Both the position numbers and the translations under genes were made by a program. From a virus, in IMG/VR virus record IMGVR_UViG_3300034158_000007, positions 1 through 64,000 of that record: DNA of 64,000 nucleotides. One strand, written 5' to 3'. The notes beneath the pieces were generated by a model. It was given only the letters and a program-made list of their open reading frames with translations. It did not search any database and was not told the DNA's origin. Positions 1-64,000 of the stretch are shown here, one piece after another. Every line of letters begins with the position of its first letter. Within the stretch, counting starts at the first letter, position 1.

Positions 1-117
1 TAACTTATTCCCTGATAAACTTAAGGAATACTTTTTGTGGTATGTTATGTAATGCACAAACTGTGTTACACCAACAGGCAAATATTGCCTGATACATGGT
101 TTATTGTGTTATCAGAA

Positions 118-139
118 AAGATTTGAGATTTATATTACT
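118..139 (+). promoter_or_regulatory. phiKZ-type early promoter for chmA
   Basis: TATATTAC at 131-138, preceded by an ATTT element (121-124) as in the other early promoters of the window. This octamer is the known phiKZ early consensus used by the virion RNA polymerase. It lies about 80 bases before the chmA start. Confidence 0.85.
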
Positions 140-147
140 AAGGTGAA

Positions 148-190
148 TCTGATAATCAGATGCACTAGTAACAATTACTTGATCAAGTAA
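148..190 (+). promoter_or_regulatory. structured 5' leader of chmA
   Basis: Two perfect inverted repeats lie between the early promoter and the chmA start: TCTGAT-A-ATCAGA (148-160) and the 16-base palindrome TTACTTGATCAAGTAA (175-190). Another, CAGGCA-AATAT-TGCCTG (75-91), is upstream of the promoter. They could be operator sites or mRNA hairpins shielding the 5' end; the function is inferred only. Confidence 0.45.
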
Positions 191-216
191 TAAAACCACC
201 TTTAAAGGAAAGTACC

Positions 217-2103
217 ATGATTCGTGACCTCGACACCGCAGCTGCTCCATCCGCTCAACAAGCTCCAACTAGCGCAACTGAATTCGTTCAACAAGCACCA
301 ACACAGGCACCTCAGATGACTCAACAAAATCAATTCAACGGTGGTATCGGTAACGTTAACTCGTTCTTCGAGCGTTCCGGTAAAACCCAAGGCGGCGATG
401 CCCGCTCCAGCGAAGCTCTGCAAATCTTCACTCGCCTGAAGGATCAAGCAGTTTCGCAACAAGACCTGGTTAACGATTTCCAGATCCTGCGCTTCGACCG
501 CGATCAGAACCAAGTAGGTTGGTCCTCGCTGGTTATCGCTAAACTGTCCACCATCGGTGGTCAGCCTGTTATCGCTATCCGTCCACTGATCATGCCTAAC
601 CCAGGCATCGAACTGCCAGCCACCAAGCACACTCTGCAAGTTGGCCTGCATCAAGAAGTGATCGAGTCGGAAGTAGACGTCGCTACCGTATTCAGCAAGC
701 AGTACTTCGCTCGTCTGAAAGCGTTCGTCCAAGCATCGTTCGGCAAGCCGACTGCTGAAGTCGTACTGTCCGGTGCATACCCGATCCCAGCCGAGTTCGA
801 TCTGAAGACCGGCGAACTGCAACTGCGCGACCTGCTGATCAAATCGGTAAACGCCTGTGAAGACTTCCTCCGTCGTAAGTCGGGTGAGTCGCCATTCACC
901 GTTGGTATCCTGAAAGGTCAAGAAGAAAGCCTGGCCGCTAAGATCGATACCCGCGATCAACCAGTTCACGACGTTCTGGGTAACCCAATCCGTTCCGACG
1001 TTGTTGTAAGCATGCAGCGCGTTAAGCGTCACGGTCAGGTTCAAGAGAACGAGTTCTACGAAGCTGACGTTAAGCTGAACCAAGTCTCGATGTTCACCAA
1101 CCTCGAGTATCAGCAAACTCAAGTAGCTGCTCCGGTATTCGGCCAACAGGCTCAAGCACCAGTAGCTCCATGCGTTGCAGCAGTAGTTGTAACTGACGTT
1201 CGTCAGGCTGACTGGATCAAAGCCAACACTCCAGAAATGTACTGGTTGGCAATGACTAACGCCTACCGTTCGACTCACGGCCACGCTTGGGCTCGCCCAT
1301 TCGTTCCACAGACCGGTAAAGTGAAAGACCTGCGTGACATCGGTGCACTGGGCTACCTGAGCCAGCTGCAAAACAAGATCGATACCAAAGCTGCATCTTT
1401 CGATGACGCTCAGTTCGGTCAACTGATGCTGCAAATGGTACAGCAGACTCCTGTGTTCCAGATCGACCTCAACCGCATGGGTGAGAACGGCGCAGTAGAC
1501 GGCATGCTGTTGGATGCCGGTGGTGGTGCAAACCAAGTCAAAGCAGTGCAAGCAATCGCTCGCCAGATCAGCAACCTGATCGGTGGTGACTTCAAGCAGT
1601 TCTTCGACTACACCACTCAGCCTATCCTGATCAAGACTGGTCAGATCGTAGACCTGGGCTACTACTTCGACGAAGACGGTGAGAAACGTGACCGTCGTGA
1701 ACTCGACAACCTGGGCGCTCTGAACGCCGCTGAAGGTAACGTGCAAGAATGGTGGGGCTACTACGGTTCCCAGCAGAACACCGCACTGCACCCAGCTGTA
1801 CGTAACAAGCAGTCCCGTAACTACGACCGTCAGTACCTCGGCGCAACCGTAACTTACACCGGCAAAGCCGAACGTTGCACCTTCAACCCGAAGTTCATCG
1901 AAGCTCTGGACGCTGCCATCTGCGCAGCTGGCCTGCAAGTGACCATGGACAACACTTCGGTGCTGAACAACGGTCAGCGCTTCACCGGTAACGGTGCAAT
2001 CCAGCAGTTCATGGTTAACGGTCAGGCTAACGTTTCGACCTTTAACGGTGGCCAGCAGTCCTACGGTGCACAGCCAGGCGCTGGTGTTGGTTCGTTCTAC
2101 TAA
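217..2103 (+). CDS. chmA: Chimallin, major phage-nucleus shell protein (ChmA, phiKZ gp54-like)
   Basis: ChmA self-assembles into the single-layer protein lattice that encloses replicating phage DNA and excludes host nucleases. The 628-residue product matches the 201phi2-1 shell protein (gp105, about 631 aa) closely as I remember it: a Q/A/P-rich disordered N-terminus (about residues 1-45), then FFERSGKTQGGDAR, ILRFDRDQNQVGWSSLVIAK, STHGHAWARPF, NYDRQYLGATVTYTGKAERC and a C-terminus ending SFY. The flexible termini are the segments that lock neighbouring subunits together in the known structures. The start is preceded by an AAAGGAAA ribosome site. The gene is monocistronic, with an early promoter in front and a UUCG hairpin terminator behind, which suits an abundant early protein. 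Confidence 0.97.
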   Translation: MIRDLDTAAAPSAQQAPTSATEFVQQAPTQAPQMTQQNQFNGGIGNVNSFFERSGKTQGGDARSSEALQIFTRLKDQAVSQQDLVNDFQILRFDRDQNQVGWSSLVIAKLSTIGGQPVIAIRPLIMPNPGIELPATKHTLQVGLHQEVIESEVDVATVFSKQYFARLKAFVQASFGKPTAEVVLSGAYPIPAEFDLKTGELQLRDLLIKSVNACEDFLRRKSGESPFTVGILKGQEESLAAKIDTRDQPVHDVLGNPIRSDVVVSMQRVKRHGQVQENEFYEADVKLNQVSMFTNLEYQQTQVAAPVFGQQAQAPVAPCVAAVVVTDVRQADWIKANTPEMYWLAMTNAYRSTHGHAWARPFVPQTGKVKDLRDIGALGYLSQLQNKIDTKAASFDDAQFGQLMLQMVQQTPVFQIDLNRMGENGAVDGMLLDAGGGANQVKAVQAIARQISNLIGGDFKQFFDYTTQPILIKTGQIVDLGYYFDEDGEKRDRRELDNLGALNAAEGNVQEWWGYYGSQQNTALHPAVRNKQSRNYDRQYLGATVTYTGKAERCTFNPKFIEALDAAICAAGLQVTMDNTSVLNNGQRFTGNGAIQQFMVNGQANVSTFNGGQQSYGAQPGAGVGSFY

Positions 2104-2187
2104 GATACACCAGCTAGTCGGATGACGGCTCTAACCTGCCATGGTGGGATCATCCAACAAACCAGTTAAGTCTGGACTGAATAACAG

Positions 2188-2224
2188 GCTGCTCCTTCGG
2201 GAGCAGCTTGCTTATTCCTTTTTT
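2188..2224 (+). terminator. Rho-independent terminator after chmA
   Basis: Perfect 8-bp stem GCTGCTCC / GGAGCAGC with a TTCG tetraloop, then a T-rich tract (2216-2224). Separates chmA from the RNA polymerase gene. Confidence 0.85.
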
Positions 2225-2247
2225 GTAATTGGCACCGAGGTAAAGTA

Positions 2248-3717
2248 ATGGGTCTACATCTACAAGTAATTGATTTGGATGAAGTGCATGACAACTTCAA
2301 AGGCAATATCGTTTATGCCAATGACTTTAATACCAGCACCACTGAAGGTAAAGAAGCGTTCCATCGTCACTTCTATTCTCACTATCACGATGCTGATGCG
2401 GTAGAGAACTCTGCTGCCTGTGATTGTGATCACATTACTGATGCTCACCGCTTAGGGGTAATCTGCGAGAACTGCGGTAGTCCTGTTGTATCCACCAGTA
2501 ACCGACCCATTGTTCCGTCCATGTGGATTCGTGCACCTGAAGGCGTAGACAGTCTGATCTCACCACAACTGTGGATTATGTTATCCGACTATCTGACCAT
2601 GAAGGAGTTTGACTTCCTTGAGTATCTGACGAACACGAGCTATACGTACGACTATAGTGCGATCAGTTCTAAAGAGACTAAGCGTAAGCTGGATCGGATG
2701 TTGCAACGTGAGTTCCCACGAGGACTGAATAACTTCATCCGTAACTTCGATGAGATCTTCCAGTTCCTGCTCAGTGCGAACATCATTAACAACAACAAAA
2801 CTGAGATGAACGAATTCATCCAGCGTAACAAGCACTTGATGTTCCCTAAGCATATCCCGATTCCGTCGAAGCTATGTTTTGTGGTTGAATCGACTACATC
2901 CGGTAACTACATGGATGAGCCGATTGGACCAGCTATCGAGGCCGTGTTGACATTCTGTAGTATCGGGTCTAGTCCTATCCCGATTAAACCGCAGACCGTC
3001 CAGAACCGTGTTGCAGAGTCTCTGAAGAACTATTCCCTGTATCACAAGACGCTGGCTAAATCGCGTATTGCTCAGAAGCCTGGTCTGTGTCGACGACACG
3101 TATTGGGTGGGCGCTTGAACTTCACCGCTCGTGGTGTAATTACCTCGATCAGTGATCCGCATGATTACGATGAACTCCATATCCCGTGGGGCATTGCATG
3201 TCAACTGTTTAAGTATCACTTGATCAACAAGTTGAAGAAGAAGCATCGAATGCCTACTCGTAAGGCACAGAGCTTCATCTATGAACACGTACTGCAATAC
3301 AACCCAATACTCGATGAGATCTTTAAAGAGCTTATCGCTGAGGCTAAGTATAAAGGTCCTGCTTGCACATTCCACCGTAACCCGACCTTGCAACGTGGTA
3401 GTACGCAACAGTTCTTTATCACCCAGATCAAAACTGACCTGCGTGACAACTCTATCAGTATGTCCGTGTTGTGCTTGAAGTCTCCTAACGCTGACTTCGA
3501 TGGCGACCAATTGAACTTGACGCTGCTTCCAGACAACTATCTGGCTGACGCAACAGATCGGATTGCACCACACACGTGGGTGCTTAGTACGGATGACCCG
3601 CATCAGATCTCCGGTAACTTGGAACTACAAGGTCCTGTGGTAGAAACCGCAGTTAACTATGTCCACCAAGATTATCTCCCATCACTTGAGGAATGGTTGA
3701 ATGGCACTGACACTTGA
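2248..3717 (+). CDS. Non-virion RNA polymerase beta' subunit, N-terminal part (phiKZ gp55-like)
   Basis: Part of the phage multisubunit RNA polymerase that transcribes middle and late genes in the phage nucleus. The catalytic NADFDGDQ loop, whose three aspartates bind the active-site magnesium, is near residues 414-421. A zinc-ribbon-like CDCDHITDAHRLGVICENCG (about residues 58-77) corresponds to the beta' zinc-binding domain, and GGRLNFTARGVIT (about residues 290-302) matches the GKRVDYSGRSVIT segment of bacterial beta'. The 489-residue length is that of the split phiKZ subunit, and the chmA-beta'N order equals phiKZ gp54-gp55. The remainder of beta' is encoded at 19760-21739. Ribosome site GAGG precedes the ATG. 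Confidence 0.93.
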   Translation: MGLHLQVIDLDEVHDNFKGNIVYANDFNTSTTEGKEAFHRHFYSHYHDADAVENSAACDCDHITDAHRLGVICENCGSPVVSTSNRPIVPSMWIRAPEGVDSLISPQLWIMLSDYLTMKEFDFLEYLTNTSYTYDYSAISSKETKRKLDRMLQREFPRGLNNFIRNFDEIFQFLLSANIINNNKTEMNEFIQRNKHLMFPKHIPIPSKLCFVVESTTSGNYMDEPIGPAIEAVLTFCSIGSSPIPIKPQTVQNRVAESLKNYSLYHKTLAKSRIAQKPGLCRRHVLGGRLNFTARGVITSISDPHDYDELHIPWGIACQLFKYHLINKLKKKHRMPTRKAQSFIYEHVLQYNPILDEIFKELIAEAKYKGPACTFHRNPTLQRGSTQQFFITQIKTDLRDNSISMSVLCLKSPNADFDGDQLNLTLLPDNYLADATDRIAPHTWVLSTDDPHQISGNLELQGPVVETAVNYVHQDYLPSLEEWLNGTDT

Positions 3718-4030
3718 GCTACATGACGGCAAGTGGATGATGTATCAAGAGGGTCAGCTTCGGCTGGCCTCTTTTATACTGTCTACTCCAGACTGGTCAC
3801 TGGAAGAAGTTGAAGTACCCTACAATGATCGCATCGACGATGACCCTGATAACCACTCATTGGTTATGCAATTGTTCATTACCGATAAAGAGTATAGCCT
3901 AAGTATCGGCTTTGATCGGTTGATTACGGGGGTATCTGTCCGTAGAGACGAGTGGGGGTTCCGCAGTATTGATCGACTGTACGTTCCAGCTAACCATGGA
4001 GCATACAGTTTCTTTAAACCAGTGGAGTAA
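3701..4030 (+). CDS. Hypothetical protein, member of a local paralogous trio
   Basis: 109 residues, function not recognised. It overlaps the end of the polymerase gene by 17 bases, so it is probably translationally coupled; GAGGAATGG lies in front of the ATG. The product opens with HDGKWMMYQEGQ and continues with alternating hydrophobic residues (VMQLFITDKEYSLSIGFD), suggesting a small beta-rich fold. The same layout (G-x-W-x-x-Y near the N-terminus, then an L-x-L-x-hydrophobic-D strand) occurs in the products at 6321-6620 and 6622-7005. Confidence 0.75.
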   Translation: MALTLELHDGKWMMYQEGQLRLASFILSTPDWSLEEVEVPYNDRIDDDPDNHSLVMQLFITDKEYSLSIGFDRLITGVSVRRDEWGFRSIDRLYVPANHGAYSFFKPVE

Positions 4031-4033
4031 GTT

Positions 4034-5350
4034 ATGGGTCCTCCAAGCTATCGTTGCTGTACACCCTTCTTTTATACGGGTATGTATATCCACCTGTGTA
4101 AAATGTCAGCCAACGAGCGTGACGAAATAAACAACCCGGAGGATCATCCGGGTGTGAGTTGGCGATTGGCACCATATAAAAATGGTAAGCGTTGGGAACG
4201 TGTGGTTAAACCGAAGTATGGTTGCCTGCACGAAGAACAAGTCAATCAGGTTTGTACCTGTCCTAAGTTCAAGCCTCCCTATGTTTTGGATCTGGATAAA
4301 CTCTGGTTACCCGTTGACGTAGTGGAGTTGGTTGATACCGTCGTTGTATTTCCGGTGTTGCCTGAGACTGGACCTGTTGAAGACGCTTACAAGAAGGCGT
4401 TACGTAAGCAAAGTGAAAATACAAGACTGGAACTTCGACGCATGCACACCGTGTCGAATTTGATACCAGATAAACCCGTAGAGCCACCTAAGCCATCTTT
4501 GTGTGAACGAGTCCGTAAGTACTTTGCGGATCGTAAAGCCAACAAGCCGGTGGAGCCTGGTGATTTACCTACCAATGAGCAAGTGCTTAAGGAGTTGGAG
4601 GTTACCCAACATAAAGCTACTACAGCATTTGATTTCATTTGGGGGAATCGGGATCTCTATAACTACTGGCACCACAAATACCCGGCTGATCTGGTTGCTG
4701 AGAAACATCCAATCGTTCGATTGCTAGAGGATCGTTACCCATGGGTGTATCGTGGTGAAATCCCATACTGGCTCAAATTACGGGTGTGGTACGATTTCTT
4801 CGATATGGCTGACCTAACAAAGCCGCACCAGGTGTTTGATGCGGGTCAGTATGTCCGGCTCAGTCGAATGTTGAGTAATCACCTCCATGATATCATGGAA
4901 CGCGGACGTATTGAAAAACTGGTTCGTGAACGCGATGATGCATCATCGAAAACTTTTCAACAGCTAGTGGAGAGTAAAATGGCTGATGGCCTGCAACGTG
5001 CTAAATTTGAAAACCTCCGATTGATTAATGGTGAGTGGACTATCGCTCTCGGTGATACAGCTGTCCCAGTCATCCTAGGTGGCCGTCCAAGCCATGTAGA
5101 TCTGGTAATGGAACCGTTCTATAACTTCAACGCTGAAGGCTATGGGATGATCACTCTGGAGCGTGGTGCAAACCATCCACTCAAGATCACTTACGACAGT
5201 GATTACCGGATCACCAAAGTAGTTCGCACCGATACGCGTGAAACGCTGGAATCGTTTTCTGTGATCGAAGGGCATGTTCTACTGGACTTGCTTATAGTAC
5301 AGGTCTCCGCTATGAGGGCAATTAATGGCAAGTCGACTAAGACGCGGTAA
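4034..5350 (+). CDS. Conserved-looking hypothetical protein, 438 aa
   Basis: Function not recognised. The ATG at 4034 has GGAG six bases upstream and sits four bases after the preceding stop. An internal ATG at 4103 is an alternative, but the ribosome site favours 4034. The protein is rich in charged residues, with a proline/lysine-rich middle and a tryptophan-rich stretch (FDFIWGNRDLYNYWHHKYP) about residues 196-215. No signal peptide or membrane segment is evident. It is part of the unidirectional run after the nvRNAP beta' gene. Confidence 0.75.
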   Translation: MGPPSYRCCTPFFYTGMYIHLCKMSANERDEINNPEDHPGVSWRLAPYKNGKRWERVVKPKYGCLHEEQVNQVCTCPKFKPPYVLDLDKLWLPVDVVELVDTVVVFPVLPETGPVEDAYKKALRKQSENTRLELRRMHTVSNLIPDKPVEPPKPSLCERVRKYFADRKANKPVEPGDLPTNEQVLKELEVTQHKATTAFDFIWGNRDLYNYWHHKYPADLVAEKHPIVRLLEDRYPWVYRGEIPYWLKLRVWYDFFDMADLTKPHQVFDAGQYVRLSRMLSNHLHDIMERGRIEKLVRERDDASSKTFQQLVESKMADGLQRAKFENLRLINGEWTIALGDTAVPVILGGRPSHVDLVMEPFYNFNAEGYGMITLERGANHPLKITYDSDYRITKVVRTDTRETLESFSVIEGHVLLDLLIVQVSAMRAINGKSTKTR

Positions 5351-5504
5351 GGTAGTTGAGATCCCTGAACGTTGGTTACACAACATCACTACTCGGGGAA
5401 CGATCAAAGAACGTAAAGAACTCGCGGTTGAAGTACGCTTAGCTCGGAAGAAGCGATTGCGGGTTCAACGTGACTTTGATTACCAACAGCAATTATTGGA
5501 CTAG
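5325..5504 (+). CDS. Small basic hypothetical protein, 59 aa
   Basis: Begins inside the end of the preceding gene (26-base overlap) with GAGGG upstream of the ATG and ends in TAG at 5502-5504. The product is very basic (MASRLRRGKVVEIPERW..., then a helix with ELAVEVRLARKKRLRVQR), consistent with a nucleic-acid- or RNA-polymerase-binding peptide; that is inference only. No homologue recognised. Confidence 0.6.
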   Translation: MASRLRRGKVVEIPERWLHNITTRGTIKERKELAVEVRLARKKRLRVQRDFDYQQQLLD

Positions 5505-5506
5505 AT

Positions 5507-5528
5507 CCGATTTCAAGTTTATATCACT
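5507..5528 (+). promoter_or_regulatory. phiKZ-type early promoter (variant box TATATCAC)
   Basis: TATATCAC at 5520-5527, preceded by ATTTCAAG, the same spacing seen at the other early promoters. It ends 11 bases before the start codon of the 41-aa gene. Confidence 0.75.
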
Positions 5529-5538
5529 GAGGTGTAAT

Positions 5539-5664
5539 ATGAAAGGTCGCATCAGTCTTGATGAATTGGAAGCGCGATTAAAACAGATGAGTAAACCGAC
5601 TCCTTTTCAGGTGATCGACCTTATCACTCAGATGTATAAAGAGTTAAGTGAAAAAGGGGAATGA
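5539..5664 (+). CDS. Very small early protein, 41 aa
   Basis: The ATG at 5539 lies immediately behind an early promoter and a GAGGTG ribosome site. A start further upstream in the same frame would run through the promoter and is rejected. The product (MKGRISLDELEARLKQMSK...) is predicted helical and charged. Such peptides behind phiKZ-type early promoters are candidate host-takeover factors; no specific function can be assigned. Confidence 0.6.
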   Translation: MKGRISLDELEARLKQMSKPTPFQVIDLITQMYKELSEKGE

Positions 5665-5667
5665 CTT

Positions 5668-6279
5668 ATGATGCAACAAGCCTACGGCGTTGACCTGATG
5701 GACATCGCTGCTGGCGGTTTTCTTGATAACTCCACCACGAGCTGGATTCAAGACAGAACTCAAGCTCTTATGAGTACCGTCAGTGCAACAACAGCAGGAT
5801 GGTTTAACAAAGCCCGAACGTTCTACCAGACCATCACCGAAACTGATGCTGTGCAGGCATTGCGTAACCTAACCGCTAAGTCCGATCTTAGTTGGAAAGG
5901 TAACAACATTCACCTGTGTAATAGCCTCAGTCAGATTCAGTCTTCTAACCCGGTACAACAGCGCTATTTGATGGCTAACCCCGAGTTACGTACACTGTAT
6001 CTGAATCAGTCGTGTGAAGGTTTCGCCGGTTCGTACATTAACCTGCAAGGCAATGCAGTCGGTGTAGCTCAGTACGATTATCGTCGAGTAACTGACGGCA
6101 TGTTGCTGGTGCAACCAGATCACGTTGAATGGAATGATTTCTATGAGAACATCCCGGACAATGATAAAGAACTGGAGCTGTACGAGAAAGCTGACATGAT
6201 CCGTAACTGGAACTTGGTGAACGTAGCTTTGGATGCCAACGAGATGGACCCAAGTTCTCCGATCGGTAACTTGCTCTAA
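5668..6279 (+). CDS. Hypothetical protein, 203 aa
   Basis: Not recognised. The start is ATG at 5668 or the adjacent ATG at 5671, with AGGGGAATG upstream and three bases after the preceding stop. Mixed alpha/beta composition with a central segment rich in Q, N and S (about residues 90-115) and an acidic C-terminal third (DNDKELELYEKADM). No membrane segment. It shares the early promoter at 5520 with the 41-aa gene and is followed by a hairpin. Confidence 0.75.
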   Translation: MMQQAYGVDLMDIAAGGFLDNSTTSWIQDRTQALMSTVSATTAGWFNKARTFYQTITETDAVQALRNLTAKSDLSWKGNNIHLCNSLSQIQSSNPVQQRYLMANPELRTLYLNQSCEGFAGSYINLQGNAVGVAQYDYRRVTDGMLLVQPDHVEWNDFYENIPDNDKELELYEKADMIRNWNLVNVALDANEMDPSSPIGNLL

Positions 6280-6284
6280 ACACA

Positions 6285-6310
6285 TGGGGGACTTCGGTCC
6301 TCCATTATGT
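6285..6310 (+). terminator. Hairpin followed by TATG
   Basis: TGGGGGAC / GTCCTCCA stem with a TTCG loop (one wobble pair), followed directly by TTATG instead of a long T tract. One of the hairpin-TATG elements of this genome; could end the upstream transcript and/or place a TATG late-promoter core. Confidence 0.6.
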
Positions 6311-6320
6311 CGAGGTGTAT

Positions 6321-6620
6321 ATGTGGTATCTGTTTGAAAATGGTGCTGAAGGTTGGACAGTAAAGACCCCAGATGGAAAAGTGGTACCTGCTGATTATGC
6401 ATCTGTCCATAACAAGATCATCTTGTTCGGTGAACTGGCCAGTGGGTTGACACTATTCAAGCATGACGTGGAACTGGCTACAGAACTTGGAATCATGCAA
6501 GTCGCACTCCATGTGTTCTTTGATGGGAACCGATTGGTCCGTGCAGCTATTCATGACCGTGTACTGGGTACGCCACTGATCCATGACATTCAACACTTCA
6601 CACTAGAAGACGAGGTTTAA
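6321..6620 (+). CDS. Hypothetical protein, paralogue trio member, 99 aa
   Basis: The ATG at 6321 has GAGG five bases upstream; a GTG two codons earlier overlaps that ribosome site and is rejected. The product starts MWYLFENGAEGWTVKTPDGK and has a C-terminal region ALHVFFDGNRLVRA...IHDIQHFTL that aligns by eye with LKLYVLDGVLARAKL...HGLKMFTM of the next gene, so the two are probably tandem duplicates. Function unknown. Confidence 0.75.
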   Translation: MWYLFENGAEGWTVKTPDGKVVPADYASVHNKIILFGELASGLTLFKHDVELATELGIMQVALHVFFDGNRLVRAAIHDRVLGTPLIHDIQHFTLEDEV

Positions 6621-6621
6621 T

Positions 6622-7005
6622 ATGACTGGTGGCGCACTGCAACGTTTTTACTTCAATCGCCACGGTGACGGGCGTTGGATGGTTTACGATCAACACGGTA
6701 GTGGTGACATGATCCTCGAACCGGGTGATATCGACACTCAGGTAATCGGAGACCGGTTACCAGACGCGTACTGTGAAACAGGTGAAAACGTTTACCACTT
6801 CCCATCGGTTATAGATACCGCAGGTTGGGGTAAACTCGAACTCACCTTGAAACTTTATGTGTTGGATGGCGTGTTGGCTCGAGCGAAGTTGATGACCACC
6901 CATGGTCGTGTAGATATTGATCATGGTCTGAAAATGTTTACAATGCTGCTCCCTGAATTAAACCTGAAGCCTTGGCCATATCCTAAAGACGATACCCCAG
7001 ACTAA
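6622..7005 (+). CDS. Hypothetical protein, paralogue trio member, 127 aa
   Basis: Starts two bases after the previous stop with GAGG in front. N-terminal FNRHGDGRWMVYDQHGSG resembles HDGKWMMYQEGQ of the product at 3701, and the C-terminal half resembles the product at 6321. Acidic and probably soluble. A strong terminator follows. Function unknown. Confidence 0.78.
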   Translation: MTGGALQRFYFNRHGDGRWMVYDQHGSGDMILEPGDIDTQVIGDRLPDAYCETGENVYHFPSVIDTAGWGKLELTLKLYVLDGVLARAKLMTTHGRVDIDHGLKMFTMLLPELNLKPWPYPKDDTPD

Positions 7006-7024
7006 CTCAGTCTTATCTTGTGTA

Positions 7025-7062
7025 GCGGAACCTTCGGGTTCCGCATCACCTGTTTTTTTTTT
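7025..7062 (+). terminator. Rho-independent terminator
   Basis: GCGGAACC / GGTTCCGC perfect stem, TTCG loop, then a run of ten T (7053-7062). Confidence 0.9.
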
Positions 7063-7079
7063 CGCACTGAGGATACTCT

Positions 7080-7547
7080 ATGAGCTATGGTGAATACACC
7101 AGCGTAAATGACATGCCTATGTTTGCAGACTACATCGCAGAACATGGCCCACTTGACCCACAAAAGCGTGTAACGTTTGCTAAGAATAGTAGTGGGCACT
7201 ATACACCACGAGGTGAAGAACATCCACCGGGTATTGATGGCGCAACAACCTTTTGGTTTGACCTAAGTATCTTTGATGGTGCTGAACCATTTGAAGGTAT
7301 CGAGATGGCGAGTGTAGCCCAATTCATGTTGGACTACGATGGACTACGTTATGTGTGTTACCTGACTCCAGCAGCGGATACCACTGTTATGTATTCGGCA
7401 AACTATCTGGTGCTTAACCCATACCAGATGTTTAACGTACAGTTGTTCATCGTACCGGGTGACCACCCATTGCTGATGTGCTGCCGTCCAAATGGTATTC
7501 CTGGTGAGGACTACCCTGCTCCACCAGTGGAGGACGCAGTTAATTAA
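7080..7547 (+). CDS. Hypothetical protein, 155 aa
   Basis: Flanked by terminators on both sides, so it is probably transcribed alone. GAGG precedes the ATG. Soluble, acidic, aromatic-rich product with a C-terminal P-rich tail (YPAPPVEDAVN). Two adjacent cysteines (LLMCCRPNG) lie near the end. The strand-like NVQLFIVPGD is faintly reminiscent of the small paralogues upstream, but too weak for a family call. Confidence 0.75.
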   Translation: MSYGEYTSVNDMPMFADYIAEHGPLDPQKRVTFAKNSSGHYTPRGEEHPPGIDGATTFWFDLSIFDGAEPFEGIEMASVAQFMLDYDGLRYVCYLTPAADTTVMYSANYLVLNPYQMFNVQLFIVPGDHPLLMCCRPNGIPGEDYPAPPVEDAVN

Positions 7548-7557
7548 GCGTCATAAC

Positions 7558-7595
7558 GCGGGGCCATACGGCTCCGCTTCTATTTTTTTCTTTTT
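7558..7595 (+). terminator. Rho-independent terminator
   Basis: GCGGGGCC / GGCTCCGC stem (one wobble) with loop ATAC, then two T runs. Confidence 0.8.
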
Positions 7596-7604
7596 GGTGA
7601 TCCC

Positions 7605-8012
7605 ATGGCTAAATTTCTACCGACCCTCGGAGTAACTGGATGGTCGAACGATACTGCAAGAACAGCCGACTATCTATTAGCCTGCTTTCTTACCACACTT
7701 CAAGCTGACTCGGTATTACACCGGGGACAGAATACCTCGATGCAATATACATTGAAGGTAAAAGCCAACGACACCATTGGCATTGAAGAAGATTTGACCC
7801 AAGACCTCAAGGTTAAGTTTCAGTCTGTATTTGGTCCGTCTGCTGAAGTCTATGTAGACATGACGGTTGACGATCAAAACAAACCGGAACAATATTCCAT
7901 TAAGTTTACCGGTGTCGTTCATGACGATGAAGGTAAAGCCTTAACAGTAGGTCGGATCGTTTACTTTGATGATGGTAAAGTCGTTAAAATTGCACAACTC
8001 AACAATGGATAA
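7605..8012 (+). CDS. Hypothetical protein, 135 aa
   Basis: Function not recognised. GGTGATCCC lies before the ATG. Predicted all-beta C-terminal half (alternating hydrophobic residues through EQYSIKFTGVVHDDEGKALTV). The gene overlaps the next by eight bases, suggesting coupling. No signal peptide or membrane segment. Confidence 0.72.
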   Translation: MAKFLPTLGVTGWSNDTARTADYLLACFLTTLQADSVLHRGQNTSMQYTLKVKANDTIGIEEDLTQDLKVKFQSVFGPSAEVYVDMTVDDQNKPEQYSIKFTGVVHDDEGKALTVGRIVYFDDGKVVKIAQLNNG

Positions 8013-8550
8013 CACAATGGATACCACACCAAATTCCCCTTACGATGTACTTGCTCAAGACGTTTCTAAAATGAAGCAGGATGTTGCTTCTTTGGTGAAA
8101 CGTTCGAAGAGCATCGAACTTACAATCCTGCAAATCCTCAAGACCTTTAAGGTAGGTGAGGAAGCTTTTGAACTGCGTGTGGCCCGAGTACTCCACAACG
8201 TAATGAGTGGCATCACTCATGAGCTGGAACATTCGATCAGCGAGACTGCTAAGTCTATCGCACAACTGGAACGTGGTTTCGATATCTTCCCTGTTGATGG
8301 TCACACCGTCAAAGAGAATGATCGCACCATTCTGGTTACCCGCACCGAGACCGGTTATAACTTCGCACTGGCTTCTGATCCTGAGACCCTGCACAACGAA
8401 GGTACCGAACACTTCGCTGAATGGTTCCAGCAGAACCCTGAAGTAATGGGTGACCGTAAGGAGCTGTTGGTTAACATCATCGCCTACACGACCGCTAAGG
8501 CTGATCCAGATGCCCCAGTACTTGCACCGGGTGAAGTAGGAGAAGCATAA
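8005..8550 (+). CDS. Hypothetical coiled-coil protein, 181 aa
   Basis: The start ATG at 8005 lies within the last codons of the previous gene; a second ATG at 8017 is possible. Residues about 15-90 form a predicted long helix or coiled coil (DVSKMKQDVASLVKRSKSIELTILQ onward), followed by a small alpha/beta tail. It overlaps the stop of the next gene by one base (TAATG). Could be an oligomerisation partner of its neighbours; function unknown. Confidence 0.75.
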   Translation: MDNTMDTTPNSPYDVLAQDVSKMKQDVASLVKRSKSIELTILQILKTFKVGEEAFELRVARVLHNVMSGITHELEHSISETAKSIAQLERGFDIFPVDGHTVKENDRTILVTRTETGYNFALASDPETLHNEGTEHFAEWFQQNPEVMGDRKELLVNIIAYTTAKADPDAPVLAPGEVGEA

Positions 8551-9161
8551 TGGGCAAACCCAATTACCTCATCGGTATGCGGGTCACTGGTCAAGAGATC
8601 GACCGAATCTGTAGCGACATCCTTTCCAATGACGAGTATCAAACGCCTGTTATTGGAGAGGACGTTTTTATCAGTCAGGTTATTCCGCTCTTGCAAAGAC
8701 CATGGGACCCACGTAACCAAGCTGTCTACAAACGCTACGTTAAAGAACTGACCATGCCACTGCGTGTTGCTGGCGTTCGAGACGGTGAAACTGTAATCCT
8801 TTACACCGTTCCCCCATTACATGCTCGTGTGGATACGTCCATGGGTAGCATCCACGATATCACAGTTGGTCACTTTGTTAACCAAGCTGATCTGATTCGT
8901 GCACGTGGTTCATGTGAGCCGGTAGACCAGTATGTATCCGAGTTCTTGCAAATGATCTCGATGACTGTGCCTGTCGAACAATCTACCTTGGTTCCTATCG
9001 GCGGTATCCTCTCTCTGTATGACAAGACCTTCCTAGATGATGGAGGGTTCCCACTCTACAGTCTAGATGGTTCTGCCCCTATCACTAATAAAGCCGGTGA
9101 AGTAATCACGGTTGGTGGTAAGGACCCGTTTGAGAGCGATGGATATTTGGATGAAGAGTGA
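8550..9161 (+). CDS. Hypothetical protein, 203 aa
   Basis: Start codon overlaps the previous stop (TAATG), with GTAGGAGAAG upstream, so it is translationally coupled. Mixed alpha/beta, soluble, no recognised motif. The end overlaps the start of the phosphoesterase gene, so the pair may be co-expressed. Confidence 0.78.
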   Translation: MGKPNYLIGMRVTGQEIDRICSDILSNDEYQTPVIGEDVFISQVIPLLQRPWDPRNQAVYKRYVKELTMPLRVAGVRDGETVILYTVPPLHARVDTSMGSIHDITVGHFVNQADLIRARGSCEPVDQYVSEFLQMISMTVPVEQSTLVPIGGILSLYDKTFLDDGGFPLYSLDGSAPITNKAGEVITVGGKDPFESDGYLDEE

Positions 9162-10299
9162 CCGGACTAAAAAGCCTGGGGTATTTACATACATTAGTTT
9201 GGGCGATGTTCATTTGGGACATCGCTTAACTCCAGCTGCGCACATCATCCGTAATTTGACCCGATTGATTACGGATGATCTGTTAAAGACATTGGACATG
9301 GTCATCATTACTGGTGATCTGTTTGACCGTCAGCTTCAAAACGGTGATGACGATGTTAACGCGATCAACCGTTGGATCACCAACATGCTTTATAAGTGTG
9401 CAGCCTATGACGTACACCTTTATATAGTCGAAGGGACACCGAGTCATGACCGTAAGCAGTCTCAGTTCTTTGTTGAACAGAAAGCTAACGCCAATATCCC
9501 GGTAGACCTGCACTATGCAAAGGAACTCGAGATCCTGTACAACGAGCGCTTTGACGCTCATTTCCTTTTTATCCCTGACAAATGGAATCCCTCTACCGCT
9601 GTAACTCTGGGTCAAGTAAAAGCCAAGATGAAAGAGCTTGGTATTGAGAAGGTGGACTTCGCTGTAATGCACGGAGCATTCACTTATCAGTTACCGAGTA
9701 TCGTTGAGGAACCAACCCACGATCAGTTTGAATACTTGTGCTTGGTGAAGCATCAAATCCTGATTGGTCACGTACACAACATGACAGTCTATGAGGATAA
9801 GATCTACGCTGCTGGATCGTTTGATCGGATCTGTCACGCTGATGAGATCCCTAAAGGCATGTTCCACTTCACGGTTAATAAGGATGATACCTTTACCGCG
9901 ACCTTTATAGAGAACAGTCACGCTAGGCAGTACGTAACTTGGGACGTGCATGGCATGGATACCAAGGAACTTAACCACGCTATCAAAGAACGCTTGAAGG
10001 GGATAGCTAAAGGGTCGTCTATTCGATTGAGATGTGAACCCGGTGATGTGGCTAATGGAGACATTGATTCCTATCGTCGTGAGTATCAAGCTTACGATTG
10101 GCAGATCACTGTGGAAAAAGCTACTGCCAAGAAGAATACTGTGTTGGACTCTATTCGTAACTTCGACATGTCTGAGTTCGTCCCGTTGACTAAGGACAAC
10201 TTGTTAGAACTATTGATGTATGAGTTGGAGACGGCAGGGCACTCCGAGAGTACAGTGGAACGCTGTGCACGGAGATTTAAAGAACACATTAAGGGTTAA
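9151..10299 (+). CDS. SbcD/Mre11-like metallophosphoesterase (nuclease)
   Basis: Calcineurin-like phosphoesterase fold: metal-binding motifs SLGDVHLGH (D-x-H), IITGDLFDR (GD-x-x-D), then EGTPSHDRKQS in the place of the usual GNHD, and LIGHVHNM plus AAGSFDR (G-H-x-H). This arrangement is that of SbcD/Mre11 nuclease subunits, which process DNA ends with an ATPase partner. The start is uncertain: ATG 9151 or ATG 9139, both inside the end of the previous gene. The absence of a plain GNHD is notable, but GTPSHD keeps the histidine-aspartate pair. No SbcC-like ATPase was seen in the window. Confidence 0.85.
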   Translation: MKSDRTKKPGVFTYISLGDVHLGHRLTPAAHIIRNLTRLITDDLLKTLDMVIITGDLFDRQLQNGDDDVNAINRWITNMLYKCAAYDVHLYIVEGTPSHDRKQSQFFVEQKANANIPVDLHYAKELEILYNERFDAHFLFIPDKWNPSTAVTLGQVKAKMKELGIEKVDFAVMHGAFTYQLPSIVEEPTHDQFEYLCLVKHQILIGHVHNMTVYEDKIYAAGSFDRICHADEIPKGMFHFTVNKDDTFTATFIENSHARQYVTWDVHGMDTKELNHAIKERLKGIAKGSSIRLRCEPGDVANGDIDSYRREYQAYDWQITVEKATAKKNTVLDSIRNFDMSEFVPLTKDNLLELLMYELETAGHSESTVERCARRFKEHIKG

Positions 10300-10302
10300 C
10301 GC

Positions 10303-11130
10303 ATGTACCTCGTGGAAAGAGAAGTCGGTAAGATACCCGTTAGTATCGGAACCTCTCTTGCCTTTGAGGGTTACTTGGGGATTCATGAACAAAACCCTAA
10401 GCAACCAATTGACGTTAAATCGGTTAAAGAGATCTGGGTCAACCTTCGAACGTTGGCTCGGAATCTTTGGTCTGCTGTCCCCACCGCAGAAGTAGCGAAC
10501 CTCAACCCAGCTGCGGCTGTGGATGTACTCATGCAGGAGGTTCAAACTATTCCGGTTGCACTGGCACAAGCTGGAGCTAGGGCTAAGGTACGCTACTACA
10601 TTGCAGGTAAGAATGCGATGAAGTGGTTGTTCCCCAAAGCTATCTTCAAAGAAGCCAAGACGCCTAAGCAAATGGCATATGAAGTTTACGAACGCTATTG
10701 CGCTATTGAATTAGCTCAGCGTATGAAAGCCGAAGGTATTGATGTAATGGAGATTGATCGTAAGCCGCCTCCAAGCGATGGTACGGTAGCTCTACTTACA
10801 CACTACCCTCATGAACTCCTGTGGAAGGATAACTTTAATCGACTACTGTTGCTTGAATCCCACACCGGTAAGTTTAAGCCATGGCAGTTATGGTACACAA
10901 AACTGCACAATGTAAAAGAAGACACGCCTATGCCCTTCTCTAAGTTTACCCTTCAGGTATTCGGTGATGGCGTAGATCTAGTAGCTCAACCCCGAGCTAT
11001 TGTTGCACAACTAAGACTGATGGCACAGAACCGTAAGTGGTCTCCTGTCACAGCTGAGTCAAAGGTCTATCATGACATTAATACGCATGGCAGCAAAGAA
11101 CTCAAAGAAGCCTACGCTACGCTGAGATAA
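10303..11130 (+). CDS. Conserved-looking hypothetical protein, 275 aa
   Basis: Starts three bases after the phosphoesterase stop, so probably same operon. Largely helical with an Ala/Leu-rich middle (VRYYIAGKNAMKWLF...) and tryptophan-rich C-terminal half. No catalytic motif recognised. Position between a DNA-processing nuclease and an SSB-like gene suggests a replication or recombination role; inference from context only. Confidence 0.72.
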   Translation: MYLVEREVGKIPVSIGTSLAFEGYLGIHEQNPKQPIDVKSVKEIWVNLRTLARNLWSAVPTAEVANLNPAAAVDVLMQEVQTIPVALAQAGARAKVRYYIAGKNAMKWLFPKAIFKEAKTPKQMAYEVYERYCAIELAQRMKAEGIDVMEIDRKPPPSDGTVALLTHYPHELLWKDNFNRLLLLESHTGKFKPWQLWYTKLHNVKEDTPMPFSKFTLQVFGDGVDLVAQPRAIVAQLRLMAQNRKWSPVTAESKVYHDINTHGSKELKEAYATLR

Positions 11131-11184
11131 TACTCGGCTAGCTTATTTAGTGTACATTAAAACTTTCCGATCGGAGTTACACAC

Positions 11185-11931
11185 ATGTCGCAACAGCAAA
11201 ACTTTCCAGCACCAGTTCTGAACATCTTCTCCGTTATGTCCAACTGGATGTTCGCCGATCCAATGGACGGTAGCAAGAAGCGTCCAAGCATCCGTTTTGG
11301 TGTTTATGGTAACGTTCCACGTATTACCGTTAAGACTAACGTTGAAGGTGATATGAACCATGGTAAGATCGACTTCAACATGGACCTTGCAACCTTCGCC
11401 GTTGGTATGGCGTACCTGAACGATCTTGCTGAAGGCAAGCCAGACACCCCAACTGAAATGAAACTCGAGTATCAGGATGACTTCGTAGCCGGTAAGAAAC
11501 TGGATCGCGTGATGACCATCGCTACTTGGGTAATCGGTAAAGCTACCGATGGCCGTATCTACATGGCTGTAATCAGCTCGCAACAATCCCGGCCACGCAT
11601 CCGCTTCTTCTTTGGTCCTACTAAGTACCATAACCTGAAAGCTGGTGATGGTAGTGCATACGGTGCTGATAAGCTGTCCCAAGCTTACGCTCGTGGTATC
11701 GGTCGTTCGGTAGAGCCAATGGTTCTGCAACTCCTGACTGGTAGTGCATTCGATCCTAACGCCAAGAACGTTGCTAACCCAGCGAACTTCAATGGCGGTG
11801 CTGGTGGCGGTGGCGGTCAACAACGTCAAGGTGGCGGTGGTGGCGGTTACAACAATAACCAACAAGCTCCACGCCCTAAACCGGCTGGTGGTGATTCCTT
11901 CGACGCCGAACTTCCAGACTTCGGTTTCTAA
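11185..11931 (+). CDS. Putative single-stranded-DNA-binding protein (SSB-like tail)
   Basis: 248 residues with an SSB-like architecture: a compact N-terminal domain (about 1-185) rich in beta-like stretches and R/K/F residues, a linker of glycine, glutamine and asparagine (AGGGGGQQRQGGGGGGYNN), and an acidic phenylalanine-ending tip (SFDAELPDFGF) like the DDDIPF tail by which bacterial SSBs recruit partners. The N-terminal domain was not matched to a named SSB family, so the call rests on architecture and on its place among replication and transcription genes. Highly expressed-looking codon usage, similar to chmA. Confidence 0.6.
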   Translation: MSQQQNFPAPVLNIFSVMSNWMFADPMDGSKKRPSIRFGVYGNVPRITVKTNVEGDMNHGKIDFNMDLATFAVGMAYLNDLAEGKPDTPTEMKLEYQDDFVAGKKLDRVMTIATWVIGKATDGRIYMAVISSQQSRPRIRFFFGPTKYHNLKAGDGSAYGADKLSQAYARGIGRSVEPMVLQLLTGSAFDPNAKNVANPANFNGGAGGGGGQQRQGGGGGGYNNNQQAPRPKPAGGDSFDAELPDFGF

Positions 11932-12009
11932 TACCCTTTCCTAACTACGGTCATTGCGAGCAATCGTAATGGCTGTATGCCCTCTTGCTCAGTTCAGAGC
12001 CCAATAGAA

Positions 12010-12030
12010 ATTATTTCAAGTTTATATCAT
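12010..12030 (+). promoter_or_regulatory. phiKZ-type early promoter (variant TATATCAT)
   Basis: ATTTCAAG-TT-TATATCAT with the box at 12023-12030, nearly identical to the promoter at 5520. It lies upstream of the gp68-like gene and rules out the in-frame start at 11977. Confidence 0.65.
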
Positions 12031-12060
12031 TCAAGTGATGCACATAGAAGAGGTTCACGC

Positions 12061-13641
12061 ATGAAGTTCAGGGTCAGTAATGTCCAAGGTAGTGGTTTTA
12101 CAGAAGTTGCCGTTACGCATGGTGATGTAGAGCTAACTTGGTCTGCACGTGCTTACAGCAAAGTGAAATTGGCAGATCCTAATCGGGTCTTTAAGGAACT
12201 TAACGAATACCTCGAACAAGTGGATGAAGCTACTCATACCAGAATGTTCCAGTCCTACGAGGAGGTTCATAAGCTGTATCGATTGGGTTATGATCCATCG
12301 ATGATTGTAGCGTCTCTGGTGCACCACATCGGTGAGATCAACAAGCACCTGCCTATGGGTAAGCTGCGTCGTTGGTTGATGACTATTGGTAACCTGCATA
12401 TCCCTGCGGACGTGCAAGAGAGCATCACTCAGGACTCCCGCTATAACAAGCGTGAGCAGACTTACCTCAAAGCGGATTACATCAACATCGCAACTGAAGC
12501 ACTAGCTGCTCAAGCGTTGATCCCGATTTGGAGTGAGTACATGGATCAGTGTACGGACCAGGAACTCTATAAAGAGAACCACGTCGTAGGCTTGGTCAAT
12601 GAAACTGAGATGGCCAACTGGCCGATGGGTGAAACGGATCTGATGGGTGAAGAGATCCAAACGGTATTCGATAAGCTTGCAAGCTATATCAAGTACTGCG
12701 TGGATGGTGAACCTTTGAGCTTGGCTCGTGGGTTTGCGGGTATGAGTTCTACCGACGTGCGAGTGCTATTGCAGTCGAAGGTCTTGGTACGTCGTCTACC
12801 ATTGATCCCTCTGAATGATCCAACCAGCCACTCCATCGTAGCTAACATCTTCCGTTACGTGACTACCAACATGAATCCCCCAGAGCGTAGCACTGCGGAT
12901 CGAGTTGCGAAGAAACTACCAGAAGGTGGCGGTGGTGATGACGAGGATAAAACATCGTTCATCGAGTCTCACAAGACTAAAGGTCGCATCAGTCCAGGTG
13001 ACATCGAAGCGTTCAACGTGGATGCCATGGACTTCGAGTTGTTGGCTGAAGAAGTAGATCCAACCATCTGCAAAGAAAAACTGCGGCAGTGTATTAGCTG
13101 TGTACAACAGGTAGCAAGTCTTGAGATCCGTCCACACCAAATCCTGATTGCACAATGGGTAATGGCTAAGGCGTTTCCAGCACGAGCGTTCTATCACGTA
13201 TCTAAGTTGCCGGTGAACTATCTGTTGGCGACCAGTCAAGCGTTGCTATGGCACTGGGGTTTCAAAGACGTAGCCATCCTGATGCAGGTTGAGCCACTAC
13301 GTCACGGCGAACATAACTCGACTAACCAGTTGAGCCAAACTCGTCAAGGTTCGCGTATCGCAAATCGGTTCCGTCCACAGCTGGATGAACTGTATCCAAA
13401 CATGAAGCTTCAGAAGACTCCGCAAAACGGATCTGAGACACCTAAGCCTGAGAACATGGCCGGTCTAGCTATTAATAGCTGTAACCAATCCGTTCGCAGT
13501 TCTAACTGGGTGTATCACGGTCCAGATGCATTGTACGTTGAAGCCAATCAGACGATGCATAACCGCGTCCTTATGGTTCCTCAGACGATCAAGCATACGT
13601 TGACTGAAGTTGTAATCCATCTAGCTCAGATTAATCAGTAA
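12061..13641 (+). CDS. Non-virion RNA polymerase fifth subunit candidate (phiKZ gp68-like)
   Basis: 526 residues. In phiKZ the nvRNAP holds four beta/beta' pieces and gp68, a subunit of about 520 aa needed for promoter recognition. This gene has the expected length, sits right before the gp69-like gene and upstream of the beta and beta' C-terminal genes as in phiKZ, and begins with an AGAGG ribosome site behind an early promoter. The sequence is helical with a glycine/aspartate loop (EGGGGDDEDK) at about 304-313. Two cysteine-containing stretches (CKEKLRQCISCVQQ) follow. Identity is inferred from synteny and length rather than from a motif. Confidence 0.75.
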   Translation: MKFRVSNVQGSGFTEVAVTHGDVELTWSARAYSKVKLADPNRVFKELNEYLEQVDEATHTRMFQSYEEVHKLYRLGYDPSMIVASLVHHIGEINKHLPMGKLRRWLMTIGNLHIPADVQESITQDSRYNKREQTYLKADYINIATEALAAQALIPIWSEYMDQCTDQELYKENHVVGLVNETEMANWPMGETDLMGEEIQTVFDKLASYIKYCVDGEPLSLARGFAGMSSTDVRVLLQSKVLVRRLPLIPLNDPTSHSIVANIFRYVTTNMNPPERSTADRVAKKLPEGGGGDDEDKTSFIESHKTKGRISPGDIEAFNVDAMDFELLAEEVDPTICKEKLRQCISCVQQVASLEIRPHQILIAQWVMAKAFPARAFYHVSKLPVNYLLATSQALLWHWGFKDVAILMQVEPLRHGEHNSTNQLSQTRQGSRIANRFRPQLDELYPNMKLQKTPQNGSETPKPENMAGLAINSCNQSVRSSNWVYHGPDALYVEANQTMHNRVLMVPQTIKHTLTEVVIHLAQINQ

Positions 13642-13651
13642 GAGGTTCCAC

Positions 13652-15334
13652 ATGCACAATTTCAACATGGGCGTTCAAGCAGGTATGGCTGGTAACTCCA
13701 AGATTCGTTTCGGCGAGTATGGCTTCCTTGGTGTCCAGACCGGTACTTATCAGGCGCAGTATCTGCGACCGTTTAAAAGTAACACTAGCCAACCTGTTGT
13801 AGATCAACTGCGTGAAGCTACCAACGGTGGCCTGAACTTGGGTGTCGGTGCTGTGCAAGAATTGGCTGCGGACGTAATCACCCCACAGGCAATGGTAGAA
13901 GGGGAAGTAATGATCCCTGAGAACTTTAACTCCCGTCGCTTTCGCATCATGGCACGTGTCTTCGAAGAGCATCCATTCATTCGTGGTACCACCACGCAAC
14001 GAGTCTTCTTCGGTTATTCGGATCACTGTGATGTAACACTGGCATCGGGCCTGATCGATCCGAACATGCGGATCTACTTCAACTCGGAAACCATCATCAC
14101 TGAGTCGATCATCAATACGCCATCTGGTCCACAGTCCCAGGCTAAGATCATCGGTTCTAACCAAATCATCTCCCCGGTGAATATGGTTGGTGGTAACAAT
14201 GGCATGTTCGCTAAGCCATCCAGCTTCTTGATCCGTCCAGAAGATAACTTCAACCTGATGCAGACCAAGGCAGTTGCCAAGAATCTGCGTGACACAGGTC
14301 TGGTCGATGTTCATATCGATTCGTCGTACGATACTCGTTCGATGGTTGGTGAAGGTGGTAGCTTCAAGTATTCGATGCGTAAGGATACTTCTCCGGTTCG
14401 TTATCTGTCGAGTTCCTTGAACGCATATCAACATGCGCGTAAAGAATACAACTCGTCGATGCATGACACCGATGACATCCTGTTCAACCGTGGTACGGAT
14501 TCTGCTGAAGTGCTCTTTGGTGAAGCGGCCTCCATGTGTCGTAACAGTTCTATCACCAGCAACACTTTCCTCGGTGTACTGCGTGAACACACTGGCTTCA
14601 TGGAACGTGGTTACGTTACTTGGGGTGAACTGTCGGGTCTGTTCCCAGAACTGTTGAACTCGCAGTGTGCTAAGTTTGCAATGGACGATGGCCAAGCAAT
14701 CCGTAAAGTGTCTCAAGCTCACCAGTCTCAAAACTGGAACGGTGCAGACTACACTTCCATCGGTGCTTCGCTGTTGGCTCAAACTATTCCATCGATCATG
14801 ATGGATACGTTCTTCCGTCAAGTATCCTTCGCGGTAACTAACGGTAACGGTCCTAACGAATACCTGTTCGAGATCCACCCAGGTGCAACTGCCAGTATCA
14901 TTAAAGGTATTGACATGCGCCCTTACGTGATGGAATTGGAACGTCGAATTAAAGTGGACGTGCTCAACAACATCACCCGTGGTAACCAACTCCCATTCCG
15001 TATCTCGATGATCTCGGACTTGGCTGGTGAATCTGTAATCGATATCTCTATCGGTGCAGAGCAGCCAGAACGTTTCGTTGCTCCAACGTTTGCGGATAGT
15101 TTGTTCTCTCCGGTCATCACACGTAACCATCAGCTGTCTGGTGAGATCGCTAACGACATCACTTGGCTTGTTAAGCAGGTTATCGATGGTGAATCTGCTG
15201 CAATGCCACAACAGCAAGCTCAACAAGTTTACACTGGTTACCAACACCCTATAGCACCAGCTGCACAATTCAATCCACAAGCATTCAATCACACCGGAGC
15301 TGCGAACAATGTCGCCAATCTTGGACTGCTATAA
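13652..15334 (+). CDS. Phage-nucleus protein import factor candidate (phiKZ gp69 / Imp1 / PicA-like)
   Basis: 560 residues, with glycine- and asparagine-rich termini and a C-terminal Q/P/A-rich tail. In phiKZ the gene directly after gp68 encodes gp69, reported as the shell-associated factor needed for import of phage proteins into the nucleus (Imp1; PicA in phiPA3-type phages). The same order is found here: gp68-like, this gene, another ORF, then the beta and beta' subunits. No enzyme motif was seen. Codon usage is strongly biased and similar to chmA, suggesting high expression. The call depends on synteny and on my memory of those papers. Confidence 0.7.
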   Translation: MHNFNMGVQAGMAGNSKIRFGEYGFLGVQTGTYQAQYLRPFKSNTSQPVVDQLREATNGGLNLGVGAVQELAADVITPQAMVEGEVMIPENFNSRRFRIMARVFEEHPFIRGTTTQRVFFGYSDHCDVTLASGLIDPNMRIYFNSETIITESIINTPSGPQSQAKIIGSNQIISPVNMVGGNNGMFAKPSSFLIRPEDNFNLMQTKAVAKNLRDTGLVDVHIDSSYDTRSMVGEGGSFKYSMRKDTSPVRYLSSSLNAYQHARKEYNSSMHDTDDILFNRGTDSAEVLFGEAASMCRNSSITSNTFLGVLREHTGFMERGYVTWGELSGLFPELLNSQCAKFAMDDGQAIRKVSQAHQSQNWNGADYTSIGASLLAQTIPSIMMDTFFRQVSFAVTNGNGPNEYLFEIHPGATASIIKGIDMRPYVMELERRIKVDVLNNITRGNQLPFRISMISDLAGESVIDISIGAEQPERFVAPTFADSLFSPVITRNHQLSGEIANDITWLVKQVIDGESAAMPQQQAQQVYTGYQHPIAPAAQFNPQAFNHTGAANNVANLGLL

Positions 15335-16661
15335 CTCTATCCTCACTGCCTTCTCTCTGGCAGCCGATGATGAAGGTCTGATCTCTCAGGTTCATCCAAC
15401 CGGTACTCTGGTACCACTGAAAGTTGAGGGGCGCCGGTTGGTGCTCCCAACCAAAGCATGGCAACGTAAAGGCTATGGTGAAGACTATCTGCCTTTCCAC
15501 CCAAGCTGTGAAGTGATGTCCCGTGAAGGTACGTCGCCTGTAATGCAAATGCTCCAGCGTCAAGCCAAAGCTGTATTGGCCCATGCGCTGGTATCAATGG
15601 GTGGTAGTCTGTTGGCCGTAGCCGTAGACAAAGAAACCCACAAGGATCTTCCACTGGAATGCAGTGCGTTCCTGAAGAAGCTCTCCAATGCCGATAAGAA
15701 CACCAAAGAACTCTTCGATAAACTGATCGGTGCTGCGGTTAAGAAGAACCGTCTGCTGACTGTGTATCTGAAGAACGGTGGTACTTATGAAGGTAAGAAG
15801 GTTAACCGTTCGGCGATCATTCGATTCCCGATTCTGGAAGACCTGCTCTCCGACGCCAAAGATCCGCTGGGTGTTGTGATTCCGAAGAAGCAACGTCCTA
15901 CTCTGGTAGCGTTGTTCCAACTGCTAGTTCCTAATGGCGATAAGGCTGAGGAATATAGCTTCGGTACTACCGCACGTGTGGCTCCATATCTGCTGTCGTT
16001 GCTGAACGCTTATCACAAGACTGCATCCGTGATGAACGTATTGATCGAGCAGTATGCAGATAAACTGCACATCCCGGTCAAAGCTATTGATCTTTACGAG
16101 ATGAGTGTCATCGAAACGATCACCAAGCACTTTAGCGATATCCCACCTTACTCCGGTAACGAGGGTGCAACCAATGAGCAACCTGCTGAAGCACATGAAA
16201 CTGTGGCCGTGGCTAAGAAAGCTGCTGCTAAAGTAAATGCTGCTCCTGTAGCTAAAGTTGTTCAGGCTAGTCGTGATGGTAAGTCGGCTACGTTGGCACC
16301 GGTAGAGACCACTGTAACAACTGGTCGTCCAGCTGCATCCATGGCTGACTTCATGAACGCTACTGCACCACAACCTGCTCAAGTAGGTTTCGGTCAACAG
16401 CCGCCTCAACAGTTGAACACTGGTTTCACGCCGGTGACTTTCAACCAGCCACAGCAACCAGCCTATGCGCCGGTTAGCTTTGCACCACCTGCACCACAGT
16501 ACGGTTTCGCTACACCATCGAGTCCATACTCGCCTGCTCCGGTAGGCTTGCCAACTTGGATGGGTGGTCAACCTACTCACAACCCAGTTCCACAGAACCC
16601 CTTCATGCGTGCAACACCAAGCAGTATCGCACAGGGTAATGGTTCCACTGGTCTGATCTAA
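15309..16661 (+). CDS. Protein with disordered P/Q-rich C-terminal tail (phiKZ gp70 position)
   Basis: 450 residues. The ATG lies within the last 26 bases of the gp69-like gene, so translation is probably coupled. Residues 1-290 look globular and helical. About 291-340 are Ala/Lys-rich, and 350-440 are a low-complexity tail of P, Q, A, F and Y (FGQQPPQQLNTGF..., FNQPQQPAYAPVSFAPPA), similar in flavour to the termini of ChmA and the gp69-like protein. No enzymatic motif. Co-expression with the import factor makes a role at the shell or with polymerase plausible but unproven. Confidence 0.72.
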   Translation: MSPILDCYNSILTAFSLAADDEGLISQVHPTGTLVPLKVEGRRLVLPTKAWQRKGYGEDYLPFHPSCEVMSREGTSPVMQMLQRQAKAVLAHALVSMGGSLLAVAVDKETHKDLPLECSAFLKKLSNADKNTKELFDKLIGAAVKKNRLLTVYLKNGGTYEGKKVNRSAIIRFPILEDLLSDAKDPLGVVIPKKQRPTLVALFQLLVPNGDKAEEYSFGTTARVAPYLLSLLNAYHKTASVMNVLIEQYADKLHIPVKAIDLYEMSVIETITKHFSDIPPYSGNEGATNEQPAEAHETVAVAKKAAAKVNAAPVAKVVQASRDGKSATLAPVETTVTTGRPAASMADFMNATAPQPAQVGFGQQPPQQLNTGFTPVTFNQPQQPAYAPVSFAPPAPQYGFATPSSPYSPAPVGLPTWMGGQPTHNPVPQNPFMRATPSSIAQGNGSTGLI

Positions 16662-16672
16662 GACGGCATAAG

Positions 16673-16711
16673 CTGGGGTCTTCGGACCCCAGTCTATTCC
16701 TTCATTTTTTC
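16673..16711 (+). terminator. Rho-independent terminator
   Basis: CTGGGGTC / GACCCCAG perfect 8-bp stem, TTCG loop, T run 16705-16710. Ends the gp68-gp69-gp70-like operon. Confidence 0.85.
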
Positions 16712-16722
16712 TAGAGGCGCAT

Positions 16723-16989
16723 ATGTCCCATCCAAACAATCTAAGCGTAGACTATCCATGCGCAGGTGATACATGGCGCAACGCCGAAGATCAAAACTGC
16801 TTAACGGTTACAGGTGTTACGCCGTCTGGTGTTATCTACTACATGAAAGGTTTGAACTTTGGTAGCGTGAAGAAGCACACCGCTTCACTGGGTGCATTTC
16901 AAGAAGAACTGAAGCGTTACGGTTTGGGGATTCCCCATTATGCCACCGATGAATACATCAAGACCTATGGCGCGTTCAACCTTGCTTAA
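16723..16989 (+). CDS. Hypothetical protein, 88 aa
   Basis: AGAGGCG ribosome site before the ATG. Small soluble product with two cysteines (YPCAGDTW, DQNCLTVTGV) in a probable beta hairpin and a helical C-terminus. Its end overlaps by 14 bases the end of a convergent - strand gene. Function unknown. Confidence 0.7.
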   Translation: MSHPNNLSVDYPCAGDTWRNAEDQNCLTVTGVTPSGVIYYMKGLNFGSVKKHTASLGAFQEELKRYGLGIPHYATDEYIKTYGAFNLA

Positions 16990-17341
16990 GGGTGATGTAG
17001 TACTGCTGTAGCTCTGCGATAGCTTCAGGGTGTGGCTCGATATAGAACTCTGGTACACCGGTGCTGTAGGGGTCTCTCAGAGTCTTACCGAACTGGTTTG
17101 GATTGGTCATGCCATTAACTCTGGTCATTACCCAACACATCTCCAGACCATAGCCTTCATCTAAAAGGAAACCGCTAAAGTCACCTTCATATTGGTAGAC
17201 CTGTTCCGGTCGCAACGGTTTACGAACAGCGTACATAGTTTTGAGTTGAGGTAGATGTATTTCAATGAGGTGACGAAAGTCTTCTTCATAGAACATGTCT
17301 GGACCGGGTTGTTCCATTTGTTGCACGATTGTAAATGCCAT
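16976..17341 (-). CDS. Isolated reverse-strand hypothetical protein, 121 aa
   Basis: The only - strand gene in the first 24 kb. The reading frame is clean and gives a protein-like sequence: acidic, aromatic-rich, with YQYEGDFSGFLLDEGYGLEMCW in the middle and a helical end (EAIAELQQYYITLKQ). The start near 17341 is close to the early promoter region of the opposite strand. Function unknown; probably an accessory insertion between the gp70-like gene and the nvRNAP beta gene. Confidence 0.68.
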   Translation of the reverse strand: MAFTIVQQMEQPGPDMFYEEDFRHLIEIHLPQLKTMYAVRKPLRPEQVYQYEGDFSGFLLDEGYGLEMCWVMTRVNGMTNPNQFGKTLRDPYSTGVPEFYIEPHPEAIAELQQYYITLKQG

Positions 17342-17358
17342 TCGGATTCACCATAGAT

Positions 17359-17380
17359 TTTATTTCAGATTTATATTACT
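17359..17380 (+). promoter_or_regulatory. phiKZ-type early promoter for the nvRNAP beta operon
   Basis: TATTTCAGAT-TTATATTACT; box TATATTAC at 17372-17379. Lies 25 bases before the 81-aa gene that precedes the beta C-terminal subunit. Confidence 0.85.
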
Positions 17381-17404
17381 GCTGTATACAATTGGAGGTG
17401 ACCT

Positions 17405-17650
17405 ATGCAAGTTGTTGTACCTACAATGGAGGCGTGGTTGTTATACGAACAGAAAGCCGAAGGGCGTCGTGAACCGATCACATTGGACCGTGTTCTCCGT
17501 GAAGAATTACCTGAGGGTAAAATGTATGTAGAGGAAGGAAGCAGTACACTTTGGCATCGGGACGTTCAACAGAATGGTCCGACGTCAGTAGCTTATGCCG
17601 TTTACAATGCAGTAATGTCTGATTTTGAGGAAGCCATATGTTCGAGATGA
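17405..17650 (+). CDS. Small early protein, 81 aa
   Basis: First gene behind the early promoter at 17372, with TGGAGGTG before the ATG. Acidic, with a helical N-terminus (VPTMEAWLLYEQKAEGRRE). The end overlaps the nvRNAP beta gene start by 13 bases, so the polymerase subunit may depend on its translation. Function unknown. Confidence 0.72.
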   Translation: MQVVVPTMEAWLLYEQKAEGRREPITLDRVLREELPEGKMYVEEGSSTLWHRDVQQNGPTSVAYAVYNAVMSDFEEAICSR

Positions 17651-19749
17651 AACGAGTAGCGCGAGAGATCAAATACCACTATGCCGGTAACGCAATTATC
17701 GATCCATGGTTTGGTGTTACTTCCGCAGCCCGTGGAGCTATGCTCTTGGGTCAGATTACTCAGGCTCCTGTTATTAAAGGCGCTGAACCACGTTGGTTCC
17801 AAACGGGTGCTGAACTTCGGTTCGGTGAACATTCATTCGACATGCGTATCCCAGAAGACGTTCAGATCCTGAGCGTAATGCGTAAGTATCCTACCGGTAT
17901 GGGTGGGGATGCAATCAAACATAACCCGGAGACCACGATCTTCTACGAACACTACTACGACGAGTTCAAAACCGTAGGCGTGTTGCGTGTACCAGAGTAC
18001 ATGAGTTTCCACCAGACGTTCGGCTTCCAACTGGAACGTAATAAGGAGGTATGGGAAAACCTGCATCCAGGTGCAATGATCCCTAAAGACACAATCCTCA
18101 GTAAGTCCAAAGGGCTTTCTAAAGATGGTCACTTCTGTGCAGGCATGAACGTACAAGCTGCGTTCTTTGGTCACCATGCCACCATTGAAGATGGATTCTT
18201 GATCTCCGATGAGATCCTTGAAGAGTTCGCACCACATGCTTACGGTACAGCTATCGGTAGTTGTGGGCGTAAGAGTTTCCTGTTGAATGCGTATGGTAAT
18301 AAACCATTCCCTGATATCGGTGAACGTATCCGTCCTGATGGTGTTGTGTTCGCAACACGAGACCTCGATGATGATCTGTCTCCAGCTGAAATGACTCCAC
18401 GTGCTCTACGTGAGATCGACCGGACATTCGACCGAGTGGTAATCGGTGAACCGGGTGCAATCGTTAAAGATATCAAGATCTATCGTGACGAGCGTCAGAA
18501 CCCAAGCTTTACTCCATCGGGTATGGAAACGCAACTCATGAAGTATTACGATGCCTTGTGCACGTATTATCGTGAGGTCCTCAAGTTCTACAACGGCTTG
18601 AAGCAAAAGCGTAAAGACCGTCTGCGTATTACAGATGAGTTTAACCAGTTGGTGGTTGAGGCTATGATCTATCTGCCACAAGCAGAAGGTCAGCGGAAGT
18701 TGTCGCGTATGTATCGTCTTGACCCGCTGGATGAATGGCGTGTAGAGATCACTTATGAGTCCTTGAAGGTTCCAGGTGGTGCTTACAAGATTACCGACTT
18801 CCACGGTGGTAAAGGTGTTGTCTGTAAGACTCTCCCTCGAAGTCAAATGCCGCGTGACGAATTCGGTAACGTAGCTGACGTAGTGATCTTTGGTGGTTCG
18901 ACCATGCGTCGTTCTAACTATGGTCGCATCTATGAACATGGGTTCGGTGCAGCAGTACGAGACCTCGCTCAGCGAATTCGTATTGAAGCTGATCTTCCAC
19001 GTCACGGTGAGTTGAAGCAAGCTGAGGTTAATGCCAGTCCGAAAGCCAACGATCAGGCATTCATCGAGTATGCATTCAATGAGTTCCAAGAACTCTGGTG
19101 GATCATCGCTCCAACCATGCACGAGTTGATGAAAGAACACCCTAACAAGCGAGAGTACATTCATGAAATAATGCGTCAAGGTTTCGCGTATGTGTTTACA
19201 CCGGTAGACGATACTACTCACTTGCCTACAGCAATGGACACCATCATCAATGGTAAGTTCTGCCCGAACTACACGCCGGTGACTTTCACTGACGTTACGG
19301 GTAAAGTGACTACATCTAAAGATAAGGTGCTGATCGGTCCACTGTACATGATGTTGTTGGAGAAGATTGGTGATGACTGGTCTGCTGTAAGCTCGGTTAA
19401 GGTTCAACAGTTTGGCTTGCCATCCAAGTTGAATAACTCTGACCGTAGTTCTACTCCAGGTCGTGAATCGGCTATTCGTTCTTTCGGTGAGTCTGAGACT
19501 CGTTCGTATAACTGCACCGTAGGTCCTGAGGCGACCATGGAGCTGCTTGATCAGACTAACAACCCACTGGCACACACCAGCGTTGTGAACTCCATCCTGA
19601 CGGCTAAGAAACCAACCAACATTGAACGTGCGGTAGATCGTAAGAAAGTTCCATTCGGTAACAGTCGTCCGGTTAGCTTGCTGAGTCACATGCTTCAGAC
19701 TCGTGGTATTGAGTTCAAGTATGTTCCGACTCCAGAAGCGTTTGTTTAA
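17638..19749 (+). CDS. Non-virion RNA polymerase beta subunit, C-terminal part (phiKZ gp71-73-like)
   Basis: Covers the C-terminal half of beta in the split nvRNAP. Visible signatures: HATIEDGFLISDEI (bacterial GYNFEDAILISE, about residues 182-195), YKITDFHGGKGVV (GDKMAGRHGNKGVV), STMRRSNYGRIYE (PSRMNIGQILE) and RESAIRSFGESETRSY near the end (GGQRFGEMEVWAL). These hold the lysines and the switch region that complete the active centre with beta'. In phiKZ the equivalent gene is interrupted by an intron-borne endonuclease ORF (gp72); here it is one uninterrupted 703-aa frame. The N-terminal beta half (gp123-like) is not in this window. Confidence 0.93.
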   Translation: MFEMKRVAREIKYHYAGNAIIDPWFGVTSAARGAMLLGQITQAPVIKGAEPRWFQTGAELRFGEHSFDMRIPEDVQILSVMRKYPTGMGGDAIKHNPETTIFYEHYYDEFKTVGVLRVPEYMSFHQTFGFQLERNKEVWENLHPGAMIPKDTILSKSKGLSKDGHFCAGMNVQAAFFGHHATIEDGFLISDEILEEFAPHAYGTAIGSCGRKSFLLNAYGNKPFPDIGERIRPDGVVFATRDLDDDLSPAEMTPRALREIDRTFDRVVIGEPGAIVKDIKIYRDERQNPSFTPSGMETQLMKYYDALCTYYREVLKFYNGLKQKRKDRLRITDEFNQLVVEAMIYLPQAEGQRKLSRMYRLDPLDEWRVEITYESLKVPGGAYKITDFHGGKGVVCKTLPRSQMPRDEFGNVADVVIFGGSTMRRSNYGRIYEHGFGAAVRDLAQRIRIEADLPRHGELKQAEVNASPKANDQAFIEYAFNEFQELWWIIAPTMHELMKEHPNKREYIHEIMRQGFAYVFTPVDDTTHLPTAMDTIINGKFCPNYTPVTFTDVTGKVTTSKDKVLIGPLYMMLLEKIGDDWSAVSSVKVQQFGLPSKLNNSDRSSTPGRESAIRSFGESETRSYNCTVGPEATMELLDQTNNPLAHTSVVNSILTAKKPTNIERAVDRKKVPFGNSRPVSLLSHMLQTRGIEFKYVPTPEAFV

Positions 19750-19759
19750 GAGGTAAGGC

Positions 19760-21739
19760 ATGAGACAACTCAACACGTATAATGCTCGTGACATCGCTAA
19801 CATGTCTTACGATCAGCTGTTCGCTATCCCAAGCGAATGGCACAAGATAGTCTTTGCCGATGGTGAGGTGATCTGTAAGGATCGCATCACTAAGCAATCT
19901 GCCTTGCTGTGGAAACCGTTTCGTGATTTCCCAGATGTCCCTATCCTGAAGGCACACCACCTTCAAGAGCAACGGGTGACAGCTAAGAGTTTGGTGAAGC
20001 TACTGAACGCGATCATCTGGCACATCAAACGAACCAACCCGACCGATGTTGATCCTGAGTATTTGGCTAAGCTTGCGATCGAAGCTAAGAACGACTGCTA
20101 TAACCAAGTAACCATGAAGCTGCCTGCATACCACGCAACGCTCAGTATGTTTGAGATTAACGAGGTCTATCAGCATCCACTGATTCGGGCAGCTAACACC
20201 AACATTGATCCGACTACGCACGGTATCGAAGGGGTAGCCTATAAGCAGTTGAAAGATGCGTTCATGGACCCAGAGAACTTCATTGGTAACTCCATCATTG
20301 AAGGTTTGAAGTCTGGTACCCAGAAGATCGAACAACTGTATCAGGCATTTGGTCCACGGGGTTTCCCTACCGACATCAACTCGGATATCTTTCCTGAGCC
20401 TGTTCTGCAAGGTTACATTGAGGGTATCTGGGGGCTGTATGAGAACATGGTTGAGTCTCGGTCTGGTACTAAGGCTCTGCTGTATAACAAAGAACTCCTT
20501 CGGGTTACCGAATACTTCAACCGTAAGTCTCAGCTGATCGCTCAGTATGTACGGAACTTGCACCGTGGTGACTGTGGTGCGGATTACGTTACCTTTCCAA
20601 TCATGAAAGGTTACCTCAAGTCCATGAACGGTAAGTTCTATCTGAACGAAGAGACCGGACAGATGGATGTGATGACGGGGAATGAAACCCATCTGATCGG
20701 TAAGCGTGTGAAGATCCGTTCTGTGATCGGCTGTATGCATAAAGATCCACAGGGTGTTTGCTCGACGTGTTATGGACTGCTGGCGGATAACATCCCTCAT
20801 GGTACTAACATCGGTCAAGTGGCTGCGGTATCGATGGGTGACAAAATCACTTCGTCGGTATTGTCGACTAAACATACTGACGCTACTTCTGCTGTAGAAC
20901 AATACAAGCTAGGGGGAATCGAGGCACAGTACTTGAGGGACGGTTCTCAATCCGAAACGCTGTATCTTCGGAAAGAGCTTGCGGGTAAAGGCTTCAAGTT
21001 GGTGATCTCTCGGAACGAAGCAGCTAACCTGGCTGACGTGTTGATGATTGATAACCTGCACGCCTATCCACCGACATCTGCTTCTGAGATGACTCGCTGT
21101 GGTTTGATCCGTGATGTAGCCGGTACTGATGTTGGCGATGTACTAACGGTCTCGTTGTATAACCGTAAAGCATCGTTGTCGCTAGATATGCTCAAGCACA
21201 TCAAGCAAGTACGTTGGACTCCTGACCATCGTGACAACATCGTGATCGATCTGGAGGGCTTTGACTTTAGCCTGCCATTCCTGACGCTGCCTTATAAGCA
21301 CGTTAACATGTACGAAGTAATGAAGCGGATTCAAAGCTTCTTGCATTCTGGTTCGGACACCGAGGGTTCGAAACTGAGTTCCGACAAGGTAGGTTTTACT
21401 AGCAAGACTTATCTTAAGAACTACTCTTCCGTAATCGAAGGTGTTGTTGCTACTGCATCTCTGGTGAATGAAAAGATTAACTTGCCGTTTACACACTGTG
21501 AAGTGCTGGCATATGCTATGACAGTTAAATCCATTCAGCAGAAGGACTTCAACCTACCTAAGCCGGGTGTCAATGGTCAGTTTGAGAAGTATAACAAACT
21601 GATGCAATCCCGTGACTTGGCTGGGACGATGGCCTTTGAGAAGCAACACGAACCATTTGCCAACCCTGCTAGCTTCCTTTATACACAACGCAATGATCAC
21701 CCATATTGCCTGTCCGTGATGGGAGGGAAGCTGTACTAA
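19760..21739 (+). CDS. Non-virion RNA polymerase beta' subunit, C-terminal part (phiKZ gp74-like)
   Basis: Complements the beta' N-terminal piece at 2248. A complete second zinc site is visible, as in bacterial beta': HRGDCGADYVTF, then IGCMHKDPQGVCSTCYG, giving four cysteines in the canonical order, followed by NIGQVAAVSMGDKITSSVL, the counterpart of GVIAAQSIGEPGTQLT (bridge and trigger region). 659 residues. Starts 11 bases after the beta gene with AGAGGTAAGG upstream, so the two large subunits are co-transcribed. Confidence 0.92.
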   Translation: MRQLNTYNARDIANMSYDQLFAIPSEWHKIVFADGEVICKDRITKQSALLWKPFRDFPDVPILKAHHLQEQRVTAKSLVKLLNAIIWHIKRTNPTDVDPEYLAKLAIEAKNDCYNQVTMKLPAYHATLSMFEINEVYQHPLIRAANTNIDPTTHGIEGVAYKQLKDAFMDPENFIGNSIIEGLKSGTQKIEQLYQAFGPRGFPTDINSDIFPEPVLQGYIEGIWGLYENMVESRSGTKALLYNKELLRVTEYFNRKSQLIAQYVRNLHRGDCGADYVTFPIMKGYLKSMNGKFYLNEETGQMDVMTGNETHLIGKRVKIRSVIGCMHKDPQGVCSTCYGLLADNIPHGTNIGQVAAVSMGDKITSSVLSTKHTDATSAVEQYKLGGIEAQYLRDGSQSETLYLRKELAGKGFKLVISRNEAANLADVLMIDNLHAYPPTSASEMTRCGLIRDVAGTDVGDVLTVSLYNRKASLSLDMLKHIKQVRWTPDHRDNIVIDLEGFDFSLPFLTLPYKHVNMYEVMKRIQSFLHSGSDTEGSKLSSDKVGFTSKTYLKNYSSVIEGVVATASLVNEKINLPFTHCEVLAYAMTVKSIQQKDFNLPKPGVNGQFEKYNKLMQSRDLAGTMAFEKQHEPFANPASFLYTQRNDHPYCLSVMGGKLY

Positions 21740-21755
21740 ACGGAGGTCGAGGTCT

Positions 21756-21792
21756 GGGGAGCTTCGGCTTCCCGGATACTCTTTACTTTTTT
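21756..21792 (+). terminator. Rho-independent terminator after nvRNAP genes
   Basis: GGGGAGC / GCTTCCC stem (one wobble), TTCG loop, T run 21787-21792 running directly into the ATG of the helicase gene. Confidence 0.75.
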
Positions 21793-23334
21793 ATGATCCC
21801 CTTAATAAAAGTTGATCGCTACACTCATGGTTGTCGATTATCTGAATTCACGCGTGAAACGTTTGATAAGATGACCGGCTTCCTCGAGGGGTTAGCGCTG
21901 AAAGAACCCAGGAAGCTTCCAGGTAACCGGGTAATCATGGAGTTGAAAAAGAAATACTACGGTGTGTTTGAAAACAGTAAAGAAGTTTACATCCACCGGA
22001 ACTCCCTTGAAGACCTATTGAACTTCCTTGAGAACAGAGGGGTACCACGGTCACACGTTCAGATCAACGATGTTCCATTGCCTAAAGCGGTGGAGGCTAT
22101 CTATGAGATGCACGAGAAATACGTTCTACGGGATTATCAGGTTCTGATTAAAGCAGATATCCTTCGACCTGGCTGCCCCTCAGCACGAGTGGATCTACAG
22201 ACAGGTAAAGGTAAAACCCTGACGTCCCTTGCAGCGCTCTGTGATCGCGGTGTGCGTGCGATTGTAATGGTTCCACCCAAGTACTTCGGTATCTGGATTG
22301 AAGCCCTACAGAACACGTATAAGGGTTATGCAGAGAACCCTTTAAAGTTCATGACCGTCTCAGGTTCAGCGGAACTCCAAAAACTAATTGACAGAGGTAT
22401 TGATAATGACCTGGAAGGCGTTGACGTCATCGTTATTTCGAACGTCACGTATCGATCGTACATCGACAACTTTGAGAAGTATGGGCATGACATTGTTAAT
22501 CTTGGCTATAACGCTCCGCCTCCGCGATTCCATGAAGCTGTGGGTGCTGGAATGCAGATCAACGACGAAATCCAAGAAGATCCCGGTCTGGTGTTTCGTA
22601 TTGATATGTATAGCAACATTGAGCTTCAAGTTTATCTGTCTGCTACTCCTTTTACAGGTAATGCCTTTGTAACGAAAATGATTGATAAGATGCTCCCGCC
22701 GGAAACCATGGTACGGTTACCGAATCTGGACGTCTACATCAATTGCATGTGTCTACGCTACTGTGAGCCTAAGGTTCGTCCACAAGACTACCTGACCCCT
22801 TACAAGAACACCTACAACCATGCACGTTATGAAACACAGATGATGAAAGACCCTAAACGGATGCGAGCGTATCTGAAGATGGTCGGTAACATTGCACAAG
22901 GTACTTTCATTAATGATCGGTTACCCGGTCAGAAACAATTGTTACTGTGTGCGACGGTTGCTTTCATCGATGACGTGGTTACATACCTGCAAGAGCGGTT
23001 CCCAGATCTGGCTATTAATGGTCACTACTCGGGTTCTCCTTACGCAAGGTTGCTAGCTAACGACATCACCGTGTCTACGATCAAATCGTCTGGTACGGGT
23101 GTGGACATTCCTAACCTGCGGGAAGTAGGTCTGCTACAAGCTACAGACTCTAAGAAGGATAACATCCAGATCTTAGGGCGGTTGCGTAAACTGCGTGACT
23201 TCGTTGATGTGGTACCTCGCCTGACCTTCTTGGCCTGTGAGTCAATCCCTCAACACATGAAGTATGCACGCTCAAAGCAAGAACACTTTGAAGGACGCGT
23301 ACTGGTCTTCAAGACAATGCGTATCGCCATGTGA
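21793..23334 (+). CDS. SF2 DNA/RNA helicase (UvsW-like, phiKZ gp75 position)
   Basis: 513 residues from ATG 21793; an in-frame start at 21706 is rejected because it would translate the terminator hairpin. Helicase motifs: I TGKGKT (137-142), II NDEIQ (257-261, a DE-x-x variant), III SATPFTGN (283-290), VI region QILGRLRKLRD (459-469) with the arginine fingers. The organisation matches T4 UvsW-type SF2 helicases that remodel branched DNA. No clear ribosome site lies between the terminator and the ATG, so translation may be leaderless or coupled. It follows the beta' gene as gp75 follows gp74 in phiKZ. Confidence 0.85.
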   Translation: MIPLIKVDRYTHGCRLSEFTRETFDKMTGFLEGLALKEPRKLPGNRVIMELKKKYYGVFENSKEVYIHRNSLEDLLNFLENRGVPRSHVQINDVPLPKAVEAIYEMHEKYVLRDYQVLIKADILRPGCPSARVDLQTGKGKTLTSLAALCDRGVRAIVMVPPKYFGIWIEALQNTYKGYAENPLKFMTVSGSAELQKLIDRGIDNDLEGVDVIVISNVTYRSYIDNFEKYGHDIVNLGYNAPPPRFHEAVGAGMQINDEIQEDPGLVFRIDMYSNIELQVYLSATPFTGNAFVTKMIDKMLPPETMVRLPNLDVYINCMCLRYCEPKVRPQDYLTPYKNTYNHARYETQMMKDPKRMRAYLKMVGNIAQGTFINDRLPGQKQLLLCATVAFIDDVVTYLQERFPDLAINGHYSGSPYARLLANDITVSTIKSSGTGVDIPNLREVGLLQATDSKKDNIQILGRLRKLRDFVDVVPRLTFLACESIPQHMKYARSKQEHFEGRVLVFKTMRIAM

Positions 23335-23339
23335 ATAGT

Positions 23340-23363
23340 CCTCCCACACGGGAGGGCTTTATG
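23340..23363 (+). terminator. Hairpin followed by TATG
   Basis: CCTCCC-ACAC-GGGAGG then GCTTTATG. Same design as the hairpins at 55736 and 63071. Confidence 0.6.
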
Positions 23364-23378
23364 ACGTTAGAGGTTTAA

Positions 23379-23606
23379 ATGGATTACGAAGCACTGTATC
23401 GACTCATTTGTTTGGCGGGTGGCATCTATGCCTTGTTCAGAATCATTCAGACTATGATCATTAAGTTCAATGCACCTGACCCCGTAACCAACGAGTACCA
23501 TGAATCGTTAGGTTACACGTTCGTTCACTTCTTGATTGGGGTAGGGATTATGCTACTCGGTCTGTTGGTTCAATCGATCCACATGAGGTTCTGGCCATGG
23601 ATGTAA
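23379..23606 (+). CDS. Small membrane protein 1 of a five-gene cluster, 75 aa
   Basis: Two predicted membrane helices: LYRLICLAGGIYALFRIIQT and FVHFLIGVGIMLLGLLVQS, with a charged loop between. AGAGG lies before the ATG. Ten-base overlap with the next gene. Would sit in the inner membrane; function unknown. Confidence 0.75.
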   Translation: MDYEALYRLICLAGGIYALFRIIQTMIIKFNAPDPVTNEYHESLGYTFVHFLIGVGIMLLGLLVQSIHMRFWPWM

Positions 23607-23839
23607 GTCAACTGTGGATTCCGATGGTGTACTTCCTTTCACTAGCTGAGTTGGTAATCCTGATTATGATTGGGATGCTCTACGCTACACGGCCATATGC
23701 TGAAGGGATAGAAGCTGACTTCCGCTACCGGAGTCGTATGGGTGGTGCTATCATCACGTTCGTAGCGTTTGGGTTGATACTCTTCTTACTGCTCGCTATC
23801 AATAAAGTTAACTTGGAGGTGATGAATGGACTTTACTGA
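23597..23839 (+). CDS. Small membrane protein 2, 80 aa
   Basis: Two membrane helices: WIPMVYFLSLAELVILIMIG at the N-terminus and AIITFVAFGLILFLLLAI near the C-terminus, joined by a charged loop. Overlaps both neighbours (ATG inside the previous gene, GGAGG for the next gene inside its own end), so the cluster is translated as a coupled unit. Confidence 0.75.
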   Translation: MDVSQLWIPMVYFLSLAELVILIMIGMLYATRPYAEGIEADFRYRSRMGGAIITFVAFGLILFLLLAINKVNLEVMNGLY

Positions 23840-24044
23840 TTTGGAAGGTTGGGTTTTCTCGTTCATTGTGACCACACTGTTTGCAATCCTCGTTAACACC
23901 GGGATGTTCGTCTGGTCTAAGTTTAAACCAGTTAGTAAGGTGTGGAAAGAATGGCAGTTTTCGTTCTTGATCTGCCAAGGGGTAGTGAGTGTCATCCTTG
24001 TGGTGCTTGCGGGTTTGTTGCTATACACCGACCACGCTATTTAA
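23826..24044 (+). CDS. Small membrane protein 3, 72 aa
   Basis: Two membrane helices (GWVFSFIVTTLFAILVNTGMF and FLICQGVVSVILVVLAGLLL) around a basic, tryptophan-containing loop. Preceded by TTGGAGGTG. Last gene before an early promoter that starts a second sub-operon. Confidence 0.75.
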   Translation: MDFTDLEGWVFSFIVTTLFAILVNTGMFVWSKFKPVSKVWKEWQFSFLICQGVVSVILVVLAGLLLYTDHAI

Positions 24045-24049
24045 ACCAT

Positions 24050-24067
24050 CTATAAGCCTATATTACG
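24050..24067 (+). promoter_or_regulatory. phiKZ-type early promoter inside membrane-protein cluster
   Basis: TATATTAC at 24059-24066, 23 bases before the start of the next membrane-protein gene. The upstream ATTT element is less clear (CATCTATAAGCC). Confidence 0.75.
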
Positions 24068-24089
24068 TTCTTGATCTAAAGGAGGTTCT

Positions 24090-24266
24090 ATGGGTCTAAT
24101 AGTGCTGGTGTTTGTCCTGTTCGAGCTTATAGGGTGCTTCATGGTTATAGGTGGGTTAGTAAGTCAAGATTGGATTCGACGGATAACTTACGTAATAGCC
24201 GGGTTACTACTAATAGGTCTCGATAGTTGGTGGTTCTACCTAACCATCACCATGCTTAAGAGGTGA
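24090..24266 (+). CDS. Small membrane protein 4, 58 aa
   Basis: The ATG follows a perfect AAAGGAGG ribosome site directly behind the early promoter. Two hydrophobic segments: LIVLVFVLFELIGCFMVIGG and ITYVIAGLLLIGLDSWWFYL. Ends TGA at 24264-24266. Function unknown; placement behind an early promoter suggests an inner-membrane takeover factor. Confidence 0.72.
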   Translation: MGLIVLVFVLFELIGCFMVIGGLVSQDWIRRITYVIAGLLLIGLDSWWFYLTITMLKR

Positions 24267-24269
24267 CGT

Positions 24270-24482
24270 ATGGAGTATCTAGTCTATATCGCTCTTGCAT
24301 ACTACGCTTTGCTGGTGTTTAAAATTATAGGACAGCTGGTACGGGTTAAGTTCCGTATCAGTAAGTTCTATGATGAGCGGATGAGTCTGCTGTGGGGTTT
24401 GTTTGTCGGTATCCACATTGTGGCGCTGATACTCTATGCCCTATGGTTGATTATCTCTCGACTGGTGAGCGTAGCTCTATAA
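24270..24482 (+). CDS. Small membrane protein 5, 70 aa
   Basis: Two membrane helices: YLVYIALAYYALLVFKIIGQ and LLWGLFVGIHIVALILYALW, separated by a basic loop (RVKFRISKFYDERM). AGAGGTGACGT lies before the ATG. Its layout is like protein 1 of the cluster (hydrophobic N-terminal helix, K/R loop, second helix), so the cluster may be duplicated; not provable by eye. Confidence 0.75.
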   Translation: MEYLVYIALAYYALLVFKIIGQLVRVKFRISKFYDERMSLLWGLFVGIHIVALILYALWLIISRLVSVAL

Positions 24483-24485
24483 CAG

Positions 24486-24530
24486 CATAAAGCCCCTCCT
24501 TGCGGAGGGGCGATATGTTATTTTTTTTTT
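24486..24530. terminator. Bidirectional terminator at convergent genes
   Basis: CATAAA-GCCCCTCC-TTGC-GGAGGGGC-GATATG with a T run (24520-24530) on the + strand. Lies between the convergent ends at 24482 and 24529. CATA and TATG flank the stem symmetrically. Confidence 0.8.
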
Positions 24531-24954
24531 ATGTCGGTTTAAGGCCGCGCATAAGTTGAGTAGCTTGAATGCCTTCCTGAATACTACTGGACTCTGACAG
24601 CTCCACAATGAAGACTGCATCGTCGTAAGGTAGTTCAAAGAATTCATTCAGACTCATCCCAGTGAACTGTGCAATACGGTAATTGATAAACTTACGTATC
24701 CAAGTACGTCTTGGTCCACCCTCAATGATATTCTCTTTGGGGTGCATGCGAACGAGATCTAATGGGTCATTGGTTTGGTGGGTACAGATCCCACGGTCTT
24801 GGTGATAAGCCTTGCGGGTAACCATCTGTGTGACGACTGGTCGCATTGCCCCCGTGGATAGGTACAGTTCTTCAAGAGCTGAATTCTCAATCTCTTGAAG
24901 ACCGAACGAGAGCATCGTTACGTGACCGTCGTTGTCGTTCAAGTCAATACTCAA
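24529..24954 (-). CDS. Hypothetical protein, possibly produced by -1 frameshift from the upstream gene
   Basis: 141 residues if begun at the TTG at 24954. The open frame extends upstream without any ATG or GTG into the end of the 535-aa gene, and the extension (VESVDPKASRLSIDL) reads like genuine protein. The relation to the upstream frame is -1, and the upstream frame ends G-GGG-TAG, where the last glycine codon can slip back one base. Product acidic then basic, no recognised motif. It may be a separate TTG-initiated gene or a frameshift extension. Confidence 0.65.
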   Translation of the reverse strand: MSIDLNDNDGHVTMLSFGLQEIENSALEELYLSTGAMRPVVTQMVTRKAYHQDRGICTHQTNDPLDLVRMHPKENIIEGGPRRTWIRKFINYRIAQFTGMSLNEFFELPYDDAVFIVELSESSSIQEGIQATQLMRGLKPT

Positions 24955-24980
24955 ACGACTCGCTTTAGGATCGACTGACT

Positions 24981-26588
24981 CTACCCCTGTTGCAACACTT
25001 TCCGGGCCGCTAACGTAAAAAACGTTGCAAGCATGTCCATTGGGACCAAGTGTGGAAGACGCTCGTTAAAGGTCAACCCTTGTGGAGTGTTACATACCTC
25101 ACAGTTATGCGATGGCAAGGCGACTACACCAATGATCGATTCATTAGAGTACGAGTTAACCTTCTCAACAAACGTATCGAAGTACTCGTGCTCAGAAACC
25201 GTCGAGGAGATGAACTCCATGATGATCTCATGATCTTCGGTGAACAACTGATCTTCGAAATCAGTAGCATCATCGTCTTTGATGTAGATAGCCGATACCC
25301 AGTGGGAATACTGCGTAGCTTTAGTAGCCTGTTGCAGACGACGGATGTAGTCGAAGCGTTGGTTACCGTCTGGGGACTCGTTAAACGCGCCCTGAGACAT
25401 TTCGATCAACGTTTCGTACCAAAGCTTAGCCGCTACACGGCGTTCAGCTACCGAAGGCGGAGCCAGCTTAATACCGATCTCGCCCATCCAGAATACTTTC
25501 GGGGCACCGATGCTAAACGACTTGCGATAAGCTTCAAACTCTTCCAGTGGAATAGCTTGGAACTTCTTGGCGATGTGCTTACGCTGATCAGTGGTGAACA
25601 CCGCATCATCATACCAAACCACGTTCGACATGTTCATCTTGAACTTTGTTACACCAGAGCAGTTCTTAGGATCTGCAATACATGGAACAGAGTAATTGAA
25701 GCCGTCGGGGAACATGACTGCTGCAAGAGCGTGATGGAGGATGGATTCATCAAAAATACTGATCTCATCTTCAAGGTCCGTTGGAGTTTTGTACTGACGG
25801 TTAGAGGCAGTGATGCAACTAACAGCGAGGTCTGTGATAGCGTCCAGCATGCGGAAGCTTGCGTGGGAGAAAGCCAGACCTTTGGTATCGTTACCCAGTT
25901 TAACGCGGATAGCTTGAAGCTCTGTTTGCATCGCAACGATCTCACCCAAGGATGGACGGCGCAGACGAACCCAAATACCGGAGTGCGGTAGGAAGGTTTC
26001 ATATGTACCGCCCATACCCGAACGATAACTCAGGTAGGCCAGAGCATCTTCTTTCGAGTGTCGTTTGTTACGATCGTACTTCTGTGCTGGGCGACCAGGA
26101 CGAAGCAGCTTATCAGAACTAGGTGTACTGATACCATCACGCCAGTGAGACTCACCACGGGACAGCGCGCCTGTAGGGGCAGCATCCAGAGAGATGTTGT
26201 TCAAACCGGTGATCAATGTAGCTAGCCACTCAATATCGATATCGGTATTGGTCAGTTGACCTTTACGCATCGCGGTGAGTAGTTCGTTGTTACGTTCCAG
26301 TACCTTGTTCAACGTAGCGAAGTTTTCACACACGTAGCTAAGGATTGGGTCTTCGCCTTCACGTGGTGTACCGTTAGCTTTACGCTCAGCGGTGAAGTTC
26401 ACATGGGGTTGTTCAGGGCGGAACAGTGGTTCTTCAACTGGACTGGTCTCATGTACCAGTTCAGGGATATCGATGGCAGGTGGCATACCCTGACTTTCAG
26501 GAGACGGAACTTGCTCACTGGCAGCTGGTGCAGTGAACTCATTAGCGTAGCCGTCTTCTTCTTCAAAACGATCGGGAATATCGGTCAT
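24981..26588 (-). CDS. Conserved-looking large protein, possible baseplate/tail assembly factor
   Basis: 535 residues. About 1-110 are acidic and disordered (EEEDGY..., SPVEEPLFRPEQP). The globular part begins near YLSYRSGMGGTYETFLPHSG (about residues 180-200), followed by RLRRPSLGEIVAMQTELQAI, and carries cysteines CIADPKNC and CEVCNTP near the end. The architecture faintly recalls T4 gp26-type baseplate hub proteins, but this is a weak impression. Starts one base after the stop of the gene at 26590-27324 (same strand), so they form an operon with the downstream 141-aa frame. Confidence 0.72.
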   Translation of the reverse strand: MTDIPDRFEEEDGYANEFTAPAASEQVPSPESQGMPPAIDIPELVHETSPVEEPLFRPEQPHVNFTAERKANGTPREGEDPILSYVCENFATLNKVLERNNELLTAMRKGQLTNTDIDIEWLATLITGLNNISLDAAPTGALSRGESHWRDGISTPSSDKLLRPGRPAQKYDRNKRHSKEDALAYLSYRSGMGGTYETFLPHSGIWVRLRRPSLGEIVAMQTELQAIRVKLGNDTKGLAFSHASFRMLDAITDLAVSCITASNRQYKTPTDLEDEISIFDESILHHALAAVMFPDGFNYSVPCIADPKNCSGVTKFKMNMSNVVWYDDAVFTTDQRKHIAKKFQAIPLEEFEAYRKSFSIGAPKVFWMGEIGIKLAPPSVAERRVAAKLWYETLIEMSQGAFNESPDGNQRFDYIRRLQQATKATQYSHWVSAIYIKDDDATDFEDQLFTEDHEIIMEFISSTVSEHEYFDTFVEKVNSYSNESIIGVVALPSHNCEVCNTPQGLTFNERLPHLVPMDMLATFFTLAARKVLQQG

Positions 26589-26589
26589 T

Positions 26590-27324
26590 TCACTTACCTT
26601 GTTCGATTTTCAATTCAGTTACACCCACGGCTTCCAGTTCATCAATCAGAACGAGGATAAGCGGTTGGATGGTGCGTTCGATGTAGCCCTGTACTTTGGT
26701 GTAGTCCATGGTCAACGAACTGATAAGCTCAATGTCAGATGGGCTAGGCTTACCTTTCTTACCTTCGGACTTAGCGCCCAAAGCTTTAGCGGTGACCATT
26801 ACCATGGAGATATCGTTGGACAGCGTTTCAAAGCGTTGTTCGAAACCGACTGGGTCTTTCAGGATAAGTTTGTAGTCATCGAGATTAGCCATGATCGGCA
26901 ATACAGCCAGACCAGTTTGGCTGATCGAATCCAGTGCAGCAGCATGGAGTTCGCGGACGATAGCCCAACCATCTTGTTGCAGCAAAGCGGTAGCTGCTTC
27001 TTCGGATTGAGTTACGATGAGGTCGTCGATGTTAGTGGTTGCAGTTACTTCAGTCATGGTTGAATCCTTACGATCAAAAATGGTATCAAGTGCTTTGTCG
27101 AGACGGCGATAGTCTTCGACAGTCGGAGGTGGGGCATCAGCAAATTCATGTGCGCCCGGAATAGTTGAGAACCTGCCTTCTTCTTTTGCGACTTGGCGCA
27201 AAGCGGTGTCTAAGGCTACCCGTTCTTCGGGGGTCCACGCATGAGGTGGGTGTCCGGTTGGAGCTTGTATATTTAAGTTGGAAAGGTCCATGGTAGTCTC
27301 TATGCGTGATTGGGTGTTTAACAT
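26590..27324 (-). CDS. Hypothetical protein, 244 aa, first gene of - strand operon
   Basis: The ATG at 27324 is preceded by AAGGTG at 8 bases spacing; an internal ATG at 27291 is an alternative with a weaker site. N-terminal third is proline-rich and charged (TGHPPHAWTPEERVAL), the rest is mostly helical (TVEDYRRLDKALDTIFD; later LMTVMVTAK-like helices), ending in ELKIEQGK. No recognised domain. Its 5' end faces a + strand gene across a 90-base divergent region. Confidence 0.72.
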   Translation of the reverse strand: MLNTQSRIETTMDLSNLNIQAPTGHPPHAWTPEERVALDTALRQVAKEEGRFSTIPGAHEFADAPPPTVEDYRRLDKALDTIFDRKDSTMTEVTATTNIDDLIVTQSEEAATALLQQDGWAIVRELHAAALDSISQTGLAVLPIMANLDDYKLILKDPVGFEQRFETLSNDISMVMVTAKALGAKSEGKKGKPSPSDIELISSLTMDYTKVQGYIERTIQPLILVLIDELEAVGVTELKIEQGK

Positions 27325-27414
27325 AGATAATACACCTTGGGTATACTTTCCTCTATATAAAGGATACCCATCTACATAACGGTATGTTAAACTATTTAAT
27401 TAAAGGTGCCCTAC
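27325..27414. promoter_or_regulatory. Divergent intergenic region with symmetric TATG motifs
   Basis: ACATA-ACGG-TATGT at 27374-27387 places a TATG on each strand four bases apart. TATG is the core of phiKZ late promoters used by the nvRNAP. The region separates the - strand operon from the vRNAP operon and has no early box. Confidence 0.45.
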
Positions 27415-28266
27415 ATGAAACTCGAAGTTCAAGAAGCTATTCAGGATCTAGTTACACCGGAGACCTTGATGGTAACTCTAGATGTAATTGATACCCTCAC
27501 TGAGAAAGGCTATGAGCTTGCCCTTGATGAGTTGAATCAAGTTCTGATGCTGGCTGATGACAACTGTGACTCTGCTATGTTGGTTGGTCGTATTAATGAT
27601 GTCCTTTATTACGCCATGACTTACGTGTTAAATGACCATGGGATCACCATGTTGCCTGAAGCAACGCTGAAGGTTATGCATGACGTCTATAAGACTCTCA
27701 TCTATATCCCACAGTACATCATCCCCACAGATATCGCCCACATCTTGCAGGCCGACTACGATACGGTTGAGACCATTGCACAACTCGTGCCTTACTTCAC
27801 CGATCTGGAATCCCACCATGTTGAACCGGTAATCGATACCGTCAGCATTGAGTGCATTACCGAACTACAGAAGATCATCGATACTAAGTTGTCCACGACG
27901 ACCGAGTACGTTGGCACACCTGTGCCGGTTGAACGCATTAAAGTAATCAACCGTTTGATCGCTACTAACGACGCCAATAAGTTCAGTATGATGCTGGAAC
28001 TGGCCAATGCCGGTGTACGGGTAGGTCGCCCTTACGATGACCTGATCAGTATGTCCTTTGAATCCCTTGAAGGTAAGAATGCGGTTGAAGCAGCTGCTCA
28101 GATGGTGGGACTTGCATTCTTCAGTGATCTGCCGATTGCGGGTATCTGGCGTGCGATCGATGTATCTTTGGACGAGTACACTGACAACCCGATGGAACGA
28201 CGCTTTATGCTGGAAGAGATCGTTACTATCAAACGTAACCTAGGTGAGCTTAATGAAACTCCGTGA
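27415..28266 (+). CDS. Hypothetical helical protein upstream of vRNAP subunit, 283 aa
   Basis: ATG 27415 with AAAGGTG upstream; a GTG nine bases earlier overlaps that site and is rejected. Nearly all-helical, leucine/valine-rich acidic protein (IQDLVTPETLMVTLDVIDTL...), resembling helical-repeat scaffolds, though no named repeat was identified. Its last 14 bases overlap the start of the vRNAP subunit gene, so both are translated together. Might be an assembly partner of the virion polymerase; context only. Confidence 0.75.
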   Translation: MKLEVQEAIQDLVTPETLMVTLDVIDTLTEKGYELALDELNQVLMLADDNCDSAMLVGRINDVLYYAMTYVLNDHGITMLPEATLKVMHDVYKTLIYIPQYIIPTDIAHILQADYDTVETIAQLVPYFTDLESHHVEPVIDTVSIECITELQKIIDTKLSTTTEYVGTPVPVERIKVINRLIATNDANKFSMMLELANAGVRVGRPYDDLISMSFESLEGKNAVEAAAQMVGLAFFSDLPIAGIWRAIDVSLDEYTDNPMERRFMLEEIVTIKRNLGELNETP

Positions 28267-29590
28267 TTATTTCCTATCGGCCTTGAAGGCCGGTATGGGG
28301 CGGAAGCGTATGTGGATGAATACACTCGTGAGTGTCGTATTCAACAATGCTGAAACTCCTGACTTCATGTTTAAGCCGTTCTTCGAGAACGACAAGATGT
28401 ATTTCTACAAACCCGGTGAGTCTGAAAAGATTTACATCGAGGATTACATTCCTGATCGCGCCCCTATCCACTTCCGTGATGAGTTCATCCTTCAACCTAG
28501 TGAGATCCTGAACTACCAAGGCACTGAGCCACTGCGTACCACTTACGGTAACGTGTTCTTTAACCAGCTGTGTTTGGTTGAACCGTTTGGCTTACTGATT
28601 CCGTTCGTGGCGGGAACAGTTGTTCCATCTAAGTTCGAAGAGTTCATTCTGGAACGGATGATCGATGATCGACCTGATGGTAATGAGACCGAGATGGCTC
28701 CTGACGGTAAGCTTTACGTTTGGCAGTATCTCAAGTTCTGTGATCACTGCTTGGCTATCCCCGGTTATGCAGATGGCTTGGTTACGTCGACCACCCGTAA
28801 GTCTCTGTTGTCTAGTCCTGAATGGCCTGAGATTCGGGCTAAGTGGATTGCTGAGAACTCCCATCGTCTTACTGACCCAGCTGCTGTTGCTGAGCTATCC
28901 GTACTGGCTGACAAGGTTGATGCTGAACACTTGAAGGGTGATGAGTCCCTGACGTTCTATACCGCTAAGAAGAAGCTGGCTGGTGCACGACGTAAAGTGC
29001 ATTACATGTTCGGTGGTGAATCTCCGTTCTCCGATGGTACGACTGTTGAGTTTATCTCGAAGTCTCTCGAAGAAGGTATCGACACTGATCACATGGAAGT
29101 AATGAACAACTCCCTGCGATTTGGTTCTTACAACCGTGGTGCACAGACTGCTCTGGGTGGTGAATCCACTAAGACTATTTATCGGATGGTTGGTACTGCA
29201 CGAATCATCATGGATGACTGTAAGACTTGGTTGGGTATTCCTTCCTTGGTTACAGAGTTCAACGCTGAGGGCTTGGTTGGTTATGCTTACGTTGATAACG
29301 GTCAGTCGATCGAGATCACCAAAGAGATGCTGCCTCAGTTAATGGGTGCACGCATTGCTATCCGTGGTCCTATGACCTGTAAGGCTGGTCGTGACGTTGA
29401 GAAAGGTACGATCGGTAAAGGTAAGAACATCTGCGGTGTATGTGCTGGTAAGGCATTGGCTGAGAACCCTAACGGAATCCCTGCTGCCACAGCTGGTGTA
29501 GGTGGACGCTTCCTGATGGTGTTCATGTCTAAGATGCACAGCTCGACACTTCGTACAGTTAAATGGGACATGCGCGCACGACTCACGTGA
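28253..29590 (+). CDS. Virion RNA polymerase beta' subunit, C-terminal part (phiKZ gp80-like)
   Basis: 445 residues from ATG 28253 (TAGGTGAGC upstream). The C-terminal section reads like the second zinc site and trigger region of beta': GPMTCKAGRDVEKGTIGKGK then NICGVCAGKALAENPNG, GIPAATAGVGGRFLMVFM and SKMHSSTLRT (compare GVCAHCYG ... [21 protein letters not shown]). The four-piece phiKZ virion polymerase (gp178, gp149, gp180, gp80) is packaged in the capsid and transcribes early promoters after injection. Size and position, a few genes after the gp75-like helicase, fit gp80. The other three pieces are outside this window. Confidence 0.85.
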   Translation: MKLRDYFLSALKAGMGRKRMWMNTLVSVVFNNAETPDFMFKPFFENDKMYFYKPGESEKIYIEDYIPDRAPIHFRDEFILQPSEILNYQGTEPLRTTYGNVFFNQLCLVEPFGLLIPFVAGTVVPSKFEEFILERMIDDRPDGNETEMAPDGKLYVWQYLKFCDHCLAIPGYADGLVTSTTRKSLLSSPEWPEIRAKWIAENSHRLTDPAAVAELSVLADKVDAEHLKGDESLTFYTAKKKLAGARRKVHYMFGGESPFSDGTTVEFISKSLEEGIDTDHMEVMNNSLRFGSYNRGAQTALGGESTKTIYRMVGTARIIMDDCKTWLGIPSLVTEFNAEGLVGYAYVDNGQSIEITKEMLPQLMGARIAIRGPMTCKAGRDVEKGTIGKGKNICGVCAGKALAENPNGIPAATAGVGGRFLMVFMSKMHSSTLRTVKWDMRARLT

Positions 29591-29605
29591 CCCATCATAT
29601 GAACC

Positions 29606-29623
29606 GGGGATCTCAGGTCCCCC
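29606..29623 (+). terminator. Weak hairpin after vRNAP gene
   Basis: GGGGATC-TCA-GGTCCCC (one wobble), no T run. A possible terminator or mRNA end-protecting hairpin. Confidence 0.4.
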
Positions 29624-29648
29624 TCCCAAATTAAAGGTTAATTACACC

Positions 29649-31124
29649 ATGGCTAAAAATAACTCTTTCAAAAGTTTCGCACAACTGGGTCAAATAAAAC
29701 CAACTGAACCTGAACCGGCTCGCGGTCAAAGTCCAGTGATCGCACAGTTTGATGAATTGGCGTACCACAAGACTGCACCAACTGTTGACGCCGCTGGCGA
29801 AGACCTTGGTGATGTTAGTGAACCAAAAGAAACGATCGCGACGGTTACTTCGGTTCGTCGGGAAGGTTCGACCATCATCGTTGAAACCGGGGACGCTGAT
29901 GCTCCACCACAGGTTGAAGACGAACGAGAGAACGAAGACCAAGGCGGTCTGAATGATGATCTGGATTCTGACTTTCCGGGTGGCGATGATGACTTTGCCG
30001 GTACGCATGACGCTGGCGCGTTTGATGAAGGCGATGATGCCCTGAGCGATTCTGATCAAGGTACCGATCTGACTGATACACCTAATCAAGATGACGAAAC
30101 CGATCCGGGTGCTGACGCTGGTGAAGATGAAGACAATACTACCGATGATGATGAAGCGGCTCCTGACCTGAATGATCTTGACGTACGTCAATGGACTGAT
30201 CTGGAACTGGAAGCTTACATTACCGGTACTGTTCAATTTGAAGTCTATCACTCTCGCGTAGTTGAGGCTATCGCTGAACACCGTATTCGTCACGTAGCTC
30301 TGTCTGCTGCTTGGACTGTAGCTGAGTGTCAACAGTTCTTGGCTTCCGGTTTGGAACCAGCTAAGACTACAACCGGTGCTTGGGTTAATGATGTTACCCG
30401 TGCTGCTCGTCGTGAGCATGCTTGGTCGACTCAAGAACTCGAAGCTTGGGCACGTGGTGAGATCGAACCAGAAGGCTCCACTCTGGCTAGCGGTCTGGCT
30501 ATCGAACTCAAGGCACGTTTGCAATTGGCTCTCCCAACTGTTGATGTTGCTGCTGTTATCCAATGCTACAAAGTTAAGGCGGGTCTGGCTCCTCCGGTTC
30601 CTGCATTCGTAGCTCCAACTCCTAAGGTCGCTCCAGTCGTAGCTAAAGCTGCTGTTGTAGTCGCTCCAACCAAAGTTACTATCAACCAAGAAGGTCTAAC
30701 TGCAATGAACCAATCCTACATCGAAAACTCCCTTGCTGAATTCCATAACGTGATGCGTCCAGGTCGCGCTGTTGGTGAAGTTAAAGGTGGTGAAGCACAG
30801 AAGCTTCTGAAGGAAGTCATCGTCTACGCGATCAGCCTGCCTGATGGTCAAGCTGCTGGCGCTGCAATGCGTGCACTGTTCGATCACTTCGCTGCTAACC
30901 GTGCAGAAGGCATGATCTTCGAAGACACCTACGCTTTCCGCTTTATCGAGAACATGCGTGTTACTCCGAAAGAGCAAGAATCCCATGCCGCTCTGTTGAC
31001 CCTGTTCTTGGCTTACGCCGATCCAATGGTTGAACTGCGCGAGCAAACTGATATTTCGAGTTTGATTAAAGGTGTACCTACTCGCCTGCAATCGCGTGTG
31101 CTTGAATTCTTCAGTAAGTTGTAA
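29649..31124 (+). CDS. Acidic protein with three tryptophan-centred repeats, 491 aa
   Basis: Residues about 75-175 are a highly acidic disordered region. Three repeats follow with tryptophans at 182, 222 and 259: WTDLELEAYITGTV, WTVAECQQFLASGLEP and WSTQELEAWARGEIEP, a helix-turn unit of the form W-S/T-x-x-E-L-E-x-W/Y-x-x-G. Next is an A/P/V-rich linker (about 310-345) and a C-terminal helical domain. This repeat occurs, as far as I remember, in several large phage proteins of unknown function. Probably virion-associated or a scaffold; not assigned. GGTTAATTACACC lies before the ATG. Confidence 0.75.
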   Translation: MAKNNSFKSFAQLGQIKPTEPEPARGQSPVIAQFDELAYHKTAPTVDAAGEDLGDVSEPKETIATVTSVRREGSTIIVETGDADAPPQVEDERENEDQGGLNDDLDSDFPGGDDDFAGTHDAGAFDEGDDALSDSDQGTDLTDTPNQDDETDPGADAGEDEDNTTDDDEAAPDLNDLDVRQWTDLELEAYITGTVQFEVYHSRVVEAIAEHRIRHVALSAAWTVAECQQFLASGLEPAKTTTGAWVNDVTRAARREHAWSTQELEAWARGEIEPEGSTLASGLAIELKARLQLALPTVDVAAVIQCYKVKAGLAPPVPAFVAPTPKVAPVVAKAAVVVAPTKVTINQEGLTAMNQSYIENSLAEFHNVMRPGRAVGEVKGGEAQKLLKEVIVYAISLPDGQAAGAAMRALFDHFAANRAEGMIFEDTYAFRFIENMRVTPKEQESHAALLTLFLAYADPMVELREQTDISSLIKGVPTRLQSRVLEFFSKL

Positions 31125-31133
31125 TCCCAATCT

Positions 31134-31157
31134 GGTTCCCTTCGGGGAGCCATTTTA
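31134..31157 (+). terminator. Hairpin terminator
   Basis: GGTTCCC / GGGAGCC stem with TTCG loop and short ATTTTAT tail. Confidence 0.7.
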
Positions 31158-31176
31158 TCCGCTTAAAGGAAACATC

Positions 31177-31923
31177 ATGAGAGAGCTATTACTAGCTACT
31201 ATGCAGAAGGGTTTACCTACCATTCCGGGTAGTGGTCCCGGTCCATCGACGCTTATTAAATATGATGCTGACACAGACACCGGGTACTTCGGTAGCCTCG
31301 GTAGTACGGCGTTCTTTTCCTATTCCGATGTGATAGCTGCTGCTAAGACCCCCTTGCCAGGTGTGGCTGCAAATCAGACAGCTGCTAACTACTGGATGAA
31401 GCTTTACTCCAAGGGTAAGGTTCTTTACATGCCTCGGAATATAATTCGCACAGGTACGACCTGGGCAGATATTTATCGGGCGGGCATGGTGTACGGTATT
31501 GATGGACCAGGGATTTATAACCCTGCGACAGGTCCTGTTAATCAACTAACCAAGATGGTACTGACTAGCGCCGACCAAACCAAGTTTGTATTTATAGTGC
31601 GGATGATTAGTGGTTACGCTGACAACCCGGCGCCTACAACGGGATTGCTCCAACCCCGAATCGTAGCATCTGAGTATACCCAACTTCGTGAACGGTTAAG
31701 CTCTAACAATGCACCTGCTGGCTGGACATGGTATCCAACTGGAGTTATTGGTTCAATCGGTGGTCTTACCCTTGCCATGGAAACCGTTGGACCTACCCCT
31801 ACACAAGGTATCTTACTTAACAACAACGCTAACTACCTGATGCGGACGATCTGGGATATCACTACTAATCAGTTCTGTAATTTCTATCCGGTATTGGAGC
31901 TGGTTGAGATTATTGCTCCTTAA
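31177..31923 (+). CDS. Putative distal tail / adhesin-like protein with shared MRELL start
   Basis: 248 residues from ATG 31177 (TTAAAGGAAAC upstream); an in-frame start at 31072 would cross the previous gene and hairpin. Beta-rich, rich in G, N, T, Y and P, no lysine clusters, as in fibre or receptor-binding domains. Its first 15 bases, ATGAGAGAGCTATTA, are identical to the start of the convergent gene at 31967-32665, and the Kelch-like gene at 55794 begins similarly (MIDLLL). The shared start may be a virion-docking tag. No specific fibre family recognised. Confidence 0.6.
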   Translation: MRELLLATMQKGLPTIPGSGPGPSTLIKYDADTDTGYFGSLGSTAFFSYSDVIAAAKTPLPGVAANQTAANYWMKLYSKGKVLYMPRNIIRTGTTWADIYRAGMVYGIDGPGIYNPATGPVNQLTKMVLTSADQTKFVFIVRMISGYADNPAPTTGLLQPRIVASEYTQLRERLSSNNAPAGWTWYPTGVIGSIGGLTLAMETVGPTPTQGILLNNNANYLMRTIWDITTNQFCNFYPVLELVEIIAP

Positions 31924-31960
31924 CGGCATATTGTCCCTACCGTGTGGTAGGGACTTTATG
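31924..31960. terminator. Bidirectional hairpin at convergent adhesin-like genes
   Basis: GCATATT-GTCCCTACC-GTGT-GGTAGGGAC-TTTATG: perfect 9-bp stem flanked by CATA and TATG. Lies between the convergent ends at 31923 and 31967. Confidence 0.75.
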
Positions 31961-31966
31961 TTGTCA

Positions 31967-32665
31967 TCAACGGTCAGCAATATTACTACTGGGGAAAGCA
32001 CGACCTTTACCCCAGATAATTTTAACCACCCCATCGCCACCTTTGCCACAAGTTCGAGGACCCGACTCACGTGACTGAGCGCCACCGCCACCGCCGTGCA
32101 ATCCGCCATTGGGACTAAGGCCGTTGGCAGCCAGACCCATAGTGGTAATACCACGACCAGCTGGTGTACCACCCCCGTTACTATTAAAGGTAGCTGGAGC
32201 GTTACCACCTAAGAACACCTGACCTTCAGAGTTACCAGACGCACCACCTGTACCATTGCCGCCACCCATGTCAGTTCCTATTGGAGTTGACTCAGCGGCA
32301 TTAATACCGACGTTAATACCAAATGCTGACGAAGGATAATCCAATTGATGTGAACTGGCTGTGCCATAAGGTACGGTCTTCTGAACACCACCGTTACCAA
32401 CTACGATTCTATAAGTTTCGCCTGGAACAACAGCGATCTTATTCTTCCATCTTACCCCACCCGAAGCACCTGCGTTGGCTGCTGCTACTGTCTGTACCCG
32501 ACCTTGTTGTCCTGCTGAGATAATCAAGACGCTAACCTCGGTGACCTTATCAGGAACAACCCAGTCGTAAGTACCTGGAGTGGGATATGAAATTTGACCA
32601 CCCTTAGTCATTGGATCATTAGGGTCGCCCCAAAACCCTGAAAACATTAATAGCTCTCTCATGGG
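31967..32665 (-). CDS. Putative glycine-rich adhesin / tail-tip protein
   Basis: Start taken at the ATG at 32665, giving MRELLMFSGFWGD, because GGA is properly spaced and because this start is identical over 15 bases to the convergent neighbour; an ATG three codons earlier (32674) is possible. 232 residues. After a beta domain with YPTPGTYDWVVPDKVTEVSV (typical of phage glycine-rich tail proteins), the second half has glycine-rich runs such as DMGGGNGTGGASGN and GLHGGGGGAQSRESG, like T4 gp38-type adhesins and related polyglycine-sandwich receptor-binding tips. Ends KIIWGKGRAFPSSNIADR. Confidence 0.65.
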   Translation of the reverse strand, partial: PMRELLMFSGFWGDPNDPMTKGGQISYPTPGTYDWVVPDKVTEVSVLIISAGQQGRVQTVAAANAGASGGVRWKNKIAVVPGETYRIVVGNGGVQKTVPYGTASSHQLDYPSSAFGINVGINAAESTPIGTDMGGGNGTGGASGNSEGQVFLGGNAPATFNSNGGGTPAGRGITTMGLAANGLSPNGGLHGGGGGAQSRESGPRTCGKGGDGVVKIIWGKGRAFPSSNIADR

Positions 32666-32700
32666 ATCGTCCATCGATTTATTAATAACATACGATATAA

Positions 32701-32722
32701 GTCCCTACCCGAAGGTAGGGAC
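32701..32722 (-). terminator. Terminator for the MazG-like gene
   Basis: GTCCCTACC / GGTAGGGAC perfect 9-bp stem; the loop reads TTCG on the - strand, matching the preferred loop of this genome, and it lies just after the 3' end of the - strand gene at 32729. The stem arms are identical to those of the hairpin at 31933. Confidence 0.7.
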
Positions 32723-32728
32723 AATATG

Positions 32729-33148
32729 TCATTTTTCTTTTGTCAGTTCTTCCATTGCTAAGATCTCTTTATACCACTCAGCTCGTTCTTCGACGAACTT
32801 TAGTTCAGAGCTGGTCAACCAGAGGTGGGAGTTATTAAACGCCATCAATGCATAGTGACACATCTTAGCAATAGACGCGTCTACGTCAAGCATATTGGAT
32901 TCAGTCATCTCTAATCGGATGGGGAGCAGTTCGAACTTACAAAGTTCACCACCATCAAACTCAGAACATTTCTCTAGTACGCTGGCTCGAGCATAAAGGT
33001 CGATGAACTCAGCCCGAATGTAATCAATGTTTCGCATCCCGCGATGATCACTGTACAAGCCTTGTTGCTGCCCCTTCAATACTTCCTTTGCAAACTCAAC
33101 CGCCTCCTCTGCAACTTTGCTAAGGAGGTATTGCGCAAACGTCATCAT
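32729..33148 (-). CDS. MazG-like all-alpha NTP pyrophosphohydrolase
   Basis: 139 residues, all helical. LLSKVAEEAVEFAKEVLKG (helix 1, E-x-x-x-E cluster) and YIRAEFIDLYARAS (E-F-I-D, the ExxD metal-binding element) are in the arrangement of MazG / dUTPase-like pyrophosphatases, which hydrolyse nucleoside triphosphates and are frequent in large phages for nucleotide-pool or alarmone control. The start is ATG 33148 or the adjacent 33145, overlapping the end of the upstream gene. It is in a - strand cluster with the PolB-like gene, consistent with a role in DNA precursor supply. Confidence 0.65.
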   Translation of the reverse strand: MMTFAQYLLSKVAEEAVEFAKEVLKGQQQGLYSDHRGMRNIDYIRAEFIDLYARASVLEKCSEFDGGELCKFELLPIRLEMTESNMLDVDASIAKMCHYALMAFNNSHLWLTSSELKFVEERAEWYKEILAMEELTKEK

Positions 33149-33149
33149 G

Positions 33150-33452
33150 TTAATAGCCCTCGTTTAATAGTTCACTCAAAGCACGAGCCTGAGATACAGC
33201 AGTATTAGCAAAGACATCACTCAAGTAATAGTCTTTGTCCACAGCTAGCGTAGCGAGTTCTCGCATGAGTTCGGGGTTAGCCTTAGCCCATGTTGCCCAG
33301 AAACCTTTATACTGCTCATACGTCGGATTGAAGCCTTCCAGGGGTGGTTTACCCTTAGCGTCTTTCCAGTTGTTCGTATACTGTCTGTAACCCTTAGCAT
33401 CTAACTGCCAAGCTTCTTCGATAGTGCGCCCATCCGGTAGCCGTGCAAACAA
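33150..33452 (-). CDS. Small conserved-looking protein lacking a normal start; possible -1 frameshift product of PolB-like gene
   Basis: The only start-like codon is TTG at 33452 (100 aa), but the frame stays open up to 33535 and the extension (KVTYRWKRRGGYECSSVGDK and RFSA before LFARLPDGRT) has the look of the real N-terminus of this type of phage protein. Between the in-frame stop at 33535-33537 and 33452 there is no ATG, GTG or TTG. The frame is -1 relative to the PolB-like gene ending at 33518, and A-AAC-CCA-AAG-TAA there contains two slippery heptamers. Likely expressed as an extension of the polymerase-like protein or from a non-standard start. Function of the domain unknown. Confidence 0.7.
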   Translation of the reverse strand: MFARLPDGRTIEEAWQLDAKGYRQYTNNWKDAKGKPPLEGFNPTYEQYKGFWATWAKANPELMRELATLAVDKDYYLSDVFANTAVSQARALSELLNEGY

Positions 33453-33475
33453 AGCACTGAATCGTTTGTCGCCAA

Positions 33476-33530
33476 CGGAGGAACATTCGTATCCTCCGCG
33501 ACGCTTCCACCGGTATGTTACTTTGGGTTT
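33476..33530 (-). promoter_or_regulatory. Candidate -1 ribosomal frameshift signal
   Basis: On the - strand the last codons of the PolB-like gene read AAC CCA AAG TAA. Both A-AAC-CCA (33530-33524) and C-CCA-AAG (33527-33521) satisfy X-XXY-YYZ, the latter directly before the stop. A 7-bp hairpin CGGAGGA / TCCTCCG with a 9-base loop lies 22 to 25 bases downstream (33498-33476), farther than usual. Confidence 0.5.
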
Positions 33531-35647
33531 TCTTTACTCAGCAAATAAGCTGCCAATACGTCATCGAGCTTAGGACCCTTGAGAACCTTCTGAGCGATCT
33601 CAATCACGTTAGTGCGGCAACCGGTTAGGTTTACGCCCAACTCACGCTTATGGTAGTCAGAGACCCCTTGTACGGCACTTGTCTCCATCACCGTGGTCTC
33701 ACGGGAGATGTTTAGGATCTGACTCACGTTCGGGTAAGTAGAAACGATGTCCAAGTCAGCTACGTGTGTCCAAATCAACGACTTGTAGTTCGGTAGATCC
33801 TTAACGCACTTAATCCCGTTAGGACCCGCCATGTAAGTTGGCAGTGTTACGATCCAACCATCATGACCTACTACGTATTGATCGAGATCATGAACCATCT
33901 GATCCGAGCTAGTTCCGATCACTGCTGGATCAGGACGAGACAGATACCAGAAGTGCATGTCATCACACAAACGTTTCGGGTTCGAGCTAAAGTTCTTGTA
34001 GTCCGAAGACTTAGAGAACAAGCTGATCGATGTACCCAAGTCGTTAATACGCTCATCGAGTTGTTCCAGTCGAATGCTGTCGATGATGTTGTAAAGACCG
34101 TAACGTACTTTGTGATGCTTCTGCATCTCAATGTGCCATTCGATACCATTCAGGTGGTCGGTTTCTTTGAACTTCAACTTACCAAAGTTAAGCTTCATGT
34201 TAACCAGATAACCCGGATGCACGTTAACGCCCCAGACGAGTTCCTCAGTAGGGACCCAAACTGGCTCACGTACTTCTAGGGAACGCATCACTGTGTTCTC
34301 TTCAAAGTCGTAAATGAAACTAACGGTATCATCGTCATCGAAGTCTTGAGGGGTATCGTTCTCTTCGTCTTCTTCCAGCTCCTCTTCTTCCTCTTCCTCA
34401 GCTTCTAAGGATTCTTCAACCGAGGTAGTGGTTACAACGTCATCAGCAGGGTTACTAAAGCTCCAGTAAGGATAACTACCCGAACGGTCTGCGATCGCCT
34501 TGTTACAGGTCTTCATGAACGCATTGAAGTCAGCTTCTGTTTTAATCTCAGCTTCTTCATCAACCGAGAGTTCTTTACGCAGGATTGCATCCAACGCATA
34601 GCTTGGTTCTTTACCTTTAGCCAGACGGGTAACACGGTAAGTCGACATGGAGTCAATGCACTGGAACGAGGCTGGTGCTGTAACCCAGTGCCATTGGTCT
34701 TCTGGACCCTTAGACTTAGTTACGCCCGAAGCCGTTACCGACATAGCTTGGTCTTGACGATAGTGGAACTTACGGTACTGACGAGGAATGCTAGGATCAC
34801 TGAATACATCAGCTGGATTAATGCCGTAGTGTTCCAAGCATGCGAGGATTTTGGACATGTCGAAGTCCATGTTCCAGAAAGCAAAGAAGTCAGGCTTCCA
34901 CTCGTGCAGTTTACGCAAGCATTGAATAACGATATCCGCTGGAGTGTTAACAACCTCAACTTGAATGTTCAGGTTACGTGCTTTCTTCAAAGCTACCAGC
35001 TCAGGGATACGTTCCAGTTCATCCAGAGTCTCTTGTACCGGATCAGCTATATCACTCACCCAGTGTTTCAGATAAGCGAGGTATACGTGTTCTTTGTACG
35101 TAACGGACATACAGATAATCTGCCCGTCGTTCTCGGACTCATACACGTTTGTTTCGATGTCACCGCCTGCTACCGTGTTACGGCTAATCAGGTTTGGGTA
35201 AGCTTCACGATAGTCGTTCTTTAAGCAGCATACCGACGATACGTCAGCACCATACAGGTAAGGACTTCGAGCGAGTTGTTTAAGCCTTGGGTTTGGCCCT
35301 TGGCTATAATCGTTCAGTGCTCGTGCAATGGCTCGAGTCAACTTAGCTTGTGTGGTCTTGAACTGCTTAAGCTTGGACTTAAGCATGTAGTCTTTCTTTT
35401 CTTTGTACGGTCGTAGGTGTTCTGCTTTCTGTACAGCTGGATCAATCCAGAATGGACGAAGGTAGTTCTCTTCAAGCTTGATGACTGGGATACGTCGTTT
35501 GTCCTTTAAGTGGACAACCTCCTTAACGACGTGAATGTCATTGCTCCCACCAATCTCTGTTACGTGTGTAATGTGTTTGGCTTCAATGCCTACTACATCG
35601 TCCTTCGTGAAGTTATGCTCTTTAGCAAGTTTGATCAAATGATCCAT
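33518..35647 (-). CDS. Family B DNA polymerase-like protein: 3'-5' exonuclease domain plus palm motif A
   Basis: 709 residues. Exonuclease motif I GGDIETN (D163, E165), motif II FWNMDFD (N259, D263), and an Exo III-like region before the end. ADLDIVSTYPNVSQILNISR (D631) matches PolB palm motif A (T4 DLTSLYPSIIRQVNIS). The protein ends about 70 residues after motif A, and motifs B (K-x3-N-x2-Y-G) and C (D-T-D) were not found. The rest of the polymerase must be encoded elsewhere or has diverged. A very acidic insert (EAEEEEEEELEEDEEN) lies about residues 413-432. First gene of the - strand cluster, divergent from the metallopeptidase gene. Confidence 0.82.
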   Translation of the reverse strand: MDHLIKLAKEHNFTKDDVVGIEAKHITHVTEIGGSNDIHVVKEVVHLKDKRRIPVIKLEENYLRPFWIDPAVQKAEHLRPYKEKKDYMLKSKLKQFKTTQAKLTRAIARALNDYSQGPNPRLKQLARSPYLYGADVSSVCCLKNDYREAYPNLISRNTVAGGDIETNVYESENDGQIICMSVTYKEHVYLAYLKHWVSDIADPVQETLDELERIPELVALKKARNLNIQVEVVNTPADIVIQCLRKLHEWKPDFFAFWNMDFDMSKILACLEHYGINPADVFSDPSIPRQYRKFHYRQDQAMSVTASGVTKSKGPEDQWHWVTAPASFQCIDSMSTYRVTRLAKGKEPSYALDAILRKELSVDEEAEIKTEADFNAFMKTCNKAIADRSGSYPYWSFSNPADDVVTTTSVEESLEAEEEEEEELEEDEENDTPQDFDDDDTVSFIYDFEENTVMRSLEVREPVWVPTEELVWGVNVHPGYLVNMKLNFGKLKFKETDHLNGIEWHIEMQKHHKVRYGLYNIIDSIRLEQLDERINDLGTSISLFSKSSDYKNFSSNPKRLCDDMHFWYLSRPDPAVIGTSSDQMVHDLDQYVVGHDGWIVTLPTYMAGPNGIKCVKDLPNYKSLIWTHVADLDIVSTYPNVSQILNISRETTVMETSAVQGVSDYHKRELGVNLTGCRTNVIEIAQKVLKGPKLDDVLAAYLLSKENPK

Positions 35648-35866
35648 TGCAGTGCCCCAATGAAGTTATAGAACTGTATACAGTAGGTCTGGTGAGTTTA
35701 TTCATACGGGGTATGAAGATAAGAGCAGAAGGCTATTAAGCTAATCGCTTAATATATTTTAAAAATAAAAGCCCCCCTCCTTTGATCTTAGTGTAGTGAT
35801 ACATTAGATAAGGCATGGAAAGTATTCTTTAACACAATCTTTATGATTACTCTTAAGGAAAGCATC
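35648..35866. promoter_or_regulatory. Divergent intergenic region with several inverted repeats
   Basis: About 220 bases between the PolB-like (-) and metallopeptidase (+) genes. It holds ACTGTATACAGT (35673-35684), TTCATAC-GGG-GTATGAA (35701-35717; a TATG on each strand) and ATTAAGC-TAATC-GCTTAAT (35735-35753), followed by an A/T-rich stretch. The symmetric TATG element could act as a two-way late promoter core. No early box was seen. Confidence 0.45.
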
Positions 35867-37129
35867 ATGTCCAACCTAACTATTTCCAATGAACTCTTAA
35901 TGGTAGGAGCTAAGTCTGAACTTGGACCTATTACTAAGAAGTGGATTGAAGACTACATAAAGGTCAGCGTAGATAACGCTGATCCTAATCACCCTAAGTT
36001 CAAAGAGCTATGCGCTCAATACATCAAGGACGTTAAACGCGTACTAGGTGTGAACATTGCAATAGAGATCTATGACATCCCTGATCTCATCATGGGTGTA
36101 CGTAGTCAGGTGACTTGGTTTGGACATCAAGGCACCAGGTGGTACAGAGACAAGAATTTAAAGATTGTATCAGAAGATTCAGTTTCCCTAAAGAAACTGA
36201 TTCAAGTAGACCTTAAGACCGGTAAGGTTACAGGTAGCTTGGCTAACGATCTCACGTACACCATGATCTTATCCCACCAGATGCTTAATGGATTCGGAGG
36301 ATTTACTGTTAAAGAAAATACAGCTAGTCTTCTCCATGAGTATGGCCACATCATCAATGGCTTCATGTACCTCGGTGACTATGTTTGGCTTAACTACTAT
36401 CTAACGGAAGGCATTGAAGTAATGCTGGGTCGTAAGAAAGACCGTGTGGAACTAGAACTCTACAATGACCGATGGTTACGTGAGAACGTACCTGCGGATG
36501 AGTACGAGAACTTCCAGGCTAACAAGACAGAAGAAAACGCTAAGCGTGTTATCTTGAGTGTGGCTAAGAAGCTACCTCGTCATCACCTGACGGAGAACGA
36601 GATCACAGCTAAACGACGTGAAGAACAAACAGCTGACATGTTCGCTACCCGTCTGGGTTACGGTCGTGATCTAGCTACAGCTTTGCACAAGCTGAATAAG
36701 TACCATGAAGAACCTTCCCTAGTGGGATCGTTCTGGTTTGGCGAGATGGCTAAGGTGTTCGTAACACTATTGTTCCTCCCATTCGCAGTTATTGGTTTGA
36801 TGGTATACGATCCAGCCGGTGGGGACGCCTACACTCAGGATGGTCGGTACGATGATCCAATGGATCGACTCGTTAAGATTCGACGTGACCTAGTTGCGCA
36901 ATTGAAACGACCTGGACCACTTAACAAACAAGGTTTAGTTGATGACATCGACGCTATTGACTCGATGATCAAAGAGTACTCAACCAACAGTTCCACGTTC
37001 GACGGTATCATCAACTTCTTCCGACCTGGTGTCCGCAAGATGCGGCAGAATACTAAGGTAGAAGATGATTTAGAATCACTCATGAATAACGACCTGTTCC
37101 TACAGGCTCATAAACTCAGCAAACTGTAA
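35867..37129 (+). CDS. HExxH zinc metallopeptidase with membrane segment
   Basis: 420 residues from ATG 35867 (TTAAGGAAAGC upstream; an earlier in-frame ATG at 35843 has a poorer site). Zinc-binding HEYGH at 157-161, and a glutamate-rich EEQTADMFATRLGYG at about 252-266 as in M48/M78-type peptidases, where the third ligand is a downstream Glu. A hydrophobic stretch VFVTLLFLPFAVIGLMVYDP (about 299-318) would anchor it in the membrane. It might process phage or host membrane proteins; the morphogenetic protease of phiKZ (gp175) is a serine-type enzyme and is a different protein. Confidence 0.75.
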   Translation: MSNLTISNELLMVGAKSELGPITKKWIEDYIKVSVDNADPNHPKFKELCAQYIKDVKRVLGVNIAIEIYDIPDLIMGVRSQVTWFGHQGTRWYRDKNLKIVSEDSVSLKKLIQVDLKTGKVTGSLANDLTYTMILSHQMLNGFGGFTVKENTASLLHEYGHIINGFMYLGDYVWLNYYLTEGIEVMLGRKKDRVELELYNDRWLRENVPADEYENFQANKTEENAKRVILSVAKKLPRHHLTENEITAKRREEQTADMFATRLGYGRDLATALHKLNKYHEEPSLVGSFWFGEMAKVFVTLLFLPFAVIGLMVYDPAGGDAYTQDGRYDDPMDRLVKIRRDLVAQLKRPGPLNKQGLVDDIDAIDSMIKEYSTNSSTFDGIINFFRPGVRKMRQNTKVEDDLESLMNNDLFLQAHKLSKL

Positions 37130-37140
37130 AGGTAAACCCA

Positions 37141-37581
37141 ATGCGCATTGGTTATGAAATCACGCAATATCTGAAAGAAATTAAAACCAACGATGGCAAC
37201 GAGCGCACACTGCGCGCCATGATGGTGGCTAACGCCCTAGGTTATCACTTCCCTATCGACCCGACTAAGGGTGCTATCGATAATGCTGAAGACCATATGG
37301 CAGATGCACGTAAGGTAGTTGGTCAAATCAATGAGAACATCTCGTTGGATTCCCGACTGACCCTCGAACTCTTTAAGCAGGTAATGGCTATTCGTTACGA
37401 ACTGTTGACTGGTTGTGTATGCCCTTCGATTATCGAAGCCGCTATGCGTAGCCATACCGCAGACGTACATCAGACCACAGCCGAACACGCCACCGCACTG
37501 TCGCTCGTATCGAACCTTGAGTTCATGAAAGCACAGAACGGTATCCAGAGCGTACTGCGTTCTTTGAACACAGCTGAGTAA
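37141..37581 (+). CDS. Hypothetical helical protein, 146 aa
   Basis: Starts 11 bases after the metallopeptidase with AAAGGTAAACCC in front. Predicted all-helical, soluble; TGCVCPS (about residues 98-104) holds two cysteines. Probably co-transcribed with its neighbours. Function unknown. Confidence 0.75.
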   Translation: MRIGYEITQYLKEIKTNDGNERTLRAMMVANALGYHFPIDPTKGAIDNAEDHMADARKVVGQINENISLDSRLTLELFKQVMAIRYELLTGCVCPSIIEAAMRSHTADVHQTTAEHATALSLVSNLEFMKAQNGIQSVLRSLNTAE

Positions 37582-37592
37582 AGGTAAAGGCT

Positions 37593-37898
37593 ATGGAAAA
37601 CGGTGATGAACCCATTCGACATCCCCGCATCACAAAAGCCTTCGCCAAAGCTTTGATCGTGAAAGAGAAGATAATCATCGACACTGAAATGCAGGTGGTT
37701 ATTTGTATCGTCAAACTAAAGAACGGGCACAGGTTAATAGACCATGCTATCGTAGCTAATCGCGGTACGTTTGATCCAGCCCGTGGGACTGTGATTGCTA
37801 AGGCTAAGGTCATCGAACAGATTATGTCTGCCGAGATGTACCAATTACGTACCAAGCTACATGAACAAAAACTTAAGGAGGTCGGCGATGCTGACTGA
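37593..37898 (+). CDS. Gp49/gp66-like phage protein (N4 Gp49 / Sf6 gene 66 family)
   Basis: 101 residues. The sequence from ITKAFAKALIVKEKII through VICIVKLKNGHRLIDHAIVA, RGTFDPARGTVIAKAKVIEQ and the final MYQLRTKLHEQKL matches the family pattern in which a small beta domain (x-x-V-C-V-L-x-L-x-N-G) is followed by F-D-x-x-x-G-x-x-x-A and a helix. The family is widespread in phages and its biochemical role is not known. Overlaps the next gene by 11 bases, whose AAGGAGG site lies in its end. Confidence 0.75.
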   Translation: MENGDEPIRHPRITKAFAKALIVKEKIIIDTEMQVVICIVKLKNGHRLIDHAIVANRGTFDPARGTVIAKAKVIEQIMSAEMYQLRTKLHEQKLKEVGDAD

Positions 37899-39135
37899 AA
37901 CAGAAATTCTGGACACACAGGTTCAGACCCTAGATGAAGCGATGGACAAGCTGGCAGCTCATGATGAGAACCCAGTAACCGAGAACGTCGTCAGTGATCA
38001 GGGTGTTGCTCAGGCTGTACAGATCACCATGGAATGCCTCCGGGCTACCGTTGATCTTTATCACACGATCTCTCAGGAAGGCGTCTCAGCTGATGACGTC
38101 CGTGCGTTGCGTCATATCCGCGAACGTATGGCTCCGTTCATGACCTTGCAACATGCACCTGCTCTGGAAAACTACGAAGGTATGTTTACTCCGGGTCGGT
38201 CCATGATCAACCAAGTTGTTTCTCAGGAAGCTACTCTGGCTGAAGTAGGTATCACGTTGAAGGAATGGTTCTTTAAGTTCATCGACTTCGTCATCCGTTT
38301 GGTTGACTGGTGTCGTGGTGCTTGGAACTCTGAGACCGCTATTAACCTACGCCTGCGTCAGATCGACCATAACCTGCAATCGATGTTTAACGCATTCGAT
38401 ATCGTTTATAAGCGTGCAGCTTCGGTTAGCCGTGACTTCAATGGTGAGTTGGAGGCTATCTGGTCTCAAGCTCTTAAAGATCCTAAGCTTACCCGTAGCC
38501 CTGCTATGCTCTATGCTTTTGGTCAGACTGAGAATGCTGGTGTTTATAAAGACGCTAGTAATGAAGCATCAGATGCCTACCGTTGGATCATCATGGATAT
38601 CGCCGGACTCAAGCAACGTCTTGAGAAAGATGAACCTATGAACCTGGGTCATGACTACGCCGAACAAGTAAACGATGCAGCCTACCAACTGGAAGCTTTG
38701 AACGTAGCTGACGCTAAAGTCGACTACCTTGAGAAGCACCTGGGTAAAGACTACTGGCGTAGACCTAAGACACTGTTGGCGCGTAAACCCATTCTGCCTT
38801 CTGAGCAGATTGCACAGGTTCAAGATATCGCTAAGCGTCTTCGTGACATCCGCCGTAACGCTAACTTCGCTGACCTGAAAGATACCGATGCCCTGACTCG
38901 TGCTGTTGATAACATCACTGGTACTATGCAAGGCTTGGAACGTATCATCACCATCAAGCAAACGCTGTTTACAGACTTCTACAAAGCTTCCGCTACAATG
39001 GCTAACTTCTACATCCGTGGCCATGACCTGATGCTTCAAGAGATCCTGAAACATGACAACGCTGATTCCGCTAAGATCTTCTCCGACAAGATGTCTAAGT
39101 CGTGGGAAGACATCTGTGTGAAGATGGGTATTTAA
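37888..39135 (+). CDS. Internal-head (inner body) type protein, 415 aa
   Basis: ATG 37888 with AAGGAGG upstream. The N-terminal 111 residues are acidic and end in VVSQE (112-114 = S-Q-E), the phiKZ prohead protease type cleavage motif; an amphipathic stretch LKEWFFKFIDFVIRLVDW follows, then a long helical domain. The same plan (acidic propeptide, S/G-x-E, hydrophobic amphipathic helix, helical rest) is found in the products at 47223, 49162, 50352, 51723 and 52870. In phiKZ such proteins fill the capsid inner body. Function as an inner-body component is inferred. Confidence 0.65.
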   Translation: MLTETEILDTQVQTLDEAMDKLAAHDENPVTENVVSDQGVAQAVQITMECLRATVDLYHTISQEGVSADDVRALRHIRERMAPFMTLQHAPALENYEGMFTPGRSMINQVVSQEATLAEVGITLKEWFFKFIDFVIRLVDWCRGAWNSETAINLRLRQIDHNLQSMFNAFDIVYKRAASVSRDFNGELEAIWSQALKDPKLTRSPAMLYAFGQTENAGVYKDASNEASDAYRWIIMDIAGLKQRLEKDEPMNLGHDYAEQVNDAAYQLEALNVADAKVDYLEKHLGKDYWRRPKTLLARKPILPSEQIAQVQDIAKRLRDIRRNANFADLKDTDALTRAVDNITGTMQGLERIITIKQTLFTDFYKASATMANFYIRGHDLMLQEILKHDNADSAKIFSDKMSKSWEDICVKMGI

Positions 39136-39137
39136 CA

Positions 39138-39172
39138 GCATAAAGCCCCTACCAATCGGTAGGGGCAATATG
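39138..39172. terminator. Bidirectional terminator at convergent genes
   Basis: GCATAAA-GCCCCTACC-AATC-GGTAGGGGC-AATATG, a perfect 9-bp stem with CATA and TATG flanks, between the convergent ends 39135 and 39178. Confidence 0.8.
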
Positions 39173-39177
39173 TCGTC

Positions 39178-42102
39178 TTAGATCGGTTCGAGTGTATGAC
39201 GCAACCAGTTGAAGACAATGTCATCCTCAATGGTTAGTTCTTGGTTCGGCAACACAGTAAGCTTCTTACGTACTGCCAAACGTACTGCCTCATCCTCTAC
39301 CGTGATGATAGCGAAGTTATTCGTGCCACCCAGACCAAAGGTCTCGATTGCCATTACATCACCCCCAGATGTCTCTGTGAGCTTTGTCAGGATATCGGAC
39401 ATGCTGATCGTACTGCGTTGTAGGTGGTCGTTGATAACCGACTTGGCATTAGCCAGCAGACTAGGTCGAATGGTCGGGTTGGTATAACCAGACTTATTCA
39501 GGTAGAAGCTAACAGTAAACGACTGATCCACAGGGATCGTTATTTGCTGACCCTCACGGATAGAAGCCACGGTATCACCATAGGTCGTAGTCGGGAAGAG
39601 GAACAACTCAGCCTCAGACAACAACTTGGCATCCAATGCAGCGATGTCGTTCTTAATCCAGTTAACGATTTCCATAGGGATCTCTTTGGCGTAAGCCGCT
39701 GCATCCCGTTCGTTAGCGTAATAGAACAAACCATCAACCATGAACAACGTAGTCTCATACATCAACTTACGGGGTGAGAGCAGAATAGGTTTACCATCTG
39801 CATCCAACATTGGATCACCTATGCGGTGAGCCATCACGGGATTACCCTGTTCGTCCAATACCGGATCACCAGCTCGATGCAATACTTGGTAATCCAAAGT
39901 ACCATCAGGCTTAACCACGATAATGATGTCGCCATTCGCATCGGTCGCATAGACGGTCTGCAAGTAATAGGCGGGGATGTTATGGTCGTACTTCTTATAG
40001 CTCTCAGAACTCAACACAGGACGGCTACGGCGCCACAGACGAGTCAGGTCGTAACCCAAGGTCGTAACCAAACGATCACGGTTAACGGTCATGAACAAAG
40101 CAGGTAGCAGATGGACCTGTACTTGCTCATCCAGCTCGTTAGGTTGGTAACCCGGTGTGATGGAGTTAACCACACAGATCGTTACGTCGAAGTTAGCTTG
40201 CAACGGAACGTAGTAGTTGTTCTGTGCATTACTGAACATCGTCATGTTGGTTGTACGCAGTTCATTATTGGCGGCGATGTCGTAGTTCGTCTCGATCTTA
40301 AACTGATACGTACGTTCACGCTCGGTCTTAGTAAACAGCGTGCCGTTCACAGAGGCCCAACGTTTCTCACCAGTTGGCTGATAACCGATTTGCAGAACGA
40401 TCTGACTGTCTTCCAGTTTACGGAAAGCTTCTGATTGTTCCAACGTCACAGTAATCACGTAACCCTTTTCGTCACGAGTGATGTTGTAATCACCGACAGC
40501 AACCTGCAAGTTAGCGGTATCGTTCTCACCCACAAAGATCTTCTGGGTAATGCTTGGGTTATCCAAGTAGTACGGGCGCATATCGAAGTTGTTATTGGTG
40601 GCATCCAACACGTTGTGAAATGGCGAGTAAACATAACGACTACCATTCATCTCACGAGCACGTTGTTCAGCACCCATTTCGTCAAGGCGCGCGATAGCGG
40701 CATCAGTCAAGGTGTTGACTTTACCATTACCGAAGCTATAAAGCATCGACGGCATGAGAGTCATGCGACTACCGTTGTCAGATACGTGCGCAGAGCCCGA
40801 GAGACTGTCCATGTTGAACGTAATCTCTGACATGGCCACACCTGCACCACTTACGACGTCTAGTGCCTTAGGACGGCTTAGGCGACGTGTAGCGAGGTAC
40901 TCAAGGTTCGTGATGTTATCAACGTTAGTTACGAGTCCATAACCACGACGGTCAAGTTGAGCTTGCAACTGAACGTTAGTGATTGGTACCTGCATTGGAC
41001 CCAAGGTGTTGTTGATCACTTGGTCACGCAATGTCTCAAATGGCATCTTATCTGCACCACCGGTGATCCGTTCACGCGCCAGCACTTGGCAAGTCGTTAG
41101 GGTATCGAGCGGAGCGGTGAAAGTACGGTCATCATCGATCGAGTTGAACTTAACGCTAAACTCAGTATCTTTAACGGTACCCAGATCCATATCCAAAATA
41201 CCTTGGGTGGTATAGATATCGATCCGAACGCTACCGGTAGCCAACCCGGTTGTAACGTAGATGGTTGGGATACTTACCTTGAGTCGATTACCCACCACCT
41301 TAAACACAACCGTTAGATCAGCCGGGTTATACATCAAAGCTGAGTGTGTGGTCGTGACTTCTTTCCAAGTGGTTTCATCGTCTCGGGAGATAAACGCACG
41401 GGCGTAGAAGAACTGGTCGGTAAAGACGTATTCAGTCTGAAACAAAGCCTCTGGGTTCAGGATGTCAGAATAAGAGTTAACTTTAAACTGAAGCATCGGG
41501 ATAGTCATCATCATCAAACGACGACGTTGGTTATCACGCTTAGAAACCAGCATGTCCCATTTAACGATGTTAGTCGACAACTGTTGTACAGGGGATTCCT
41601 TGTCCAGTACGTATTCGAGCGTAATACCACCGTGACGCATTACGGTCAATTGAATCGGATACTGCATGGTGAACGCAAGGCTTGGAGTTTTGAACTCAGA
41701 CATGCGTGGGATAACCAAACGCTTAAGACCTTGGTCACCAAATGGGACAGCCTTAGATACGATCTCGTCGTAATCCAAAATCAGTAACCACGGGGTGGAA
41801 GCGGGCACAGCAAAACGATTCAGGTAATCGTCATCGGACATGTGCAGGTAAAGATCTTCTTGTGTCTGGGCTTGACGAGCATAAAGCTTACCCATCAGTG
41901 CTTCAACTTCAGAGATGTTAGCAGCCGTCTCCATGCTACCACATTCCATCAGATACACGAATGGCAGTGTGCCATCCGGGATGTCGTAGGTTGGGTTCCG
42001 ATCGTCGGGGTTAACTTGTGAATCCAACTCGTTCAACATCAGAGTTTGGATCAAAGCGGGGTTCCGTAGAACCTCGTAAAGATTGTCTTTAAAGCTGCTC
42101 AT
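39178..42102 (-). CDS. Large baseplate-like virion protein, 974 aa
   Basis: The C-terminal part has the pattern of gp6/J-type baseplate wedge proteins: PVDQSFTVSFYLNKSGYT, a helix-strand unit SLLANAKSVINDHLQRSTIS, then SDILTKLTETSGGDVMAIET. The middle is beta-rich. Residues near 745-780 contain a tandem duplication GDPVLDEQGNPV / GDPMLDADGKPI (17-residue spacing). The first 200 residues resemble no named fold. It is transcribed behind the 347-aa gene at 42116-43159 on the same strand. The call as baseplate wedge is moderate; 'large virion structural protein' is safer. Confidence 0.62.
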   Translation of the reverse strand: MSSFKDNLYEVLRNPALIQTLMLNELDSQVNPDDRNPTYDIPDGTLPFVYLMECGSMETAANISEVEALMGKLYARQAQTQEDLYLHMSDDDYLNRFAVPASTPWLLILDYDEIVSKAVPFGDQGLKRLVIPRMSEFKTPSLAFTMQYPIQLTVMRHGGITLEYVLDKESPVQQLSTNIVKWDMLVSKRDNQRRRLMMMTIPMLQFKVNSYSDILNPEALFQTEYVFTDQFFYARAFISRDDETTWKEVTTTHSALMYNPADLTVVFKVVGNRLKVSIPTIYVTTGLATGSVRIDIYTTQGILDMDLGTVKDTEFSVKFNSIDDDRTFTAPLDTLTTCQVLARERITGGADKMPFETLRDQVINNTLGPMQVPITNVQLQAQLDRRGYGLVTNVDNITNLEYLATRRLSRPKALDVVSGAGVAMSEITFNMDSLSGSAHVSDNGSRMTLMPSMLYSFGNGKVNTLTDAAIARLDEMGAEQRAREMNGSRYVYSPFHNVLDATNNNFDMRPYYLDNPSITQKIFVGENDTANLQVAVGDYNITRDEKGYVITVTLEQSEAFRKLEDSQIVLQIGYQPTGEKRWASVNGTLFTKTERERTYQFKIETNYDIAANNELRTTNMTMFSNAQNNYYVPLQANFDVTICVVNSITPGYQPNELDEQVQVHLLPALFMTVNRDRLVTTLGYDLTRLWRRSRPVLSSESYKKYDHNIPAYYLQTVYATDANGDIIIVVKPDGTLDYQVLHRAGDPVLDEQGNPVMAHRIGDPMLDADGKPILLSPRKLMYETTLFMVDGLFYYANERDAAAYAKEIPMEIVNWIKNDIAALDAKLLSEAELFLFPTTTYGDTVASIREGQQITIPVDQSFTVSFYLNKSGYTNPTIRPSLLANAKSVINDHLQRSTISMSDILTKLTETSGGDVMAIETFGLGGTNNFAIITVEDEAVRLAVRKKLTVLPNQELTIEDDIVFNWLRHTLEPI

Positions 42103-42115
42103 TGAAGTACCTATG

Positions 42116-43159
42116 TTAATCAGTGAAACTACGGGTCAGGTTACCACCAAGCTTGGCTTCGTATTCTGAACGTAGTACGTGCCATTCGAGTTCGTTGTGT
42201 GCAGCAACGTTGATATACGGGTATGCTTCGAAGTTGAACCAGTTGATCTCATTCTTCTTCAGCTTAACGGTAGCTGTACCACGTTGGTCATCCTTCATTG
42301 CCGGATTGAATTCTTGCACGAGTTCGTTAAACTCATAAATAAGGATGTAGTCGTAAATCGTCAAACCCATGCAGCGGATACTAAAGTTCAACTGCTCACT
42401 AACAACCTGATACGGTGTCTCTGAACCATCACCGGTGAAGTTCAAACCTTGACCAGTTGGAGCGTTCATGAACAGAGCTGCACCCGGTGCGGCCATACGC
42501 TGTACGAAGGTACGTGTGGAGTCCATTACCAACCGATAGACACGGATGTTAGCATCGTATTCGTTCAATAGTAACAGGTTTGGATAGGGCATAATACGGC
42601 CTTCACGAGACAAGCCCATGTAGACTTGCATCATGTACATCATCCATGTTATAGGATCTCCGTCAATGTTCCGGCAGGTCATCTGTAGATCGTAGGTCCC
42701 AAATTGATACGGGACGTCATCTACATATGACATCGCATCACGGTATACGCCTGGAGTAGTTGTACCCAAGTTCAACGTGAAGTCTTCCCAACCGGTAAGG
42801 CTAATCAAATTGTTAGACAGCAGCGGAATGAACGGATTGAGTGGGTCCACACCTGGACACCAATCATAACCCATCGTACGGTGTAGCTCTGGATCTAGGT
42901 AAGCACGAACTCGACGCTCAATACTCTGTGAGTTTGGGTTGAGTAGCATTTGTAAGCGCCGATCGACCATGCAGTTTTGTTCGGACAAGTTAAGATACGG
43001 ACGGGTGAAGAAAGTGTAACCATGGTTCTCTGTGTTCAGAGGAACAGCGTTGTTACGCCCTGTAATATTCAGGCCACGAAAGGTTTCAGATACAGCTTGA
43101 TCTCGTGGAGACAAACCCGTGTTCTTAACGATCTGATTGATGAAATCATTTAACGCCAT
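42116..43159 (-). CDS. Virion structural protein candidate, 347 aa
   Basis: Beta-rich, tyrosine- and proline-rich with LTGWEDFTLNLGTTTPGVYRD and DVPYQFGTYDLQMTC, as in tail or baseplate proteins. It begins 37 bases from the divergent + strand gene, with AAGAGAT before the ATG, and is followed at 13 bases by the 974-aa gene, suggesting they form one structural unit. No family recognised. Confidence 0.7.
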   Translation of the reverse strand: MALNDFINQIVKNTGLSPRDQAVSETFRGLNITGRNNAVPLNTENHGYTFFTRPYLNLSEQNCMVDRRLQMLLNPNSQSIERRVRAYLDPELHRTMGYDWCPGVDPLNPFIPLLSNNLISLTGWEDFTLNLGTTTPGVYRDAMSYVDDVPYQFGTYDLQMTCRNIDGDPITWMMYMMQVYMGLSREGRIMPYPNLLLLNEYDANIRVYRLVMDSTRTFVQRMAAPGAALFMNAPTGQGLNFTGDGSETPYQVVSEQLNFSIRCMGLTIYDYILIYEFNELVQEFNPAMKDDQRGTATVKLKKNEINWFNFEAYPYINVAAHNELEWHVLRSEYEAKLGGNLTRSFTD

Positions 43160-43196
43160 TTTTTTAATCTCTTAGTCAATTAAAGGAAGAGAGAGC

Positions 43197-44411
43197 ATGC
43201 CATTACCAATTGTTAACTCCGCAATCCGTGGAGATGCAGGCGCTGTAGGTCGTGACCTAATGGCCACTGTACTGACCGCTGCAAAGTCGATGAGTTCCAT
43301 TAGCTCCCTTGCTGATGTAACCAAACCTTTGCGTGTTGAGCCAATCACCATCATCGATCAGTCTATTGCTGACCAACCTTACATCCAAGACCTGCTCAAG
43401 TTGAGCGTTAGCCTTTATGCCGGTTATTACCTGCAAGCTGTTAACATGGTATTCGGTGTAGGTAAGATCGATACCCTGAAAGTATTCGATACCCTTAACC
43501 CGGAACGTAGTGGCGCATCAGCCCTCGGTTTCGAGAACTTCCGTGCTGCGGTTTATGAACCAAGTACGTACGCTAATGGCATTCCATCTCTGGAAGCATT
43601 TTCCAAGCCTATGCGTCAGGGTCTCATTGCTGAATACTCGGAAGAGAAATATGTAGCCTCTTTGGAATATCATGCTTCTTTGGAAGCTGAAGATCCTAAC
43701 GCCGATAAGCGTGATCAGAAAGGTGGTAAGGAACCAGTTCACAGTATGTCGTCCAGTGATGGCGGCAAAATCTATGAAGCTGAGAACCTGGCTATCGGTA
43801 AACTGGTTAACGTTACTGTTAAGTCGGGCGGTGAAGAAGCTAAGCTCCCAGTGACCATCAAATTGATTCCTGCGGTTGTGCCTTCTGACACAATCACTCA
43901 TATCTTTACTGCTGGTGGACGTGATACTTGGGCGCACCGTCTTTTCCTTGTTAAGTCCGGTCAGATTAAATTCTGGCGTGACTTCGTAATGGGTCAGGAT
44001 ATGATCGATGCCCACATGAAGGCTTTGATGTCGGATCGTACCGGCGTTTATAAGACCATTTTGGATCGTCGTCGTAATAACGTTGCACAAGCTATTGCCT
44101 CGGGTCGACTGAGTCTGGCTGATGCCTCTAACATCGCTATCATTTCTTCGACTACCATGAAGCAATCGGCTAACACTCTCTACGCTAAGATGGATGACAT
44201 CAACGTGCGTAAGAAGTTCTTCGATAACTCGTACCTGTTGATGATGATGACTGTTGATGAGCGTTGGGGTCGTGTGACTATTTATCACCGTGGTGTGGAC
44301 ATGGCTTCTAGCTGGCGCATCGATGACATCAAAGTTGCTGAAAAGAACAAAGGTCAGGATATCACCGAGATCTTCAAAATGTTCAGCAAGCAAATGCACA
44401 CTAACATCTAA
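43197..44411 (+). CDS. Hypothetical late protein, 404 aa
   Basis: AGGAAGAGAGAGC lies before the ATG. Possible protease-type motif SLEAEDPNAD (about residues 160-169). A region of S/A/G and lysine (about 170-190) separates an N-terminal hydrophobic helical part (YIQDLLKLSVSLYAGYYLQAV) from a globular C-terminus. First gene of a tightly spaced run (12 to 10-base gaps) that leads to the inner-body genes. Function unknown; probably a virion or head assembly protein by position. Confidence 0.75.
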   Translation: MPLPIVNSAIRGDAGAVGRDLMATVLTAAKSMSSISSLADVTKPLRVEPITIIDQSIADQPYIQDLLKLSVSLYAGYYLQAVNMVFGVGKIDTLKVFDTLNPERSGASALGFENFRAAVYEPSTYANGIPSLEAFSKPMRQGLIAEYSEEKYVASLEYHASLEAEDPNADKRDQKGGKEPVHSMSSSDGGKIYEAENLAIGKLVNVTVKSGGEEAKLPVTIKLIPAVVPSDTITHIFTAGGRDTWAHRLFLVKSGQIKFWRDFVMGQDMIDAHMKALMSDRTGVYKTILDRRRNNVAQAIASGRLSLADASNIAIISSTTMKQSANTLYAKMDDINVRKKFFDNSYLLMMMTVDERWGRVTIYHRGVDMASSWRIDDIKVAEKNKGQDITEIFKMFSKQMHTNI

Positions 44412-44423
44412 GGACGCCCAACG

Positions 44424-45314
44424 ATGAGTATTCTCGCCTTTATCGAATCCATGCCAGCCGTCATGGAACGCCGTAGCATCCTTGCGGTACTGGAACAACT
44501 GAAGATGGAGTACGACGATACAGTCGCTCCATTCATTGACGATGTACGTTCAGCCTTTAGTGGGGTGGACTTCAAATCGAACTTGATGAAACGCATGGAC
44601 ACCGTAACCCGGCGCTATGTAAGTTTCCAAGGTAACTCGTTTAACCTGATCCTGAACAACCTGTCTAACCTGCGCAATGCTTTCCCGATCATCGAGAAAG
44701 ACGTACGTACTGCATTCAGTGTTCAGTTCACCAACACCAACATGTCCTTCGAGCGTGCTAACGTTCTGAAGTTCATCGAAGCTCTGGCCTTCTACATCCG
44801 CTACGGTCGTAAGTTCATGCTGTTCGCTATTGCTCAAGAAGCACTGGCGGTTGGTAAAGCTACTCCACCAAAGTGGTCAGCTGCTGAATCCGAATGGGTT
44901 GATGAGAACATGGACCAGTTCGCTGGTTTGTACGTTACCATGTCCCTGCCACCAGAACAGTTTAAAGCTCGTCTTCAGAAGGCATCGAATGCCGTCGTTG
45001 ACTCTGCTACCTTTGCTATCGCACAGCAGTCGCTGGGTGTGCAGAAGACTGACCCTCTGGAAATGGATGGTTTCTCCCCACGTCAGAACTTCCTGATGAT
45101 GGCGGGTAAGTTCCTGGCCGAGATGCAGGTAAGTCGCTACCACGAAGCTAAGGAAGAGTTCTATGGTCTGCAACTGCGACTGAACGAACTTCAAGAGCTG
45201 CAACGTGGCGAGCAGGCTAACCCAGTTATCCAAAAACAGATCCAAGCATACGAGAAACGAATCTCTGAATACGCGTACGAGATGCGTCGCATTGAAGAGA
45301 AGGCCGGTCTCTAA
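44424..45314 (+). CDS. Hypothetical helical late protein, 296 aa
   Basis: Almost entirely helical; the last 70 residues form a predicted coiled coil (YGLQLRLNELQELQRGEQAN..., IQAYEKRISEYAYEMRRIEE). AGGACGCCCAACG precedes the ATG. Twelve-base gap from the previous gene and ten to the next. Might be a structural or scaffold component; not recognised. Confidence 0.75.
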   Translation: MSILAFIESMPAVMERRSILAVLEQLKMEYDDTVAPFIDDVRSAFSGVDFKSNLMKRMDTVTRRYVSFQGNSFNLILNNLSNLRNAFPIIEKDVRTAFSVQFTNTNMSFERANVLKFIEALAFYIRYGRKFMLFAIAQEALAVGKATPPKWSAAESEWVDENMDQFAGLYVTMSLPPEQFKARLQKASNAVVDSATFAIAQQSLGVQKTDPLEMDGFSPRQNFLMMAGKFLAEMQVSRYHEAKEEFYGLQLRLNELQELQRGEQANPVIQKQIQAYEKRISEYAYEMRRIEEKAGL

Positions 45315-45323
45315 GGGGGACAC

Positions 45324-45857
45324 ATGTCGAATATTGCTGTAAGACCGTTCCCTGAGAACCGTGACTACTCCGGTGGTCAAGCCAAAGCCAGTCGTCGGTT
45401 TGAGATGCGCATTGGTGACCCACGTGTACACAGCCTGTTCGTGGAGTTTACCAACTTCCCTAAACAAGCTATCACATGGGACTTCCAGAAACGTGTGATC
45501 GAACTAGCGCAAGATCTCTTCGCTGGTGAATATAGCTGGTTCATTCGTCAAGACGCTAACGCACTCTTGAAGGATCAGAACTACGCATTCGTACTCGACA
45601 CCATTCGATACATTGCAACTGGTCATCGTAAGTTTAGCATCCACACGTGGCCTGCTCTACTGACCTACGAAGTTCCAGTGATTACCGAATCGGTTGAAGG
45701 TCGTCGTGATATCTATTTCCTGATGCAGAAACTGACGGTGCCTACTCAGGCCGATAAGTTCATTGCACAGTGGTTGTCCCACAAAGACGGCTTTAATGAT
45801 CTCATGTACTCGCTGCACATGTTGTTTGGCAACGTGCCAGAGAAAGTGAACACTTAA
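45324..45857 (+). CDS. Hypothetical late protein, 177 aa
   Basis: AAGGGGGAC lies before the ATG. Soluble alpha/beta protein, rich in aromatic residues (WDFQKRVIELAQDLFAGEYSWF), no cysteine pair or catalytic motif visible. Tightly spaced within the late operon. Function unknown. Confidence 0.75.
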   Translation: MSNIAVRPFPENRDYSGGQAKASRRFEMRIGDPRVHSLFVEFTNFPKQAITWDFQKRVIELAQDLFAGEYSWFIRQDANALLKDQNYAFVLDTIRYIATGHRKFSIHTWPALLTYEVPVITESVEGRRDIYFLMQKLTVPTQADKFIAQWLSHKDGFNDLMYSLHMLFGNVPEKVNT

Positions 45858-45866
45858 GGAGGGATA

Positions 45867-47156
45867 ATGGTTAATTCAATTAGCCAATCCCAGCCTACTA
45901 ATCTCGGCGGGGTAACACCTGCCGATTTTAACGTCTTGTCCAATGAGTATTTTCAAGAGCTAGATTCCCAGAGTGAAAACATGGGTAAACTGGTTAAGGA
46001 AATGGCATCGCTTGAGCAACTGATGACTTACCTTGAAGAGGGTGACCCACAGTTGTTTGGTCTTGCTCTCGAGCAGTTCGAACTCACACAGGTGATATCC
46101 TCAGAGGACGTCAATCGTGCGGCAATGCAGGCTTGGGATCGTGTAAAGATTAATTTGCGTCGATTCCAGAGTGACCTCTTTGGTTATGCCAAGGTGATTC
46201 AATCTGGAGCCGATCGACTGGTGGAACGTCTTGAGATGTTAATGAAGATGGCTGAGAAAGCCAACTCTAAACCTTTCAAGGAAGAGATCACTTTGAAGAA
46301 GACTGCGAAGTTTTCGGTCAATGGCGGGTTTCAACCTAAAGACATTCGTCCCGTGTTGGAAGACACTAACAATATCTACGACTTCTATGACAAGGTTCTT
46401 TTGAACTACATGAAGCAGATCGATAAGCTCTTGCAGACTGTCGAGATGGACCAAACGTGGACAGACGAATCGGTAATGCGATTTGAGTTGTTTACTGCTG
46501 GCAAGTGGATGAAGAACTTCAAACCTTTGGAAGAACCAGACGATCGGTTCCGAGCATCTGCTTACGTAGTTCGAGGGATTACTGCTCAAGGGGAAAGGGC
46601 ATTGTATTACTCAGGGCCACCTGAGACTAAGACCGAGGATATTAAAGACTGGGGTTATTTCATTAACACTATTCGGACTATCCGTTTTCGTTACATCAAG
46701 ATTCCTAACCAAACACCGGTTAACGAATCAGACGACACCGTTAAGGTAGACGGTGCTTCAACTATCCGTCAGCGTATTGGTTATCTACTGGGTATTGCTA
46801 AACGCATTGCTGCCCGTAAAGGGTACGACCAGAAGATCTCTGCTGAGTTGAGGAAGATCGAACGCAGTGCTGATAAGATCCGTAATGCCGCTCGTCAAAT
46901 GCGTACACAGTTAGACCGTCGCACAGCTGAGGAAGAAACCGATCAAGGTCGACCTTCGGTATCCGATATTGTTAAGGACCTAACCACCATTATGACCAGT
47001 ACGATGAGACTAGTGAACGAGTTCAATAACTCCATCGCTGGACAACTCCGATTGGTAGGGGCATTAGGATTCGTGTCTGACCTTGAGCTGCAAGCCTATG
47101 AGGCGCCGCTTGAGAAACCGAAAGAAGAAGTACAAGAGAAACTCGACCAGAACTAG
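45867..47156 (+). CDS. Large helical late protein, 429 aa
   Basis: AAGGAGGGATA precedes the ATG. Helical throughout with a mid-protein S-L-E (MASLEQL, about residues 47-53), a TVEMDQTW segment, and a basic helical C-terminal half (RIAARKGYDQKISAELRKIE, RNAARQMRTQLDRR). The overall type resembles the inner-body proteins downstream, but the acidic propeptide is missing. Ends in EKLDQN just before a hairpin. Possible virion or scaffold protein. Confidence 0.72.
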   Translation: MVNSISQSQPTNLGGVTPADFNVLSNEYFQELDSQSENMGKLVKEMASLEQLMTYLEEGDPQLFGLALEQFELTQVISSEDVNRAAMQAWDRVKINLRRFQSDLFGYAKVIQSGADRLVERLEMLMKMAEKANSKPFKEEITLKKTAKFSVNGGFQPKDIRPVLEDTNNIYDFYDKVLLNYMKQIDKLLQTVEMDQTWTDESVMRFELFTAGKWMKNFKPLEEPDDRFRASAYVVRGITAQGERALYYSGPPETKTEDIKDWGYFINTIRTIRFRYIKIPNQTPVNESDDTVKVDGASTIRQRIGYLLGIAKRIAARKGYDQKISAELRKIERSADKIRNAARQMRTQLDRRTAEEETDQGRPSVSDIVKDLTTIMTSTMRLVNEFNNSIAGQLRLVGALGFVSDLELQAYEAPLEKPKEEVQEKLDQN

Positions 47157-47161
47157 CCCAG

Positions 47162-47188
47162 TGGGAACCTACGTGGTTCCCATTATGC
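47162..47188 (+). terminator. Hairpin followed by TATG
   Basis: TGGGAACC-TACGT-GGTTCCCA then TTATGC and TATG again at 47190. It ends the block before the inner-body genes and could provide the TATG core for them. Confidence 0.6.
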
Positions 47189-47222
47189 TATGTTATTCTA
47201 ATTCCTCATAGAGAGAACAAAC

Positions 47223-49112
47223 ATGTCCCTGTTCAACCTAAGTTTGCACGCAAGCAAAGAAGACTTTGCTGATTCGCATGAGCCTGTCAATGACGGCGTA
47301 AAAGAAGTACCGAATGCTCAGACCATCGCAGCCAGTGTTAAATCTGGTTCTGCTGATACTGACACAAACAACGCTGGTGAAGCCAAGATCATCCCTGAGA
47401 AACCAGACACCGACGACGCTACCGAGAAACAACATGACACGGTTGCAGAGTCTGCTGAGAAAGGCGCCACTAAACCGGCAGCTGCATCTACTGAGGAACC
47501 GGCTCAAAAGCCAACCACCGATACCATCGACAAGAAAGCTCCTCCTTTCGTAAAGAAAGATGAAGCTGCTGATGAGACCGCTGAAGCTGATAAGCCTAAG
47601 CCTGTGGATGCACCGCTTGAGCACGAAACTAAAGAAGCCGCTGAAGACGAGAAGAAGAAGACCGAGAAAGTAACGGAGTCTTTGGAAGGTTACCTGACTC
47701 ACGCTAGTCGTTTCGATATCGTAGGCTACCCTAAGGCCGATCGTGAGAAACTGCAACAGCGTATGAACTGGGTTGCTCGTCGTACCGGCAACGCCACTAA
47801 CGTAACCATCTCTGCTGAGTCTATCGGTGTATTGGTTGAAGCTGGTAAGGCTCGTGTTACCGCGCTCGATAAAGAAGTGCGTCAGCATGATAAACGTAAA
47901 GCGGGTCTGGAAGAGTTCACCGACTTGGTCGTTCAATCGGCTAACGAACCCGTAGCTGAGACTTCGATTGATAACCTCAATCCTGAAGCTGCCGCAGGTT
48001 TGACTGAACAACAGATCGATCCATTGGATGTGGGTATCACCAGCATTAACCAAGTTCAAGAAGCTATTCAGACTTTGCAAGAAGGTCAGGTGGCCATCGA
48101 ACAGTACGTTCAACTGGTCCGTAATTCTGGTCGTATTTCTAAACAAGCTGCCGCTGTATTGCATGCTGGGTTGGAACACATCGATCGTAAGTGTGGGTTG
48201 AAAGTTCGTGCTACCGGTATGGAGGGTTACGACACTACCCCACGTGCGGCTATGGAAGATGCTGAGGTTAATGAGAAAACTCTTCTGTCTCGTGCCGGTG
48301 AGATTGGTGCTAAGATTCTTCAGTTCCTGCGTCAGTTATATGACAAAGCTACCAACGTGTGGCACAAGTTCAATAACAACCTGTCTACGCTTCAAAACAA
48401 TATTGAAGCTACACTTGAAAAGGTTAAGGGCTTGGACGAGAGTCGTCGTGATGGCGGACCCATTACAGTGAAGGCTAGTCCTGAACTGTTTATCGGGACT
48501 GATTTCATCGGCCTTGAAATGACCCGTGAAGAGTGGGATGGTTTGAGTCTGCTGCAATCCACACAGACCAAGGCATTTAAGGAACTGGTTAAACCGGCTC
48601 TGGCCCTGATTAAAAGTCAAGGTATCAGTGAAGACACCGAACAAGCTATCATTCAGATGTCCGATGACTACACGCGCAACAACCATAAAGAATTACCTTT
48701 GCCTGGTAACTGGACCCTGACTCAAGCTGGCGCAGCTGTAGACTATGCTTACGGTACCGGTGCTAATCACAGTGATACCGTTGAAGTCGATATCCCTACA
48801 AAGGGTGAGCTGACTAAACTGCTCGGCGACCTCACTAAGTACGTGACTGCACTCAGCGATGAATCGGTAATGAATACCCTGAAACAGCTGGAACGTGAAG
48901 TAACCACGACTCTGGCTGGTGCACGTAAGGGTGAGTACGATGAGATCACTTTCCAGAAGCTTCAGAACGCTGTAATTTCTGATCTGGTTAAACCACTGAG
49001 CCTCGACAAGTATTTCACCGTGATTCGTCACCTGGCTGGTACAGCTGGTAAGAAGGTGGTGTTGATCGAACAGCTTACCAAGAACTTCTATGGTGGCCGT
49101 CAAGCCGAGTAA
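47223..49112 (+). CDS. Inner-body / internal-head protein with acidic propeptide, 629 aa
   Basis: Residues 1-152 are an acidic, lysine/alanine/threonine-rich disordered segment ending at S-L-E (153-155) followed by GYLTHASRF. Another S-A-E is near residue 200. After the predicted cut the chain is helical, with IGAKILQFLRQLYDKATNVW as amphipathic helix. In phiKZ the inner-body proteins are trimmed after S/A/G-x-E by the prohead protease before DNA packaging. The N-terminus MSLFNLSLHASKED is hydrophobic and may dock to the scaffold. AGAGAGAAC precedes the ATG. Confidence 0.7.
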   Translation: MSLFNLSLHASKEDFADSHEPVNDGVKEVPNAQTIAASVKSGSADTDTNNAGEAKIIPEKPDTDDATEKQHDTVAESAEKGATKPAAASTEEPAQKPTTDTIDKKAPPFVKKDEAADETAEADKPKPVDAPLEHETKEAAEDEKKKTEKVTESLEGYLTHASRFDIVGYPKADREKLQQRMNWVARRTGNATNVTISAESIGVLVEAGKARVTALDKEVRQHDKRKAGLEEFTDLVVQSANEPVAETSIDNLNPEAAAGLTEQQIDPLDVGITSINQVQEAIQTLQEGQVAIEQYVQLVRNSGRISKQAAAVLHAGLEHIDRKCGLKVRATGMEGYDTTPRAAMEDAEVNEKTLLSRAGEIGAKILQFLRQLYDKATNVWHKFNNNLSTLQNNIEATLEKVKGLDESRRDGGPITVKASPELFIGTDFIGLEMTREEWDGLSLLQSTQTKAFKELVKPALALIKSQGISEDTEQAIIQMSDDYTRNNHKELPLPGNWTLTQAGAAVDYAYGTGANHSDTVEVDIPTKGELTKLLGDLTKYVTALSDESVMNTLKQLEREVTTTLAGARKGEYDEITFQKLQNAVISDLVKPLSLDKYFTVIRHLAGTAGKKVVLIEQLTKNFYGGRQAE

Positions 49113-49120
49113 CCGTAAAT

Positions 49121-49138
49121 TGGGGAGTTAGCTCCCCA
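49121..49138 (+). terminator. Hairpin between inner-body genes
   Basis: TGGGGAG-TTAG-CTCCCCA, perfect 7-bp stem with no T run. May be a weak terminator or mRNA stabiliser. Confidence 0.55.
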
Positions 49139-49161
49139 TTCCATTTCGTAAAGGGTAAGTT

Positions 49162-50322
49162 ATGACTGACCAAACACGCGAACACCACGGCAATCCAGAT
49201 GCCGAGCCTGGTGATGTCAAAGATACACACGCCTATGACGAGAACATTGTTCAAGATACCGTCATGGAGGTGCACGAATTAATGGGGTTGCGTACAGCGA
49301 TTGAAAACTATCGTGATCAAGTAGTTGCCGCTGGTCGTGATGGCCTTGACCCATTGGCTAAATCCATTATGCAGGTTAACCTGCGTCAGATCGGATTGGG
49401 TAGTAATCGGTATGGCCTTGAGGCTTTCGGTGAGGATGGTATCCCATCGGTAGAAGACTTCAAAGAAACACTGGACGGAATCGGTGCTAAGATCATGGCT
49501 TTCATCGAAAAGCTGATCGCCCACGCTAAAGTCGTAGGTGCTAAGATCATGTCTGGTATTAGTAGTGTTACTACTAAAGCTGAAGAACTGATCGACAAAG
49601 CACGGACTCGGGGCACTCGGGCGTCCACTGAACTTCACGGTGATGAACAAGAAGTCACCATTAACTCACCTGGCCTGCTATTTGCAGACGGCGAGTTCTG
49701 TATCGATGACTGTCGTTCTGAGCAAGAAGTAATCAAGTTCTTTATCAACACTTGGCCTAAGTATGCTGTCCAGCAAATCGAACGTGCCAAGAAGATGATT
49801 ACCGAATACGATGTTGAGTCGGGTAATTCTGAGAACTTCACGGCTAACTCTGAATTCATCGGTAACCACCAATCGTTGGCTGACACACTGGCTGGGCGTA
49901 TCCTACCGGGTAATAAAGAGATCACATTTAAATATGTAGCTCTCGGACCCGAATTGGTTAACGCTGAGAATGCTCAGGCTGCACCAGATGCCTACACCTA
50001 CACCGTACGTACTAATGCCGAGATCCAGGGTACTCTTCGTAAGAACATTGCCTCCATGAATGCATTGGGTAAGATGTTCAGCGAAGAAGCTGATATCTAT
50101 CGTCACATGGGTACACTGTCTAAGGCCGTTGGTGATCTGGAAGGTCGTCGTGGGGAAACCGTTTGGAAATCTGCACGTGAAGACCTTGATGCCATCTCAA
50201 CTATGATGATGGATCTGATCGTTCGACTCAAGCCTAACTATGAACCAATCGTTTCGTATTTGGGTAAAGTAGGTGCCGCGCGTAACGCTGCGTGTCAACA
50301 AGAACTTAATGCGTCACGCTAA
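49162..50322 (+). CDS. Inner-body type protein, 386 aa
   Basis: Acidic N-terminal 80 residues, then YGLEAFGEDG with G-L-E at 85-87 as the candidate protease site, followed by IGAKIMAFIEKLIAHAKVVG, the amphipathic helix of this family, and a helical, mixed-charge C-terminal domain. Same arrangement as its downstream neighbours, so the cluster looks like diverged duplicates. AAAGGGTAAG lies before the ATG. Confidence 0.7.
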   Translation: MTDQTREHHGNPDAEPGDVKDTHAYDENIVQDTVMEVHELMGLRTAIENYRDQVVAAGRDGLDPLAKSIMQVNLRQIGLGSNRYGLEAFGEDGIPSVEDFKETLDGIGAKIMAFIEKLIAHAKVVGAKIMSGISSVTTKAEELIDKARTRGTRASTELHGDEQEVTINSPGLLFADGEFCIDDCRSEQEVIKFFINTWPKYAVQQIERAKKMITEYDVESGNSENFTANSEFIGNHQSLADTLAGRILPGNKEITFKYVALGPELVNAENAQAAPDAYTYTVRTNAEIQGTLRKNIASMNALGKMFSEEADIYRHMGTLSKAVGDLEGRRGETVWKSAREDLDAISTMMMDLIVRLKPNYEPIVSYLGKVGAARNAACQQELNASR

Positions 50323-50351
50323 TCCTATAGCTCTCTATAAAGGAAACGAAT

Positions 50352-51677
50352 ATGAGTATCTTACAAGCTGCACTCGCCGACTCCGGCGTTAGCGTTGAAG
50401 ACTTCCAAGCCATCCCGGTTGAAGCCTCCATCGAAGAACCTCTTTTGCCGATCGATGCTGTTGCAGTTGATCAACCTTCTGTCAGTATCCCACTCACTGA
50501 ATCCGTTGTTGTTGAAGAACCGGGTGATGTTGTTGAAGGCGTGCCGATCATGAAACTCGGTGACACCACCGAACCAGCTATTGACAATGTCAATGCTGAA
50601 CATGATGCCATTCAAGATAAAGCCGATCAGCTGATTGCATTGCAAACCGCAATGGAGCGCTACGAAGGTCTTATCCGTCGCGCAGGCTTTAATGGTATCA
50701 GCAATCAAACTGCTGAAGCCATCCAAGTTCACATCCAGTTGAGTCAGGCTGTCCTTGGGGTCTCTACTAAGATCGGTTCTATGGAATCGTTTACAGCTAA
50801 GGGTCCTGAGCAACAACACGAACTCGCCACTGTAACACTTGAGTCTGTACGTGAGATGGCTCAAAGCGCCGCTAATTCTTTTATCGCCGCTATCGAGAAG
50901 ATCCTTGAGTTCATCAAGCGTCTGGGTATGAACCTATTCGATGGTATCATTCAGACTGAACGAGCAATCGATCAATTGGATCGTGAACTCAAAGCGTCTA
51001 AGGTACTGGGTGTTGAATCCGATACGTATACCGTTCAAGGTTCTGCTGGTATCTTGGTGGGTGAAGACGGTCAACTGGTTAAAGGCGTACCACCTAATGT
51101 GGCCATGCTGGTTCAGTTTACAGTCGTGGACTACCCACAACGTGTTAGCCGCTTCTTCGATGAGGCTGCTAAGATCTTGGCGACTGCTAATAAAGAGTCT
51201 GATGATCTTACCGAGATTCTGGAACGTCTGGACAATGCCACTAAGCCACTCGCTGACATGATCGAGCACAAGTCGGATACCGATGATCTTCCAGGTCATT
51301 ACAGTCTGGATGTATCTGAAGGTGGTCTGTCCTTTGGTCTTAAGCACAATGATTCTAATACCACTTACGCCAAGACTGCTCGTATCGGTACGACCAAAGA
51401 ACTTCGTGACCAAGTGCGTCAGATGAAGTCTGTGGTTGAAGTACTCAAGAAGATCCGCCCAGAAGCTGAGAAGATCTCCACGTCCGGTAAGAAACTTCTG
51501 GCCGCTGCTAAAACCAACGGTAATGAGGAGTTGCTGAATAAAGCTGCTGTCTACATCCATCAAGCTAACCCACGGGTTGGTGAGGTGATTGACTACGTGG
51601 TTAAGTTCCTCAAAGCGCAGTGTGTTGAAATCAAAGCACAGATGACATCCGTTTCTAAACCAGCTGCCAAAGAATAA
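50352..51677 (+). CDS. Inner-body type protein, 441 aa
   Basis: Acidic propeptide (VVEEPGDVVEGVP...), then IGSMESFTAKG with S-M-E at 143-145 as the candidate cleavage site, then SFIAAIEKILEFIKRLGMNL as the amphipathic helix and a long helical remainder with an acidic-Ser loop. Position and architecture tie it to the other internal-head proteins. AAAGGAAACG upstream of the ATG. A TTCG hairpin follows. Confidence 0.7.
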   Translation: MSILQAALADSGVSVEDFQAIPVEASIEEPLLPIDAVAVDQPSVSIPLTESVVVEEPGDVVEGVPIMKLGDTTEPAIDNVNAEHDAIQDKADQLIALQTAMERYEGLIRRAGFNGISNQTAEAIQVHIQLSQAVLGVSTKIGSMESFTAKGPEQQHELATVTLESVREMAQSAANSFIAAIEKILEFIKRLGMNLFDGIIQTERAIDQLDRELKASKVLGVESDTYTVQGSAGILVGEDGQLVKGVPPNVAMLVQFTVVDYPQRVSRFFDEAAKILATANKESDDLTEILERLDNATKPLADMIEHKSDTDDLPGHYSLDVSEGGLSFGLKHNDSNTTYAKTARIGTTKELRDQVRQMKSVVEVLKKIRPEAEKISTSGKKLLAAAKTNGNEELLNKAAVYIHQANPRVGEVIDYVVKFLKAQCVEIKAQMTSVSKPAAKE

Positions 51678-51683
51678 CTACTA

Positions 51684-51711
51684 ACGGGGCACTTCGGTGC
51701 TCCGTTTTATT
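51684..51711 (+). terminator. Rho-independent terminator
   Basis: ACGGGGCAC / GTGCTCCGT stem (one wobble), TTCG loop, TTTAT tail. Confidence 0.75.
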
Positions 51712-51722
51712 TAGGAGGCGTC

Positions 51723-52766
51723 ATGATCGATACACTCGAACAAGACGAAACGATTTACCATAAGCTCACTCAGTTAATAGCCGGGTTGGAGTATTACGAT
51801 AATCCAAAGCATGTTAGTCCTCGTGGATTGTCTCTAAGCCTTGAAGCGGATGATTCAGGTTTTCTCGCTCGACTGATTGATGGGTTGATTAAGTTCTTGA
51901 TTCGAATGATCGAAGACTTGACTGAAGGTTCCACGGCTATCAGCCTTAACCTCAATCGTATCGTCACCCGCGCAGAGAACATTAACACCGCATCCCGTGC
52001 GACTCGACGTGTTAACAAGGATGGGAAGTTTAAGATTGAAACCCGTATTCCTAACCTCTGTGTTAACTTCAAAGTCATCAATGACCCACAACGTATTCTG
52101 ATGTACCTGAAGTCTGTAGACGTAATTGTCCGCAAGTACTTCCGTTATCAAGAAGACGACCTCATGCGGGTAATCCCGATTATCACACGGTTGAATCCGG
52201 GTGGTGTGGGTGACCTTGATCAGTTGATTGCAGTCCTTAATAATGTCAGTCCTTTTGCATTTGCAACCGGTGCAGGCTTTAGTGATGATGGTCCACGTAT
52301 GACCGGTCCTCACCTATTGGGTAATCAACAACTGATCGTAATCAGTAAGACCCCCAATGGTGATCCAGTAGAACGCTTAATAGGTCAGGAGTTTGTACTG
52401 CAACCATCTGACACTGAACCAAAAGCTCCGCCAGAGTTCATCGAGTTTGATGTGTTCGCTCGAACCATAGAACAAAGCATCTTGAGGCAGGTCATCACCA
52501 CCGCCAGTGAGCTGGCTACACGTATCGGTATGCTGGCCCGTATGCGCCGTCATAACCGCGTGAAAGAGATCGTGAGCTTTCTGGAAGTAATCCGTAATGA
52601 CATCATCGCAGGTAAGTACGAGGGTGAGTCGTTACAGAACGCCACAGCGTTTATTCAACTACTTGAAGCTTTCGATAACTGGTTGGTTAATCCCTATTTG
52701 AACCTACTCGCACTGAGCTGCCGCAATATGTCGGCTATCTTGAACGTGTGTGAAGCGAACAACTAA
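51723..52766 (+). CDS. Inner-body type protein with short propeptide, 347 aa
   Basis: The candidate cleavage site S-L-E lies at 39-41 (LSLSLEADDSGF), so the propeptide is only about 40 residues. FLARLIDGLIKFLIRMIEDL is the amphipathic helix, followed by a helical domain. TTAGGAGGCG gives a strong ribosome site. Otherwise the same plan as the neighbours. Confidence 0.7.
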   Translation: MIDTLEQDETIYHKLTQLIAGLEYYDNPKHVSPRGLSLSLEADDSGFLARLIDGLIKFLIRMIEDLTEGSTAISLNLNRIVTRAENINTASRATRRVNKDGKFKIETRIPNLCVNFKVINDPQRILMYLKSVDVIVRKYFRYQEDDLMRVIPIITRLNPGGVGDLDQLIAVLNNVSPFAFATGAGFSDDGPRMTGPHLLGNQQLIVISKTPNGDPVERLIGQEFVLQPSDTEPKAPPEFIEFDVFARTIEQSILRQVITTASELATRIGMLARMRRHNRVKEIVSFLEVIRNDIIAGKYEGESLQNATAFIQLLEAFDNWLVNPYLNLLALSCRNMSAILNVCEANN

Positions 52767-52869
52767 CTCGGACTATGCTGACTTATTATCTGATAGTATC
52801 ATTCGTCCCGTGGTTAGGTGGAGGACGAACCGTCTAACCACAAACAGCAATACTAAAAAGGTAAACAAC

Positions 52870-55728
52870 ATGTTGAAATCGAAGAACCTATTCTCTATCG
52901 GTAATGAGGATCATGACGATTCGGCCATCAAAGAACTTGATGAGCAAGGGTCTGTGTCGCACGCAGATTCCGCAGAAGTCGTTGCAGAAGTTACCGTTGG
53001 GGATGACACCGTTGAAGCCGGTGACAATATTGGTCAAGCGACTCCGGTAGCTGAAATTACTCCAGACTCCCATTCCGATATTACCCAAACCCCTACTGAA
53101 GGCGGTGAAGCCTCAGCCGAGATGTCCGAACTGTTGAGTGAAGGCAAACAAGCCCAAGCTACAAAGGACGAGATCGTTGAACAGGCTACTGCTGAATTCA
53201 GTGGTGCAGAAACTGAAGTACCCGACGCCACTCTCGATGAGAACGGCAATGCCCTGACTGAAGAACAAGCCGTGGCTAACGCCGAGGAAGATCAAGTTGA
53301 GGATGATGTAGAAGAAGAGGTTGAGGAAGAAGCCGAAGCTAAGGATATCCATCAAGAAGCTGCTGAAGCAGATGAGAACTCCGACGAAGCTTTGAGCGAC
53401 GCCATTAACGAACCCGAGACCGATGGTGATCTGGGTGAAGATGCTGGCGAGTCTGCTGAGACTTCTCAAGACGGTGACTTTGCCGGTGGCGGGGATGCAA
53501 GTGAGGGTGAAGATGACCAAGGCGACATGGGTATCGACGCTGACCTTAATGATGACACCCCACTAGAGGGTGCCGAAGATGCAGGTGGTAGTGATGGGAC
53601 CGACGATGGCATTGATGATAGTGCTGCTGGGGCTGATACTAGTGGCGAGACTTCTGGTGAAGACGTTAGTGCTGTTGCTGACGAATCCGCAGAAACTACT
53701 ACTGAAGATGAAGCAGGTGGGGAACAAGTTGATAGTACTGATGACGTAGACACCGCTATCACCGATCAGAACGCTGCTGCTGAAGTAACCGATGAAGCTA
53801 CTGGTTCTGCCGACGCTGAGGCTGATGCCGAACTCGCTGGTGATGGTAGTAACATCGAAGGCGAAGAGACCATGCCAGAAGAAACTCCGGTTGAAGAAAC
53901 CGAAGTAATCGATGGCCCTAAGGTAGACAAGTACGGTGATGTTGAAACCACCGAAGAACAAGTTGCCGAAGCTGGTCCTGAAGCTGTAGTTGCCGACGAC
54001 GTAGAAGTGGACGAAGCAGAAGTAGCTGAGTTGGAAGACGATACTCCTCTGGAGGGTGCTACTGCCCCACTGGATGTAGAAGTTGAACCTGCCTTGCTGC
54101 CAACTGAACGTGATCTTCCGGGTGAGAACCCAAGTGGCGCAACCGTAGAAGAATCCATTACCGATCAAACTGCCGAAGACCTGCAAGATGGGGTTGATGC
54201 TGTAGCCGATGCTACCACTGATGTAATGGAAGATTCTGGCGAAGCTGATGATGCCGCTCCGCTCGAAGAACCATTGGCCGAGGGCGTTGATGATGCTGGT
54301 CAAGGTCAACCTGATGCAATCGTATCGGAGCCTGATCAAGAAAACGTTGATGACACCGCTAACGTCGAAGCTGCTATTGATCCAGAACCATCTACTAGCA
54401 TTGACGGCTCTCAACCAGAGGGTCCTGATGTTGAAGCTGGTGAGGTCGTAGTTGAAGACGATACTGAAGCTAACTTTGAAGAAGGTGAAGTGGATGTAAA
54501 AGACGTTGACATGGATACTACCGATGAAGAAGTCGAAGAAGCCATGAACGACGCAGCGGTAATTGGTGAGTGGGGCGATAAGGAAGAGAAAGAAGCCGAG
54601 CTTGCTGACAAAACGATTGAAGAACTCCAGAAGGAAAAGGAATCCCTTGAGAAGTTCCGCGTACTGTTGGAAGACGGTATCGCAAACGAATCGTACAACG
54701 CTGGTCTGTTGGCGTACATGAATGCCGAGATGGAACCACTGCGTAAGAAACTGGCTAAGTTAGATAGCGCGTTCGGTATCACCACTCCAGATAAAGTTTC
54801 GGTTGAATCGTTTGGTCGTGATACTGACCTGGCATACGTGGCCACTTTGGAATCGTTCCGTGGGATGATCTCCCGTGTGACTACCATGTCTACCGGTATC
54901 GCTCACCGCATCGAGAAATGGTGGTCCCGTAGCTTGGTTGATAAAGTGACATCCCGTGCTGACGCTCTGGATAAACAAATCGACCTCCGTCTGGTAGAAC
55001 TCAGTAAGTCTGGTTATACCACCAGTGAAGTGAAAGGCGTACGTGGCTATCTGGCAACCAGTGATACCAATCTGGTTAAAGCTGTAGCTTCTGACCTCAA
55101 CGTCACTACCGACATCGCCATCAAAGGCGTCAAGGCGTCTGAACAACTTCAGGCTACCGTGATCAAAGCCGTGAACGATATCATCTCCGCTGGTAACCCA
55201 GATGAGATTGGTAAAGCTCTCGACGGTTTGGCTGCTCTGAAGAACACCAAGACTAGCTTCCCTAACGCTGCCTTTGATAAAGGTTTGCTGGGTGGTTGGA
55301 AACTGGAGATCCGTGAGGGCTCGGGTAGTGATCGCGCTGAGAAGATTGAAGCTCTGGGTCATACCGGTATTCCAGTCGGTGTTAAGGCTAAGGTGGCAGA
55401 TGAAAGCTCGTCATTCAATCTGTCCAAAGGTGATATCGCTAACCTGTTGAAGATGGCTAAGACTTACGTAGGGGTTGCACGTAAGCTGGCTAACACTACA
55501 GGCGATCGTGCTATTGGCCTGACTACCAAAGTGCGTACCACTCGTACTCGTGCCCTGCCAATTACTGCTGACACTCGTGTCCGTGGCGATGAACACGGTG
55601 TTGATGCTGCTGCTACCGCAATGAAACTGCTTGCTCAGTCCCATTTGGATCTGTACAAGTTTATCACTAAGCACTGCGTTGAAGTTGCTGACGCATTGTG
55701 TGGTGTTGCGGCAAAAGCCATTAAGTAA
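52870..55728 (+). CDS. Inner-body type protein with a giant acidic propeptide, 952 aa
   Basis: Start at ATG 52870 (AAAAAGGTAAACAAC upstream); a start at 52750 would overlap the previous gene and has no support. Residues about 15-640 are one of the most acidic regions imaginable: repeated E/D/A/T/V low-complexity sequence (such as EEDQVEDDVEEEVEEEAEAK). S-V-E at 644-646 (KVSVESFGRDTD) is the candidate cleavage site, releasing a mature domain of about 306 residues, helical, beginning SFGRDTDLAYVATLESFRG. A long acidic propeptide could hold the prohead core or mimic DNA. No enzymatic motif. Confidence 0.75.
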   Translation: MLKSKNLFSIGNEDHDDSAIKELDEQGSVSHADSAEVVAEVTVGDDTVEAGDNIGQATPVAEITPDSHSDITQTPTEGGEASAEMSELLSEGKQAQATKDEIVEQATAEFSGAETEVPDATLDENGNALTEEQAVANAEEDQVEDDVEEEVEEEAEAKDIHQEAAEADENSDEALSDAINEPETDGDLGEDAGESAETSQDGDFAGGGDASEGEDDQGDMGIDADLNDDTPLEGAEDAGGSDGTDDGIDDSAAGADTSGETSGEDVSAVADESAETTTEDEAGGEQVDSTDDVDTAITDQNAAAEVTDEATGSADAEADAELAGDGSNIEGEETMPEETPVEETEVIDGPKVDKYGDVETTEEQVAEAGPEAVVADDVEVDEAEVAELEDDTPLEGATAPLDVEVEPALLPTERDLPGENPSGATVEESITDQTAEDLQDGVDAVADATTDVMEDSGEADDAAPLEEPLAEGVDDAGQGQPDAIVSEPDQENVDDTANVEAAIDPEPSTSIDGSQPEGPDVEAGEVVVEDDTEANFEEGEVDVKDVDMDTTDEEVEEAMNDAAVIGEWGDKEEKEAELADKTIEELQKEKESLEKFRVLLEDGIANESYNAGLLAYMNAEMEPLRKKLAKLDSAFGITTPDKVSVESFGRDTDLAYVATLESFRGMISRVTTMSTGIAHRIEKWWSRSLVDKVTSRADALDKQIDLRLVELSKSGYTTSEVKGVRGYLATSDTNLVKAVASDLNVTTDIAIKGVKASEQLQATVIKAVNDIISAGNPDEIGKALDGLAALKNTKTSFPNAAFDKGLLGGWKLEIREGSGSDRAEKIEALGHTGIPVGVKAKVADESSSFNLSKGDIANLLKMAKTYVGVARKLANTTGDRAIGLTTKVRTTRTRALPITADTRVRGDEHGVDAAATAMKLLAQSHLDLYKFITKHCVEVADALCGVAAKAIK

Positions 55729-55735
55729 ACATACT

Positions 55736-55762
55736 GCTCCTCCGCAAGGAGGGGCTTTATGC
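55736..55762 (+). terminator. Hairpin followed by TATG
   Basis: GCTCCTCC-GCAA-GGAGGGGC (one wobble) then TTTATGCC; CATA lies just before it at 55728-55731 region. Ends the inner-body block. Confidence 0.7.
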
Positions 55763-55793
55763 CGGATCTTATGATCTTTTAATGAGGTGTAAA

Positions 55794-56660
55794 ATGATAG
55801 ACTTACTATTAGTTTCATTAGCTAAGGTGGTTATTTCTCCAGTAGAGACTTTACCAGTGCCGTTAAATCCAGCAGATTGGGGTAGTTCCGTTGGCATTGT
55901 TACTGACGATCTAGGTGAAAATATTTATTTCGCCGGGGGTAACACGGTTGCTGCCAGTGCTAATCGTCGCGTAATGAGTTACAATATCGCAAGTAAGCTA
56001 TACACCGAATATCCACCATTACCGGGTACAGTTACCCCGACAAACTATTTCCAAATATGGTGTAAGTCCGGCACTATCTACATTAACCGTAGCGGAGCAA
56101 TGTATCGACTTAACTCGGGTGAGTCGGCCTGGACAAAATTGGCGAACCCAAGTAATCCGAATAACATGCCATCCTACGGGGGAGCCACGCTGGTTTATAA
56201 TGGTCGACTTTTATGTTACGGGTTGCTTAACGCACCAGACTATTTAAACGCCATATGTGAATACATTCCAGAAAGCAATAGTTTTGTTAGAGTGGGGATA
56301 AACCCTTTAAAACCTATCATGACTTATACTGGTCTTGGTAGGTTGGGTACGAAATTCTACATGATTAACAACACCAACCATCTCGATGTTTACGATATTG
56401 TAACTAATACCTGGTCGGTAACAGCTAATATACCTGTAACGTATTACACCCGCGCGCTTGTCGCGTATGATGATAGAGTTGTACTATTCGGCGGGAACAC
56501 ATCCACCTTTGAGCTTACTTATTCTTATATTCCAACCACTGGTCAATTTAAACCTTTACCACCTTTAAGGTTAAGTGACTCAAACAGTCTGTTTGTCAGT
56601 GCCGGTGAATATGCTTATTCGCTTCAGCCAGGCGGTAAACTAATAAGTTATAAACTCTAA
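55794..56660 (+). CDS. Kelch-like beta-propeller protein (adhesin-like)
   Basis: 288 residues from ATG 55794 (GAGGTG upstream; a start four codons earlier overlaps that site). Four to five blades are visible as repeated strand-turn units with paired glycines and a trailing aromatic/tryptophan: IYFAGGNTVAASANRRVMSY, GGATLVYNGRLLCYG, NHLDVYDIVTNTWS, DRVVLFGGNTSTFELTYSYI. Kelch propellers bind proteins or sugars; in a phage this would suit a receptor-binding or decoration role. The first residues MIDLLLVSLAK resemble MRELLLATMQK of the gene at 31177. The gene is more AT-rich than its neighbours, which suggests transfer. No database match available. Confidence 0.7.
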   Translation: MIDLLLVSLAKVVISPVETLPVPLNPADWGSSVGIVTDDLGENIYFAGGNTVAASANRRVMSYNIASKLYTEYPPLPGTVTPTNYFQIWCKSGTIYINRSGAMYRLNSGESAWTKLANPSNPNNMPSYGGATLVYNGRLLCYGLLNAPDYLNAICEYIPESNSFVRVGINPLKPIMTYTGLGRLGTKFYMINNTNHLDVYDIVTNTWSVTANIPVTYYTRALVAYDDRVVLFGGNTSTFELTYSYIPTTGQFKPLPPLRLSDSNSLFVSAGEYAYSLQPGGKLISYKL

Positions 56661-56674
56661 TAGAGGACACTACA

Positions 56675-58342
56675 ATGCCTTCTTCAGTTATCCCACTACC
56701 AGACGTCTACGAAACTATCGTCCGTGCTGTTAGTGTTAGTGCTGTAAGTCAATTGGTTCAGTTCATGGGATTACCCGGAACCACAACCGCTTATTTCCCC
56801 GGTCGGTCTGAAACCGTACCAATGAATGATGGTATCTTTGGTAACTGTTGTGAGTCAGCTGATGCTGTTCACTTTGACCCAGAAGAACGCATCGAGGTTA
56901 CCTACGACGAAATAGCTGAAGAGAACTTCACTCTATCAACGTCGGTTAAGAACAATGAGAACTCCCCAATCTTCGTAGACGATGTCCGTGGTATTGTCGT
57001 TCGTCCAGTACGTCGTTTCGTGGACTTCCGTATCGATATTCGTTATCAGGCCCCTAACGTTGTTATTGCACAGCGGTGGTTGGATAGCATGCGTATCCGT
57101 TACTGTGAAGGCGTGGGGGATATCACACTGGCATTGGACTACCACTACAACATCCCAACTGCATTGATGGCGCTGTTTCGTGGATTGTACGATACCCAGC
57201 AGAAAACACCGTGGCCTAGTGATAAAGACTTTGATGGTTGGCTCAAAGAACGTTTCGTTCAACCGACCACCGAGATGGTTACCTACAACGGTACACACCC
57301 GATCCTGACGGTGTACGAACGCCAAGTGGATGTGGTGGGTCACTTTGACTTTATCAACACCCCAGAGACACCACAGCCGGTTTCAGATAAGGCTGGTGCC
57401 TATGAGGTAACCTTCAGTTATATCTGTCGGTATGATCGACCTACCCACGTTTACGTACAGTACCCGATGCTGGTTCATCAATGCCCTATCCCTAAGATCT
57501 TCCGTCCTGAGTATGTACTCTGGCAGAACTATCAACAAGTAGATCGTAAGACTACTGGTTTGCGGGGATCATTGGAACATGCGTTTATTCTGGCACAGCG
57601 ACGAGGTGTACCTTACGTCCAGTATCCAGATACGGATGACTTCGTGGCTAATGAGGAATTCCCAGATCAACTAACGTTCTTCACCGGGTTGCTTTCATTG
57701 GACTGCGATGACTTACGTTACATCATGGACTTCAAGTCCTTAGGTAAGTTTACCTTCAACCCATACTTCCTAGAGTTCTTTGAAACTGTAGGTACCGAAG
57801 CTTTCGACTTCAATGGTTTCTTCGATGTTCGACTTTACCGTAACGGTGAACGTATAACTGTACCGATGACCATGGAACCGGGAACGCTTAAGTTAATGGC
57901 TACCCATGAACTAGACCCGCACTACGTTTATCACATTCAGATAGCTGTGCGCGGTAACTGGTTGGCAATCCCTGGCCCTAAGTGGCAAGGTATCCGTCGT
58001 TACCCTCATGTGGTCTGGATGCTGTGTGCATTGTTCGGTGTGTGTAAAGGTCGTGAAGCTTTCGATAAGATGGATCTGATCGGTAAGGGTCGCCCTCGAG
58101 CAGAGGACCCTAAGTGGCCGGGTGAAGGTACTACTAAATGGACTAGTGATCTTGAGGATGTGTGTAAGACAGGTTATGTACGTATGTCTGACATCAACTG
58201 TGCTAAGGTTCAAAGGGGTGAGACTATCCCAGATGAAACCAGTCCAGGTGGCGGCGGCGGGGGTATGACCGGTCGTGATCTTTATGGTCCAACCAACGTA
58301 TTAATGATGGGCCTTATTTCTGATAAGCGTCCAACCAAGTAA
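56675..58342 (+). CDS. Virion structural protein candidate, 555 aa
   Basis: First gene of a compact run of five. Beta-rich, aromatic-rich with long non-repetitive segments (VRPVRRFVDFRIDIRYQAPN; PTHVYVQYPMLVHQCPIP). A short glycine-rich run GGGGGGM lies near the C-terminus (about residues 530). Not recognised; its place and composition fit a late virion component. AGAGGACACTACA precedes the ATG. Confidence 0.72.
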   Translation: MPSSVIPLPDVYETIVRAVSVSAVSQLVQFMGLPGTTTAYFPGRSETVPMNDGIFGNCCESADAVHFDPEERIEVTYDEIAEENFTLSTSVKNNENSPIFVDDVRGIVVRPVRRFVDFRIDIRYQAPNVVIAQRWLDSMRIRYCEGVGDITLALDYHYNIPTALMALFRGLYDTQQKTPWPSDKDFDGWLKERFVQPTTEMVTYNGTHPILTVYERQVDVVGHFDFINTPETPQPVSDKAGAYEVTFSYICRYDRPTHVYVQYPMLVHQCPIPKIFRPEYVLWQNYQQVDRKTTGLRGSLEHAFILAQRRGVPYVQYPDTDDFVANEEFPDQLTFFTGLLSLDCDDLRYIMDFKSLGKFTFNPYFLEFFETVGTEAFDFNGFFDVRLYRNGERITVPMTMEPGTLKLMATHELDPHYVYHIQIAVRGNWLAIPGPKWQGIRRYPHVVWMLCALFGVCKGREAFDKMDLIGKGRPRAEDPKWPGEGTTKWTSDLEDVCKTGYVRMSDINCAKVQRGETIPDETSPGGGGGGMTGRDLYGPTNVLMMGLISDKRPTK

Positions 58343-58354
58343 GAGGAAAGCGTC

Positions 58355-59767
58355 ATGCCTTTGTATGAAGACGAAGAAGACATCCCGGTAAGTCCCGAGG
58401 TTAACCCCGTCAATGTTAAAGCTTATCCTGCGGCTTATCGGGGTATTGCTATTGATACACGGTACGCCCCTAAGTCCAGCATGCTGGCATGGATCAATGG
58501 TTCTAACTGGCGAGTAACCTATTTCTCCCAGATCCTTGAGCCTACACAAGAGCCAACGCCATTGGCATTGGATCGCACACCACCTTATCAACAGTACCAA
58601 CGTATTAACGGTATTGACATTAAGGTTAACCAACCACTAGATATTTCCCAAGACGAACGTATCCGTACGTTCAGTGTTACGGGGGCAGGCCACACTTACC
58701 CAGCACTGACGCCTAACCAAGGCGACATGATGATCGGTGACATTGGTGATGGTCGGGCAGGTCTGTTTACAATTACCAGTGCCCGTCGTGAAACGTATAT
58801 GCGTGACTCGACCTACGCTGTTGAATGGAAGATGGTTGGGTTCCTGTCTGCGCAACAAATGGCGGACTTGGAACAGAAGACACAGATCACTTACTTCTGG
58901 GATGCCAACAAACTGGCTAGCGGTTGTAACCCATATGTGACCGAAGTAGAGCAAGCGGCTAATAAAGAGTTTGCTATTACTAAGGAAGAGATCATCCGTC
59001 GTTACATCAGTGACTTCTATTCCCGTCAGTACTACACCTTCATGGTTCCTGACCAACTGGAATATACGTACGACCATTTCGTAGCTAAGTTGCTGCTCGA
59101 TATTCTTGATACTTCACGTAGCTGGGATTTGAGACGCTCTAAGATTCTGAACGTGATGTCCGAACCGGTGATGTCCCAACCCACAATGTGGAATATGTTG
59201 GTTAACCAGAATCCAAGTATTGGATGTGGTGCCACTGAACGGGCACACCTGGTAATGACCATGATCTCACGGTGGAAACCAGAACTCCAAGCGATCGGCT
59301 ACTCCGGTATCCCGCGTATGGTGTTCCCTATTGATGCTCCGACTAACATCGACGCTCAGTATAAAGGTTACAACCGTGCGATGCCTGAAGGTATCCCCTT
59401 CCGTCCAGGACAACCACGTCGTCCAGCTCCTGGCCCTTATAAGAGTCAGGAAGAACGTAATGAGCCTTGGTTCCGTCGTGTAGCTCCAGAAGACCAACAT
59501 GACCTCCAGCAAGCTTGGAAGTATCCGCCTGACATTAAACCTGTTGTTTGCGATGATTACTACGTGTTCTCAGAAGCTTTCTATTACGAAGACGCTAAGC
59601 TCCAGTCTAAGTTGGAAATGCTTGCATGGCAGATGATCAAAGGCGAACCCCTCAACAAAGAACAACTGTTGGCCGTTATTAAGTGTTGCCTTTCGTGGGA
59701 TAACCTCGAACGGTTCTACTACCACCCCGTGCTGATCATGATGCTGGGGTATGCCATAAGGAACTGA
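58355..59767 (+). CDS. Virion structural protein candidate, 470 aa
   Basis: Acidic N-terminus (PLYEDEEDIPVSPEVNP), then beta-rich and Y/W-rich sequence, a proline-rich stretch near residues 345-370 (RPGQPRRPAPGPYKSQEE), and a helical end. AGAGGAAAGCG in front of the ATG. Two-base gap to the next gene. Function not recognised. Confidence 0.72.
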   Translation: MPLYEDEEDIPVSPEVNPVNVKAYPAAYRGIAIDTRYAPKSSMLAWINGSNWRVTYFSQILEPTQEPTPLALDRTPPYQQYQRINGIDIKVNQPLDISQDERIRTFSVTGAGHTYPALTPNQGDMMIGDIGDGRAGLFTITSARRETYMRDSTYAVEWKMVGFLSAQQMADLEQKTQITYFWDANKLASGCNPYVTEVEQAANKEFAITKEEIIRRYISDFYSRQYYTFMVPDQLEYTYDHFVAKLLLDILDTSRSWDLRRSKILNVMSEPVMSQPTMWNMLVNQNPSIGCGATERAHLVMTMISRWKPELQAIGYSGIPRMVFPIDAPTNIDAQYKGYNRAMPEGIPFRPGQPRRPAPGPYKSQEERNEPWFRRVAPEDQHDLQQAWKYPPDIKPVVCDDYYVFSEAFYYEDAKLQSKLEMLAWQMIKGEPLNKEQLLAVIKCCLSWDNLERFYYHPVLIMMLGYAIRN

Positions 59768-59768
59768 T

Positions 59769-60359
59769 ATGTCTGCACCAATCGTACTGTGTAAACGCTA
59801 CACGCCCGCATGGCGGTTATTCCATCTGCAATACAAAGTAATGGCCACCAACTTGGTTGAGGTAATGACCGAGTATCTTGCTACCGGCAAAGCTGTAATG
59901 AACGTAACCGGTAACAAGACCGTTGATACTTTGGCGGGTGGCCGTATGGAATACAAGAACATGACGGCTGCCGCCATGGCTATGAACATGGCCGAGGGTC
60001 ACCCCATCGCTATCACGCAATTGAAAGACTGCGTGCAGATGTATGCGGATATCCAAGACCATCTACATGATCACTTCCAAGCAGCTAAGGTAGCGTTGCA
60101 CATTGATGAAGTGCCACCTATCGAAGACCTGCGTTCTTTTGAAGCCTTGGCTTTGGAAGTCTATCGGACCGCCAAGAAACTAGAGCCTCGACCAGAGGTT
60201 CAGAGTAGCATCTTTGATAATCTGGTCGAGATGTCTAGACGCCGTAACCTCATGGCTACTAACCGTAGTCTACGGGCTATGGATGAACGTGACGGAAACC
60301 TTAAACCATACGTGTCGATCGTTGATGACATCGAGCGTCATATAGCGGAGCTTTATTAA
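59769..60359 (+). CDS. Hypothetical virion-block protein, 196 aa
   Basis: Starts two bases after the previous stop and overlaps the next gene by one base (TAATG), so it is translationally coupled. Helical with MAMNMAEGHPIAI and a basic C-terminal half (RNLMATNRSLRAMDERDG). No motif recognised. Confidence 0.75.
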   Translation: MSAPIVLCKRYTPAWRLFHLQYKVMATNLVEVMTEYLATGKAVMNVTGNKTVDTLAGGRMEYKNMTAAAMAMNMAEGHPIAITQLKDCVQMYADIQDHLHDHFQAAKVALHIDEVPPIEDLRSFEALALEVYRTAKKLEPRPEVQSSIFDNLVEMSRRRNLMATNRSLRAMDERDGNLKPYVSIVDDIERHIAELY

Positions 60360-61738
60360 TGTCTTATGATGCAACGCTACTTTACAAAGCAGCTGAACGA
60401 GTAATCACCGACGGCGAGGGTTACTACAACGTTCGTACTAACATTAACATCAGGGCTAATAAGAAGTGGATGAAGCCTGTGCGGTTTGATTACCTGCATT
60501 TGGCTCGTGACTACAGCACCGGTGCATTAGGAGACATTCGACAGATTGAATGCCTGATATTGTTGGGTGATTACACCTACGACCTCCTACCCTACCGTGA
60601 CGACATGCTGATTGACATCACAGAGATCCCTCTGGTCGAAGGCATGAGTGCTCGTAACTGGGGACGGCGTGCAGGGACGAAACGGTATAAAGCAATTCTT
60701 GACCTTAAGGGTGGGGATAACACAACCCTCACCAATAAGTCTGCTGCAATGTCTACCAAGGCTCAAATGAATCAGATGGGTATGAAGTCTGTAGTATTCA
60801 CTCTGGTTGATGAACCTTGTTACAAACTGATGATGACCAGTATTGGGACCACCCTACGGCAAATGACCACCTTGGATATGATCCTGTGGTTACACAACTA
60901 TTACTTCAAGAAACTCTTTGATGGTGATAGTGTCCGTATTGAGGGTGAGAACGTTTGGCGACAAGACTTTAATCCAGACATTCAACACCAAATCGCATTC
61001 CCCGATGGGATGATGCTTAAGGACGTTCCTCGGTTCTTACAGAACGATGAGGTCGGTGTGTATCCAACTGGGTTGGGGCGCTACATCCAAAACGGTCAGC
61101 TCTTTGTGTACCCGTTGTTTGATACGACTCGGTATAAGAAGAACAACCGGGTGCTTAACATCATCAACATGCCTAACGAACGTTTCCAAGGTACGGAGAA
61201 GACCTTCCTAGTTACTGACCAGTCGGTGACGATCATCGCTACGGGTAAGAACAAGGTTGTGGACAGATCCACAGGCGCTCGAATCCAAGATGGTAACGGT
61301 GCGCGCTTTGGTAATGCCAATACGATCCTGACGCAGGGACAAGTTAAAGACAACCGGTTGCTATTAGACCGTGCTACTAACGTGTACGAAGTTGCAGGTG
61401 ATGCTTTGGCGGGTGGTGTCAACAACATGCGCTGGGCGGACGAACGCTATAGCGCTAATCCATATAAACAGTACACGTTGATGGCGCAACAACAGGGGCA
61501 ACCTCTAGATGTTCAATGGTTCCGCAGTAATGTGGATCTGTTAGACCCAGGTATGCCTGTGCGGTATCAAACACTGGATGGTGAGACAGTCAAAACTTAC
61601 TATGGGACGTTATTGGGTGTAAACGATAACCGTATTCCTGTAGACCCCGGTAACAATACGTCTAAGTACGATGGCATTGCAACACTGAGCCTGTTCTTAG
61701 TTCGTCACACCGAGACTGATACTCCACCAGCCACTTAA
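60359..61738 (+). CDS. Virion structural protein candidate, 459 aa
   Basis: Start codon overlaps the previous stop. Mixed alpha/beta with a long beta-rich C-terminal part (PVRYQTLDGETVKTYYGTLL ... ). Tyrosine- and asparagine-rich. Six bases separate it from the final small gene of the run. Function not recognised. Confidence 0.75.
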   Translation: MSYDATLLYKAAERVITDGEGYYNVRTNINIRANKKWMKPVRFDYLHLARDYSTGALGDIRQIECLILLGDYTYDLLPYRDDMLIDITEIPLVEGMSARNWGRRAGTKRYKAILDLKGGDNTTLTNKSAAMSTKAQMNQMGMKSVVFTLVDEPCYKLMMTSIGTTLRQMTTLDMILWLHNYYFKKLFDGDSVRIEGENVWRQDFNPDIQHQIAFPDGMMLKDVPRFLQNDEVGVYPTGLGRYIQNGQLFVYPLFDTTRYKKNNRVLNIINMPNERFQGTEKTFLVTDQSVTIIATGKNKVVDRSTGARIQDGNGARFGNANTILTQGQVKDNRLLLDRATNVYEVAGDALAGGVNNMRWADERYSANPYKQYTLMAQQQGQPLDVQWFRSNVDLLDPGMPVRYQTLDGETVKTYYGTLLGVNDNRIPVDPGNNTSKYDGIATLSLFLVRHTETDTPPAT

Positions 61739-61743
61739 CCGAG

Positions 61744-62139
61744 ATGACCATGAATGTATTTATCCCCATAGACCAGTCATGGTCATTTAAGTTCTTTGAA
61801 TTCAACAAGCCTTTGATATCACAGGTTGAAGACTTCTTTAAGTTCTCCAATGAGTTCTATGCCGGTGCAATGCTGTACGTTATAACCCAGATCAATTTCA
61901 ACTACGGAATGTCCACCGCGACTTACAATGACAAACTGACCGAGGCTTTCGAGATCTGTGCACGCTATCCAGCATTGGCGCCAAAGATCGCTGAAGCCTA
62001 TCGGAAACTATTTGCAGAGTATCGTTTGGCCTATATGGCCGTAGGGTGCATTGTGCAAGGCGCAACCCCCGCAGTAGAGCCATCGGGCATCTTACAAGGT
62101 ATCGTGCTCCACACGATACCACAGTGGCCTCCTAAGTAG
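61744..62139 (+). CDS. Hypothetical protein, 131 aa, end of virion-block operon
   Basis: ATG 61744 or the ATG two codons on (61750). Soluble, aromatic-rich (DQSWSFKFFEFNKPLI), ending in a proline-rich tip VLHTIPQWPPK. Last gene before the early region that starts at 62161. Confidence 0.7.
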   Translation: MTMNVFIPIDQSWSFKFFEFNKPLISQVEDFFKFSNEFYAGAMLYVITQINFNYGMSTATYNDKLTEAFEICARYPALAPKIAEAYRKLFAEYRLAYMAVGCIVQGATPAVEPSGILQGIVLHTIPQWPPK

Positions 62140-62146
62140 TATTAGA

Positions 62147-62169
62147 AGCTATTTAAAGAGTATATTACT
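62147..62169 (+). promoter_or_regulatory. phiKZ-type early promoter for the terminal accessory region
   Basis: TATATTAC at 62161-62168, with ATTTAAAGAG immediately upstream. The short AGTGAATTCACT palindrome lies just behind (62171-62182). Confidence 0.85.
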
Positions 62170-62196
62170 TTAGTGAATTCACTGGAGTAGTACTAC

Positions 62197-62328
62197 ATGT
62201 CCGAACAGATGATTCAACAACGTAAAGCCGCCCATCGTGAAGCTCAAGACTCGTGGATCTCTCCTCGGGGCTTGGGGCTTTTATTCACTATCGGCCTTAC
62301 ACTCACTGTAATCTTTAACGGGGTGTAA
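62197..62328 (+). CDS. Tiny early membrane protein, 43 aa
   Basis: The ATG at 62197 is 29 bases behind the early box, with TGGAGTAG upstream. Charged N-terminus (SEQMIQQRKAAHREAQD) and one C-terminal membrane helix (GLGLLFTIGLTLTVIF). Single-pass inner-membrane peptide; function unknown. Confidence 0.65.
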   Translation: MSEQMIQQRKAAHREAQDSWISPRGLGLLFTIGLTLTVIFNGV

Positions 62329-62334
62329 CCTATT

Positions 62335-62508
62335 ATGTTCGCTAACTTCTATGATGAAGCAAAGACACGCGAAGAAAATCAGAAAGAGTTTGAGAAAGCT
62401 CGACACAACAAAGAAGTAACCGCACACTACGTAACAGCCTTCGCTGTTGTCGCTGGTGCTGTGGGTGCAGTACTCGGTGTTAAAAAGCTTATCGACGAAT
62501 TCACTTAA
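62335..62508 (+). CDS. Tiny early membrane protein, 57 aa
   Basis: Begins six bases after the preceding stop. Charged N-terminal helix (FYDEAKTREENQKEFEKARH) and a C-terminal membrane helix YVTAFAVVAGAVGAVLGV followed by KKLIDEF. Part of the early operon with the 43-aa gene. Function unknown. Confidence 0.65.
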   Translation: MFANFYDEAKTREENQKEFEKARHNKEVTAHYVTAFAVVAGAVGAVLGVKKLIDEFT

Positions 62509-62567
62509 AGCCAACTGGGTGTTCAATTAGATGAGTCTAAACACATTCTTTTAATTGGAGACCTCCC

Positions 62568-63062
62568 ATGGTTGAATTCGTAATTGGAACAGATATATTT
62601 CGTCAAGAAGGCGACCTGTATCTGATCACCGTCAACTGCGTTGGCGTTATGGGTAAAGGTCTGGCTAAGAGCTTTAAAGAGCTACATCCCGACCTCTACG
62701 AACGTTATCGTCACGACTGCAAGATGAAGATCATCACGATCGGTAATCCCGCAATCTATCAGGCGGACAATGGTAAACGCTACATGATGTTCCCTACCAA
62801 AGATCGTTGGCAAGATCCTTCGCTCCCTGACTACATCTCCGCTGGTTTACAGTGGATGGTCGATTCAGTGATAACGGAAGATGACGATGAAGGGGATATC
62901 GACCCTAGTTGGCGGATAGTCATTCCCCCTCTAGGTTGTGCCAATGGTGGCCTTAGCTTCGCGACCGTAAAAGAAACGATCAAGCTATTCGCCTCTCACA
63001 TGCCAAACCCAATCGTGGTGGTCTATCCACCATGGATGGAACAAGACGATAAATGGGATTGA
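62568..63062 (+). CDS. DarG-type macro domain protein (ADP-ribosyl-DNA/protein hydrolase candidate)
   Basis: 164 residues forming a complete macro domain: ITVNCVGVMGKGLAKSFK (N23 in TVNC; G-x-M-G-x-G-x-A), FPTKDRW with K78, and IPPLGCANGGLSF (GCANGG 123-128). This is the DarG/ALC1-like layout in which an asparagine and a lysine at FPTK bind ADP-ribose and remove it from DNA thymidine. DarG antitoxins neutralise DarT toxins, so a stand-alone phage copy, behind an early promoter, is a candidate anti-DarT defence factor. It could also hydrolyse ADP-ribose signals. No DarT-like toxin is adjacent. GGAGACC precedes the ATG. Confidence 0.85.
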   Translation: MVEFVIGTDIFRQEGDLYLITVNCVGVMGKGLAKSFKELHPDLYERYRHDCKMKIITIGNPAIYQADNGKRYMMFPTKDRWQDPSLPDYISAGLQWMVDSVITEDDDEGDIDPSWRIVIPPLGCANGGLSFATVKETIKLFASHMPNPIVVVYPPWMEQDDKWD

Positions 63063-63070
63063 CCCCAAAC

Positions 63071-63102
63071 AAAGCCCCTACCAGACGGTGGGGGCTTTAT
63101 GC
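63071..63102 (+). terminator. Hairpin followed by TATG
   Basis: AAAGCCCCTACC-AGAC-GGTGGGGGCTTT, 12-bp stem with one wobble, then ATGCC (TATG at 63098-63101). Ends the macro-domain transcript. Confidence 0.75.
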
Positions 63103-63121
63103 CGCTTTATAGGAGATATGA

Positions 63122-63475
63122 ATGTTGTATGCAAATCCGGTTACTAACATCCCAGCAATGATCAACGCCATCGGTCAAGTAGATCCAATCCGCCCAATCG
63201 AAATGATTGCCCCGGTTGAGAAAGTACTCTGGTCTGTAAAGAAGAAGCGTCAGCCCGGTGGCTACGTCGCTGTGGAGTACGGTGGTACCGTTTGCGTTGA
63301 GCGGGTAGGCGTTGGTCAGGCTATCCGTCAGGAACGCTTAGGCGCGCCCATAGACCGCTTTGAAGAACTCTTTCTGGCTGAGTCAGAAGATCATCTGGAT
63401 GGCGCCATCGAATATCTCGGTGGGGCATTCGGTATGTCATTCAACGATGTTGTGAATCAGGTCAATGTAGATTAG
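63122..63475 (+). CDS. Hypothetical early-region protein, 117 aa
   Basis: TAGGAGATATG gives the ribosome site. Acidic, helical C-terminus (FEELFLAESEDHLDGAIEYL), with a basic patch KVLWSVKKKRQPGGYVAVEY. No motif. Followed by an early promoter that starts the last sub-operon. Confidence 0.72.
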   Translation: MLYANPVTNIPAMINAIGQVDPIRPIEMIAPVEKVLWSVKKKRQPGGYVAVEYGGTVCVERVGVGQAIRQERLGAPIDRFEELFLAESEDHLDGAIEYLGGAFGMSFNDVVNQVNVD

Positions 63476-63476
63476 A

Positions 63477-63498
63477 ACCTATCACAGCGCTATATTAC
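63477..63498 (+). promoter_or_regulatory. phiKZ-type early promoter
   Basis: TATATTAC at 63491-63498, followed by TTTAGCGAAT as at 62161. The preceding TAGAACCTATC segment also matches the other promoters. Confidence 0.85.
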
Positions 63499-63530
63499 TT
63501 TAGCGAATAAACTAACTAGAGGTTAGCGTC

Positions 63531-63614
63531 ATGCGTAATGTATTTGGTTTGGTCCTGCTGGTAGTTGTAGCAGCAATCGTCATCGACATTTTGGATGAGG
63601 GGATCAATGCTTAA
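63531..63614 (+). CDS. Tiny hydrophobic peptide, 27 aa
   Basis: The ATG at 63531 follows the early promoter and GAGGTTAGCGTC. The product is almost only a membrane helix (VFGLVLLVVVAAIVIDIL) with an acidic tail. It overlaps the next gene by eight bases, so a coding role is credible although short. Confidence 0.5.
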   Translation: MRNVFGLVLLVVVAAIVIDILDEGINA

Positions 63615-63951
63615 ACAGATAGCATCAGTGGGTACGGCACTGCTAGTATCGGCTGTCGTAGTGACAACCGCTGTTGCAGTTTCGGCGGCTTACATTGTCG
63701 TAGATCTGGACAAAGACTTTAATCGTATTCGTGACGCTGTTCGTAAACCGATCTTCATGTTGATCTTCGGTCTCGAGCGCGATGACGTCTATGCCCGTAT
63801 GAATCCAGATGACAAGTTGGCTGTAGTAATGCCCTTCGTCGAACACGCTTTAAAAACAACTCTCACTCGCTTCGGTGAAACCCTTCGACCAATGCTGGAA
63901 GAAGACATCCGTAGCAGTGTCATTAACTACATCAAAGGTAACTACAAATGA
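63607..63951 (+). CDS. Membrane-anchored early protein, 114 aa
   Basis: Start at ATG 63607 (GAGGGG upstream); an ATG at 63595 is possible but overlaps that site. N-terminal membrane helix SVGTALLVSAVVVTTAVAVSAAY (about 7-29) then a charged cytoplasmic or periplasmic domain and an amphipathic end. Its last codon overlaps the next ATG (ATGA). Function unknown. Confidence 0.7.
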   Translation: MLKQIASVGTALLVSAVVVTTAVAVSAAYIVVDLDKDFNRIRDAVRKPIFMLIFGLERDDVYARMNPDDKLAVVMPFVEHALKTTLTRFGETLRPMLEEDIRSSVINYIKGNYK

Positions 63952-64000
63952 AATACGTAATCGGTGCAGCAGGCGTGGCAGCAGTTCTCGGTGGTGCAGC
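63948..64000 (+). CDS. Start of a hydrophobic protein, truncated by the window
   Basis: Begins ATGAAATACGTAATCGG with overlap to the previous stop. The visible 17 residues (KYVIGAAGVAAVLGGA) form a membrane helix or signal peptide. Confidence 0.5.
   Translation, partial: MKYVIGAAGVAAVLGGA

Follow-up and report, generated by a model that had tools for sequence, protein, structure and literature searches.

A PicA/Imp1 orthologue in a phiKZ-like phage record and the matching C-terminal tail of its neighbour gp70

The core gene block and the gene at 13652-15334

The window analysed here is the first 64 kb (64,000 nucleotides) of a 134,615-base virus record (IMG/VR IMGVR_UViG_3300034158_000007) of the phiKZ-like, nucleus-forming kind. 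It carries a core block in the order SbcD, gp66, ChmC (gp67), gp68, PicA (gp69), gp70, a small minus-strand gene and the nvRNAP beta subunit. The same order is found in 201phi2-1 and, with small insertions, in phiKZ, PhiPA3 and other GenBank relatives, as far as the fetched stretches reach. The features of the window considered here are the following:

217-2103, plus strand: ChmA (chimallin), the nuclear shell protein; 628 aa; PHROG 4795 ('nuclear shell protein'), E 5.2e-193; 65% identity to 201phi2-1 gp105
5668-6279, plus strand: orthologue of phiKZ gp59 and 201phi2-1 gp114; 203 aa, ending in DPSSPIGNLL; PHROG 3254, E 6.5e-56
11185-11931, plus strand: ChmC/Imp6 orthologue (phiKZ gp67), RNA-binding, with a Gly-rich tail; assigned by PHROG 3284 and position
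12061-13641, plus strand: gp68 orthologue, a sigma-like nvRNAP subunit; PHROG 3209 match from residue 29
13652-15334, plus strand: PicA/Imp1 orthologue; 560 aa; 48.9% identity to phiKZ gp69 and 72.9% to 201phi2-1 gp125; PHROG 3141, E 1.4e-162; predicted fold
15194-15331, plus strand: predicted disordered tail of PicA (residues 515-560; pLDDT below 50, alignment), with YQHPIAPA and the terminal NNVANLGLL
15309-15334, plus strand: overlap of the PicA end with the gp70 start; 26 nt, different frames
15309-16661, plus strand: gp70 orthologue (PhiPA3 gp64); 450 aa, predicted to be folded at about 1-290 and disordered at 294-450; PHROG 3520, E 5.3e-98; tblastn; AlphaFold
16188-16658, plus strand: predicted disordered tail of gp70 (residues 294-450), with SMADFM (344-349), PTW (415-417), NPF (430-432) and the terminal GLI
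16976-17341, minus strand: small conserved block gene; 121 aa; PHROG 3455, E 1.5e-26; homologues at the same place in phiKZ, PhiPA3, Viktualia and Psa21
17638-19749, plus strand: nvRNAP beta subunit, the right border of the block; PHROG 3295, E 6.1e-237

The open reading frame at 13652-15334 has an ATG start and begins 10 nt past the stop of the gp68-like frame (11977-13641), exactly where a reading made from the sequence alone (hereafter the sequence-only reading) had placed a 560-aa gene. That upstream frame is probably 28 codons too long, and a start at 12061 is preferred. With the PicA frame as a tblastn query, 124 phage records matched at E<=0.1 and 128 at E<=10; in 123 of them the match spanned at least 80% of the query. 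These near full-length matches mark the frame as a real gene and rule out chance as its origin. We take a 553-aa frame on the opposite strand (13631-15292) to be an antisense artefact, since the homologues belong to the plus-strand frame. When PicA was sought in 33 pattern-matched stretches of bacterial genomes, none encoded it.

The tblastn identities reached 72.9% with 201phi2-1 gp125, 71.6% with Viktualia, 59.5% with Phabio and 59.0% with PhiPA3 gp63, and the match to phiKZ gp69 covered 95% of the protein (residues 10-543, E 5e-156). PHROG 3141 is a family without a named function, and a Pfam search at E<=1 came back empty for both PicA and gp70. An alignment of 23 PicA sequences also placed the window gene with phiKZ gp69, and it lies in the core block between the orthologues of gp68 and gp70. 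The gp69-type identity and the phiKZ-like location, both proposed by the sequence-only reading, are thus borne out by homology, by a gene order shared with phiKZ and 201phi2-1, and by the predicted fold. We regard the orthology as near certain. Judged by orthology, the gene should encode the PicA/Imp1 of this phage and act as it does in the relatives, a reading to which we give a probability of roughly 0.9. The window protein is an additional member of an already known family, and the evidence for import as such comes from the work of others on phiKZ, PhiPA3 and Goslar.

The effective number of codons of PicA (39.7) is the fourth lowest among 17 chosen window genes, after ChmA (34.1), ChmC (36.2) and the frame at 43197 (39.6), so that the earlier description of its codons as highly biased is fair.

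ChmA and the gp59 orthologue were followed by profile in the relatives. The ChmA profile and that of PHROG 3254 (gp59) each matched in 22 of 22 relatives and in none of 14 control genomes. The use of a profile matters for ChmA, since a single ChmA sequence as query reached 15 of the 22 relatives only. Four of these relatives (Goslar, PS1, AH04 and GXNNA8) were reached via gp70 and not via the PicA search; at their PicA place, PHROG 3141 matched at E 1.2e-46, 1.6e-76, 7.8e-75 and 9e-112, respectively. The window gene at 5668-6279 is the reciprocal best match of the 201phi2-1 frame ending at 60831, which is gp114, annotated as 'similar to phiKZ gp59'. We take phiKZ gp59, and with it this gene, to be Imp3. 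The gp59 orthologues of many phages carry DPTS followed by a short hydrophobic end such as PIGNLL.

The ChmC orthologues, in the window as in our loci L001-L003 and L006-L024, have a Gly-rich linker and, in most cases, an acidic C-terminal tip. In 6 of 22 GenBank phages the protein ends in D[IL]P[FWM], as in FDSDIPF. Ends of this kind resemble the docking tails of bacterial SSB. The name ChmC is given to phiKZ 067 in Table 1 of PMC12571901, and gp68 is called sigma-like in PMC13282480. A minus-strand gene of about 120 aa lies between gp70 and the nvRNAP beta gene in most relatives fetched. Its homology was checked for phiKZ, PhiPA3, Viktualia and Psa21, and the homologues in phiKZ (NC_004629.1, about 62673-63032, minus strand) and PhiPA3 (locus L003, about 9993-10352, minus strand) are absent from the feature tables seen.

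Predicted fold and the behaviour of PicA in relatives

An AlphaFold model of PicA built on a 24-sequence alignment reached a mean pLDDT of 77.1 and a pTM of 0.77. Confidence fell below 50 at residues 1-13 and 515-560, and the commonest amino acids among the last 51 are A (10), Q (8) and N (5), in agreement with the low-complexity termini announced from the sequence. Against BFVD, the model matched 15 viral proteins over their whole length at E<=1e-24. Eight of these have a named source, in every case a phage, and they include proteins of Eowyn and Yaphecito, two phages that also carry a tblastn match to PicA. We take the 15 proteins to be PicA orthologues. The sequence-only reading had named a lack of structural similarity to gp69 homologues as its refutation, and these BFVD matches run counter to such a lack. 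One of the whole-length matches, A0A1L7N194 of Ralstonia phage RP12 (E 1.9e-30, TM 0.74), is named 'major capsid protein', a name that is probably wrong given this match.

In the PDB, Foldseek found no match at E<=0.001 for PicA or gp70, and the best VIA Z scores for the two proteins, 5.2 (99 residues, rmsd 4.4) and 4.5 (98 residues, rmsd 4.7), lie within background. Matches of PicA residues 389-486 (approximately) to MHC-like folds, with Z of at most 4.4, were set aside as a common sheet-and-helix arrangement. A sequence-profile search of the PDB gave no match for PicA and one weak match for gp70 (3iee_A, E 0.016, profile positions 229-302). The authors of the PNAS study (PMC11087766) likewise report no structural homologue of PicA by Foldseek and DALI. 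They also saw no sufficiently large pore in their tomograms, and AlphaFold2 gave them no PicA oligomer with confidence, findings that bear on how folded proteins pass through the wall of the phage nucleus.

What is known of the relatives gives the window gene its presumed role. phiKZ mutants able to exclude a toxic fusion carry their changes in gp69; the tagged PicA proteins of phiKZ, PhiPA3 and Goslar each gather in a single focus at the edge of the nucleus, on the ChmA shell; and nucleus development halts early in Goslar when PicA expression is blocked (PMC11087766). According to the same study, cargo recognition proceeds via surface residues, the cargo being apparently folded. The same gene was found by a separate selection as Imp1, and Imp3 is required for Imp1 function (reviews PMC13282480 and PMC12908238). 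Antisense silencing of phiKZ 069 abolishes plaques (PMC12571901); phiKZ 070 is absent from the table of top hits in the available part of that paper.

It might be argued that the main role of PicA lies elsewhere, for example in serving the nvRNAP of the flanking genes, and that the import defects are secondary. The gene does lie between gp68, the sigma-like nvRNAP subunit, and the nvRNAP beta gene, its knock-down gives an RNA profile resembling nvRNAP loss, which the authors read as failed nvRNAP import (PMC12571901), and the PNAS authors leave room for other PicA roles (PMC11087766). However, single point changes in phiKZ PicA alter which particular cargoes enter, most of them with no other visible defect (PMC11087766), and we hold such a displaced role to be very unlikely.

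Among the eight phiKZ positions with an import phenotype, the window PicA keeps the phiKZ residue at three (C126, P448 and E470) and differs at five (S299, Y367, S369, G371 and G468). This counts against the PicA reading, although these sites also vary among other orthologues. As five of the eight differ, the cargo specificity of the window PicA is probably its own.

The gp70 partner and the matching tails

The gene at 15309-16661 is the orthologue of gp70, by PHROG 3520, tblastn and alignment, and follows PicA directly. As the sequence-only reading had noticed, the two genes overlap, here by 26 nt. The same overlap is present in 201phi2-1, Phabio, PhiPA3, PS119XW, D6 and Noxifer, six relatives picked for overlapping annotations, and a gap takes its place in others such as FLC9 and Goslar. 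At the gp70 place of Viktualia (PV037725.1, locus L006, 5146-6468) an opposite-strand CDS is annotated, probably wrongly, since the plus-strand frame matches the window gp70 (50.5% identity).

In the AlphaFold model of gp70, the first 290 residues have block means of 80-97, and residues 294-450 are mostly below 50. The tail had been described as rich in P, Q, F and Y. The description fits in part: the commonest residues of positions 284-450 are A 28, P 25, T 16 and Q 15, and F, Y and W together make up 7% of residues 291-450. Over 33 lineages the composition of the tail switches; P, Q or M abound in tails of the Pseudomonas type, and in five lineages (Totoro, PhiEaH1, pVa-21, PCH45 and SURPRISE13; loci L012, L014, L015, L020 and L136) the tail is of mixed charge, with about 30% K/R and about 30% D/E. 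The motifs SM.DFM, P.W and NPF occur in 9, 12 and 11 of 13 Pseudomonas-type lineages, as counted with loose patterns that were drawn post hoc and carry no chance control.

In PhiPA3, gp63 (PicA) and gp64 (the gp70 orthologue) are located at the nuclear shell, and pulldowns of GFP-tagged gp2/ChmB recovered both proteins (PMC10643120). The suggestion that the partner acts with PicA at the shell therefore finds support in this relative, as well as in the tails compared below, and by analogy it is likely that PicA and gp70 act at one place. One of the two reviews (PMC13282480 or PMC12908238) counts Imp3 as a protein that the PhiPA3 shell study recovered, a statement that would also fit gp64/gp70; the available text of these reviews gives no gene numbers for the Imp proteins.

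PicA and gp70 both have predicted disordered tails, and their last residues are alike within a phage, a match first spotted by eye in the two alignments. The end pairs, PicA first, include GLL/GLI, GLV/GLV, EGL/NGL, DYL/SYL, WKL/YRL, VGI/NGI and GSL/GSL. A G-x(0,1)-L-[LIVM] end occurs in 10 of the 547 proteins of 201phi2-1, PhiPA3 and phiKZ, and of the 154 families that these phages share, just three have it in at least two members, namely the gp59 family, PicA and gp70. As the motif was chosen after PicA and gp70 had been seen, only gp59 is surprising in this survey. The analyses that follow (lineage shuffling, the nine-genome ranking and the ranking of 2810 pairs) do not use this ending.

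For the shuffling, 33 lineages (below 75% PicA identity) were drawn from 56 loci. Compared over their last three residues, PicA and gp70 of the same phage scored 3.58 for similarity, against -0.88 for shuffled partners (0 of 20000, z 5.7), in a procedure that ignores relatedness. The other 14 pairs among PicA, gp70, gp59, ChmC, gp68 and gp66 had z of at most 3.0, the figures in the full set being z 3.0 (51 of 20000) for gp70-ChmC and z 2.5 (163 of 20000) for gp68-gp66. The match was equally clear in the 13 Pseudomonas-type lineages alone (0 of 20000) and weaker in the 20 lineages outside that clade (371 of 20000), where PicA and gp68 gave a similar value (206 of 20000). As a control, the comparison was shifted inward by 3, 6 and 9 residues and gave z of 1.95, 0.33 and 0.50. 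The last residue is identical in 16 of 33 lineages and the last two in 8. An end in L, I or V is common to both proteins in 18 lineages, belongs to PicA alone in 3 and to gp70 alone in none, and is absent from both in 12.

In nine genomes, including the window record, gp70 ranked first of 140 families in two respects: its end is the most similar to that of PicA (10.56, next 4.67), and its co-variation with PicA is the strongest (z 3.88, next 2.23). Among 2810 pairs formed from 78 families of the same genomes, PicA-gp70 also ranked first for similarity (10.56, next 4.78) and, with a small lead, for own minus other (5.78, next 4.74). The runner-up in the latter ranking joins the gp59 orthologue to a virion RNAP subunit (201phi2-1 gp233), and we take it to mark the chance level of that ranking. 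The gp59 orthologue was considered as a third member of the tail group for its GNLL-like end, and was dropped because it does not co-vary with PicA (z 1.2 in the shuffling and 1.40 in the nine-genome ranking).

One explanation would be an ordinary PicA with a tail match devoid of function: the two disordered tails were alike in an ancestor and stayed alike. This reading bears on the tails only, and several lineages do share an ending of the type GLL/GLI or LL/LL. Relatedness was controlled for in a sister test, in which the gp70 tails were swapped between nearest relatives. Of 16 pairs, 7 favoured the true pairing, 4 went against it and 5 were ties (7, 4 and 8 in a finer sample of 19 pairs), a weak result that we regard as no more than suggestive and that leaves room for ancestral likeness. 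Four of the positive pairs, at above 50% identity, show parallel changes (FLC9/L127, PhiPA3/PS119XW, LucasX/L132 and phiKZ/L042). The PicA and gp70 ends are GLL and GVL in LucasX against GSL and GSL in L132, and GLL and GLL in PhiPA3 against GLV and GLV in PS119XW. The opposing pairs (PS1/AH04, sm033/L135, pVa-21/L047 and GXNNA8/L136) are mostly distant, with aromatic or polar ends in one or both proteins, except that PicA ends in V in sm033 and in L in pVa-21, and that the L047 ends are I and V. Such parallel changes in near relatives, together with the first rank of PicA-gp70 among the 2810 pairs for both similarity and own minus other, speak against ancestral likeness, to which we nevertheless assign a substantial chance, somewhat short of even.

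The gene overlap could also dictate the PicA end. In many phages this end is encoded within the gp70-start overlap, so that the last PicA codons are constrained: gp70 has a nearly invariant Tyr8 in the alignment, whose codon (TAT A) asks for CTA-TAA in the PicA frame, and the terminal Leu would then be a by-product of coding. In keeping with this, the last PicA codon is CTA in 9 of 13 listed phages and GTA in PS119XW, and the non-overlapping FLC9, L127 and L049 use CTG or ATC. The overlap, however, leaves unexplained the matching end of gp70 itself, more than 1.3 kb downstream. Moreover, the match persists, more weakly, in the 18 lineages that lack the overlap (324 of 20000; 108 of 20000 in 19 lineages when phiKZ, whose longest frame would overlap, is added), and it holds at positions -2 to -4 in all 33 lineages (0 of 20000). 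We therefore judge a coding by-product to be improbable. Recent copying of DNA is not the cause of the match either, since in 13 phages PicA and gp70 share 31 identical residues within their last four positions, and 24 of these are encoded by different codons in the two genes.

Small non-polar C-termini can serve as degradation or processing signals, and the shared ends might act in this way through a host or phage protease that sets the levels of both proteins. The early expression of both orthologues in PhiPA3 (PMC10643120) would suit such a control, but lineage-specific charged or aromatic ends are matched too (WKL/YRL, DYL/SYL), which a general host protease would not require. This explanation appears quite improbable to us.

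A possible shared docking peptide and the closest known systems

We tentatively read the tails as docking peptides by which both proteins would bind one and the same partner at the site of import. The folded part of PicA (approximately residues 14-514) would handle cargo and shell. The disordered tails of PicA and gp70 would finish in C-terminal peptides of one type, which in the lineages possessing it ends in L, I or V, and both peptides would dock to one common pocket. gp70, with its folded domain and its long flexible tail, would thereby join PicA as a second component at this site. The receptor could be ChmA, ChmB, PicA itself or another protein. That the receptor pocket is shared is plausible, at odds of about one to two. 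In its fuller form the proposal, which we consider possible but rather doubtful, is a single PicA-gp70 import station whose twin C-terminal peptides sit in a common, co-evolving receptor pocket at the shell; pocket and peptides would diverge together, and the gp70 tail might serve as a tether or a selective mesh at the opening.

Against the docking proposal we count the 12 of 33 lineages in which neither protein ends in L, I or V. In addition, a construct named 'PicA-sfGFP' still gives a focus on the shell (PMC11087766); if, as the order of this name would indicate, sfGFP is C-terminal, PicA can localize without a free C-terminus when the phage's own PicA is present. If the proposal is true, phage-specific identity would lie not in cargo recognition alone but also, at a second level, in the diverging pocket and peptides. 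Should gp70, furthermore, prove to be Imp3, the matching tails would link Imp1 with a protein on which its function is already reported to depend. Judged by its tail, gp70 comes closer to PicA than the rest of the 140 conserved families compared with it, which suggests a partner, a handful of residues that could be removed, and a search for the receptor by the same co-variation. We did not meet the PicA-gp70 tail match in the literature searched, which was available in part and excluded Kokontis et al. 2025 (the Imp paper), and we do not claim that it is unpublished.

The closest known systems are the PicA/Imp1 proteins themselves (phiKZ gp69, PhiPA3 gp63, 201phi2-1 gp125 and Goslar gp174). 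The window gene shares with them PHROG 3141, length, gene order and predicted fold, and is likewise encoded beside ChmA, the gp59 orthologue and ChmC, whereas its product differs in sequence, being 49-73% identical to the three Pseudomonas PicA proteins and about 21% to that of Goslar. For the partner, the counterpart is PhiPA3 gp64/phiKZ gp70, of which 15309-16661 is the orthologue (PHROG 3520); shell localization is known from PhiPA3, and the long tail is rewritten between lineages. The tails themselves invite a different comparison. SSB-type C-terminal docking tails consist of a disordered linker followed by a short peptide whose free C-terminus binds a pocket of the partner. The tails of PicA and gp70 have the same layout, so that the likeness would be one of working principle, whereas the sequences are unrelated and, in the present case, two different proteins share the peptide and the receptor is hypothetical.

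Follow-up and report, generated by a model that had tools for sequence, protein, structure and literature searches.

A stand-alone DarG-type macrodomain in an early transcription unit of phiKZ-type jumbo phages, with a possible role against DarT

DarTG blocks phage replication, and phages have evolved anti-DarT factors (PMC11481870). AdfA of RB69/T4 and AdfB of ICP1 are such genes, found in other phages and unrelated to the gene described here (PMC11481870). On the bacterial side, the isolated macrodomain of DarG suffices as an antitoxin, and cells are rescued from DarT by it alone (PMC5179494). Taq DarG is damaged most by the mutations K80A and N22A; the K80A protein is inactive with no rescue, the activity of N22A is strongly impaired, and K29E also impairs activity (PMC5179494). 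A positive surface of DarG has been proposed to hold ssDNA (PMC5179494). SCO6735 of Streptomyces, a stand-alone DarG/TARG1-like macrodomain, reverses thymidine ADP-ribosylation and rescues cells from DarT (PMC9411070). Macrodomains are found in 56% of jumbo phages (PMC9503650), and it was noted in a structural survey that the alignment of viral macrodomains to DarG is confined to its macrodomain half (PMC12487901). Phage macrodomains, including the one treated here, have been annotated before; 201phi2-1 gp167 is listed as "contains ADP-ribose binding domain; similar to phiKZ gp104". In a literature search, I found no paper that tests the phiKZ gp104 family or names it as DarG-type. What is added here is the DarG-type placement, the conservation, and a charge shift.

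The window, which is the whole stretch of DNA analyzed in this study, covers the initial 64 kb of a virus record that is 134.6 kb in length and itself a fragment. Its features are listed in Table 1. The window encodes a chimallin-type nuclear shell protein and RNA polymerase beta-type subunits, and the named phages closest to it are Viktualia and 201phi2-1. Thus, the window phage is a nucleus-forming, phiKZ-type Pseudomonas jumbo phage. The chimallin gene matters for the question of whether the genome of this phage is accessible to a DNA-acting defence. The macrodomain ORF starts with ATG and has a GGAG upstream. A first-pass annotation had described a complete macrodomain with N23, K78 (FPTK), and GCANGG, and all of these are present. 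It had overlooked both the membership of the gene in the known phiKZ gp104/201phi2-1 gp167 family and the nucleus-forming nature of the phage.

Table 1. Positions of the macrodomain gene, its early unit, and related features in the window
Feature	Position	Strand	Remarks
Chimallin-type nuclear shell protein	217..2103	+	PHROG 4795, E 5e-193; context: nucleus-forming phage
Early (virion RNA polymerase) promoter box TATATTACTTTAGTG	62161..62175	+	fits the published 201phi2-1 consensus TATATTACDWHDGTG (PMC7058600)
Small ORF, 43 aa, opening the early unit	62197..62328	+	poorly conserved
Small ORF, 57 aa	62335..62508	+	position conserved in most relatives; 31-77% identity
Stand-alone DarG-type macrodomain	62568..63062	+	164 aa; orthologs phiKZ gp104, 201phi2-1 gp167, PhiPA3 gp108
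Asn23 codon	62634..62636	+	corresponds to N22 of Taq DarG; invariant (phage 18/18, bacteria 83/83)
Lys78 codon in FPTK	62799..62801	+	equivalent of Taq DarG catalytic K80 and TARG1 K84; invariant in 18/18 and 83/83
Acidic loop, residues 100-116	62865..62915	+	13-18 aa in the phage clade, 9 aa in all bacterial DarG compared
GCANGG loop, residues 123-128	62934..62951	+	residue 125 Ala here, Gly in 82/83 bacterial DarG
Hairpin (AAAGCCCCTACC....GGTGGGGGCTTT) then TTATGCCG	63071..63105	+	probable terminator; RNA fold -22 kcal/mol

To which type of macrodomain does the protein belong? The Pfam Macro profile (PF01661) matches it weakly, with an E value of 7.9e-5. Its sole NCBIfam match is to the N-terminal half of antitoxin_DarG (NF048014, E 3.9e-37), covering only positions 7-152 of the 338-position profile and scoring 128 bits against a cut-off of 250. 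The PADLOC match is to DarG only (E 3.4e-37). When PDB entries were ranked by a six-sequence profile, the DarG entries (1e-58, 2e-57, and 3e-35) preceded TARG1 (1e-13) and Poa1p (2e-9); SCO6735 resembles the phage protein far less (profile A1, E 0.0074). The AlphaFold2 model has a mean pLDDT of 92.6. Its best Foldseek matches are the DarG macrodomains 5M3I, 5M31, and 5M3E (E 2.5e-15 to 1.3e-14, TM 0.79-0.87; 2.5e-15 and 0.81/0.87 for the best one), followed by DarTG 7OMU and then by TARG1 at about 1e-8. Thus, the structural search against DarG that the first-pass annotation had proposed puts the DarG macrodomains on top, well ahead of TARG1 and Poa1p, and its label of a stand-alone DarG-type macrodomain is well supported by NCBIfam, PADLOC, the PDB profile, and Foldseek, with no DarT found. 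Sequence and predicted structure together provide good support for assigning the product to the DarG-type macrodomain enzyme class, and catalytic activity is predicted from this. An Appr-1-p/Poa1p identity, given in older annotations (PHROG 335 "phosphatase"), was rejected because Poa1p falls well behind DarG in the profile and fold rankings. The closest likeness is not to Poa1p, and no link to KptA/Tpt1, as for an Appr-1-p phosphatase of the Poa1p type, was seen in the phiKZ-type records.

An alignment of 101 sequences was made from the window protein, 17 further phage proteins, and 83 bacterial DarG. The residues N23, G26, G29, G31, T77, K78, G123, and G127 are invariant in all 18 phage and all 83 bacterial sequences. 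With the DarG macrodomains of Taq (5M31/5M3E), Mtb (5M3I), and Thermosipho (7OMU), the phage protein shares the fold, the invariant N/K active site, the VGVMGxG and FPTK..W motifs, and the GxxNGG loop; its identity to the Taq and Mtb proteins is 33-34% (TM 0.79-0.87). With human TARG1 and yeast Poa1p, both much weaker matches, it shares the superfamily and the ADP-ribose pocket, while the Asp of the TARG1 Lys/Asp dyad is Asn in the phage protein. Thus, a macrodomain with the catalytic Lys and the binding Asn of DarG is present. Unlike bacterial DarG, whose full length is about 340 aa, the protein ends at 164 aa without the C-terminal half that binds and blocks DarT, and it is not in an operon with a DarT partner.

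The promoter box TATATTACTTTAGTG starts 407 nt upstream of the macrodomain start codon, and two small ORFs lie between them. Thus, an early promoter precedes the macrodomain gene, though not immediately. The TATATTAC early promoter that characterizes phiKZ early genes (consensus in PMC7058600) is found upstream on the same strand, and in those jumbo phages that have been profiled, the virion polymerase uses motifs of this kind as early promoters (PMC7598289). An early promoter box lies 259-642 nt upstream of the gene in most relatives and farther away in two of them (L003 and D6); it was not found by exact pattern upstream of the gene in PhiPA3 and PS119XW. The box and its recurrence in most relatives make the earlier description of the gene as early a well supported prediction. 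The exact 13-mer of the box occurs in the window at 62161 and 63491 only. The second early promoter box, TATATTACTTTAGCG (63491-63505), is upstream of small ORFs without a homolog in the compared relatives. Just 3′ of the macrodomain gene, a hairpin of differing sequence is followed by an invariant TTAT in 12/12 aligned sequences, and thus the gene closes the early unit. The variable hairpin followed by an invariant TTAT(G).CG, in the window and 11 relatives, is likely to be a general terminator form of these phages.

Orthologs were found in phiKZ (gp104, 62.5% identity), 201phi2-1 (gp167, 79%), PhiPA3 (gp108, 66%), Phabio, Viktualia, PS119XW, and D6, and the nearest relative of the window protein is that of L002 (90%). 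All orthologs lie 3′ of the gp101 virion gene; the small ORFs in between number one to a few or, in the more divergent D6, about eleven. By sequence orthology and this synteny, the window gene is one more member of the phiKZ gp104 family. It shares the terminator hairpin with gp104, gp167, and gp108 and the early promoter box with most members, and nothing functional differs. It was reported in an antisense study that the gene is non-core in this phage family (PMC12571901). The dN/dS values are about 0.03-0.1 for pairs with usable dS, which indicates strong purifying selection. The macrodomain sits amid hypervariable small ORFs, and its identity between the window and phiKZ exceeds the 39-54% of the adjacent virion genes gp98-gp101. 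In the phylogenetic tree, the phiKZ-type macrodomains form one clade (support 98/84) set apart from classical bacterial DarG. The macrodomains of Erskinevirus/Seoulvirus adjoin this clade with weak support and a very long branch, while those of Kuravirus, Agricanvirus, Moabitevirus, and a Pseudoalteromonas phage lie inside the bacterial part of the tree. Since such solo DarG-type macrodomains of other phage groups fall elsewhere in the tree, it is likely that phages acquired the macrodomain more than once, although the branch lengths make this uncertain.

DarT (PF14487) was not found in the 134.6-kb record of the window phage or in 14 further phage records, which mostly span 280-325 kb. The former record is a fragment, and thus absence of DarT there alone is no proof. 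The earlier statement that no DarT toxin is nearby holds for this partial record and the 14 others, and a hidden DarT partner in the phage was rejected, as none was seen in the 15 records. A genome scan with the window protein alone returned no relative, while 80 bacterial DarG loci were obtained with an alignment as the query. Flanks were scanned for DarT with a profile derived from its plasmid-borne members: DarT is directly upstream in 70/80 bacterial loci and 3/3 plasmid loci but in 0/19 phage loci. Each phage record has one clear macrodomain, and PhiPA3 has a second, sub-threshold match. Neither KptA (RNA repair) nor NADAR was found in the phiKZ-type records searched; KptA was found only in Erwinia phage Ea35-70. 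PF14487 is present in 25/369 sampled gammaproteobacterial genomes, and no Pseudomonas is among the plasmids listed for DarT.

What might such an enzyme do for the phage? As the best explanation, held tentatively and at slightly less than an even chance, I propose an early ADP-ribosylhydrolase that would remove ADP-ribose applied by the host, with DarT-modified thymidine as its most likely site of action. The single-domain enzyme would be produced as soon as infection begins, from the short unit read by the virion RNA polymerase. Host shut-off by the phage might release host DarT-family toxins, whose ADP-ribosylation of phage (and host) DNA would then be undone by the macrodomain. The bond between ADP-ribose and the base would most likely be cleaved via the K78/N23 pocket, freeing unmodified nucleic acid and ADP-ribose. 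The macrodomain would thus serve the phage as an antitoxin that consists of the enzyme only, reversing damage and leaving the toxin unbound. An anti-DarT role is plausible. SCO6735, which reverses DarT marks (PMC9411070), is likewise a single macrodomain without a toxin partner; unlike the phage protein, it has Gln85 for the catalytic Lys and is cellular and DNA-damage-induced. AdfB was rejected as a homologous precedent for a DarG-like phage protein: it has 77 aa, binds DarT, is <15% similar to DarG, and is not a macrodomain (PMC11481870), while gp104 would act by catalysis.

The chances of thymidine-ADP-ribose being the substrate are about even, because three points count against it. Knock-down of phiKZ104 in PAO1 caused a weak decrease of ChmA without a substantial plaque effect (PMC12571901), DarTG was present in 1/100 P. 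aeruginosa isolates (PMC10855318), and the phage nucleus itself should shield phage DNA. The authors of the knock-down study predict that the gene is of benefit under stronger competition or where the host carries other defences (PMC12571901), and a DarTG of P. mendocina is known (PMC5179494). The slower evolution relative to the adjacent virion genes also argues against DarT; it is unlike a typical arms-race inhibitor and would suit a chemically fixed substrate, not necessarily that of DarT.

The phage clade differs from bacterial DarG in several traits. The phiKZ-type proteins are acidic, with a pI of 4.9-5.7 against a median of 8.4 for the bacterial DarG macrodomain. The pocket rim is less basic at position 30 (basic in 3/12 phiKZ-type against 73/83 bacterial sequences), position 82 (2/12 against 80/83), and position 84 (0/12 against 44/83). 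The loop at residues 100-116 is longer, Ile/Val (Ile in the window protein) replaces the first Asn of NTVN, Arg replaces His at 80, and most members have Ala for Gly at 125. The loss of basic rim residues and the acidity would speak against DarT as the target. Since most window proteins are acidic (median pI 5.6), the acidic pI is a softened argument against DNA, and the acidity of the macrodomain may partly reflect a generally acidic phage proteome. The altered rim, residues, and loop could mean a changed substrate, which is a caution and not proof, since a basic stretch on residues 46-54 is conserved across the clade.

It is possible, if rather unlikely, that an enzyme of the same class acts on another macromolecular substrate. 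This would be ADP-ribose on RNA or protein, either from other host ADP-ribosyltransferase defences (e.g., CmdT mRNA modification) or on the cytoplasmic translation/transcription machinery outside the nucleus. The basic-rim loss, the changes at residues 125 and 80, and the longer acidic loop suggest a changed target. The position of the phage clade apart from classical bacterial DarG also counts for this reading, and RNA and protein would stay exposed outside the phage nucleus. Among anti-phage transferases, one that modifies mRNA is known (PMC11618068), and some RNA linkages can be reversed by other types of macrodomain enzyme; the TARG1-like SCO6735, however, is inactive on 2′-OH RNA ADP-ribose (PMC11833690). 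Moreover, all library matches of the phage protein are to DarG, whose known substrate is thymidine-ADP-ribose in DNA, and no host partner was identified. It is doubtful that nucleus-forming jumbo phages have reprogrammed a conserved DarG-type eraser, with the less basic rim and the longer acidic loop as the mark of a new substrate. Such a substrate might be cytoplasmic RNA or protein that is ADP-ribosylated beyond the shelter of the nucleus, and the eraser would then be a general de-ADP-ribosylase rather than a simple anti-DarT factor.

Housekeeping or signal clean-up is an unlikely function, in which soluble ADP-ribose derivatives would be hydrolyzed, either ADP-ribose-1''-phosphate from RNA repair or the ADP-ribose signals of NAD-consuming defences. 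Slow evolution fits a metabolic enzyme, and older annotations label the gene with Appr-1-p processing or phosphatase activity. Soluble ADP-ribose derivatives are also macrodomain substrates, posited to be preferred by phage versions (PMC9503650), and NAD-consuming defences act on these phages (PMC13282480). On the other hand, the RNA-repair partner KptA/Tpt1 occurs only in Ea35-70 and in no phiKZ-type record searched, and the Appr-1-p phosphatase Poa1p is a far weaker match than DarG in sequence and fold. A protein that only binds ADP-ribose, a reader and not an eraser, is very improbable: most relatives have Ala or Thr at residue 30 (Taq K29, whose change to Glu impairs activity), but the window protein retains Lys there and the catalytic Lys and the Asn are invariant. 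Least probable of all is a toxin-antitoxin pair encoded by the phage, with the macrodomain as the antidote and an unrecognized transferase as the toxin. DarG domains are normally paired and the adjacent small ORFs are uncharacterized, but DarT is absent from the 15 phage records and those ORFs are small and poorly conserved beside a well conserved macrodomain.

The DarG-type placement turns the "hypothetical protein" and "phosphatase" labels on many phage records into a specific and quickly testable enzyme prediction. If the anti-DarT reading is true, phages would have an enzymatic counter to DarTG in which the damage is repaired and the toxin is left unbound, and it would lie in a model family, phiKZ, for which tools exist. 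No case of a phage enzyme countering DarTG by damage repair was found in the literature search. Why, then, would an eraser of DNA tags be needed when the phage DNA is walled off in the nucleus?

Several other loci were encountered during the survey. The Agricanvirus Erwinia phage Ea35-70 (L017 record) has both a KptA/Tpt1 RNA 2′-phosphotransferase gene (68384-68890) and a DarG-type macrodomain gene (112691-113137), and thus the macrodomain there could serve RNA repair. In seven bacterial DarG-type loci (L036, L042, L045, L062, L067, L087, and L099), DarT was undetected in the upstream flank of about 3 kb; these are possible orphan DarG genes. In a bacterial DarTG clade (L009, 1170-2504; L023-L030) near the attachment of the phage clade in the midpoint-rooted tree, DarT is about 415-490 aa in length, with a C-terminal HD domain where tested (Pfam HD, E 1.3e-6 in L009 and 1.5e-4 in L028).
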